Source: Candidatus Zixiibacteriota bacterium
GTDB lineage: Bacteria; Zixibacteria; MSB-5A5; GN15; PGXB01
Assembly: GCA_040753495.1 (NCBI GenBank)
Contig: JBFMEF010000169.1
Coordinates: 1 to 33,442 of the forward strand
DNA: 33,442 nucleotides
Reading direction: 5' to 3'
Below, piece by piece: positions 1 through 33,442 of the stretch. The notes under the pieces are model-generated. The model worked only from the letters and a program-made list of their open reading frames with translations. It did not search any database and was not told the DNA's origin. Each line of letters begins with the position of its first letter. The first letter of the stretch is position 1. The translations under genes were made by a program, and so were the position numbers.

Positions 1-434
1 TGAATTACATTGTCGTCATTGCCGCCATTTTTCTCCTATCCTGCCAGGATGATACTTTAGTTAGAAGCGACTCGGGCGACTTTCGGGGTACTTATCATGC
101 CGAACTAATATATGCCGACCGGTCGGATTCCTCAAGGATAATAGGAGGAAGCGTTATAGGGATTATGGAATTCAAAGGAGCTGAGTTTGCCTTGATGCCG
201 GACGGTCCAAGAGAAAGCTGGCCTCCCTGCGCCGGAACCTCTGGCGAGTTTTTGCTGCCATCGCCGGATATCATTAGATTCTCGCGCCGGGCGATTTTCG
301 CCGATAATCCCTGTAAGGATACCAGTCAGTATTTTTACGGGGAATATCGGATAGAAAAGATATACCGGAAGATTAAGCTCCATCGGCTCGACCCGCCGGA
401 AAAATGCTTTGTGTTGATAGAATTGATAAGATAG
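1..434 (+). CDS. Small lipoprotein of unknown function (5' edge partial)
   Basis: The reading frame is open from the first bases to the TAG at 432-434. The window begins with TG followed by AAT TAC, so the start codon is probably an ATG whose A lies one base outside the window; that gives a 144-residue protein. The N-terminus is a lipoprotein signal: a short hydrophobic stretch ending in the lipobox LLSC, with the lipidated Cys at about residue 15 followed by QDD. The mature part of about 130 residues alternates short hydrophobic and polar runs and contains two further cysteines, which could suit a small beta-rich domain, but I recognise no family. An internal ATG at 165 would remove the signal and is unlikely to be the start. 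The Lnt encoded at 5560-7152 would acylate such a protein. The lipoprotein call is well supported; function is unknown. Confidence 0.72.
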   Translation, partial: NYIVVIAAIFLLSCQDDTLVRSDSGDFRGTYHAELIYADRSDSSRIIGGSVIGIMEFKGAEFALMPDGPRESWPPCAGTSGEFLLPSPDIIRFSRRAIFADNPCKDTSQYFYGEYRIEKIYRKIKLHRLDPPEKCFVLIELIR

Positions 435-468
435 CCGGCATTTTGCGATTTCGTCCATCCTTTGAAAT

Positions 469-477
469 TGATATATT
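469..477 (+). promoter_or_regulatory. Extended -10 promoter, start of YfhO-like gene (predicted leaderless)
   Basis: TGA-TATATT at 469-477 fits an extended -10 element (TGn plus a 5/6 match to TATAAT). No good -35 is visible at the usual spacing. Six bases (all C) separate it from the ATG at 484, so a standard start point falls on the A of the ATG. There is no Shine-Dalgarno sequence. Confidence 0.45.
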
Positions 478-483
478 CCCCCC

Positions 484-2235
484 ATGGACAATCGGGCTGC
501 GATTGATAAAGAACTCTCAACCCCATCAGGCAAGTTCCGCCTTCCTCCCTGGCTCTTTTTTCTCTTAGTCGCAATTCTTTTCAGCCTCACCTTCCTTTTC
601 AACTGGGACTATATTGGTGTAGGGGACTGGGAACTGTTTACCACCATGGCGGCGATACCGTATTGGACCATGGTGCATTATCATCAGTTTCCCTTCTGGA
701 ATCCATATCTTGCCGGAGGAAATATCCTTTTTGCCCATCCGGAGGTAAGCATTTTATCCCCGCTGTTTCTTCTGGTCTTGATTTTCGGACCGCTGGCGGG
801 ATTGAAACTTCAGGTTCTGGTCGCTTATTTTCTCGGTTTCTACGGGTCGTATCTGCTGGCGCGGCGGCTCCGTCTGTCGCCCCACGCCGCTGCCCTGGTT
901 TCAATTGCCTATTTTGGCAGCTCCTATTTTGCCCTGCATTTCTCCATCGGGCATATGCCGTTCACCCATTTCTGTTTTCTGCCCTGGTTTCTCTATTTTC
1001 TATGGAAATCCGATGACAACCTCCGTTACCTTTTGGGGGCGGTGGTTGCCATTGCCCTTATCATCCTTGGCAACGGCGCCGCTATTCCTTTACTATATAC
1101 CGTATTCTTCTCCGGGCTGGTCATACTGCTCTTCTCGCTGGAGACCAGAACTTTCCGCTACCTCGTCCGCTTTGTTTTTGCGGTGTTTGCCGGAGTTTTG
1201 CTTGCCGGAGTCAAGTTTCTCCCGATGCTTACCTATCTGTCTCAGAACCGCTGGCCCGGGAAGCCGGATGACCGCACTCCCTTCGGGCTTATTTTCGATG
1301 CCTTCTTTTCTTTTGACCAGGATATCTTTCGTCGGGTCGTTCCGGAGCAACTCTGGGGATGGCATGAGTACAGCGCCTATCTATCGCCGCTGGTGGCGCT
1401 TCTTGCCCTGGCTGGCATTATTCTGGCTTTCAGAAGAAGCCGGCTCTGGCTGATTGTCGGCATCTTTTTCTTCATTTTCGGGTTAGGTCATTTCTCCAGC
1501 AACTCCCCCTGGAATCAGATACTGAGACTTCCCGGATTTTCTTCGATTCGCTGCCCATCGCGGGCATTCCAGTTCGTAATACTCTCGTTTGCCATCTTAG
1601 GCGGTATAGGGCTGGATAAACTTATGGAAAGATATAGGTCAAAGATAAAGAGTCTCTCCGTTATCGCCGCAAGTATCGTGGGACTGATTCTTGCCGCCAA
1701 TTATCTGATAAATCTACCGGGATTTTCGACCATCAAATATAAGAAGCCGGAAAGAGTCTGGCAGGCAGGCGAATTTCGGCATGTCATCGGAAGCAAGGAC
1801 GATATCTACAATCAATTTCTTCAGAATCATGGCTCACTGACAACACCCTGGCTATCGGGGTACAAAGACAGCCGGGCGCTGGTGACACCGCTCAATGAAG
1901 TAATGATGGAGTATTTCCCCGAAGGTCAGGCGGAAATCATCAGCCGTGAATTCACGCCGAATAAGGTGGTTTATGAGCTTCTGCCGACCCAGGAAGGGGA
2001 GATTGTTTTCAGCATAGGTTATGATGACGGCTGGAAGGCTAAGGATGGACGCCCGCTGTTCGAGCAGGATGGTTTATTAGCCACCAGATTCAGTCCGCAG
2101 GACCGAACGATTGTCTTTGTCTATCATACTCCTTATTTCTGGAGCGGGGCATTGATATCACTCCTTACCGCCCTGGGATTACTCTATTTATTTCTTAATT
2201 CTAAAGCGCTTAAGCGGCTGAAGGCGGTACTTTAA
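484..2235 (+). CDS. YfhO-like polytopic membrane protein, probable GT-C glycosyltransferase
   Basis: A 583-residue integral membrane protein with about 12 hydrophobic helices, the first at residues 21-39 and the last near the C-terminus at about 553-572. The first external loop carries WDYIGVGDWE (Asp42, Asp48), followed by FPFWNPYLAGG and an HPE segment; this loop pattern is typical of YfhO-like and related GT-C proteins, where acidic loop residues help use a polyprenyl-phosphate sugar. About 100 mostly soluble residues precede the last helix. It is shorter than classical YfhO (roughly 850 residues). No ribosome binding site precedes the ATG; a -10 element sits directly upstream. Its last 48 bases overlap the convergent glycosyltransferase gene, a DPM1-like enzyme that could make its lipid-linked donor. 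Membrane topology is clear from sequence; family is likely; substrate is unknown. Confidence 0.7.
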   Translation: MDNRAAIDKELSTPSGKFRLPPWLFFLLVAILFSLTFLFNWDYIGVGDWELFTTMAAIPYWTMVHYHQFPFWNPYLAGGNILFAHPEVSILSPLFLLVLIFGPLAGLKLQVLVAYFLGFYGSYLLARRLRLSPHAAALVSIAYFGSSYFALHFSIGHMPFTHFCFLPWFLYFLWKSDDNLRYLLGAVVAIALIILGNGAAIPLLYTVFFSGLVILLFSLETRTFRYLVRFVFAVFAGVLLAGVKFLPMLTYLSQNRWPGKPDDRTPFGLIFDAFFSFDQDIFRRVVPEQLWGWHEYSAYLSPLVALLALAGIILAFRRSRLWLIVGIFFFIFGLGHFSSNSPWNQILRLPGFSSIRCPSRAFQFVILSFAILGGIGLDKLMERYRSKIKSLSVIAASIVGLILAANYLINLPGFSTIKYKKPERVWQAGEFRHVIGSKDDIYNQFLQNHGSLTTPWLSGYKDSRALVTPLNEVMMEYFPEGQAEIISREFTPNKVVYELLPTQEGEIVFSIGYDDGWKAKDGRPLFEQDGLLATRFSPQDRTIVFVYHTPYFWSGALISLLTALGLLYLFLNSKALKRLKAVL

Positions 2236-2895
2236 GAGGGTCCAGATCGCCTCTATCCCGTCGTACCATCTGATTTTTTTCCCCTCTTCAAACTTCCTCG
2301 GATAGTAGGCAATCGGCACTTCATATATCCTGATGCCGTTGCGACCCAGTTTCGCCACTACTTCCGGGCAGAACTCAAACCGTCGACATTGCAGGTTCAA
2401 CTGCCGGAGAATATCGGTTCGAACCATTTTGTAACAGGTGGCTTCATCAGTTATCCCGACACCGAATAGCAAATTGGCAAGAATAGTCAAAAACTCCCCT
2501 CCCCAGAGATATCTATTATAAGAGATGCCGGATGACGGGTTCAGCCTCCGTGACCCAAAAACCGCCACGGCGTTCTTTTTTTCCGCCAGTTCTGCCATTT
2601 TGACAAAGTCATTCGGGTCATATTCGAGGTCGCCGTCCTGAATGACCGTGTATTTCCCGCCTGCTACCTTCAATCCGGAAACGACCCCGTCACCTTTGCC
2701 GATATTGAGGTCTTTGCTTATAATCTTAACTTTGGGATTCCCGGCGAAATGCTCCAGAATCTCGCTGGTCCGGTCGGTCGAGCCATTGTTGATGATTATT
2801 AACTCCAGTTCCAGCGGAACCGCCAGGACCTTGCCGATAATCCGCTCCACTGTCTCTTCTTCATTATAAACCGGCATCAAGACCGTCAAGAGCAT
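2188..2895 (-). CDS. DPM1-like GT2 glycosyltransferase (polyprenyl-phosphate sugar synthase)
   Basis: A 235-residue GT-A fold glycosyltransferase. Visible motifs are the nucleotide-binding start MPVYNEEETV (residues 7-16), INNGSTDRT near 35-43, GKGDGVVSGL near 66-75, and the metal-binding QDGDLEYDP at 86-94 with Asp87 and Asp89. This matches the DPM1/DPG-synthase branch of GT2, which transfers a sugar from a nucleotide donor to a polyprenyl phosphate at the inner face of the membrane. It has no C-terminal transmembrane helices, unlike CsbB or GtrB-type relatives. The gene is convergent with the YfhO-like gene and shares 48 bases of coding sequence with it; the two may act as donor synthase and GT-C acceptor transferase. 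Start ATG at 2895 has no ribosome binding site; a TTGAGA/TATATT promoter abuts it. The family is confident; the sugar is not identifiable. Confidence 0.85.
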   Translation of the reverse strand: MLLTVLMPVYNEEETVERIIGKVLAVPLELELIIINNGSTDRTSEILEHFAGNPKVKIISKDLNIGKGDGVVSGLKVAGGKYTVIQDGDLEYDPNDFVKMAELAEKKNAVAVFGSRRLNPSSGISYNRYLWGGEFLTILANLLFGVGITDEATCYKMVRTDILRQLNLQCRRFEFCPEVVAKLGRNGIRIYEVPIAYYPRKFEEGKKIRWYDGIEAIWTLLKYRLQPLKRFRIKK

Positions 2896-2900
2896 GGCTC

Positions 2901-2928
2901 AATATAATGATTCATCGCCTTTTCTCAA
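2901..2928 (-). promoter_or_regulatory. Promoter of DPM1-like gene (predicted leaderless)
   Basis: On the minus strand, TTGAGA (2928-2923) and TATATT (2906-2901) are 16 bases apart. Only five bases separate the -10 from the ATG at 2895, so transcription should start at or beside the A of the start codon. There is no Shine-Dalgarno sequence. Confidence 0.5.
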
Positions 2929-2941
2929 GTTTTCTTATGCC

Positions 2942-2970
2942 TTGACAGCAGGGGAGAGCGATATTAGCTT
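2942..2970 (+). promoter_or_regulatory. Possible promoter of purM-gpmI-lnt
   Basis: A perfect TTGACA at 2942-2947 is followed, 17 bases on, by a weak -10 (TAGCTT, 2965-2970). The predicted start is 4-5 bases before the purM ATG at 2982, so the leader would be almost absent, in line with the missing ribosome binding site. The poor -10 keeps confidence low. Confidence 0.35.
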
Positions 2971-2981
2971 GCCGTTTCATT

Positions 2982-4022
2982 ATGGAAAAAAAGAAATTGG
3001 ACTACAGCGCTGCCGGTGTTGATATCGCCGCCGCTGACCGGGCAAAAGAGAAGATAAAGGAACTGGCGCGAAAGACCTTTAATCCTTGCGTCCTTTCCGA
3101 AATTGGGGCATTTGGCGGCTTTTTCAAGCCGGACCTGACCGGTTTAAAAAACCCGGTTTTAATCTCCTCGGCCGACGGTGTCGGCACCAAGTTGAAAATC
3201 GCTTTCATGACAGGGCGTCACCAGACCGTCGGTGAAGACCTGGTGAATCATTGTGTCAATGATATTCTGGTGCATGGCGCCCGCCCGCTTTTTTTCCTCG
3301 ATTATATCGCCACCGGCAAGCTTGACCCGAAGGTGGTGGCCGAGATTGTTTCGGGTCTATCTAATGGCTGCCAGAGAGCCGGAATGGCGCTGCTGGGGGG
3401 AGAAACAGCGGAGATGCCTGATTTTTACCCGGCCGGCGAATATGACCTGGCCGGTTTCATTGTCGGGATTGTGGAGCAGAATCAGATAATCAACGGCAGT
3501 GAAATCGAAAAAGGGGATATCCTCATCGGTTTGGCGTCGGAGGGACTTCATACCAACGGCTATTCGCTGGCGCGGAAAGCGATATTCGAGATAGCCCGCA
3601 AGAGCCCCGAGGAGACAATAGCGAGCCTCGGAATGTCTGTCGCCGATGCCCTCTTAGCCACCCATAAATCGTACCAACGACCCATCTTTCGCCTCATGGA
3701 AAAGTATCGCCTGAAAGGTATGGCGCATATCACCGGCGGCGGAATTAAGGGGAATCTTATCAGAATACTTCCCGACGGGCTGCGCGCGATCATCTCCAGG
3801 GCGGCCTGGGTAGTTCCGCCGATTTTTTCCTTTATCCAGCAATGCGGGAATATTGCCGATGATGATATGTACCCGGCTTTCAATATGGGAATCGGGTATA
3901 TAATTGTCGTCGCGGCAGAAGATGCCGCTGCGGTCATCAACGACTTGAGAACCCTCGGAGAGAGTCCGTATATTCTTGGTAAAATGGAAAAAGGGGAAAA
4001 AGAAGTGATACTGAAGGCTTGA
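2982..4022 (+). CDS. purM: Phosphoribosylformylglycinamidine cyclo-ligase
   Basis: A 346-residue AIR synthetase, the usual length for PurM. It closes the imidazole ring of FGAM with ATP to give aminoimidazole ribonucleotide in cytosolic purine synthesis. Family motifs in order are LDYSAAGVDIAAAD at the N-terminus, SADGVGTKLK (about residues 64-73), MALLGGETAEMP (135-146), GLASEGLHTNGYSLAR (about 183-198), HITGGGIKGNL (about 249-259) and the C-terminal NMGIGYIIVV. First gene of a likely three-gene operon: gpmI begins three bases after its stop, and lnt overlaps gpmI. No ribosome binding site is visible at the ATG. No other purine gene is nearby, so its partners here are unrelated housekeeping functions. 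Confidence 0.96.
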   Translation: MEKKKLDYSAAGVDIAAADRAKEKIKELARKTFNPCVLSEIGAFGGFFKPDLTGLKNPVLISSADGVGTKLKIAFMTGRHQTVGEDLVNHCVNDILVHGARPLFFLDYIATGKLDPKVVAEIVSGLSNGCQRAGMALLGGETAEMPDFYPAGEYDLAGFIVGIVEQNQIINGSEIEKGDILIGLASEGLHTNGYSLARKAIFEIARKSPEETIASLGMSVADALLATHKSYQRPIFRLMEKYRLKGMAHITGGGIKGNLIRILPDGLRAIISRAAWVVPPIFSFIQQCGNIADDDMYPAFNMGIGYIIVVAAEDAAAVINDLRTLGESPYILGKMEKGEKEVILKA

Positions 4023-4025
4023 GGC

Positions 4026-5585
4026 ATGTTTTTACTCTGTATTCTGGACGGTTTCGGTCTTCGCGGAAATAAGCATTATAACGCGGTCATTGCCGCCCGC
4101 AAACCGAATATAATCAAGTTATTCAAGAGCTGCCCCAATATACCGATTGAGGGCTCCGGGCTGGCTGTGGGTCTCCCACGCGGACAGATGGGAAACTCCG
4201 AGGTGGGACATCTCAATTTCGGCGCCGGACGGATTGTCTATCAGGATATTACTCGTATAGACAAATCTATATCCGATGGCGACTTTTTTACCAACCCGGT
4301 TTTCCTCAAAGGGATGAAGAAGGCGGTCGCGTCCGGTAGCGCTATCCATCTTTTCGGGCTTCTCTCCGATGGCTGTGTTCATTCCTCCATGGAGCATCTG
4401 AAAGCCCTGGTAAAACTGGCAGAGGAACAGGGTGTGAAACGGCTCTATCTGCATGCTTTCATGGATGGACGGGACACCTCCCCGACGGCCGGGGTCAACT
4501 ATATGAAAGAGATGCTCGACTATTTCCGGGCAGTCGGGCTGGGAAAAGTGGCGACGGTGATGGGACGGTATTACGGGATGGACCGCGATAAACGCTGGGA
4601 GCGGACGGAGACAGCATATCAGGCGATTGTCAATCGTGTCGGTGACAGATTCGACAACCCCATTTCAGCCATAGAGGCTTCTTATAGGAAAAATGTAACG
4701 GATGAATTTATTCTGCCGGTCGTTATCGAGGATAAATCCGGTGATGGCCCCAGGCTCCGGAGCGGTGATATTGCTCTCTTCTTTAATTTCCGCGCCGACC
4801 GGGTGAGACAGTTATCATACCTGTTCGCCGGGCGAGAATATGAGGGGTATCCGCACCCCGGGAAACCGGCTGTCCACCTGATTACCATGACCAATTATGA
4901 CGTGGAACTGAAAGAAGCGCAGGTCGCCTATCCGCCGGTTCATTTGACCAATATATTCGGTGAGGTTGTCTCCCGCGCCGGGTTGAAGCAACTTCGAATC
5001 GCGGAAACGGAGAAATACGCCCATGTGACTTATTTTTTCAACGGAGGTGTCGAGGAGCCTTTTCCCGGTGAGGACCGCAAGCTGATACCGTCCCCCAAAG
5101 TTGCCACGTATGACTTGAAACCGGAGATGTCATCGGTTGAAGTCTCGGATGAGACGGTTCGGGCTATCAGGTCGAAGAAATATGATGTAATCGTTCTGAA
5201 TTTCGCCAATTGCGATATGGTCGGTCATAGCGGGATACTGGAAGCGGCAATTAAGGCGGTCGAAGCGGTCGATACCGGAGTCGGCAAAGTGATGGCGGCG
5301 GTGGAGGAAGTCAAAGGGCAGGCGATAATTACTGCCGACCATGGCAATGCCGAGCAGATGTTTGACCCGGAGACCAACGGACCCCACACGGCACATACCA
5401 CTAATCCCGTTCCCTTTATATTCTATGACAGCGTTTCCCGCTGGAATAAGGTGAGGCTTCGGACAGGAGGAATCCTTGCCGATGTCGCTCCTACTATCCT
5501 GCAATATTTGCATATTAACCAGCCGGTCGAGATGACCGGGAAATCGCTACTGATACCGGGTGAAGTCCCTGCTGGCAAGCATTAA
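4026..5585 (+). CDS. gpmI: 2,3-bisphosphoglycerate-independent phosphoglycerate mutase
   Basis: A 519-residue metal-dependent phosphoglycerate mutase of the alkaline phosphatase superfamily, which interconverts 3- and 2-phosphoglycerate in glycolysis through a phosphoserine. The N-terminal metal-binding LDGFGL has Asp8; the catalytic Ser58 lies in GQMGNSEVGHLNFGAGR (53-69). The phosphotransferase insert shows HAFMDGRDTSP near 142-152, and the C-terminal metal site is TADHGNAEQM near 438-447. Length matches the usual 505-520. The start is compact: compared with many GpmI proteins only a few residues are missing before the LDG motif, so the ATG at 4026 is reasonable. It follows purM by three bases and overlaps lnt by 26, so all three are probably co-transcribed. 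Confidence 0.96.
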   Translation: MFLLCILDGFGLRGNKHYNAVIAARKPNIIKLFKSCPNIPIEGSGLAVGLPRGQMGNSEVGHLNFGAGRIVYQDITRIDKSISDGDFFTNPVFLKGMKKAVASGSAIHLFGLLSDGCVHSSMEHLKALVKLAEEQGVKRLYLHAFMDGRDTSPTAGVNYMKEMLDYFRAVGLGKVATVMGRYYGMDRDKRWERTETAYQAIVNRVGDRFDNPISAIEASYRKNVTDEFILPVVIEDKSGDGPRLRSGDIALFFNFRADRVRQLSYLFAGREYEGYPHPGKPAVHLITMTNYDVELKEAQVAYPPVHLTNIFGEVVSRAGLKQLRIAETEKYAHVTYFFNGGVEEPFPGEDRKLIPSPKVATYDLKPEMSSVEVSDETVRAIRSKKYDVIVLNFANCDMVGHSGILEAAIKAVEAVDTGVGKVMAAVEEVKGQAIITADHGNAEQMFDPETNGPHTAHTTNPVPFIFYDSVSRWNKVRLRTGGILADVAPTILQYLHINQPVEMTGKSLLIPGEVPAGKH

Positions 5586-7152
5586 AGCCTTCTTCTGGCC
5601 CCCCGACGCCGCTCTGCGGCTCCGCAGGGCTGAACTGACCTTCTGGGCGTTTGTCCTCGCCCTGGCATATCTTCCGCTACCTTTCGGATTCCTGGCATGG
5701 CTGGCGCTTTTCAGGCCGCTGGCAATAATTGTCAATCTCAAAGGGAAAGAGGTTTTTAAGGCGGCATACTTCTATTCGTTTATGTCGAATATCTTTATTC
5801 TTTACTGGGTGGCGATAGTAACCCCGCCTGGTATGATTGCCGCGGTTTTTATCCTTTCCCTCTACCCGGCGGCCGTGCTTTCTCTTTTCGTTCGTCTTTA
5901 CCACTGGAAAAAATATATCGGTCTGACCGCGCTTCCCTTCCTCTGGGTCGGGATGGAATACTTTCGGAGCCTCAGCGAATTTGCCTTTCCCTGGACTGAC
6001 CTGGCGTACAGCCAGGGGTATTATCTGACCTTCATACAGATTGTCTCCGTGATTGGCTCCTATGGTCTCTCTTTCATAATTGTCATCCTGAATATTCTGG
6101 TCTGGCAGTTTTTGGAGAGGGGCGCTCGTCTTGAAAGAAGAGTGAGTTCCGCCCTTGCTTTTGCCGGAATAATAGTCAGTGTATATCTCTATGGATGGGT
6201 GGTCTTTCCGCCCTATCCCGATCCGGGGAAAATAAAGGTCTCGCTTTTGCAGGGGAATGTTGACCTCGATATCAAATGGACGCCGGAAACCAGGGATTGG
6301 AATTTTGCGCTGTATGATACTCTGATTGAGGAAGCGGCGGAAGATTCGGCTCATCTGATAGTTTGGCCCGAAACGGCTGCCCCCTGCTATCCCCGCCATG
6401 AGCCGCGGTACAAGAGGATGCTGAGCGAGTCGGCGCGCAAGAGCGGCGCCTACAATATTGTGGGGACGCTTGATATTGAAACCAGGGGCGACAAAGGGAA
6501 AACCTATAATTCCGCCTTCCAGTTTGCGCCTGATGGTACAATGTCGGCGGCATATCACAAAGTCAATCTGGTGCCGTTTTCGGAACATGTCCCGTACCAG
6601 GACTATTTTCCTTTTCTGACAAGGGAATTTCTGGAAAATTATCTTACTTTTATCCGGACGCAGGAGGTGGAGTGGTGGTCCGACTTCTACCCGGGCGATT
6701 CCATTGTTATCTTTGAGACCGACCAGACTGCCTATGCTGTTCTTATCTGTTTTGAATCGGCATTCCCGGAATATATCCGTCAATGTCTTCTCAAAGGGGG
6801 AGAGTTCCTTGTCAATATCACCAACGATACCTGGTTTGGCCGCTCCCCGGGACCGTTTCAGCATATGCGTATTGCCGTTTTTCGGGCGGTCGAAAACCGG
6901 GTCTGGATAGCCCGCTGCGCCAACAGCGGTATTTCGGCTCTGATTGACCCCTACGGCAGAGAAACCGTTCGAGCCGGATTATACGAAAGAAAGGTCATAA
7001 CCGGGGGGCTCAAACCGCTTGATGAATATACTTTATTCACCCTCCATGGACCGGTTATCGGACGTCTCTCCTTATATGTCACTCTCTTCCTGATTCTCAC
7101 GGTGGCTTTTTTCCGGATTGTCGGTCAACTTAAGAACAAATCGCCCCGGTGA
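5560..7152 (+). CDS. lnt: Apolipoprotein N-acyltransferase
   Basis: A 530-residue inner-membrane enzyme that adds the third acyl chain to the N-terminal Cys of lipoproteins. About six hydrophobic helices occupy residues 25-220, then comes a periplasmic nitrilase-fold domain, then a final helix near 505-525. The nitrilase triad is complete: Glu271 in VWPETAAP, Lys334 in AYHKVNLVPF and Cys397 in LICFESAFPE. The membrane part has the family segment FPWTDLAYSQG. The GTG start at 5560 overlaps gpmI by 26 bases, which suggests translational coupling. The gene is strong evidence that the organism has an outer membrane or at least triacylated lipoproteins. A 395-codon open frame on the opposite strand (6864-5677) is a shadow of it. 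Confidence 0.96.
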   Translation: MKSLLASIKAFFWPPDAALRLRRAELTFWAFVLALAYLPLPFGFLAWLALFRPLAIIVNLKGKEVFKAAYFYSFMSNIFILYWVAIVTPPGMIAAVFILSLYPAAVLSLFVRLYHWKKYIGLTALPFLWVGMEYFRSLSEFAFPWTDLAYSQGYYLTFIQIVSVIGSYGLSFIIVILNILVWQFLERGARLERRVSSALAFAGIIVSVYLYGWVVFPPYPDPGKIKVSLLQGNVDLDIKWTPETRDWNFALYDTLIEEAAEDSAHLIVWPETAAPCYPRHEPRYKRMLSESARKSGAYNIVGTLDIETRGDKGKTYNSAFQFAPDGTMSAAYHKVNLVPFSEHVPYQDYFPFLTREFLENYLTFIRTQEVEWWSDFYPGDSIVIFETDQTAYAVLICFESAFPEYIRQCLLKGGEFLVNITNDTWFGRSPGPFQHMRIAVFRAVENRVWIARCANSGISALIDPYGRETVRAGLYERKVITGGLKPLDEYTLFTLHGPVIGRLSLYVTLFLILTVAFFRIVGQLKNKSPR

Positions 7153-7232
7153 CGTGGTTCTAAGAATAAAGATTTGATGTCACCTGCGCCTGCCATTTAA
7201 CCTCACGCCATGCGACCATATATATCGAGCGG

Positions 7233-7261
7233 TTGTTAAAACAGAAGAATTTCGCTATATT
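7233..7261 (+). promoter_or_regulatory. Promoter of propeller/glycosyltransferase operon (predicted leaderless)
   Basis: TTGTTA (7233-7238) and TATATT (7256-7261) are exactly 17 bases apart. Seven bases then lead to the ATG at 7269, so the start point falls on or one base before the start codon. No Shine-Dalgarno sequence is present. The rest of the 116-base gap after lnt shows only a weak GGTGAC/GTCACC inverted repeat without a T-run. Confidence 0.55.
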
Positions 7262-7268
7262 TTGTGAT

Positions 7269-9476
7269 ATGCCAAAAGCCTTTATGCTGATTTACGCCGC
7301 GGTTTTTGTAGTCATCGCGGGGGTCGCTCCGGTACGGGCGGAAACAAGCGCGGAATTCCACGGTTGGATGTCGTACACTTCGACCAAGGAAGTTCGGCAC
7401 CTTGACTTTTTTGACGACTCTCTTCAGGTAGTTACATACGGCGGGTGGCTGAAGATTGACCCGCTCAGCGGTGGAATGCGAAAGCTCACCAATGCTTCCG
7501 GCATCGGCACCAATGACCTGCATTATGTTATGAAGGATATTGCCGGAAATGTCTGGCTGGCCGGCTACGGGCGGCTCATTAAGCAGAGTGACGGCAATTT
7601 TACCCCTTATCTGTTTTTCGACCGCGACAACAATCTGATAACTATCTATACGATTGAAGATGACGGCGACCAGTTATGGCTGGGGACATCGCGCGGACTT
7701 TATCTCTTTTCGAAACAGGTCAATGGCGGGCAGATTGAAGATTTCTATTTTCGCTTTGGAGGGATTAATCCGGAGCCGTCAGTTTATGACATTATGATTG
7801 ATGGCGACAGTATCTGGCTTGCCACCTCCGGCGGTATGGCGGTGGCGAATAAATCGAATCCTGACCTGCTCAAATCGTACATCAACTGGCAGAGTTTCAA
7901 TACCAACAATTTTCCGGTGCTGGCGGTCGATACCGTTCGCGCCCTGGCTCTATATCGCGACACGGTACATCTCGGCACCACCCGCAGCGCCTTCAAATTG
8001 TCCCTGTCTGCCATCGATACCACTTTCACCCGTCTATCGACCCGACTTCCTATCTCCGTGCGGAAAATGACCCTGGAGGGGGATTCGCTATTCATTTACT
8101 CATCAGGGGGGTTCTTTATTAAGCATGGCGCCGCTATCTACTGGAACAATACTCCGTCTCTTCCCAATTATAATTTTGCCGCGGGACGGCTGGTCGGCTC
8201 GCAGCACTGGCTCGGGATGGCGCGGGATGGTTTATATCTGGGTGATCTGACCACGTATGAAAAGTTCAACGATGAAGGATTGCCGGGCAATAACGTGTCC
8301 GCTCTCTCTACCAGCGCCGCCGGAAATGTGGTGGGATGTTTTGACCGCAACGGCGCCGCGGTCTTTGACGGCCAGGGGTGGAGCGGTATCAATCTCAGTC
8401 TCCGGGAATGGGCGACCTCGACGGTCCAGGACCTGCTTGAAAATATCTGGCTGGCGGCCTGGGGAGACGGGCTCTTTCAGGTTACCCCGGACAGCATTAT
8501 AAGATATAATGAAGCCAATTCCACCCTGCGCGGTGTTATCGAAGCCCACGATTATGTAGTAGTGAGGGACTTGGCTGTAAGTTCATCCTACCTGTACGCC
8601 TGCCAGTTTATCTCCCGCGAGAATAACAATGTATCCATAATGAACCTCTATAACCGCTCACAGTGGATATCTTTCGGGATGTCGGATGGGGTGATGATGG
8701 AGGGGGCTTTGTCGATAGACTTCACTGACCGATATTTCGCGGTCGGCACCGAAAACAACGGCGTCTTCTATTATCACTATGGGACAAATCCTTTTGACAA
8801 GAATGATGATTCGGCGGTAAATTTTCGCGAAGACAACAGCCGTCTCGGCTCCAATAATGTCAATGTCGTCCGCTTCGACCGCAACGGCATTCTCTGGGTC
8901 GGCACCAAGTATGGTCTGTCTCGTTACGACCCCGGCATAGAGCGGTTTATCAATGTGCTTCTCCCTGCCGACTTTGGACCGGAAGTGACCGCCCTGGCAT
9001 TTGACCGTCGCGGCAATATCTGGATGGGTTCGCGGCGGGGGCTGGCGAAATATAATTCAGTCAGCGGCACCATTGATGTCTATACCACACTGAATTCCGG
9101 CCTGGCGGATAATATCATCAATGCCCTGATGATTAACCCGGTGACTAATGATGTCTGGGTGGGCACTCCTGCCGGAGTCTCCCGGCTGAGTTCGCCCATC
9201 GGCGCGCCAACGTCTGATATAACGCAGGTAATCGCTTTTCCCAATCCATTCCGGGTAAGCGGGAACGGGGAGTTTCTCTCTTTCAATTATAATGGTGAGG
9301 CGACTGTCAGGATTTTTACGGCATCAGGGGAGAAAGTCCGAGAATTTAATATTAATATTCCCTGGGACGGAAAAAATCAGCAGGGTCAGCCGCTGGCAAC
9401 CGGGGTGTATCTTTTTCTTTTGACCGCCGAGGATGGCTCGGTGGGGCGCGGCAAAATTCTATTGATACGGGAATAA
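7269..9476 (+). CDS. Exported two-component-regulator-type beta-propeller protein with sorting-like tail
   Basis: 735 residues from ATG 7269. A frame-consistent TTG at 7233 would add 12 residues, but it coincides with the predicted -35 and puts extra residues before a clean signal peptide (MPKAFMLIYAAVFVVIAGV, cleavage near APVRA). The body is made of Reg_prop-type blades: WLAGYGRL near 95, LWLGTSRGLYLF near 137, IWLATSGGMAV near 181, HWLGMARDGLY near 313, IWLAAWGDGLF near 393, LWVGTKYGLSRYD near 542, IWMGSRRGLAKYN near 584 and VWVGTPAGVSRLS near 629. The last 80 residues (FPNPF, VRIFTASGEKV, GVYLFLL, ending LLIRE) form a FlgD-like or type IX-like tail. There is no kinase or DNA-binding domain, so it is a stand-alone surface or periplasmic propeller. 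Its stop overlaps the next start (TAATG). The ligand is unknown. Confidence 0.85.
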   Translation: MPKAFMLIYAAVFVVIAGVAPVRAETSAEFHGWMSYTSTKEVRHLDFFDDSLQVVTYGGWLKIDPLSGGMRKLTNASGIGTNDLHYVMKDIAGNVWLAGYGRLIKQSDGNFTPYLFFDRDNNLITIYTIEDDGDQLWLGTSRGLYLFSKQVNGGQIEDFYFRFGGINPEPSVYDIMIDGDSIWLATSGGMAVANKSNPDLLKSYINWQSFNTNNFPVLAVDTVRALALYRDTVHLGTTRSAFKLSLSAIDTTFTRLSTRLPISVRKMTLEGDSLFIYSSGGFFIKHGAAIYWNNTPSLPNYNFAAGRLVGSQHWLGMARDGLYLGDLTTYEKFNDEGLPGNNVSALSTSAAGNVVGCFDRNGAAVFDGQGWSGINLSLREWATSTVQDLLENIWLAAWGDGLFQVTPDSIIRYNEANSTLRGVIEAHDYVVVRDLAVSSSYLYACQFISRENNNVSIMNLYNRSQWISFGMSDGVMMEGALSIDFTDRYFAVGTENNGVFYYHYGTNPFDKNDDSAVNFREDNSRLGSNNVNVVRFDRNGILWVGTKYGLSRYDPGIERFINVLLPADFGPEVTALAFDRRGNIWMGSRRGLAKYNSVSGTIDVYTTLNSGLADNIINALMINPVTNDVWVGTPAGVSRLSSPIGAPTSDITQVIAFPNPFRVSGNGEFLSFNYNGEATVRIFTASGEKVREFNINIPWDGKNQQGQPLATGVYLFLLTAEDGSVGRGKILLIRE

Positions 9477-10414
9477 TGCCCTTCACCACTTTTTCAATCG
9501 CCGAAATTCCGCGCGCGAAGTGGGCAGAGCTCAGCGCCGGCTCTCTTTTTTCGTCGCCGGAATTCACATCACTCTGGACGACGGTCGGAGGCGCTCCCAT
9601 TTTTTTTGCCGACGAGGATAATGGAGGATTAAGAGCCGGTATGGCAGCGATCTCTTTCGGCAGCGGTTTTGGCAAGCGGCTCCGCTCCATGCCGGAGGGG
9701 CTTTACGGAGGACCTTTTTACAATAGTACCGTGAGCGAGAGTGATAGAAATAGATTTGTATCGTCTTTGGTTCATTATCTGCGGCCCCGGCGGTACATGA
9801 GAGCCGATATTTTCAATCCGGCAGAGGTAATTATTAACCGGGCATTCCGCCGACGGGAACATTCCACCCAGATTCTCGACCTTATGGCTCCCTTATCTGC
9901 CGATTCCAAACGGGAGACGGAAATTCGCCACGGAATGAAGCAAGGGGGGGAAGTCGCCGCTTTTGAATATGACCGATACTCCGAGCAATTCTTTCGTCTG
10001 GCAAGAGCCAATCTGCAGCGGTCAGGCAGGAAACTGAAACTTACTCCGCAGTTTTTCGAGAGACTATATTCTCTCTCTCAGCAAGATGAGCGCATTCTGT
10101 GGCTGATGGTGAGCAAGAAGGAAAGGCTGGCGGCGTCACATATTTACCTGGTCGAAAGAAATCAGATGCTCTACTGGCAGAGTTGTTTTGACCGGGAGTT
10201 CTCCGACTTAAAACCCAACTATCTGATGCTTGACTACGCTATTCGTTGGGCGCGCGCCCGGGGACTTAAATATTTCAATTTTGGCGCTTCTCCGTCCGGA
10301 GCCGAGACATTGATACAGTTCAAGAGCAGTTGGGGCGGAGTACAAACCCCTTATTTTTTCTATACCTATAAGAATCTTCTGGGGAAGCTTTACTATCGCG
10401 GGAAGAGGGCATGA
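9476..10414 (+). CDS. FemAB/GNAT-like (BioF2-type) acyltransferase-fold protein
   Basis: A 312-residue soluble protein with no signal peptide. The C-terminal half (about 148-293) fits the acetyltransferase_6/FemAB fold: a basic stretch LARANLQRSGRKLKL, then ASHIYLVERNQMLYWQSCFDREF, then LMLDYAIRWARARGLKYFNFGAS and IQFKSSWGG, the characteristic end of these proteins. The family includes enzymes that pass aminoacyl groups from tRNA to peptidoglycan precursors and many of unknown role in exopolysaccharide or exosortase loci. The ATG overlaps the propeller stop by one base, and its own stop overlaps the next glycosyltransferase by four, so all are in one operon. Substrate is unknown; modification of an envelope glycan or precursor is inference from the neighbours. 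Confidence 0.75.
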   Translation: MPFTTFSIAEIPRAKWAELSAGSLFSSPEFTSLWTTVGGAPIFFADEDNGGLRAGMAAISFGSGFGKRLRSMPEGLYGGPFYNSTVSESDRNRFVSSLVHYLRPRRYMRADIFNPAEVIINRAFRRREHSTQILDLMAPLSADSKRETEIRHGMKQGGEVAAFEYDRYSEQFFRLARANLQRSGRKLKLTPQFFERLYSLSQQDERILWLMVSKKERLAASHIYLVERNQMLYWQSCFDREFSDLKPNYLMLDYAIRWARARGLKYFNFGASPSGAETLIQFKSSWGGVQTPYFFYTYKNLLGKLYYRGKRA

Positions 10415-11487
10415 AACTCCTGATGCTCGCCGATGGCCGCTCGGTGCACTCGGCCCGTTATCTGGCCGAGATGAAACGAAACGGCGTTGAGATAACAATG
10501 GCGTCGCTGGAGCCGGGGGAGCCGGTGGACAAGAATCTCAAGCGGATAAGCGGGATTAATTTTCTTGATTACCTTCTTTGCGCCGGTGAGATTAGCCGTC
10601 TGGCGAAAGTCTTGAAGCCCGATATAATCAATCCCCACTTCGCTTCAGGTTACGGATTCTCTACCGCCTTTGCCGGTTTGCATAGCAGGTTTCCGGTCAT
10701 CCTTCATTGCCTCGGCTCTGATATCCTGATATCTCCAACCAAATCCGCACTTCACCGCGCCCGTGTCCGATATGCGTTGAAGCAGTCCGACCATATTATT
10801 GTCGATTCCGCCTACCTTGGTGAACAGGTTAGAGGGCTGGGTTACAGAGAGGATATTGCGATCATCCCCTGGGGGCTGGAGGATGAATATTTTTTGCTCT
10901 TTGAGAAAAAGATTGCAGATAAACCGTTTGACAGCACACCTCTGAAAATAATTGTCCCGCGACCGCACAACAAAATATACAATAACCGCTTCATCATTGA
11001 GTCATTAGCCGGTATCTTGAAAAAGGGTAACCTTATTATAACCTTTCCCGATTGGGGTGATGAGGTGTCGATATTTCGAGAAGCGGTCGAACGGCTTGGA
11101 ATCGGAGAGGCGGTACGGTTCTACGGCCGGTTATCCCGAAAGGAATTTATCCCGTATTATGCATCGTTTGATATCTATCTTTCGGCATCATTATCTGATT
11201 CTTCTCCGGCTTCACTTCTGGAGGCGATGGGTATCGGGCTCTTTCCGATAGTAGCGGACATTCCGGGTGTGCGGGAATGGGTTGGAAAGACCAACGGCGT
11301 CCTCTTTGACCCCCGTGACCCCGCGAGTCTGCAGGGTGCGGTTGAAAAACTGCTCAACGATAGCTATCCTGTGGAGAAGATTCTGGAGAGCAATCATAGG
11401 ATGGCGGCGTCAAAGGCGCGCTTCAGCGACAATATCGCCGCCACCATCAAGGTGATGGAAAGGATAATAGCCCGTCGTGCCGGATAA
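10411..11487 (+). CDS. GT4-family glycosyltransferase
   Basis: A 358-residue GT-B fold enzyme. The N-terminal Rossmann half begins LLMLADGRSVHSARYL, with an ADG-SxHxxR pattern common in GT4, and shows PDIINPHFASGYGF and LHCLGSDIL (about 96-105). The C-terminal half has IIVPRPHNKIYN, the beta-strand FYGRLSRKEFIPYYASFDIYLSAS and then DSSPASLLEAMGIGLFPIVAD, whose SLLEAM segment holds the conserved donor-binding Glu of the E-x7-E region. Length is typical. It begins inside the stop of the FemAB-like gene (ATGA) and overlaps the next glycosyltransferase by 11 bases. It would act in the cytosol on a lipid-linked or protein acceptor; the sugar and acceptor cannot be read from sequence. Confidence 0.85.
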   Translation: MKLLMLADGRSVHSARYLAEMKRNGVEITMASLEPGEPVDKNLKRISGINFLDYLLCAGEISRLAKVLKPDIINPHFASGYGFSTAFAGLHSRFPVILHCLGSDILISPTKSALHRARVRYALKQSDHIIVDSAYLGEQVRGLGYREDIAIIPWGLEDEYFLLFEKKIADKPFDSTPLKIIVPRPHNKIYNNRFIIESLAGILKKGNLIITFPDWGDEVSIFREAVERLGIGEAVRFYGRLSRKEFIPYYASFDIYLSASLSDSSPASLLEAMGIGLFPIVADIPGVREWVGKTNGVLFDPRDPASLQGAVEKLLNDSYPVEKILESNHRMAASKARFSDNIAATIKVMERIIARRAG

Positions 11488-12721
11488 GAAAATTCTGCTG
11501 ATTTCGTACTATTTCCCGCCGCTCGGGATGGGGGGAGTCTCAAGAGCGACGGTGCTTCATCGCTATCTTCCCCAATACGGCTATCAGGTCTTTACGCTAA
11601 CGGTTAAGCCGATTCTCTATCCGGAATATGACCACTCCCGACTGGCATCGCTGAACCAGGACAATATTATTCGTGCCGGTTCGCTGGATCCGGCGCGGCT
11701 GTTATTTCTGATGGGAAAGAGGAAAACCACCGGCAGATTGATAGATAAAGCCAGGAGTTCTTTTCTCTTTCAGACGCCCGATTCCAAGCGATTCTGGAAC
11801 ATCTTCGCCTATCGCCGGGCAGTCTCCCTCATCAGAGATAAGCAGATTGCCGCGGTTATCAGTACTTCACCTCCCCCCTCAGCCCATATAATCGGACAAA
11901 GACTTAAAAAAGAACTGGGAGTTTTCTGGATGGCCGATTTCCGCGACCTCTGGCTCTCTCTGCCGATTGAGGAGCATTATCGTTCTACCCGCGCCAGAAC
12001 CTATTCCCAAAAACTGAAGGAAGCGATTGTCACCGATGCCGATGCGGTGGTCGCCGTAAATAATGATATCCGGAGATACCTCGGAAGGGGAGAGGTGATA
12101 ATGAACGGCGCCGAAGCGGAGATTCGAGAACTGTGGCAGGAATCATCACCATCTGAAAGCGATTGTTTCACCATAGGAATACTTGGCACTATTAATCATC
12201 TCTGCCCGGTCGAACGACTTTTCGCCGCGGTGGCAGAACTGGATAAGAAAAAGCCTGAACTGGGGAAAAAAGTGCGCCTGCTTCATGTCGGCCACTCGGA
12301 AACAAAGTCTATGCAGTCTCTTGTGGATAAATTCAATATTGGTGACAGATTCAAGGGTACAGGGTATCTTCCTCATAATGAGGCAATAACAGCGCTTGGT
12401 GTCGCCGATATGCTTTTTTTCTCTGTGGGGAAATTCTCGGAATATAATATTCTGCCGGGGCGGATATTCGATTACCTTCTATCCGGCAAACCGATTCTGT
12501 CAGACGTCCCCGCCGGCTCCGATGCGGAGAAGTTGCTTAAGGAATATCCGGGCATCTCGATTGTCACCCATGGAGAGATTGGCGCTATTGCCGAAGCGCT
12601 GGAAGACCTTGCTACGAAGCGGCATCCGGCTCTGCCCCTTCCCGAGACATATTATTCAAGGTTCACTACCAAAGCCCTGGCTGCCAAGTTCGCCGAACTG
12701 CTGGACAGTAATTTGAAATGA
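11477..12721 (+). CDS. GT4-type glycosyltransferase
   Basis: A 414-residue GT-B protein starting at GTG 11477, inside the previous gene. The N-terminus ILLISYYFPPLGMGGVSR (residues 5-22) is the donor-half signature of a GT4 subgroup common in polysaccharide loci. VISTSPPPSAHIIG and MADFRDLWLSLP follow near 130-160. The C-terminal half includes IGILGTINHLCPVERLF, LLHVGHSETKSMQSL, FKGTGYLPHNEAITALGVADMLFFSVG and ILPGRIFDYLLSGKPILSDVP, where the KIFDYL/GKPIL-type segment fits the nucleotide-sugar site. It overlaps its neighbours by 11 and 4 bases, so co-translation is likely. Substrate is unknown. Confidence 0.82.
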   Translation: MPDKKILLISYYFPPLGMGGVSRATVLHRYLPQYGYQVFTLTVKPILYPEYDHSRLASLNQDNIIRAGSLDPARLLFLMGKRKTTGRLIDKARSSFLFQTPDSKRFWNIFAYRRAVSLIRDKQIAAVISTSPPPSAHIIGQRLKKELGVFWMADFRDLWLSLPIEEHYRSTRARTYSQKLKEAIVTDADAVVAVNNDIRRYLGRGEVIMNGAEAEIRELWQESSPSESDCFTIGILGTINHLCPVERLFAAVAELDKKKPELGKKVRLLHVGHSETKSMQSLVDKFNIGDRFKGTGYLPHNEAITALGVADMLFFSVGKFSEYNILPGRIFDYLLSGKPILSDVPAGSDAEKLLKEYPGISIVTHGEIGAIAEALEDLATKRHPALPLPETYYSRFTTKALAAKFAELLDSNLK

Positions 12722-13590
12722 ATCATTCGGAATCGATATCAATTATTGTCATCAGTTTCAACGGCGCCGCTTTTATTGAGGAGTGCCTGCGGACTATAAT
12801 GGCATCAGTCGGGACAATTCAAAATCAGTTAATAGTGGTCGATAACGGCTCCACCGATGATACCTTGGCAATAATAAAATCCCGGTTCCCCAAGGTTACG
12901 GTAATCGCCAACGAGAAGAATCGCGGCTTTGCCGCGGCTGTCAATCAGGGGCTCGATACCGCCGCCGGCGAGTATATTCTTCTTCTCAATCAGGATATTC
13001 GCGTACAAGGCGACAGTATCCCGCGTCTGATGAAAAGGCTTAAAGAAGATTCCCGTATCGGGGTGATAGGCCCTAAATTTGACAATTTTGAGGGGAGACT
13101 CTTGAAATCGGCCCGCGCCTTTCCCCGACATCGCGACCTTCTGTTTGAATTGTGCGGGTTATCCTATCTTTTCCCTCGCTCGAAGATTTTTTCCAGATGG
13201 AAGATGGGATGGTTCGACCATGAAGAAGAAAAGGAAGTAGAGCAGCCGATGGGGGCGGCAATGATGTTTCGCCGGTCGCTGGTGGAAGAGGTGGGGAGAT
13301 TTGATGAATCGTTTCCGATATTTTTTAACGATGTCGATTTTTGCCGTCGGGTGGTTGAGGCTGGATACCGCAATCTCTATTATCCGGAAGCGGTGATAGA
13401 GCATTTCGTGGGGGGCTCTACTTCGCGACGTCGGGCGGCGATGGTTTTTGAATCGCATCGCTCCATGTACCGCTATTTCTTAAAGTACAGCCGCGGATTT
13501 TTTGAGGAGTTGCTCTCCCACCTCTGTGGATTTCTACTGCTTCTAGCCGCCCTGGTCCGGGCGGTTGTCTCCCCTTTTCATCGGAAGTAA
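12718..13590 (+). CDS. GT2 glycosyltransferase, rhamnosyltransferase-like
   Basis: A 290-residue GT-A enzyme. Motifs are ISIIVISFNGAAFIEECL (residues 7-24), VVDNGSTDDT (about 40-49), NRGFAAAVNQGL (about 69-80) and LLLNQDIRV (about 90-98), whose Asp is the metal-binding position; then PMGAAMMFRRSLVEEVGRFDESFPIFFNDVDFCRRV, the acceptor-side ED-like region. This pattern is that of WbbL/RfbF-like enzymes, which often add rhamnose to lipid-linked glycans. A hydrophobic stretch at about 267-285 near the C-terminus could anchor it to the inner membrane. The ATG overlaps the previous stop (ATGA). Its stop codon directly abuts the stop of the opposing peptidase gene with no base between. The family call is firm; rhamnose is a guess. 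Confidence 0.84.
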   Translation: MNHSESISIIVISFNGAAFIEECLRTIMASVGTIQNQLIVVDNGSTDDTLAIIKSRFPKVTVIANEKNRGFAAAVNQGLDTAAGEYILLLNQDIRVQGDSIPRLMKRLKEDSRIGVIGPKFDNFEGRLLKSARAFPRHRDLLFELCGLSYLFPRSKIFSRWKMGWFDHEEEKEVEQPMGAAMMFRRSLVEEVGRFDESFPIFFNDVDFCRRVVEAGYRNLYYPEAVIEHFVGGSTSRRRAAMVFESHRSMYRYFLKYSRGFFEELLSHLCGFLLLLAALVRAVVSPFHRK

Positions 13591-15915
13591 TCACTTCAAG
13601 AGAATCATCTTTCGGGTCGCCTGATTTTGTCCGGCGCTCAGGCGGTAGAAATAGATGCCGGAGGGGAGCGCTTTTCCCTCTGAGTCATTTCCCATCCAGT
13701 CTATGACATGTTCGCCGGCCGGCTGTGCCGCCAGAGAATGATGGAAAACCTGTTCCCCAAGAAGATTATAGACTTTAAATGTCACCGCCGCTCTAAATGG
13801 CAGCGAATAAGGAATTCTGGTCGTGCCATTGAACGGATTGGGGAAATTCTGATGGAGAGAAAACTCCGCCGGCAGCAGACCATCTTCTTCCCCGGTAAAG
13901 TCGGACGCTATGGAGGGAACATACTCCCGGATGGCCACAGCGAATCCTTCTTTCACGGCGGCTATGGTATATTTCTTCTCGAAGTCAAGGGGATAGGTAA
14001 TCACGAAATTTCCGGAATGGTCGCTTTCGCCCTGCTGCAGAATTACTCCCTGCTCGGATAGCGTCACCGCGGCGCCGCTGACAACGGTTCCTTCAGAATG
14101 AAGACTCACCAGAAAGCGCTCTTCCCCCTGGCGGTAAATATCGATGGCAATATCCTGCGGCGCCGCGCGGTACAGCGTTAATGCCGGGTCGCCGTAATAG
14201 TTCTGTCCGTAAATTATGTCTCGCAAATAGGTATGCTCCAGCCAGGAAAGGTACATCGCCCGCGCCGGGGAGTTCTGAGCCTCGGCGAAAAGTTTCTCCA
14301 TAAATGATTCCTGGAGAAGATAACTGGAATAGACCCAGCCCCAACGGGTATTGGCAACCATACCGATCGCCCCTGATGATTCCGCCGCCAGAAGCATCTC
14401 CACGAAGGAATAATCGACAGAATCACCGTACAACGTGTCGAGGTCGTAGCCGCCGACATCGCAGGAAAGGGAGTAGTAAAAAGAAGTTCTGCCGTTGGGA
14501 GCAAGGTTAAGAAGACTCCCGTTGCCGCCGCTTTGAGGAGTGCTGAGAATATAAGAGACCGGCCGCCCCAGGTAGTTGGCGGACTTAACCACAAAACCAT
14601 CGACCCGCCCATGCGCGATAATGTTTATAATGCCATACCCGTCACTAATCCTGGCGATGGAGCTGAACCCGTCGGGGTTGCTCGGATTCAGGTCATCACC
14701 GGAGGGATACTCCACTCCCCACGAGGTATCGACTTCAATATTACCCGGAAGCGCCTCGGCTATGGCGCCATGCTGCCCCCCTTCCGGATAATCGCGCATC
14801 TCATCGGAGCAGAAGAAGAGATGACGGTTTAGGTATGCGTAGTCGCCTTTACCGGGTTCCCGATAATACTGAATCAGCTTATCAATATATCTGGCCACGG
14901 CCGAGGAATCTTTCAAGGGGACTCTTCCCACCAGAATCTCCGGATAGAGGTCGGGAGCGTCCTGATTAGGCTCACCCCAGTTATGGTCGCCGTCTTTATC
15001 CCATTCGCCGCTCAGGTCAGCATAGTACAGGTCGGAGGGCAACAGTTCATATCGGCTGGCCGGGGCAACGATACAGTTATAGTAAACAAGATAGCGGGTC
15101 GGAACCAGGGTCTGGTCGCCGCCAAGCAGAAGATACCGCCCGCCTGCCTGATAGAACTCCTTCAGATAGTTGCGAAGTTTTTCTGCGGCATCAACCCCCG
15201 GATATGCCGTCACAACGCTGTCAACCAGCGCTACGGAGGCGGTAATGCCCAGGCTTCTTTTGAATGACGCCAGCCTTTCATATTCAGCTTGAAGTCTCCG
15301 GTCGGTGACTATCAGATACTCTATTCCGATTGGAAGTCCCCGGACTCCCTCTGTTTGAGAGTTTTTCAAAGAGCGCGGCAACGGCTCACCGCCGGAGAAT
15401 TTTGAAAATACCTCGGTGATTCTCAGCGGCTCTTGAGTCAGAGAGGGGATGTCAATCTCTTTCGCCATAACCAGAATCCCGTCTCTCCCAACGGTAAGAG
15501 GAAGGAGGGAAAGGGCAGTAACTTTTTTTCCATCGAATTCGAGACGCTCTATATTAAATACCGCTTTGGTAATATCCCCGGTGCGACTCTCTGGCGCCCT
15601 GTTTTCTTTATCTATGGAGGTGACGGCGTTATCAAACTGCCGCAGGTGTGACGGTACCGCGCCCCAGTCTGTCAGAGTATCATAGAGAATGGTGAAGGCG
15701 GATTCATTAAGTCCAATATTTCCCTCCCAGTATAAAGTCATAAGCGGAAGAGAAAGCGAGGAGTTTACGGCAAGCTCTTTGGCGCCGGGATAAGAGAAAT
15801 GGTAACCATCCCGGGATTTTTCCAGAAGCGCAGGATGAAAACGCAGGACCGCGCCGTGCAATGAGGAGGTTACCGCTATTACCATCCACAAACAGAGCCA
15901 TTTCCCCGACCGCAT
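13591..15915 (-). CDS. Gingipain-family (C25) cysteine peptidase with type IX-like C-terminal tail
   Basis: 774 residues from ATG 15915, chosen because AGGAG lies five bases upstream and a signal peptide follows (RSGKWLCLWMVIAVTSSLHG); the open frame reaches 16017 but the extra residues lack both. A propeptide-like region leads to the caspase-like C25 domain: EYLIVTDRRLQAEYERL, YLLLGGDQTLVPTRY, LYPEILVGRVP, then catalytic His435 in NIIAHGRVDGF and Cys485 in YYSLSCDVGG. Their 50-residue separation is wider than in RgpB. The tail from about residue 690 (FPNPFNGTTRIPY, VYNLLGEQVF, GIYFYRL, ending MILLK) is the FlgD-like/type IX sorting form. It is expected at the cell surface or outside. Convergent with the glycosyltransferase operon and divergent from mraZ. 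It may process other tailed proteins such as the propeller, but that is inference. Confidence 0.92.
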   Translation of the reverse strand: MRSGKWLCLWMVIAVTSSLHGAVLRFHPALLEKSRDGYHFSYPGAKELAVNSSLSLPLMTLYWEGNIGLNESAFTILYDTLTDWGAVPSHLRQFDNAVTSIDKENRAPESRTGDITKAVFNIERLEFDGKKVTALSLLPLTVGRDGILVMAKEIDIPSLTQEPLRITEVFSKFSGGEPLPRSLKNSQTEGVRGLPIGIEYLIVTDRRLQAEYERLASFKRSLGITASVALVDSVVTAYPGVDAAEKLRNYLKEFYQAGGRYLLLGGDQTLVPTRYLVYYNCIVAPASRYELLPSDLYYADLSGEWDKDGDHNWGEPNQDAPDLYPEILVGRVPLKDSSAVARYIDKLIQYYREPGKGDYAYLNRHLFFCSDEMRDYPEGGQHGAIAEALPGNIEVDTSWGVEYPSGDDLNPSNPDGFSSIARISDGYGIINIIAHGRVDGFVVKSANYLGRPVSYILSTPQSGGNGSLLNLAPNGRTSFYYSLSCDVGGYDLDTLYGDSVDYSFVEMLLAAESSGAIGMVANTRWGWVYSSYLLQESFMEKLFAEAQNSPARAMYLSWLEHTYLRDIIYGQNYYGDPALTLYRAAPQDIAIDIYRQGEERFLVSLHSEGTVVSGAAVTLSEQGVILQQGESDHSGNFVITYPLDFEKKYTIAAVKEGFAVAIREYVPSIASDFTGEEDGLLPAEFSLHQNFPNPFNGTTRIPYSLPFRAAVTFKVYNLLGEQVFHHSLAAQPAGEHVIDWMGNDSEGKALPSGIYFYRLSAGQNQATRKMILLK

Positions 15916-15945
15916 TTTCTCTCCTGTTTCAGTCTGAATTCTGTT

Positions 15946-15951
15946 TTTATA
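15946..15951 (-). promoter_or_regulatory. Possible -10 element of C25 peptidase gene
   Basis: TATAAA reads on the minus strand at 15951-15946. A start near 15939 would leave a leader of about 24 bases that holds the AGGAG before the ATG at 15915. I find no convincing -35 at the usual spacing. Confidence 0.25.
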
Positions 15952-16017
15952 ACTGCAACCGGTCTGCCGCCAGGTTCTGCCATTAAGCGAATCTGGCCAG
16001 GCGCAAGATGTTGTCAT

Positions 16018-16256
16018 GGAGTTGCTTATGAGACATTCAGGACTGTTGGGCTGAAGTGCGCAATAAAAACGAAAAAAAGATGGGAGCCGGACTATATCTT
16101 AGGGTGCGGGACTTAAAGAATTTCTTTAACCCGGGGGAGTTATCGGAGTGGACGAAAGGCAATACAGTATAGGGCATTAGAGTATTGAGTTTTTCAGCGA
16201 GGTCTTAGCTGTTGCCATAAAAGCAATTAAGTCGGAGAGAAATAGAAAATTTTTGC
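16018..16256. other. Non-coding part of the divergent peptidase/mraZ control region
   Basis: With the flanking promoter and operator sites this is part of a 425-base gap between the peptidase ATG (15915) and the mraZ GTG (16341), the largest in the window. It is AT-richer than the genes, has no plausible coding frame and no tRNA-like fold. The one marked structure is the palindrome at 16113-16129, listed separately. Confidence 0.6.
16113..16129. repeat. 17-base palindrome in the divergent control region
   Basis: TTAAAGAA and TTCTTTAA are perfect 8-base arms around a single T. GGG just before and CCC just after could lengthen the stem, with a two-base bulge. No T-run follows, so it does not look like a terminator; an operator for a dimeric regulator is more likely. 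Confidence 0.5.
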
Positions 16257-16284
16257 TTGACATATATCTAAAATTTCGCATCTT
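16257..16284 (+). promoter_or_regulatory. Likely promoter of the dcw cluster
   Basis: A perfect TTGACA at 16257-16262 is followed after 16 bases by CATCTT (16279-16284), a 3/6 match to the -10 consensus. The upstream stretch is AT-rich. The weak -10 runs straight into the MraZ-type repeats, a layout that would let MraZ block or modulate initiation. The leader to the GTG at 16341 would be about 50 bases. Confidence 0.45.
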
Positions 16285-16285
16285 G

Positions 16286-16320
16286 GGGGAAATTTTGGTG
16301 TACTGTGGTAGGAAGTGGGA
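16286..16320 (+). promoter_or_regulatory. MraZ operator: TGG-type pentamers at 10-base spacing
   Basis: Pentamers GGGGA (16286), TGGTG (16296), TGGTA (16306) and TGGGA (16316) begin exactly 10 bases apart, each separated by five bases; GGTGG at 16326 keeps the register but merges with the ribosome binding site. The E. coli MraZ operator is a set of TGGGN direct repeats with five-base spacers upstream of mraZ. The match in layout, and in sequence for three of the units, supports autoregulation of the dcw cluster here. Confidence 0.65.
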
Positions 16321-16340
16321 ATTAAGGTGGAGGAAATCCG

Positions 16341-16808
16341 GTGGATGGCTTCTTTGGTCAATTCAATGTGGTGATGGACGAGAAGGGGAGAATCTCTCTT
16401 CCTTCGCGTTTGCGGCCATCGGTACAGACCGGAGAGACGGAGCCGGATTCATTTATACTGACCAAGGGACTGGATAACTGTCTCGCCTTATATCCCTATA
16501 AGCAATGGGAGCTGATTCAGCGACGGCTGGATACAGTTAGTTTTACCCGAAGAGATTTTAGATTTTTTACCCGCCTGCTTCACTCCATGGCCGTCCAGGT
16601 TTCTTTGGATCGTCAGGGAAGGCTCTTAATCCCTTCACACCTTCAGAAGGAAGCCTCACTCAAGAGGGACGTTCTTGTCATAGGGGCTTACCGCTGGGTC
16701 GAGTTTTGGGACCCTGAAATCCATAGGAATTATGTAGCCGGATATGGCCAGAGTTATGAAGAGGTAGCCGAAAAGCTCTTTGACATTGACGACCGGCAGC
16801 AGGAATGA
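16341..16808 (+). CDS. mraZ: Transcriptional regulator MraZ
   Basis: A 155-residue protein, close to the usual 143-155, with two AbrB/SpoVT-like swapped-hairpin domains. The first shows FNVVMDEKGRISLPSRLR (residues 8-25), the second VQVSLDRQGRLLIPSHLQ (about 84-101); the D-x-K/Q-G-R core of each is the conserved signature. MraZ forms ring-shaped oligomers that bind repeated TGGGN boxes and regulates its own dcw cluster. The GTG start has GGAGG seven bases upstream, and matching repeats lie at 16286-16320, so autoregulation is well supported. rsmH begins 29 bases before its stop. Confidence 0.96.
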   Translation: MDGFFGQFNVVMDEKGRISLPSRLRPSVQTGETEPDSFILTKGLDNCLALYPYKQWELIQRRLDTVSFTRRDFRFFTRLLHSMAVQVSLDRQGRLLIPSHLQKEASLKRDVLVIGAYRWVEFWDPEIHRNYVAGYGQSYEEVAEKLFDIDDRQQE

Positions 16809-17730
16809 ATTTTTTCATCGCCCGGTTTTGGCTGATGAGGCGGTGAACTTACTTCTCACTCGCCCCGATGGCATCTATGTTGATTTGACTTGTGGCGGGG
16901 GAGGACACCTGCGATTGCTGGCGGAGCGGCTGCAACCGTCGGCCGTCATTCTCGGCATTGACCGCGACCCCGAGGCGCTTTTAGCCGCCCGGGAAAATCT
17001 GAAATCTCTTTCACTGAAAATAGAATTAAAAAATTCAACCTTTGGACGTTTGGACGAACTGCTCGCCATGGTCGGCATCAAAGAAGTTGACGGTATCCTG
17101 ATCGATTTGGGGCTTTCCTCTCATCAGATTGATACCGCCGGCCGCGGATTTTCTTTTATGAAAGATGGACCGCTGGATATGAGGATGGATTCCCGAGCCA
17201 ATTTGACCGCGGCGGGAGTGGTCAACGAATATTCTGAAGCGAGATTAGCCAATATTTTCCGGGAATATGGCGAGGAGAGACGGGCGGCGCGGCTTGCCCG
17301 CGTCGTTCATGAGGCGCGCGCCAGGCAGAAGATTATGACCACTCTCCAGCTGGTGGCAATCCTCAAGCCGCATCTGCCTCCCCGGGATATGAATGCTTCC
17401 CTGGCGCGGCTCTTTCAGGCTTTGCGAATAGAGGTCAATCGGGAACTGGAGGAGCTCGAAACAGTTCTTCCCAAAATGCTTCGGGCACTTCGCTCCGGAG
17501 GGCGCGCCGTGGTGATTTCCTATCACTCGCTGGAGGATAGAAGAGTCAAGCGCTTTTTCGCCCAGGAATCCCGCGACTGCCTCTGCCCGCCTCGGATTCC
17601 GGTCTGCGTATGCGGTCATAAAGCGACTGTCCGGCTGCTCACCAGGAAAGCGGTAAAACCGTCAAGTGAAGAAATCAGCGTAAACCGTCGCGCCCAGTCG
17701 GCCCGTCTCCGCGCCGTGGAGAAACTATAG
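16780..17730 (+). CDS. rsmH: 16S rRNA m4C1402 methyltransferase
   Basis: About 316 residues, typical for RsmH (MraW), which N4-methylates C1402 of 16S rRNA using S-adenosylmethionine. Motifs are FHRPVLADEAV near the start, the SAM-binding YVDLTCGGGGHLRLL, DRDPEALLAA, DGILIDLGLSSHQID, GRGFSFMKDGPLDMRMD, LARLFQALRIEVNREL and VVISYHSLEDRRVKRFF. The start is uncertain: there is no in-frame ATG before the HRPVL motif. TTG at 16780 or 16786 both lie within mraZ and neither has a clear ribosome binding site, so translation probably depends on mraZ. ftsL starts four bases after the stop. Confidence 0.95.
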   Translation: MTLTTGSRNEFFHRPVLADEAVNLLLTRPDGIYVDLTCGGGGHLRLLAERLQPSAVILGIDRDPEALLAARENLKSLSLKIELKNSTFGRLDELLAMVGIKEVDGILIDLGLSSHQIDTAGRGFSFMKDGPLDMRMDSRANLTAAGVVNEYSEARLANIFREYGEERRAARLARVVHEARARQKIMTTLQLVAILKPHLPPRDMNASLARLFQALRIEVNRELEELETVLPKMLRALRSGGRAVVISYHSLEDRRVKRFFAQESRDCLCPPRIPVCVCGHKATVRLLTRKAVKPSSEEISVNRRAQSARLRAVEKL

Positions 17731-17734
17731 CGAT

Positions 17735-18199
17735 ATGGACTATTCCGTTACCAGATATCAGGCGACCGGCCGTTTCAGCAAGTCTTTCGCGAAACGTCTC
17801 ATCGCCTCCCGGGCCGTGGTGCCGGCGCTTTCATTGACGCTTCTTATGATTTTCGCCTGCCTGCATATCTGGCAGCGCAACTACGTTCTTTCTCTGGAAA
17901 GAGAAAACGGTTTGCTTGAAAATGAAACCGGTCGGCTCAACGACCTCATCAAGAAGACTTCCAGCGAAATAACCGAGCTGTCCCGAGTTTCCCGTATTGA
18001 GCCTTTGGCTGCGGAGAAACTGGGACTGCAGAGAACCAACGCCGAGAACATTTTTACAATAGTTATAGAAAAGCCTCAGGAAAAGAGGGAAGGAATCGAC
18101 AATGTGCTCTTTACTCTTCAAAATCTTGCCGAACATCTTCCCATTGTTACTGAAAGCAAGGCGGAAACATTGAAAATCTTCGACAGCAATGACCACTGA
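17735..18199 (+). CDS. ftsL: FtsL-like divisome protein
   Basis: A 154-residue bitopic protein with a basic cytoplasmic N-terminus (about 27 residues), one transmembrane helix near 28-48, then a periplasmic region rich in Glu, Leu and Asn with heptad-like spacing (YVLSLERENGLLENETGRL onward), as expected for a coiled coil. FtsL pairs with FtsB and FtsQ to regulate FtsW-FtsI. Sequence conservation in this family is low; the call rests on topology, the leucine-rich coil, the EPLAAEKLGLQ segment that resembles the conserved end of FtsL/FtsB proteins, and its place between rsmH and ftsI. It is longer than E. coli FtsL (121). ftsI overlaps its 3' end by 11 bases. Confidence 0.85.
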   Translation: MDYSVTRYQATGRFSKSFAKRLIASRAVVPALSLTLLMIFACLHIWQRNYVLSLERENGLLENETGRLNDLIKKTSSEITELSRVSRIEPLAAEKLGLQRTNAENIFTIVIEKPQEKREGIDNVLFTLQNLAEHLPIVTESKAETLKIFDSNDH

Positions 18200-20330
18200 G
18201 TTCAGGAAACCCCGGCTTATTCTCTTTTGCCTTTTGGCAACGGTCGTTTTTGGATTGTTAGTTTTTCGGCTGGTCAAAATTCAGTTAGTTTATGGCGATA
18301 ACTACAGCGAGATTGCCCTTCGCCAGAGCACCGGACGCCGCGAGATACCGGCGCCGCGGGGAGTTATCTACGACCGTTTTGGACGGGAACTGGCAATCAA
18401 TGTCCAGAAATACTCGCTTTTTGCTCATGCCGAGAATACCACTGAGATAAACCGTATTCATACCTATCTTGAATCCCTTCTGGGAAAACCGCGGAGTCAT
18501 TCCCGCCGGACTTATTCTCTTGAGCCGAAAAAATTCGCCTGGCTGGAGAGACGGTTTCCTGACTCGCTAGCCAAACAGGTTGAAAAAGATACGGTGCGCG
18601 GTCTTTATATAGACCCCTGTATCGGCCGCAGCTATCCTTATCTGGGCGTCGGCAAACAGTTGCTGGGGTGGACCAATATTGACGGCAAGGGGGTTGCCGG
18701 TATGGAGTTCAGTTTTGATACCCTGCTTGCCGGTCGCCCCGGCTACTCCGAATACCTTCGGGACGGGCAGCGCAACACCTATCGGCTGCGGCATCTGTCG
18801 CAGATTCCGCCGGTGCCGGGGAAATCGATTACTCTGACCGTTGACTGGAATCTGCAGGAAATAGTTGAGGATGAACTGAAAAAAGGGGTTGAGAAGTACC
18901 AGGCGCTGGAAGGAAATGCGCTGTTTATCGATTGTCATACCGGTGAGATTCTTGCCGCGGCCGATTTTGTCGCCAGCGGCAAGAATGATGCCGTCAAACT
19001 GCGCGCCATCAGCAACAGGTTTGAGCCCGGTTCCGTGTTCAAAGTCTTCACCGCTGCGGCGCTTCTGGATGAGAACCTGGTTGACCTTTCCGAGCGAATC
19101 AATTGCGAAAACGGCGTCTGGAAAGTGAATGGGCGGCTTCTGCGCGACGACAAGAAGCATGGGCTTCTCAATCTGCGGGAAATTATCGAACGCTCCAGCA
19201 ATATCGGTACCGCTAAACTGGCGCTGCGTCTGGGCGCCGACCGGCTATACGAAACCGCCCGCCGATTCGGTTTCGGTCAAAGATATTATGTGGGACTGCC
19301 CGGCGAAGAAGCTGGCGTTATCAATCATCCGCAACGGGCGCCGGGGCAGAAAATAGAGACAAGCAAAAAGAAAAAGCCGAAACCGGCGGAATACAATATT
19401 GCCGCTCTCTCTATCGGGCATTCAATTTCTGTAACGGCGCTGCAACTTGCCAATGCCGTCGCCGCTATCGCCAACGGCGGAACTCTTTACCGCCCCAAAA
19501 TCATCAAGGCGATTACTACTCACGACGGCAAGATTCTTGAGCAGGCGGAAATTGAAAAAATCGCTACCGTGATGAAAGCCTCCAGCGCCGAGATACTCCG
19601 CTCCTATATGAAGGGCGTGGTCGATACCGGAACCGCCCGACCGGTCAAATCGGAAATCGTTACTATCGCCGGCAAAACCGGAACGGCCGAGGTGGTAGAC
19701 ACTATCTCGGGCGGCTACAAGAAAAACAAGTTTGTCGCCTCCTTTCTCGGCTTCTTCCCGTACGAATCCCCCCGCGTCGCCGGAGTAGTGATTTTACACG
19801 AACCGGAACCGATTCATTATGGAGGGTACACTGCCGGACCGATTTTTAAACAGATCGCGGAGCGGTATTCTAATACCCGAATCGAGCAGTTTAAGCCTGA
19901 CAACAAAATCATTGCGGCGCCATCTGCGCCGGAGTTCCAGTCTATACCGGATTTTGTGGGACACGAGGTCACCCAGGCGTTGAGCTTGGCAAAAAAACGG
20001 GGTCTGGAACTGGTTATGAATGCGACCCGCGGGGTAATTGCCTGGCAGTTTCCTCCTGCCGGTCGGAAAATCGCCGGCGGAGGAAAAGTGGCGGTGGGAG
20101 TAGAGTGTCATGACGCTGATTCTCTGGTGATGGCTGATTTGACCGGTCTAAACCTGCGAACGGCGGTCTCTTTTCTGGACTTCCTGGGGTATGAATATGA
20201 TATCGAAGGAGATGGAATGGTGGTGCGGCATGAGCCGCCTCCGGGAGAAATCCTGTCGGACAGCACCCGCTTTCTCCTGATTTGCGGCAAGGGAATAATG
20301 GATGCGGATTCTACTGAAAAATCTAATTAA
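18189..20330 (+). CDS. ftsI: Septal class B penicillin-binding protein with two PASTA domains
   Basis: A 713-residue septal transpeptidase. One N-terminal helix (about 9-28) precedes the non-penicillin-binding module, with RREIPAPRGVIYDRFGRELA (about 50-69). The transpeptidase motifs are complete: Ser282-x-x-Lys285 in EPGSVFKVF, Ser336-Ser337-Asn338 as SxN, and Lys496-Thr-Gly in AGKTGTAEVV. After residue 580 come two PASTA-like repeats, IPDFVGHEVTQALSLAKKRG (about 585-639) and MADLTGLNLRTAVSFLDFLG (about 644-704), each ending before a PPxG-type segment. E. coli FtsI is 588 residues and has no PASTA; this arrangement is closer to PBP2x or SpoVD. The ATG overlaps ftsL by 11 bases, and murE overlaps the 3' end by 29. 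Confidence 0.95.
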   Translation: MTTEFRKPRLILFCLLATVVFGLLVFRLVKIQLVYGDNYSEIALRQSTGRREIPAPRGVIYDRFGRELAINVQKYSLFAHAENTTEINRIHTYLESLLGKPRSHSRRTYSLEPKKFAWLERRFPDSLAKQVEKDTVRGLYIDPCIGRSYPYLGVGKQLLGWTNIDGKGVAGMEFSFDTLLAGRPGYSEYLRDGQRNTYRLRHLSQIPPVPGKSITLTVDWNLQEIVEDELKKGVEKYQALEGNALFIDCHTGEILAAADFVASGKNDAVKLRAISNRFEPGSVFKVFTAAALLDENLVDLSERINCENGVWKVNGRLLRDDKKHGLLNLREIIERSSNIGTAKLALRLGADRLYETARRFGFGQRYYVGLPGEEAGVINHPQRAPGQKIETSKKKKPKPAEYNIAALSIGHSISVTALQLANAVAAIANGGTLYRPKIIKAITTHDGKILEQAEIEKIATVMKASSAEILRSYMKGVVDTGTARPVKSEIVTIAGKTGTAEVVDTISGGYKKNKFVASFLGFFPYESPRVAGVVILHEPEPIHYGGYTAGPIFKQIAERYSNTRIEQFKPDNKIIAAPSAPEFQSIPDFVGHEVTQALSLAKKRGLELVMNATRGVIAWQFPPAGRKIAGGGKVAVGVECHDADSLVMADLTGLNLRTAVSFLDFLGYEYDIEGDGMVVRHEPPPGEILSDSTRFLLICGKGIMDADSTEKSN

Positions 20331-21768
20331 GTCGGTTCGCGAAGTGCAACTGCTCGGTCGGGATGATATCGTTATCAGCGGTATTGAGTACGACTCCCGA
20401 AGAGTTCAGCCCGGGATGCTCTTTGCGGCAGTCCCGGGGTTCAAGTCCGATGGCCGCAAATTCATCGAGCAGGCTATCGCCAGCGGCGCCGTTGCCGTCC
20501 TCTCCGATTCGCCTGTCAATCTTCAGATACCGGTACTGGTTGCCGCATCTGTTCGCCAAGCCCTGTCGGATATCGCCGCCGCATTCTACGGCTTTCCCGG
20601 ACATCAGCTGGAGTCTGTCGGGACGACCGGCACCAACGGCAAGAGCACATCGGTGGCGGCTATCCGGCATATCCTGGAAAAAGCCGGTAAGAAGACCGGT
20701 ATGATAAATTCCCTGACCTACGATACCGGTTTGCGGCAATACAAAGCGGACCGGACCACTCCTGAGTCGCTTGATATGCAGCGGTATCTGTATGAGATGA
20801 AGGAAGCCGGATGCACCCATGCCTCACTGGAGGTCTCTTCACACGCACTGGTGCTTCATCGCGTTGAAAATATCGATTTCAAGGTTGGCCTCTACACCAA
20901 TTTCAGCCGCGACCACCTTGATTTTCATAACACGATGGAAGAATACCTGGCGGCAAAAAAGTTATTCTTGAAGAAACTGAGGGGAGAGAATAAGGTCGTG
21001 GTTATCAATCGGGATGTTCCGGAATATGTCGCTTTTATTCCTGATGCCGAATGCCGGGTAATAACCTACTCGGCGGCGGGAGAAAAGGCCGACATTTTGA
21101 TTCATGATGCGAACCTTACGGCAAATCATTCTACTTTCGAATTGCTGATGCCGTCCGGTACCGCTAAAATTTCGACCCGTCTATTAGGACGGTACAACCT
21201 TGCCAATATGGCGGGTGCCGCCGCGGCGGCGTTTGCGCTGGGCATTCCGACGGCAACGATTGCAGCAGCCCTGGAGACTCTGGAGCCGGTACCGGGACGG
21301 TTCCGCCCAATTATCGCCGGACAGCCTTTCTCCATTCTGGTCGATTATGCGCATACTCCCGACGCCATCGAGCGCCTCTGTCTTTCCGCCCGGGAAATAA
21401 CGCGCGGCCGCTTGATAATCCTCTTTGGTTGCGGCGGCGACCGGGACAAAGGGAAACGACCGATAATGGGCAAAGCGGCAACACGGCATTCCGACTTTGC
21501 CGTGGTGACTTCCGATAATCCCCGCACCGAAGACCCGATGAAAATCATTGAGGATATTCTTCCCGGCTTGAACGGCGACAATTACGTGGTTGTGCCGGAC
21601 CGACGGGAAGCAATTCGGAAAGTTGTCAAGATGGCGCAGCCAGGCGATACCATTCTTCTCGCCGGCAAAGGAGCCGAAGACTATCAGGAAATTGGCGCGC
21701 AGAAATTTCCTTATGATGATACCACGGAGGCAACCGCCGCTCTGGCGGAAATAGGATTCAAGGGATGA
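20302..21768 (+). CDS. murE: UDP-MurNAc-tripeptide synthetase (meso-DAP adding)
   Basis: A 488-residue Mur ligase that adds the third amino acid to UDP-MurNAc-L-Ala-D-Glu in the cytosol. The N-terminal UMP-binding domain has EYDSRRVQPGMLFAAVPG (29-46), the ATP P-loop is GTTGTNGKST (107-116), followed by TTPESLDMQ and LEVSSHAL, then TNFSRDHLDFH, and the C-terminal domain holds VDYAHTPDAIERL and GCGGDRDKGKRP. DNPR at 405-408 is the signature for meso-diaminopimelate as substrate; lysine-adding enzymes differ there. This predicts a Gram-negative-type peptidoglycan. The ATG lies 29 bases inside ftsI; murF begins seven bases after the stop. Confidence 0.97.
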   Translation: MRILLKNLIKSVREVQLLGRDDIVISGIEYDSRRVQPGMLFAAVPGFKSDGRKFIEQAIASGAVAVLSDSPVNLQIPVLVAASVRQALSDIAAAFYGFPGHQLESVGTTGTNGKSTSVAAIRHILEKAGKKTGMINSLTYDTGLRQYKADRTTPESLDMQRYLYEMKEAGCTHASLEVSSHALVLHRVENIDFKVGLYTNFSRDHLDFHNTMEEYLAAKKLFLKKLRGENKVVVINRDVPEYVAFIPDAECRVITYSAAGEKADILIHDANLTANHSTFELLMPSGTAKISTRLLGRYNLANMAGAAAAAFALGIPTATIAAALETLEPVPGRFRPIIAGQPFSILVDYAHTPDAIERLCLSAREITRGRLIILFGCGGDRDKGKRPIMGKAATRHSDFAVVTSDNPRTEDPMKIIEDILPGLNGDNYVVVPDRREAIRKVVKMAQPGDTILLAGKGAEDYQEIGAQKFPYDDTTEATAALAEIGFKG

Positions 21769-21775
21769 TTGACGG

Positions 21776-23188
21776 GTGATTAGTTTGGACTACAAGACAC
21801 TGGCACAGGAAGTGCAGGGAGAGCTGATGAATGGCAAATTCGGCGCGGCCCATTTCCGCGGTGTTGCCATTGACAGTCGCGCCGTGGCGGAAAGGCAGTT
21901 ATTTATTGCCATCCGGGGGACACGGGATGACGGACATAATTATATTCGGAATATTATGAATATTCCGGGAGTAGGGCTGCTCGTCCGCCGCGGATATGAA
22001 GCCCTTCCTGAAATTTACAACGATATACCGGTCGTGGCGGTTGAAGATACTCATCGGGCTATGATAGAGCTGGCTCGCGGCTACCGCCGCCGCCTGAAGT
22101 GCTTTGTCATTGCCGTGACCGGCTCCAACGGCAAAACGACGACTAAAGAATTTGTCTATGCGATGATTGCCTCCCGCTTCAAGAGCAGTTACCGCTCACA
22201 GGGGAATCTGAACAATCTGTACGGTCTGCCGCTGGCGATTTTTGCCATGCCGTCGGACACGAAATATGCGGTTTTCGAATTGGGGATTTCGCTGCCAAAG
22301 GAGATGACCGGGCTGGCGGCAATTGCCGAGCCGGACCTGGCGCTTATAACCAACGTGGGACCGACTCATCTGGAAACGCTCGGCACGGTGGAGAATGTCG
22401 CCGCCGCCAAATTTGAGCTGGTTGATTTTATGAGCGATGACAAACCGGTTGTATTGAACGCCGATTCTGAGCCGGTAATGCAGGCGGCATCAAAGAGAAA
22501 ACGGAAATTTATCACCTACGGCATAAAGAATCAGGCCGATTTCATGGCGCGACCGGCCGGAATTTCGGAGGATGGTTTTCCTCTGGTCGAGATTGAGCGG
22601 CATCTCATTAAAGTCCCTCTCTTCGGAGAGCACCAGGCATATAATCTTCTCGCCGGATACGCTGTCTCCAGAGTCCTCGGCATCGAAATTTCACCTGCCG
22701 ACCTCGACCGGATAGATTACCGTTTTGCTCCCTATCGTGGTGAAATCGAGAGTATCAACGGCGTGACTATTATATCCGACTGTTACAATGCCAATCCGGT
22801 TTCGATGAAATCAGGTCTCCGCTCCTTTCACCATTATATGAGCCATCCGACTCTGGCAAAGCGCCGTTCTGTTGTTATCGTCGGCGACATGCTGGAATTG
22901 GGGGAGAAATCAGCGCAATATCATACCGAAATCGGCCGGCTGCTCGGGACATTGAAATTTGACCTGGCGCTTGCCGTGGGACCGCAGTCTCGGGAAATCG
23001 TCTCCGGGGCGATAGAGGCCGGTTTTAACAAAGAAAATATCATTCATTTTGAAAAAACCGAACAGGCGGGAGATTTTCTGATAGACAATGTCAGGAGGGG
23101 AGACATTGTCTATTTGAAAGCCTCCCGCGGTATCGGACTGGAAAAGTTGATAACCCTTCTTAAGGGAAGCGCCTTTCGGCAGAACTGA
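21776..23188 (+). CDS. murF: UDP-MurNAc-tripeptide-D-Ala-D-Ala ligase
   Basis: A 470-residue Mur ligase that attaches D-Ala-D-Ala to complete the UDP-MurNAc-pentapeptide. Visible motifs are VAIDSRAVAERQLFIAIRG (about 30-48), P-loop VTGSNGKTTTKEF (114-126), SQGNLNNLYGLPLAIF, FELGISLPKEM, TNVGPTHLETLG, and ISDCYNANPVSMKSGL, where the DCYNANP block is diagnostic for MurF. The GTG at 21776 follows murE by seven bases; mraY follows by one. D-Ala-D-Ala ligase (ddl) is not in the window and must be encoded elsewhere. Confidence 0.97.
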   Translation: MISLDYKTLAQEVQGELMNGKFGAAHFRGVAIDSRAVAERQLFIAIRGTRDDGHNYIRNIMNIPGVGLLVRRGYEALPEIYNDIPVVAVEDTHRAMIELARGYRRRLKCFVIAVTGSNGKTTTKEFVYAMIASRFKSSYRSQGNLNNLYGLPLAIFAMPSDTKYAVFELGISLPKEMTGLAAIAEPDLALITNVGPTHLETLGTVENVAAAKFELVDFMSDDKPVVLNADSEPVMQAASKRKRKFITYGIKNQADFMARPAGISEDGFPLVEIERHLIKVPLFGEHQAYNLLAGYAVSRVLGIEISPADLDRIDYRFAPYRGEIESINGVTIISDCYNANPVSMKSGLRSFHHYMSHPTLAKRRSVVIVGDMLELGEKSAQYHTEIGRLLGTLKFDLALAVGPQSREIVSGAIEAGFNKENIIHFEKTEQAGDFLIDNVRRGDIVYLKASRGIGLEKLITLLKGSAFRQN

Positions 23189-23189
23189 T

Positions 23190-24278
23190 ATGCTCTACTT
23201 CTTATTCACTAGCCTGGTCGGGTATGTTTCGGGATTCAATCTCTTCCGATATATCACCTTCCGCACCGCCGCCGCTACCATCACCGCCATTCTGATTACG
23301 CTCTTTCTCGGTCCCTACTTCATCCGTCTTTTGCGGAAATTCCAGATTAAAGAGAAAATCCGCACCGACGGACCGCAGACACATCTGGCGAAGGAAGGAA
23401 CGCCGACCATGGGGGGAATAATCATTCTGACCGCCATCATCATTCCGACCGTCCTCTGGGCCGACATGACCAATTACTTCATCCTTATGATTCTCCTTAC
23501 GACTTTCTGGCTGGGCTTAATCGGCTTCATGGATGATTATCTCAAGGCGGTAAAACATCAGCCGAAAGGGATGGTGGCGCGCAAGAAACTGATTGGACAG
23601 TTATCGCTAGGGCTTGTCTTTGGACTGGTGCTGACCTTTCTTCCCCCCAATCCCAGTTTTGACGGCACCACCGGCATACCGTTTCTGAAAAATTATATTC
23701 TGAATCTGGGGATACTTTATATCCCTTTTGTGGCGCTGGTCATTACCGGGTTTTCCAATGGCGTGAATCTGTCGGACGGACTTGATGGCCTGGCGATCGG
23801 CCTTTCCGGTATCTGCTTTGTGGCGTTTACCGGACTGACTTATGTAACCGGGCGCGCCGACTTCTCCAATTATCTTCAGATTGAATATATACCGGGCGCG
23901 GGGGAGATGGCGGTTTATTGCGGCGCGGCATTGGGCGCGGCGATAGGCTTTCTCTGGTTTAATTCTCATCCGGCCGAGGTTTTTATGGGGGACACCGGCG
24001 CCCTGGCGCTGGGAGGAGCGCTGGGAGCGATCGCGGTTCTGATTAAGAAAGAGCTGATACTGGTGATTGTCGGCGGGGTCTTTGTAATAGAGGCACTGTC
24101 GGTTGTAATACAGGTTTTATCATATCGATATAGAGGCGGTAAGAGAGTTTTCAAGATGGCGCCGTTGCATCATCATTTCGAATTGCTCGGATGGCCCGAA
24201 TCGAAAGTGGTCATTCGTTTCTGGATTATAGGCGCCCTCTTTGCCCTTTTAACACTTTCGACGTTGAAAATCAGATGA
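23190..24278 (+). CDS. mraY: Phospho-MurNAc-pentapeptide transferase (lipid I synthase)
   Basis: A 362-residue polytopic enzyme that moves phospho-MurNAc-pentapeptide from UDP to undecaprenyl phosphate. About ten helices are visible. Cytosolic-loop motifs include DGPQTHLAKEGTPTMGG near 61-77, GFMDDYLK with the Asp115-Asp116 pair, NLSDGLDGLAIG at 193-204, HPAEVFMGDTGALALGG, and MAPLHHHFELLGW with His327-329, part of the active-site histidine loop. Length matches the usual 360. It starts one base after the murF stop, and murD starts within its stop (ATGA). Confidence 0.97.
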   Translation: MLYFLFTSLVGYVSGFNLFRYITFRTAAATITAILITLFLGPYFIRLLRKFQIKEKIRTDGPQTHLAKEGTPTMGGIIILTAIIIPTVLWADMTNYFILMILLTTFWLGLIGFMDDYLKAVKHQPKGMVARKKLIGQLSLGLVFGLVLTFLPPNPSFDGTTGIPFLKNYILNLGILYIPFVALVITGFSNGVNLSDGLDGLAIGLSGICFVAFTGLTYVTGRADFSNYLQIEYIPGAGEMAVYCGAALGAAIGFLWFNSHPAEVFMGDTGALALGGALGAIAVLIKKELILVIVGGVFVIEALSVVIQVLSYRYRGGKRVFKMAPLHHHFELLGWPESKVVIRFWIIGALFALLTLSTLKIR

Positions 24279-25669
24279 CCACAAAAGACCGCGTAAAAGG
24301 CAGGAAAATCGGCATTATCGGGATGGCCCGCTCTGGACTGGCGGCGGCAAAGTTAATCAAGAAGTTGGGAGGGTTACCCTTTGTCTCCGATGTCAAAACC
24401 GAGGAGCAACTGTCAAAGGAAATCGCTCTTCTCAAGGAACAGGAGATTTCGTACGAGACCGGCGGGCATACCGAACGGCTTCTCAAATCAGACTTCGTGA
24501 TTCTCTCCCCGGGTATCCCGCGACAGATACCGATTATCGGCCAGCTCGATGCCGCCGGTATACCGATTTTTTCCGAGATAGAACTGGCATCCTGGTTCTG
24601 CCGCGGGAAAATTATCGCTATCACCGGCTCCAATGGCAAAACCACCACCACCAGTCTGACCGGCGAGGTGCTGACCAGCGGCGGACTCAACAATATTGTC
24701 TGCGGGAATATCGGAAAGCCGTTTGCCGAGGTGGTCCTGGATATTCCTGCCGATGGCTTTGCCGTGGTCGAAGTCTCCAATTTCCAACTGGAAACGATTG
24801 AGGAGTTTGCGCCGCATATCGCCATGATTCTCAATCTCACTCCCGACCATCTGGACCGGTATGACGGCTTTGACGACTACAAGAAAGCCAAATATCGAAT
24901 CGCTGAGAACCAGGCGCCAACCGACTATCTGATTCTCAATGCCGATGACGCCGTCATAGACCGCAATCATATCGGCACCAGAGCGCAGAAGATATATTTT
25001 TCGACCGCCCGCACTTTGCCGACCGGGGTCTTCCAGAGGGGAGAGTCGCTGGTCGGCATGGTGGGCGGCAAGGAAACAGAAATCATCGACATCAAACAGA
25101 TTCGGATTCCGGGACCGCACAACCTTCAGAATGCCGCGGCCGCTTCGCTGGCGGGATTACTTCTCGGTCTCGCACCCGAAAAAATCGCCGCCGCCCTCCG
25201 CTCTTTCCCCGGCGTGCCGCATCGTTTGGAAGATGTCGGCGCGGTTGCCGGCATAAAATTTATCAATGACTCCAAGGCGACCAATGTCGATTCGGTCTGT
25301 TTTGCCCTGCGCTCTATTAAAACTCCTATCTGCCTCATCGCCGGAGGGCGGGATAAGGGAGGAAGTTATCAACCGATAGTCGATGCCGGACGGGGAAAAA
25401 TCAAAGAGATAATTCTAATCGGGGAAGCGCGCGAGAAAATGTTCGATGCTCTGGGACGTCACTTCCCGGTGCAGTTCGCCGCCAGCATGGAAGAGGCGGT
25501 GAAGAAGGCTTTTGAAGCGGCCTCTCCCGGCGAAACGGTGCTGCTCTCTCCCGCCTGCTCCAGTTTTGATATGTTCGAGAATTTCGAGCACCGGGGGGAG
25601 ACTTTCAAGCAGATTGTCCATTCGCTTAAGAATAATCATTCCGCCTCGCACCGAATTGGAGCCAAATAA
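24275..25669 (+). CDS. murD: UDP-MurNAc-L-Ala:D-Glu ligase
   Basis: A 464-residue ligase that adds D-glutamate to UDP-MurNAc-L-Ala. The chosen ATG gives MTTKDRVKGRKIGIIGMARSG, a normal MurD N-terminus, and overlaps mraY by four bases. An in-frame ATG at 24191 would add 28 residues that are only mraY read in another frame. Motifs are FVILSPGIPRQIPI, P-loop ITGSNGKTTTTSL (116-128), GNIGKPFAEVV, LTPDHLDRYDGFDDYKKAK, FINDSKATNVDS, LIAGGRDKGG and LLSPACSSFDMFENFEHRG. ftsW starts two bases after the stop. Confidence 0.97.
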   Translation: MTTKDRVKGRKIGIIGMARSGLAAAKLIKKLGGLPFVSDVKTEEQLSKEIALLKEQEISYETGGHTERLLKSDFVILSPGIPRQIPIIGQLDAAGIPIFSEIELASWFCRGKIIAITGSNGKTTTTSLTGEVLTSGGLNNIVCGNIGKPFAEVVLDIPADGFAVVEVSNFQLETIEEFAPHIAMILNLTPDHLDRYDGFDDYKKAKYRIAENQAPTDYLILNADDAVIDRNHIGTRAQKIYFSTARTLPTGVFQRGESLVGMVGGKETEIIDIKQIRIPGPHNLQNAAAASLAGLLLGLAPEKIAAALRSFPGVPHRLEDVGAVAGIKFINDSKATNVDSVCFALRSIKTPICLIAGGRDKGGSYQPIVDAGRGKIKEIILIGEAREKMFDALGRHFPVQFAASMEEAVKKAFEAASPGETVLLSPACSSFDMFENFEHRGETFKQIVHSLKNNHSASHRIGAK

Positions 25670-25671
25670 CC

Positions 25672-26751
25672 ATGGATAAGATTCTTCTCTACGCGGCGGT
25701 TTTTCTGGTGATAATCGGACTGGTAACAGTTTTCTCGGCGTCGTCTCTTATCGCCAAGGAATCTTTCGGCTCCCAGTTTCATTTTCTTTATAAGCAGGCG
25801 ATATTCTTGCTGCTGGGGATTCTTATTGCCCTGGTGGTTATCCGCCTCGATTTGAAACGTCTTTCCCCTTATTCGGTGCCGATAGTCTTTGTCTGTATTG
25901 CCCTGCTGGCGGCGGTATTTGCTTTCCCCAGTCGAAATGACGCCCATCGCTGGATAATTATTGGCCCCTTCACTCTGCAGCCATCGGAGCTGTTCAAGCT
26001 GGCTATCATCTATTATCTGGCATTCTCGCTGTCACAGAAGAAGCGCAATATTGAAGACTGGCGGCAGCTGGTTTTCCCCTACGCCCCGCTTATCGGTACC
26101 GGAATTCTTCTCATTATCTTTGAACCTGGTTTAGGCTCGGCGCTGACAATCACCGCGACGGTAATAGTAATACTCTTTCTTGCCGGCATGCGGCTGTATC
26201 ATCTGGCGTTGTTTACGGTGCCGCTGGGGGCGGTCGCCACTTTTCTGATTTTTGTCTACGGCTACAAAAAGGCGCGCGTGCTGGATTATCTCTCGGCGAT
26301 ACAGGACCCGCTGGCGGGCAGTTTCCAGGTGAAGCAGGCGATTCTCGCCATGGGAGCGGGCGGTCTGTACGGCGCAGGACTCGGCAACGGCAGACAGAAA
26401 ATGTTCTTCCTGCCGTACCCTTATACTGATTTTATCTATGCCAGTATTGGTGAAGAATTCGGCTTTATCGGCCTTTGTATCATATTGCTGTTGTTTGCAG
26501 TAATAGTCTGGAGGGGAATTCATATCGCCCTCTATCAACCGGACCGCTTTGGATTCCTCCTGGCGATGGGGGTGACCGCTTCCATCATGATTGCCGTAAT
26601 GATCAATATCGGGGTGGTGACCACCCTGCTGCCGACCACCGGAATTCCGCTTCCACTGATTTCTTATGGCGGTACCGCTTTGCTTGTCTCGATAGCTTCT
26701 ATCGCCATCCTTCTGAACCTCTCCCGCCGGAAAGGAGTGATTGCCCGATGA
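25672..26751 (+). CDS. ftsW: SEDS peptidoglycan glycosyltransferase FtsW
   Basis: A 359-residue SEDS-family membrane protein with about ten helices, which polymerises lipid II at the septum together with FtsI. Family signatures include GLVTVFSASS at the start, RWIIIGPFTLQPSELFKLA near 95-113, FEPGLGSALTI with an acidic residue in the large loop, GNGRQKMFFLPYPYTDFIYASIGEEFGFIG, and the C-terminal PTTGIPLPLISYGGTALL. RodA and SpoVE are similar; position between murD and murG in a dcw cluster makes FtsW the best name. murG starts within the stop codon (ATGA). Confidence 0.95.
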   Translation: MDKILLYAAVFLVIIGLVTVFSASSLIAKESFGSQFHFLYKQAIFLLLGILIALVVIRLDLKRLSPYSVPIVFVCIALLAAVFAFPSRNDAHRWIIIGPFTLQPSELFKLAIIYYLAFSLSQKKRNIEDWRQLVFPYAPLIGTGILLIIFEPGLGSALTITATVIVILFLAGMRLYHLALFTVPLGAVATFLIFVYGYKKARVLDYLSAIQDPLAGSFQVKQAILAMGAGGLYGAGLGNGRQKMFFLPYPYTDFIYASIGEEFGFIGLCIILLLFAVIVWRGIHIALYQPDRFGFLLAMGVTASIMIAVMINIGVVTTLLPTTGIPLPLISYGGTALLVSIASIAILLNLSRRKGVIAR

Positions 26752-27863
26752 AGCCGCTTAGAGTGATATTTGCCGGCGGCGGTACCGGAGGACATCTCTT
26801 CCCGGCGCTGGCGCTCGCCGACAAATTGAAACAACGCTCCTCAAGTAATCTGCCGCCGGAGATTCTTTTCTGCGGAACCAAACGGGGTCTGGAGTTCCGA
26901 ATGAAGGAGAAACTGGGTTATCCTCTGGAATTGATAAATGTACGAGGGATGGCGCGGCGGTTGACCCTGGTCAATCTTCTGGTGCCATTTCTACTGGTCG
27001 GGGCGATTGCCAAATCAATGCTTATCATCGCCCGCTTTCATCCCGACATTGTTATCGGTAGCGGCGGATATGTTATGGGACCGGTGCTTATTGCCGCCAT
27101 CATTATGGGGAAAAGACGGGTGATTCAGGAGCAGAATTCTTTCCCCGGCGTAACCACCCGAAAACTGGCAGGAATGGTGGACCGGGTTTTCCTCGGATTC
27201 GGCGAGGCATCAAAATATCTTCCCGCTAAAGCCAAAATGGTGGAAACCGGCAATCCAATAAAAGAGGTAATAGGAACTATCCCGCCCGAAGAGGGGCGGA
27301 AGTATTTTGGGATTCAACCCGGCAAGAGAGTCATCCTGATTCTTGGCGGGAGTCAGGGGGCGACAGCGATAAATCGGAATATCATGCGGCATATTGATAA
27401 GCTGCCGGAGGATATTCATCTCATCTGGCAAACAGGCGAAAGGGACTACAAGGATGTGGCCGCATCCGCGGGCGGCAAGGTTCCGGGCCGCTCCCTTTTT
27501 GCTTTTACTGACCGCATCGAATACGGGTATGCCGCCGCCGATTTAGTTATCGCCCGGGCCGGCGCCCTTACTCTGGCGGAAATTATTGCCGCCGGTTTGC
27601 CGTCGCTTCTGGTGCCGTACCCTCACGCCGCCGGAGACCATCAGCGGAAAAATGCGCTGCCGATGGAAAGAGAGGGCGCCTCCATTATTATTGAAGACTG
27701 TCAACTCCAAGAGAAGAATCTTCTGGAAGAAGCGGTCAATATATTCAAATCGGGGCGAAACGACGGTATGAAAACGGCGGTGGTGTCGCTGCGGGCAAGA
27801 AGGACCAAGCCCGCCGCCGACCTTATTGTTGATGAAATAATGACACTCTTGAATATCTCCTGA
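26748..27863 (+). CDS. murG: UDP-GlcNAc: lipid I GlcNAc transferase (lipid II synthase)
   Basis: A 371-residue GT28 enzyme at the inner face of the membrane; it adds GlcNAc to lipid I. ATG 26748 has AAGGAG about 11 bases upstream and gives MKPLRVIFAGGGTGGHLFP, the textbook N-terminus with GGGTGGH at 10-16. The open frame extends back to 26475, but those codons are ftsW read out of frame. Later motifs are GSGGYVMGPVL, QEQNSFPGVTTRKLA, TGNPIK, ILGGSQGATAINR, and the donor-binding VIARAGALTLAEIIAAGLPS with PYPHAAGDHQRKNA. Overlaps ftsW by four bases. Confidence 0.97.
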   Translation: MKPLRVIFAGGGTGGHLFPALALADKLKQRSSSNLPPEILFCGTKRGLEFRMKEKLGYPLELINVRGMARRLTLVNLLVPFLLVGAIAKSMLIIARFHPDIVIGSGGYVMGPVLIAAIIMGKRRVIQEQNSFPGVTTRKLAGMVDRVFLGFGEASKYLPAKAKMVETGNPIKEVIGTIPPEEGRKYFGIQPGKRVILILGGSQGATAINRNIMRHIDKLPEDIHLIWQTGERDYKDVAASAGGKVPGRSLFAFTDRIEYGYAAADLVIARAGALTLAEIIAAGLPSLLVPYPHAAGDHQRKNALPMEREGASIIIEDCQLQEKNLLEEAVNIFKSGRNDGMKTAVVSLRARRTKPAADLIVDEIMTLLNIS

Positions 27864-27871
27864 GGTGAGAC

Positions 27872-29290
27872 GTGAAGTCAATTGTTACGGCAAAACCAAA
27901 ATTTGAAGGCAAGAAAATGATTTTTGGAAAATTCAGAGAGTTATTCTTTGTCGGGATTTGCGGCGCCGGCATGTCCGGCATCGCCGAAATCCTGCATAAT
28001 CTCGGTTACAAGGTGAGCGGCTCCGACCTGGCGCCCGGCGAAGTAGGCCTGCATCTTCAGAAAGTCGGCATCGATATTTACACCGGTCATGAGGGACATA
28101 ATATCGGCACCGCCAATGTAGTGGTAATCTCCTCCGCCGTCAGCAACGACAACCCGGAAGTAATTGAAGCGCGGCGGCGCGGCATTCCAGTTATCAAGCG
28201 GGCCGAGATGCTGGGCGAACTGATGCGCCTTAAATACTCCGTCGGCATCGCAGGCACTCATGGCAAAACTACTACAACGTCAATGGTAGGGAAAATTCTT
28301 TATGAGGCTCACTTTGACCCGACCGTGATTGTGGGGGGGATTGTCGCCGGCACCGGTTCCGGCGCATCGCTGGGTGCGGGTGACTATCTGGTCGCGGAAG
28401 CGGATGAATATGACCGCTCCTTCCTGTCGATGTTTCCCTCGATGGCGCTGGTGACCAATATCGAACCTGACCATCTCAGCAGTTACGACGGAATGGATGA
28501 CCTGGAGAACTCCTTTTTGACCTATATGAATCGGGTTCCCTTTTACGGTCTGGTGATTTACTGCATAGATGACCCGACTCTGACGCGTCTGCGTCACAAA
28601 ATTACCCGGGCTTCAGTGAGTTATGGATTTTCGCCCGACGCCGACTATCAGGCGACCGACATCGTGCTCAAAGAGGGGAAATCCCGCTTCACGGTATTCA
28701 AGCGGGGAGAGCGTTTGGGGCTCTTCACGCTCAACATTCCCGGAAGACATAATGTGCAAAATGCGGTCGGCGCCATCGCCGCGGCATCGGAGCTGGAAAT
28801 TCCGACCGAGATTATTGTGGAAGCCCTGTCGCTCTTCCGCACGGTGGAACGGCGTTTCGAAATAAAAGCGGAAGTCAACAATGTCATGGTGGTGGATGAT
28901 TATGCCCACCATCCGACCGAAATTTCAGCCACCCTGGAAACCGCCCGCAGTTTTAACCGGCGGGTAATCGCCATTTTCCAGCCGCATCTTTTCAGCCGCA
29001 CCAAGCAATTCTATCGGGAGTTTGCGGAAGCGCTTCAGAAAGCCGATTTTGCCTTTCTTGTCGATATCTATCCGGCCCGCGAAAAGCCGATGGAGGGGGT
29101 CACGGCGGAAATGATTTCCGATTACGCCCGGCAGCGTGGGTATGAAAATATTCGCTATATCGGTCCCAAAGAAAACGGTGTGCCGGAATTGTTGAAAATA
29201 GTGCGCCCCGGGGATATGGTACTGACTATCGGCGCCGGAAGCATCACCCGGATTAATCCGGAAATAATCAATGCCCTGGAGAAACGATGA
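27872..29290 (+). CDS. murC: UDP-MurNAc:L-Ala ligase
   Basis: A 472-residue ligase that adds L-alanine to UDP-MurNAc. The GTG start at 27872 has GAGGTGA a few bases upstream; ATG 27917, with GAAGG before it, would shorten the protein by 15 residues and is a fair alternative. Motifs are FVGICGAGMSGIAEIL, GTHGKTTTTSM at 128-138, EADEYDRSFL, TNIEPDHLSSYDG, DDYAHHPTEISATLE, FQPHLFSRTKQF and the C-terminal TIGAGSITRINPE. The next gene is ftsQ, sharing the ATGA at 29287, so murB and ddl are missing from the place they often occupy. Confidence 0.96.
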   Translation: MKSIVTAKPKFEGKKMIFGKFRELFFVGICGAGMSGIAEILHNLGYKVSGSDLAPGEVGLHLQKVGIDIYTGHEGHNIGTANVVVISSAVSNDNPEVIEARRRGIPVIKRAEMLGELMRLKYSVGIAGTHGKTTTTSMVGKILYEAHFDPTVIVGGIVAGTGSGASLGAGDYLVAEADEYDRSFLSMFPSMALVTNIEPDHLSSYDGMDDLENSFLTYMNRVPFYGLVIYCIDDPTLTRLRHKITRASVSYGFSPDADYQATDIVLKEGKSRFTVFKRGERLGLFTLNIPGRHNVQNAVGAIAAASELEIPTEIIVEALSLFRTVERRFEIKAEVNNVMVVDDYAHHPTEISATLETARSFNRRVIAIFQPHLFSRTKQFYREFAEALQKADFAFLVDIYPAREKPMEGVTAEMISDYARQRGYENIRYIGPKENGVPELLKIVRPGDMVLTIGAGSITRINPEIINALEKR

Positions 29291-30027
29291 CCTTCCGAGT
29301 CCGCAAGCCGTTCTTCATTCTCCTGCTACTGACGATTACTATGGTCGGGACGGTGGCGTATGCCTATTATACCGGATTTTTTATTCTGAAGACGGTTACT
29401 ATTGAACCTCCCGAATATCAGGCTTCGCTGGAGAAGATTCCCCTTCGCGCGGGACAGAACCTTCTCTCTCTGCCCGTTGATGAATCCCTTACTTTTCTAT
29501 GCGACGGGCGCAAAGTCAGCCGGGTAGAAATGAAATACCAATTGCCCGGGGCGGTGAAAATTGAAATTAAAAATGCTGTCCCCACGGTGCTGGCTTTCGG
29601 CGACGACCGGAAGGCGCTTCTGGGAATCGACCATAGAGGCCGGGTCATCCCCTATGCAAGGGAGGAAAGCCTGATGTCATTCCCGCTGGTAACGGGATTG
29701 AAGAATCTCAGACTTTACGAAACGGTCAGCGACAGCAATTTCACAATTCTTCTGGAGCAGCTTATTGAATTGCGGGCGCAGGGGAATGAGTTGTATGAAA
29801 ATATTTCGACCATCCATCTGTCGCCGGCGGATTCTGTAGTGGTTTATATCGACGGGTTGCCGTTTCCGGTGATTACCTATCCGGGACGATTGGCAAAAGC
29901 GCTGGCGAGGCTGCCGCATTTCCTCTCCCTGGCGCAAAAGGAATTAAAGGAGATAATATATATCGACCTGCGTTCGCAGGAACAAATCATAGCCAAGAGA
30001 AAAGAATGTCCGAAACAAAAATCATAA
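29287..30027 (+). CDS. ftsQ: Cell division protein FtsQ/DivIB-like
   Basis: A 246-residue bitopic protein: a short basic cytoplasmic tail, one helix at about 9-30, then a periplasmic part. After KTVTIEPPEY comes a POTRA-like region with LRAGQNLLSLPVDE, and VEMKYQLPGAVKIEIKNAVPTVLAFG, the start of the FtsQ beta domain, where the LPG-xxxI-xxxNAVPT pattern is typical. FtsQ recruits FtsB/FtsL and regulates the septal synthase. Conservation is low, so the call leans on topology, these segments and the position between murC and ftsA. Starts in the murC stop and overlaps ftsA by 22 bases. Confidence 0.88.
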   Translation: MTFRVRKPFFILLLLTITMVGTVAYAYYTGFFILKTVTIEPPEYQASLEKIPLRAGQNLLSLPVDESLTFLCDGRKVSRVEMKYQLPGAVKIEIKNAVPTVLAFGDDRKALLGIDHRGRVIPYAREESLMSFPLVTGLKNLRLYETVSDSNFTILLEQLIELRAQGNELYENISTIHLSPADSVVVYIDGLPFPVITYPGRLAKALARLPHFLSLAQKELKEIIYIDLRSQEQIIAKRKECPKQKS

Positions 30028-31229
30028 CCGGTCTTGATATCGGTACGACCAGAATCCGCGCTTTGATAGCGGAGAGCGACGAACGCGGCATGCCGGTGTT
30101 TCTTGGGTATGGCGCGACGGCGGCGGAGGGATTGCGGCGGGGTGTGGTGGTCAATATGGAAAAGACGGTGCAATCGGTATCGAAGGCGGTAGAAGATGCC
30201 GAGCTGATGGCCGGCGCCCGGGTGGAATCGGCAGTCGCCGGAATAGCCGGCGACCATATTAAATCTATCAACAGCCAGGGAGTTATTGCCGTCTCCCGCT
30301 CCGATAATGAAATCAAGGAGAGCGATGTCAAGAAAGCGATCGAGGCGGCAAGCGCGGTTGCCATTCCGGCCGACCGGGAAATAATTCATGTTCTTCCCCA
30401 GCAGTACACAATCGATGAGCAGAGCGGCATAAAAAATCCGATAGGGATGAACGGTGTTCGCCTGGAAGTTGATGTGCATATCGTCACGGCCGCCGTCACA
30501 TCGGCAAAAAATATTTTCCGTTCCCTGGAGCGATGCGAAATAAAGGTTGACCATCTGGTGCTGCAATCGCTGGCGTCGTCGCATGCCGTAATCGGAAGCG
30601 CCGAGCAGGAGATGGGGGTGATTCTGATTGATATCGGCGGCGACATAACCGATATCGCGGTTTTCTATGACGGCTCCATTCGTCATTCGGGTGTGGTTCC
30701 TCTGGGTGGGAAGATTGTCACCAACGATATAACTATTGGACTGCGCACCGCGGTGGAGCAGGCGGAAAGACTGAAACTGGTGTACGGAGCGGCATTGACC
30801 TCGCTGGTTGACCCGGAAGAGATGATGGAAGTCTCCGGAATTACCGGGCGGGCGCCGCGTAGTATCTCGCGCAATGTTCTGGCGTCTATAATCGAGCCGC
30901 GGATGGAGGAGATTCTCTCCCTGGCGGCGCGGGAAATCAAGAAATCAAATCCGCCGGAATCGTTAGCGGCCGGGATTGTACTGACCGGCGGCGGCGCGCT
31001 GCTTCCCGGCACGGTGGAACTGGCCGAGCAGATTTTTGATATGCCGGCAAAACTGGGGGTTCCCAGCGGAATTGAAGGTTTGCCGGAAAATATCGCCACT
31101 CCGGAATTCTCGACAGCGGTCGGGCTGGTGATGTATGGCTTCAAGCATGGCGACGGGCATGACGCCGGAGGGGGCAAGTTGCGCGGTTTCTTCAAAAAGA
31201 TAGAAAATTGGTTTACTGGAAATTTTTGA
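30006..31229 (+). CDS. ftsA: Actin-like division protein FtsA
   Basis: A 407-residue actin-fold ATPase that tethers FtsZ to the membrane. Nucleotide-binding elements are GLDIGTTRIRALIAE (9-23), LIDIGGDITDIAVFYDGS near 207-224, and GIVLTGGGALLPG near 321-333. The 1C region reads VNMEKTVQSVSKAVEDAELMAG. The C-terminus LRGFFKKIENWFTGNF is an amphipathic membrane-targeting helix. Overlaps ftsQ by 22 bases and precedes ftsZ by about 21. Confidence 0.96.
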   Translation: MSETKIITGLDIGTTRIRALIAESDERGMPVFLGYGATAAEGLRRGVVVNMEKTVQSVSKAVEDAELMAGARVESAVAGIAGDHIKSINSQGVIAVSRSDNEIKESDVKKAIEAASAVAIPADREIIHVLPQQYTIDEQSGIKNPIGMNGVRLEVDVHIVTAAVTSAKNIFRSLERCEIKVDHLVLQSLASSHAVIGSAEQEMGVILIDIGGDITDIAVFYDGSIRHSGVVPLGGKIVTNDITIGLRTAVEQAERLKLVYGAALTSLVDPEEMMEVSGITGRAPRSISRNVLASIIEPRMEEILSLAAREIKKSNPPESLAAGIVLTGGGALLPGTVELAEQIFDMPAKLGVPSGIEGLPENIATPEFSTAVGLVMYGFKHGDGHDAGGGKLRGFFKKIENWFTGNF

Positions 31230-31250
31230 TAAATCATGGAGGATGAACCG

Positions 31251-32429
31251 ATGAGTAACGAGAGATTGAAATTTGATTTTGACGAGAGTTTTGATGTCTG
31301 CGCCAAAATCAAGGTAGTGGGAGTTGGAGGAGCCGGCGGCAACGCCATCAATCGGATGATTGAGTCGGGGCTGTCGGGAGTTGACTTCATCGCTCTCAAT
31401 ACCGACGCCCAGGTGCTGGAGACCAACCGCGCCGAAAAGAAGATTCAGATTGGGAAACGTCTGACCAAAGGTCTTGGCGCCGGCGCCAATCCGGATATCG
31501 GCAAACGGGCGGCGGAAGAAGACCAGGAAGAGATAAAAGAGGCTCTTGCCGGGGCTGATATGGTTTTTGTCGCGGCCGGAATGGGCGGCGGCACCGGCAC
31601 CGGAGCCAGCCCGATTGTCGCCGAACTGGCTCGTCAGCATGGCGCTCTCACGGTGGCCATTGTCACCAGGCCCTTTATGTGCGAAGGTCTGCGCCGCAAA
31701 GGAAACGCCGACCGCGGCATCCGTGAATTAAAAGAAGCGGCGGATAATATTATCGTTATCGAAAATGAAAAACTTCTGGCTGTGGTTGATAAAGCAACTC
31801 CGGTCAATAAAGCCTTTGCGGTCGCCGATGAGGTGCTCCAGCAGGCAACCCGCGGCATTGCCGAACTGATTACTGTCCCGGGATTGATAAATTGCGATTT
31901 TGCCGATGTCCGCACCGTGATGCTGGAGAAAGGAGGGACGCTGATGTGCACCGGCGTTGCCTCGGGCGAAAACCGCGCCGAACTGGCGGCGCAGCAGGCG
32001 CTCTCCTCGCCGCTGCTGGATAAAGTCTCTATCACCGGCGCCAAAGCGGCGCTGGTCAATATTGCCGGCGGAGAAGATTTGACCCTCTTTGAGGTCAACT
32101 CCGTCATGTCGGTCATCTACCAGGCGACCGGCTCCGAGGCGAACCTGATTGTCGGGACGGTCGTCGACCAGACTCTCAAAGACCAGGTACGAGTTACGGT
32201 CATCGCCACCGGCTTCGGTGGAGAAGTTCAGGAAGCGCTTCCGGCGGAAGAGAAAGAGACTGTCGTCTCTTCACAGCCGGCGAAAGTGATGTCGCTGTTT
32301 CCCGAGGCGTCCACTTTCCCGATGAGGAAGGCGGCGGGAGGAAATGGCGGAAACGGACGAGGAAAGATGCCCTCTTTCCAGGAGATTGACCGTCAGATAC
32401 CGGCATATATTCGCAAGATTGACGAATAG
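31251..32429 (+). CDS. ftsZ: Tubulin-like division protein FtsZ
   Basis: A 392-residue GTPase that polymerises into the Z ring. ATG 31251 is preferred because GGAGG at 31238-31242 is eight bases upstream; the in-frame ATG at 31236 overlaps that site and would add five residues. Motifs are [21 protein letters not shown], the tubulin signature GGGTGTGAS (112-120), [17 protein letters not shown] and [16 protein letters not shown] linker of roughly 50 residues rich in Gly, Glu and Pro ends in the C-terminal peptide [13 protein letters not shown], which binds FtsA. A strong terminator follows 34 bases after the stop, so this is the last gene of the cluster. Confidence 0.98.
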
Positions 32430-32462
32430 AAAAAAATAAGCCCACTCGGTTCCTCCACACCA

Positions 32463-32503
32463 GGACCGCCGGTCACGTTACCCGGCCGGCGGTCCAAATT
32501 TTT
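32463..32503 (+). terminator. Rho-independent terminator of the dcw cluster
   Basis: GGACCGCCGG (32463-32472) pairs perfectly with CCGGCGGTCC (32486-32495) around a 13-base loop, followed by AAA and five T (32499-32503). The GC-rich 10-bp stem and T-run are the classical form, 34 bases after the ftsZ stop. Confidence 0.85.
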
Positions 32504-32573
32504 CCATAAAATGTGGGAATTTCCCCATAAATTTATTGGTGCAGTCAGATGGCGCTGCCGATAAGTCGCTGGT

Positions 32574-32617
32574 GCGCAAGCAGATATCTATCTGCCTGGC
32601 AGGCACAGGGCTTGCGC
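32574..32617. repeat. Nested inverted repeats before the flagellin gene
   Basis: The outer arms are GCGCAAGC (32574-32581) and GCTTGCGC (32610-32617). Inside lie GCAGATA/TATCTGC around TC (32580-32595) and TGCCTG-G-CAGGCA (32593-32605). An 8-base direct repeat, CCTGGCAG, occurs at 32595 and 32626. The outer right arm covers the -12 element and the third palindrome covers the -24 element of the promoter listed next. Confidence 0.55.
32601..32616 (+). promoter_or_regulatory. Sigma-54-type promoter of the flagellin gene
   Basis: AGGCACAGGGCTTGCG aligns with the sigma-54 consensus TGGCACGrNNNTTGCW: GGCAC at -24, TTGC at -12, and the invariant GG (32602-32603) and GC (32614-32615) separated by ten bases. 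A start near 32627 gives a leader of about 34 bases containing GGGAGG, which also fixes the flagellin ATG at 32661 rather than 32622. Confidence 0.65.
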
Positions 32618-32660
32618 TGAAATGCCCTGGCAGATTACACTTTTGCTTCAGGGAGGCAAA

Positions 32661-33425
32661 ATGGGCTTTCGTATCTCCAATAATATCGGGGCTAACTTCA
32701 TAACGTTAAACCTCAACCGGGCGTATGGCGCAATGCTCAAATCGATGGAAAAACTCTCTTCGGGTTACCGAATCAACCGCGCCTCGGATGACCCGGCCGG
32801 ATTAGTCATCTCGGAGCAGATGCGCGCCCGCATTGCTTCGCTGAATCAGGAAATCGAGAATACCACCATCACGATTAACAAATATCAGACGGCCGATTCC
32901 GCCGCGCTGGAGTTGCGCCAGCAGCTGACCGAACTTCGCTCACTGGCGGTTGCCGCCGCCAACGGCGGATACAACGATGAGAACATCATTCGAGCATATC
33001 AGGCCGAGGCGGACAATATCGTGCAAAACTATAACCGCATAATTCAGAATACATCCTTCGGAACGCAAAATCTTCTCGATGGCTCCCTCGGTTCGGTGGC
33101 GCTGGTGGCGCCAATGGCGCCGGTGGACCTTTCCAGCCCGGAAGATGCCCAGGCGGCGCTCAATGCTATCGATATCGAAATATCCCGCGTGGATGCGTCA
33201 CTTATTGAAATCGGGGCGACTCAAAAAAACGACCTGGAAAGCCGTCTGGCAAACCTTCGGATCGAAGTCCAGAATCTGACAGCGTCGGAATCGCAGATAC
33301 GGGACCTCGATTTTATAACGGAGTATTCCACCTTTCTGAGGAATAGATTAGTGGTGCAGTCGGCGATGTCGCTTTTGTCGCATCAGAATCTCTCTTCGCA
33401 GACAGTGCTGAAATTGCTGTCGTGA
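32661..33425 (+). CDS. fliC: Short flagellin
   Basis: A 254-residue flagellin, the subunit of the external filament. ATG 32661 has GGGAGG four bases upstream and gives MGFRISNNIGANFITLNLNR; an earlier in-frame ATG at 32622 lies before the predicted transcription start. The N-terminal D0/D1 part carries MEKLSSGYRINRASDDPAGLVISEQMRARI, a standard flagellin signature, and the C-terminal part has IRDLDFITEYSTFLRNRLVVQSAMSLLSHQN and ends VLKLLS. Only a short segment between about 135 and 165 separates the two halves, so the surface domains D2/D3 are absent. FlgL is a possible alternative, but length and both termini fit flagellin better. No signal peptide, as expected for export by the flagellar apparatus. 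Confidence 0.92.
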   Translation: MGFRISNNIGANFITLNLNRAYGAMLKSMEKLSSGYRINRASDDPAGLVISEQMRARIASLNQEIENTTITINKYQTADSAALELRQQLTELRSLAVAAANGGYNDENIIRAYQAEADNIVQNYNRIIQNTSFGTQNLLDGSLGSVALVAPMAPVDLSSPEDAQAALNAIDIEISRVDASLIEIGATQKNDLESRLANLRIEVQNLTASESQIRDLDFITEYSTFLRNRLVVQSAMSLLSHQNLSSQTVLKLLS

Positions 33426-33442
33426 AATTTCCCGAAGAAGTC

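Follow-up and report, generated by a model that had tools for sequence, protein, structure and literature searches.

How is the transcription of two flagellins divided between sigma factors, and how are unlinked genes for surface proteins gathered under a single sigma-54 activator? In flagellin pairs of the flaA/flaB kind, the sigma-54 flagellin is controlled by the flagellar activator FlgR. In Campylobacter jejuni, flaA is transcribed with sigma-28 and flaB with sigma-54, and the benefits of the sigma-54 second flagellin are described as yet to be unraveled (PMC5126078). The PrsK/PrsR system of the Proteobacteria places an activator motif, a spacer, and a sigma-54 promoter ahead of PEP-CTERM genes (PMC1569441). 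For activators of the FlbD type, the reported site is GGCA-N4-TGCC (PMC3333781). A sigma-54 promoter with an enhancer is thus an already known kind of arrangement, as is the sigma-28/sigma-54 flagellin split, which is known from Campylobacter (PMC5126078). Our searches of the open-licence literature turned up neither the TATGGG-N6-CCCATA motif considered here nor its gene set, and no account of a flagellin gene beside ftsZ or of Zixibacteria genes regulated through sigma-54.

The window, by which we mean the whole 33,442-nt stretch of DNA analyzed (contig C169), belongs to a draft genome, G000, that totals 3.08 Mb. We propose, with a probability of roughly 0.73, that a secondary flagellin encoded here has moved from the late sigma-28 class to a putative sigma-54 activator that would also control other surface proteins. 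As part of this explanation, and with the same confidence, the flagellin gene would form its own transcription unit behind ftsZ. At the 3' end of the contig, a Mur ligase gene, ftsQ, ftsA, and ftsZ are followed by the flagellin gene, with these features:

31236..32429, plus strand: ftsZ (Pfam Tubulin and FtsZ_C), which closes the division and cell-wall cluster and lies immediately 5' of the flagellin gene
32463..32503, plus strand: putative ftsZ terminator from the inverted-repeat list, a 10-bp inverted repeat GGACCGCCGG/CCGGCGGTCC followed by AAATTTTT
32650..32656, plus strand: ribosome-binding site AGGGAGG, read from the sequence
32661..33425, plus strand: short flagellin, 254 aa, start ATG at 32661, with Pfam Flagellin_N and Flagellin_C

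The element at 32463..32503 is probably the terminator of ftsZ; its repeat (32463-32495) shows no difference in the sister species. The loop, at 13 nt, exceeds the limit of the terminator scan. Transcription of the short flagellin gene would begin near 32627, a position deduced from the -12 element, and the start at 32622 given for this gene in the list of open reading frames precedes that predicted transcript start. The short-flagellin query was matched in 58 of 60 relatives, a count that includes long flagellins. In 18 of the 29 short-flagellin loci (L002-L031; families f1 and f4), ftsZ lies directly 5' of the flagellin gene, and this neighborhood, in which division genes meet a filament gene, is conserved; the upstream DNA available for L010, counted among the 29, is only 213 nt. 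Three further observations concern the locus and its relatives. In genome G046 (C15, 13314-14057), a copy of the short flagellin is interrupted by one internal TAA. On the minus strand of the window, positions 13591-16017 encode a Peptidase C25 protein with a C-terminal tail like those of type IX secretion, 5' of mraZ and the division cluster. The sister-species record (L082, DYGG01000021.1) is titled Ignavibacterium sp., although other relatives carry the title Candidatus Zixiibacteriota; the assembly is probably mislabelled.

Upstream of the short flagellin we find two overlapping registers of GG-N10-GC:

32601..32616, plus strand: sigma-54 -24/-12 promoter AGGCACAGGGCTTGCG, of the form AGGCAC-N5-TTGC, with GG at 32602-32603 and GC at 32614-32615, 44 nt before the ATG and backed by orthologue conservation
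32597..32612, plus strand: second, weaker register TGGCAGGCACAGGGCT, scoring 7.5 against 8.6 for AGGCACAGGGCTTGCG

The sigma-54 consensus is TGGCACG-N4-TTGCA, from which AGGCACAGGGCTTGCG departs at three positions. By a score whose weights were set by hand from this consensus, two other sites in the 33-kb contig equal or exceed AGGCACAGGGCTTGCG; the overlapping register TGGCAGGCACAGGGCT is probably unused. Across the genome, exact matches to GGCAC-N5-TTGC number 20, against 10 for the reversed control pattern. Not outstanding by its sequence alone, the promoter is convincing because it is conserved in orthologues. Of 29 short-flagellin promoters (L013, with 2 nt of upstream DNA, was excluded from all promoter counts), 28 have a GG-N10-GC element that scores at least 7.2 and lies 27 to 57 nt upstream of the start; for 25 of the 29 loci, shuffling the upstream DNA of the locus itself gives P <=0.05 for the promoter. 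The one miss, L028, has no GG-N10-GC upstream of its flagellin; it is counted within the 29, but the tests of spacing, half-site permutation, and inverted repeats used the other 28 loci. The promoter stretch CTGGCAGGCACAGGGCTTGC is unchanged in the sister species (G001), whose flagellin is 94% identical. The initial annotation had proposed sigma-54 control of this flagellin, and had named the presence of rpoN and the retention of GG-N10-GC in relatives with the same flagellin as the points on which the proposal turned. Both favor it: rpoN is present (PF04552 at G000 C94, E 1.2e-59), the element is kept in those 28 promoters, and the assignment of the short-flagellin promoter to the sigma-54 type is well supported.

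The genome encodes a second flagellin, of 722 aa, in the flagellar cluster on contig C101. Its upstream region contains TTAAGTTT-N11-GCCGATTA, which agrees with the sigma-28 consensus at 14 of 16 positions (a level reached in 0 of 300 shuffles), and the 250 nt upstream contain no GG-N10-GC. Similarly, among 20 upstream regions of long flagellins from relatives, 16 have a sigma-28-like site (at least 12/16), and none has either a sigma-54 site scoring at least 7.2 or the TATGGG-N6-CCCATA palindrome at 10/12 or better. Sigma-28-like sites of at least 12/16 occur in none of the 29 short-flagellin regions. By its promoter motif, the main (long) flagellin belongs to the sigma-28 type, and the sigma-28/sigma-54 split is found here at the level of promoter motifs, the long flagellin being sigma-28-like and the short one sigma-54. 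In this respect the pair resembles flaA and flaB of C. jejuni (PMC5126078). Unlike flaB, however, the sigma-54 flagellin here is encoded away from the principal flagellar cluster, frequently behind ftsZ; its length is far below that of the main flagellin; and its upstream site is common to the flagellin and to non-flagellar surface genes.

That upstream site is a palindrome:

32512..32529, no strand assigned: candidate activator (enhancer) site TGTGGGAATTTCCCCATA, matching TATGGG-N6-CCCATA at 11 of 12 positions

It lies 71 nt before the -24 hexamer (~72 nt), outside the span described in the initial annotation. The suggestion made there of a regulator site unusually close to the promoter gives way to a conserved palindrome about 72 nt upstream, a distance usual for sigma-54 enhancers. 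The palindrome matches at 12/12 positions in the sister species G001. It reaches at least 10/12 in 18 of the 29 short-flagellin promoters and falls below 10/12 in the other 11. Within the 28-promoter spacing set, the 17 palindromes of at least 10/12 stand at 70-74 nt (nine), 81-87 nt (seven), and 97 nt (one); the 70-74 nt spacing is that of the window's own family, and the longer spacings are those of other families of the order. When the half-site was permuted, TATGGG ranked first of 60 in the 28 flagellin promoters (9.86 against a mean of 7.36, SD 0.46).

We then define a combined pattern as the palindrome, 66-92 nt, and GG-N9-TGC, with the reversed pattern as its control. In 60 related genomes, which are non-independent samples, this pattern has 27 matches against 1 for the control; in 118 genomes of the phylum, some from families outside the order, a slightly stricter form has 31 matches and its control 0. 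The strict combined pattern has no match in the own genome, where TGTGGGAATTTCCCCATA has one mismatch. The palindrome alone, with one mismatch allowed, is not enriched in the own genome (25 against 28 for the control); it is the combination of palindrome and promoter, together with its spacing, that is enriched. Enumeration of 7-mers between the palindrome and the promoter gave no trusted second motif above the shuffled maximum.

Which genes lie behind the palindrome and promoter? By our reading, 19 of the 27 combined-pattern matches precede a plausible gene, and 8 are without a convincing downstream gene. The classes are the short flagellin (4), a protein of ~485 aa with an N-terminal membrane segment (4), a 175-aa secreted protein (3), M6 peptidase-like proteins (2), small Cys-rich proteins (2), and one each of a PEP-CTERM protein, a multihaem cytochrome, a DUF7305 protein, and a lipoprotein. 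Five of these targets were compared with Pfam (DUF7305, Peptidase_M6, no family, PEP-CTERM, and CXXCH cytochrome), and the others were judged from their sequences. In the own genome, the palindrome and promoter precede the short flagellin, a protein of the 485-aa type (C166), and an operon of the 175-aa type (C143). The C166 gene (near 2302, minus strand) belongs to a group of 484-529-aa proteins that have a basic N-terminus, one membrane segment, and no Pfam match; these stand repeatedly behind the palindrome in family f1. In genome G003 (C31, 69050-69157; L105), a tandem pair of ATGGG-N6-CCCAT full-core palindromes is found before an M6 peptidase-like gene.

The C143 operon (G000 C143 1814-8067, L165) encodes four DUF4402-like secreted proteins followed by proteins of 290 aa and 863 aa. 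The first DUF4402-like protein falls below the Pfam cut-off and was matched in 43 of the 60 relatives; the 290-aa and 863-aa proteins have no Pfam match over the cut-off. The operon is probably a fimbria-like (pilin-like) system. All 30 orthologues of the 175-aa protein have an upstream GG-N10-GC scoring at least 8.0, and 18 of the 30 have the palindrome at 10/12 or better, at 74, 84-88, 96, or 107 nt. In a permutation test kept separate from that on the flagellins, TATGGG again ranked first of 60 half-sites (9.63 against a mean of 7.36, SD 0.43) in 27 DUF4402 promoters, L133, L143, and L150 having been removed as chosen by the motif.

Taken over the flagellin and DUF4402 sets, the distances from palindrome to promoter cluster at 70-74, 81-88, 96-97, and 107 nt. 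Spacing classes about 11 nt apart would agree with an activator bound on a single side of the DNA; the best-fitting period with both gene sets pooled is 12-13 bp, not 10.5, so a shared DNA helix face for the upstream sites is only suggested. The near-fixed spacing also bears on whether the palindrome could be the terminator of ftsZ or a chance repeat, as its being flagged by the terminator scan and the position of ftsZ upstream in 18 of the 29 loci might imply. Against this stand the spacing itself and the longer inverted repeat that ftsZ already has at 32463-32495. In 15 of the 18 palindrome-bearing DUF4402 loci, moreover, the upstream gene is divergent and no terminator is needed there, and no long T-run follows the palindrome. 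We regard this origin of the palindrome as very improbable, and take TGTGGGAATTTCCCCATA to be the probable activator site of the short-flagellin promoter.

We propose that a putative NtrC-type sigma-54 activator binds the palindrome at 32512-32529 and, once bound, would reach the promoter through a DNA loop of about 72 bp. This candidate site also precedes the DUF4402 pilin-like operon and the genes for a conserved ~490-aa membrane-anchored protein, M6 peptidases, and other exported proteins. Since the site is common to genes for surface and exported proteins, the short flagellin would be switched together with those, separately from the late flagellar genes. The promoter, the upstream palindrome, their near-fixed spacing, and their sharing between unrelated genes can be read in the DNA; from these we infer activator binding, looping, co-expression, and a signal.

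Which activator might read the site? The genome encodes about 19 strong sigma-54 activator domains, and no linkage of site to activator was found in the neighborhoods of the DUF4402 operon, the short flagellin, and several activators. The initial annotation had suggested looking for a FlrC/FlgR-like activator, and one is present in the flagellar cluster next to a PAS histidine kinase (G000 C101, 34381-35733 and 35730-37046), with an orthologue (60-95% identical) in 5 of 6 genomes tested. If this activator read the upstream palindrome, the short flagellin would be an ordinary middle flagellar gene, comparable to the sigma-54 flagellin flaB beside sigma-28 flaA in Campylobacter (PMC5126078). However, no flagellar gene of the C101 cluster pairs the palindrome (at least 9/12) with a sigma-54 promoter; flgB, flgF, and motA have good -24/-12 elements, yet lack a paired palindrome; and the palindrome precedes non-flagellar genes. 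We therefore consider a reading by the flagellar activator unlikely. In G003, an assembly that is 81% complete, the flagellar activator is absent and perfect palindrome sites are kept; G003 also retains flhA, so the activator gap may be an assembly loss. FlbD systems (Caulobacter; Desulfovibrio DVU1063) likewise combine sigma-54 promoters of flagellar genes with a palindromic site for the activator. In contrast to them, the palindrome here is not GGCA-N4-TGCC, a motif that was also not found on direct reading of 32574-32635, and the promoters of the flagellar cluster here are without the palindrome.

The PrsK/PrsR system offers another candidate. Its layout is similar, with an activator motif, a spacer, -24/-12 elements, and surface proteins as products (PMC1569441); it too has many unlinked single promoters for surface proteins, and one target of the palindrome is a PEP-CTERM protein. 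But the PrsR model (TIGR02915) exceeds its cut-off in 8 of the 60 genomes and not in the own genome, most genomes here thus having no PrsR over the cut-off, and the PrsR motif is one of 17 nt ending in TTTACA, with a different mean spacing, whereas here it is TATGGG-N6-CCCATA. The family model, for most genomes, and the motif mismatch exclude PrsR as the activator, and the idea that this regulon is a PEP-CTERM/PrsR system has almost no chance of being right.

Finally, the promoter itself is overlaid by repeats, in whose palindromes the initial annotation had seen possible activator or repressor sites:

32574-32581 / 32610-32617, no strand assigned: outer inverted repeat GCGCAAGC / GCTTGCGC, broken in the sister species
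32580..32595, no strand assigned: palindrome GCAGATATCTATCTGC, of which the sister species keeps only the inner AGATATCTATCT
32593..32605, no strand assigned: palindrome TGCCTGGCAGGCA, its right half overlapping the -24 element and its left half broken in the sister species
32595-32602 and 32626-32633, plus strand: direct repeat CCTGGCAG, both copies altered in the sister species

Each of these elements was found where it had been placed, and their density is above chance. The arm sum of inverted repeats in 32574-32635 is 34. Of 2000 dinucleotide shuffles, 0.15% reach this value (P 0.0015); among 3338 sliding windows of the contig, none does. The repeats overlap in bases and are therefore not independent. 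The inner AGATATCTATCT of GCAGATATCTATCTGC is intact in the sister species, and 7 of 28 orthologues have ATATCT (about 32584-32589) in the 50 nt preceding the -24 element, where 1.4 would be expected, a weak excess for a motif chosen post hoc. Against a regulatory role, the symmetry of every palindrome is reduced or gone in the sister species, where the second copy of CCTGGCAG is changed and the equivalent 62 nt contain no inverted repeat of at least 6 bp. Nor does any of the 27 other promoters scored, the sister's included, have a comparable repeat set, the top arm sum among them being 12 against 33 here. Lost within one speciation step, the palindromes on the promoter are unsupported as regulator sites; we think it improbable that they serve as such, and most likely they are species-specific and without a conserved role. 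The accompanying idea of a second signal coupled to filament synthesis survives in spirit, because the promoter set includes non-flagellar genes, but not with these palindromes as its carriers.

The reading we prefer, in which the short flagellin answers to an activator shared with other surface proteins, may be extended one step further, although we put this forward tentatively and think it somewhat less likely than its opposite. The short flagellin could stand outside the ordinary swimming programme as a subunit of a surface or junction filament, made together with the DUF4402 fimbria-like operon and the secreted proteins under one sigma-54 activator of an attachment type, so that the make-up of the filament would change as adhesive structures are built. 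On sequence evidence alone, the analysis outlines a sigma-54 regulon for an uncultured phylum, with a probable operator and a spacing rule, in which a second flagellin would be linked with pilus-like and secreted proteins rather than with the flagellar cascade. The motif also provides a handle with which the activator may be found by the profile method that revealed PrsR.
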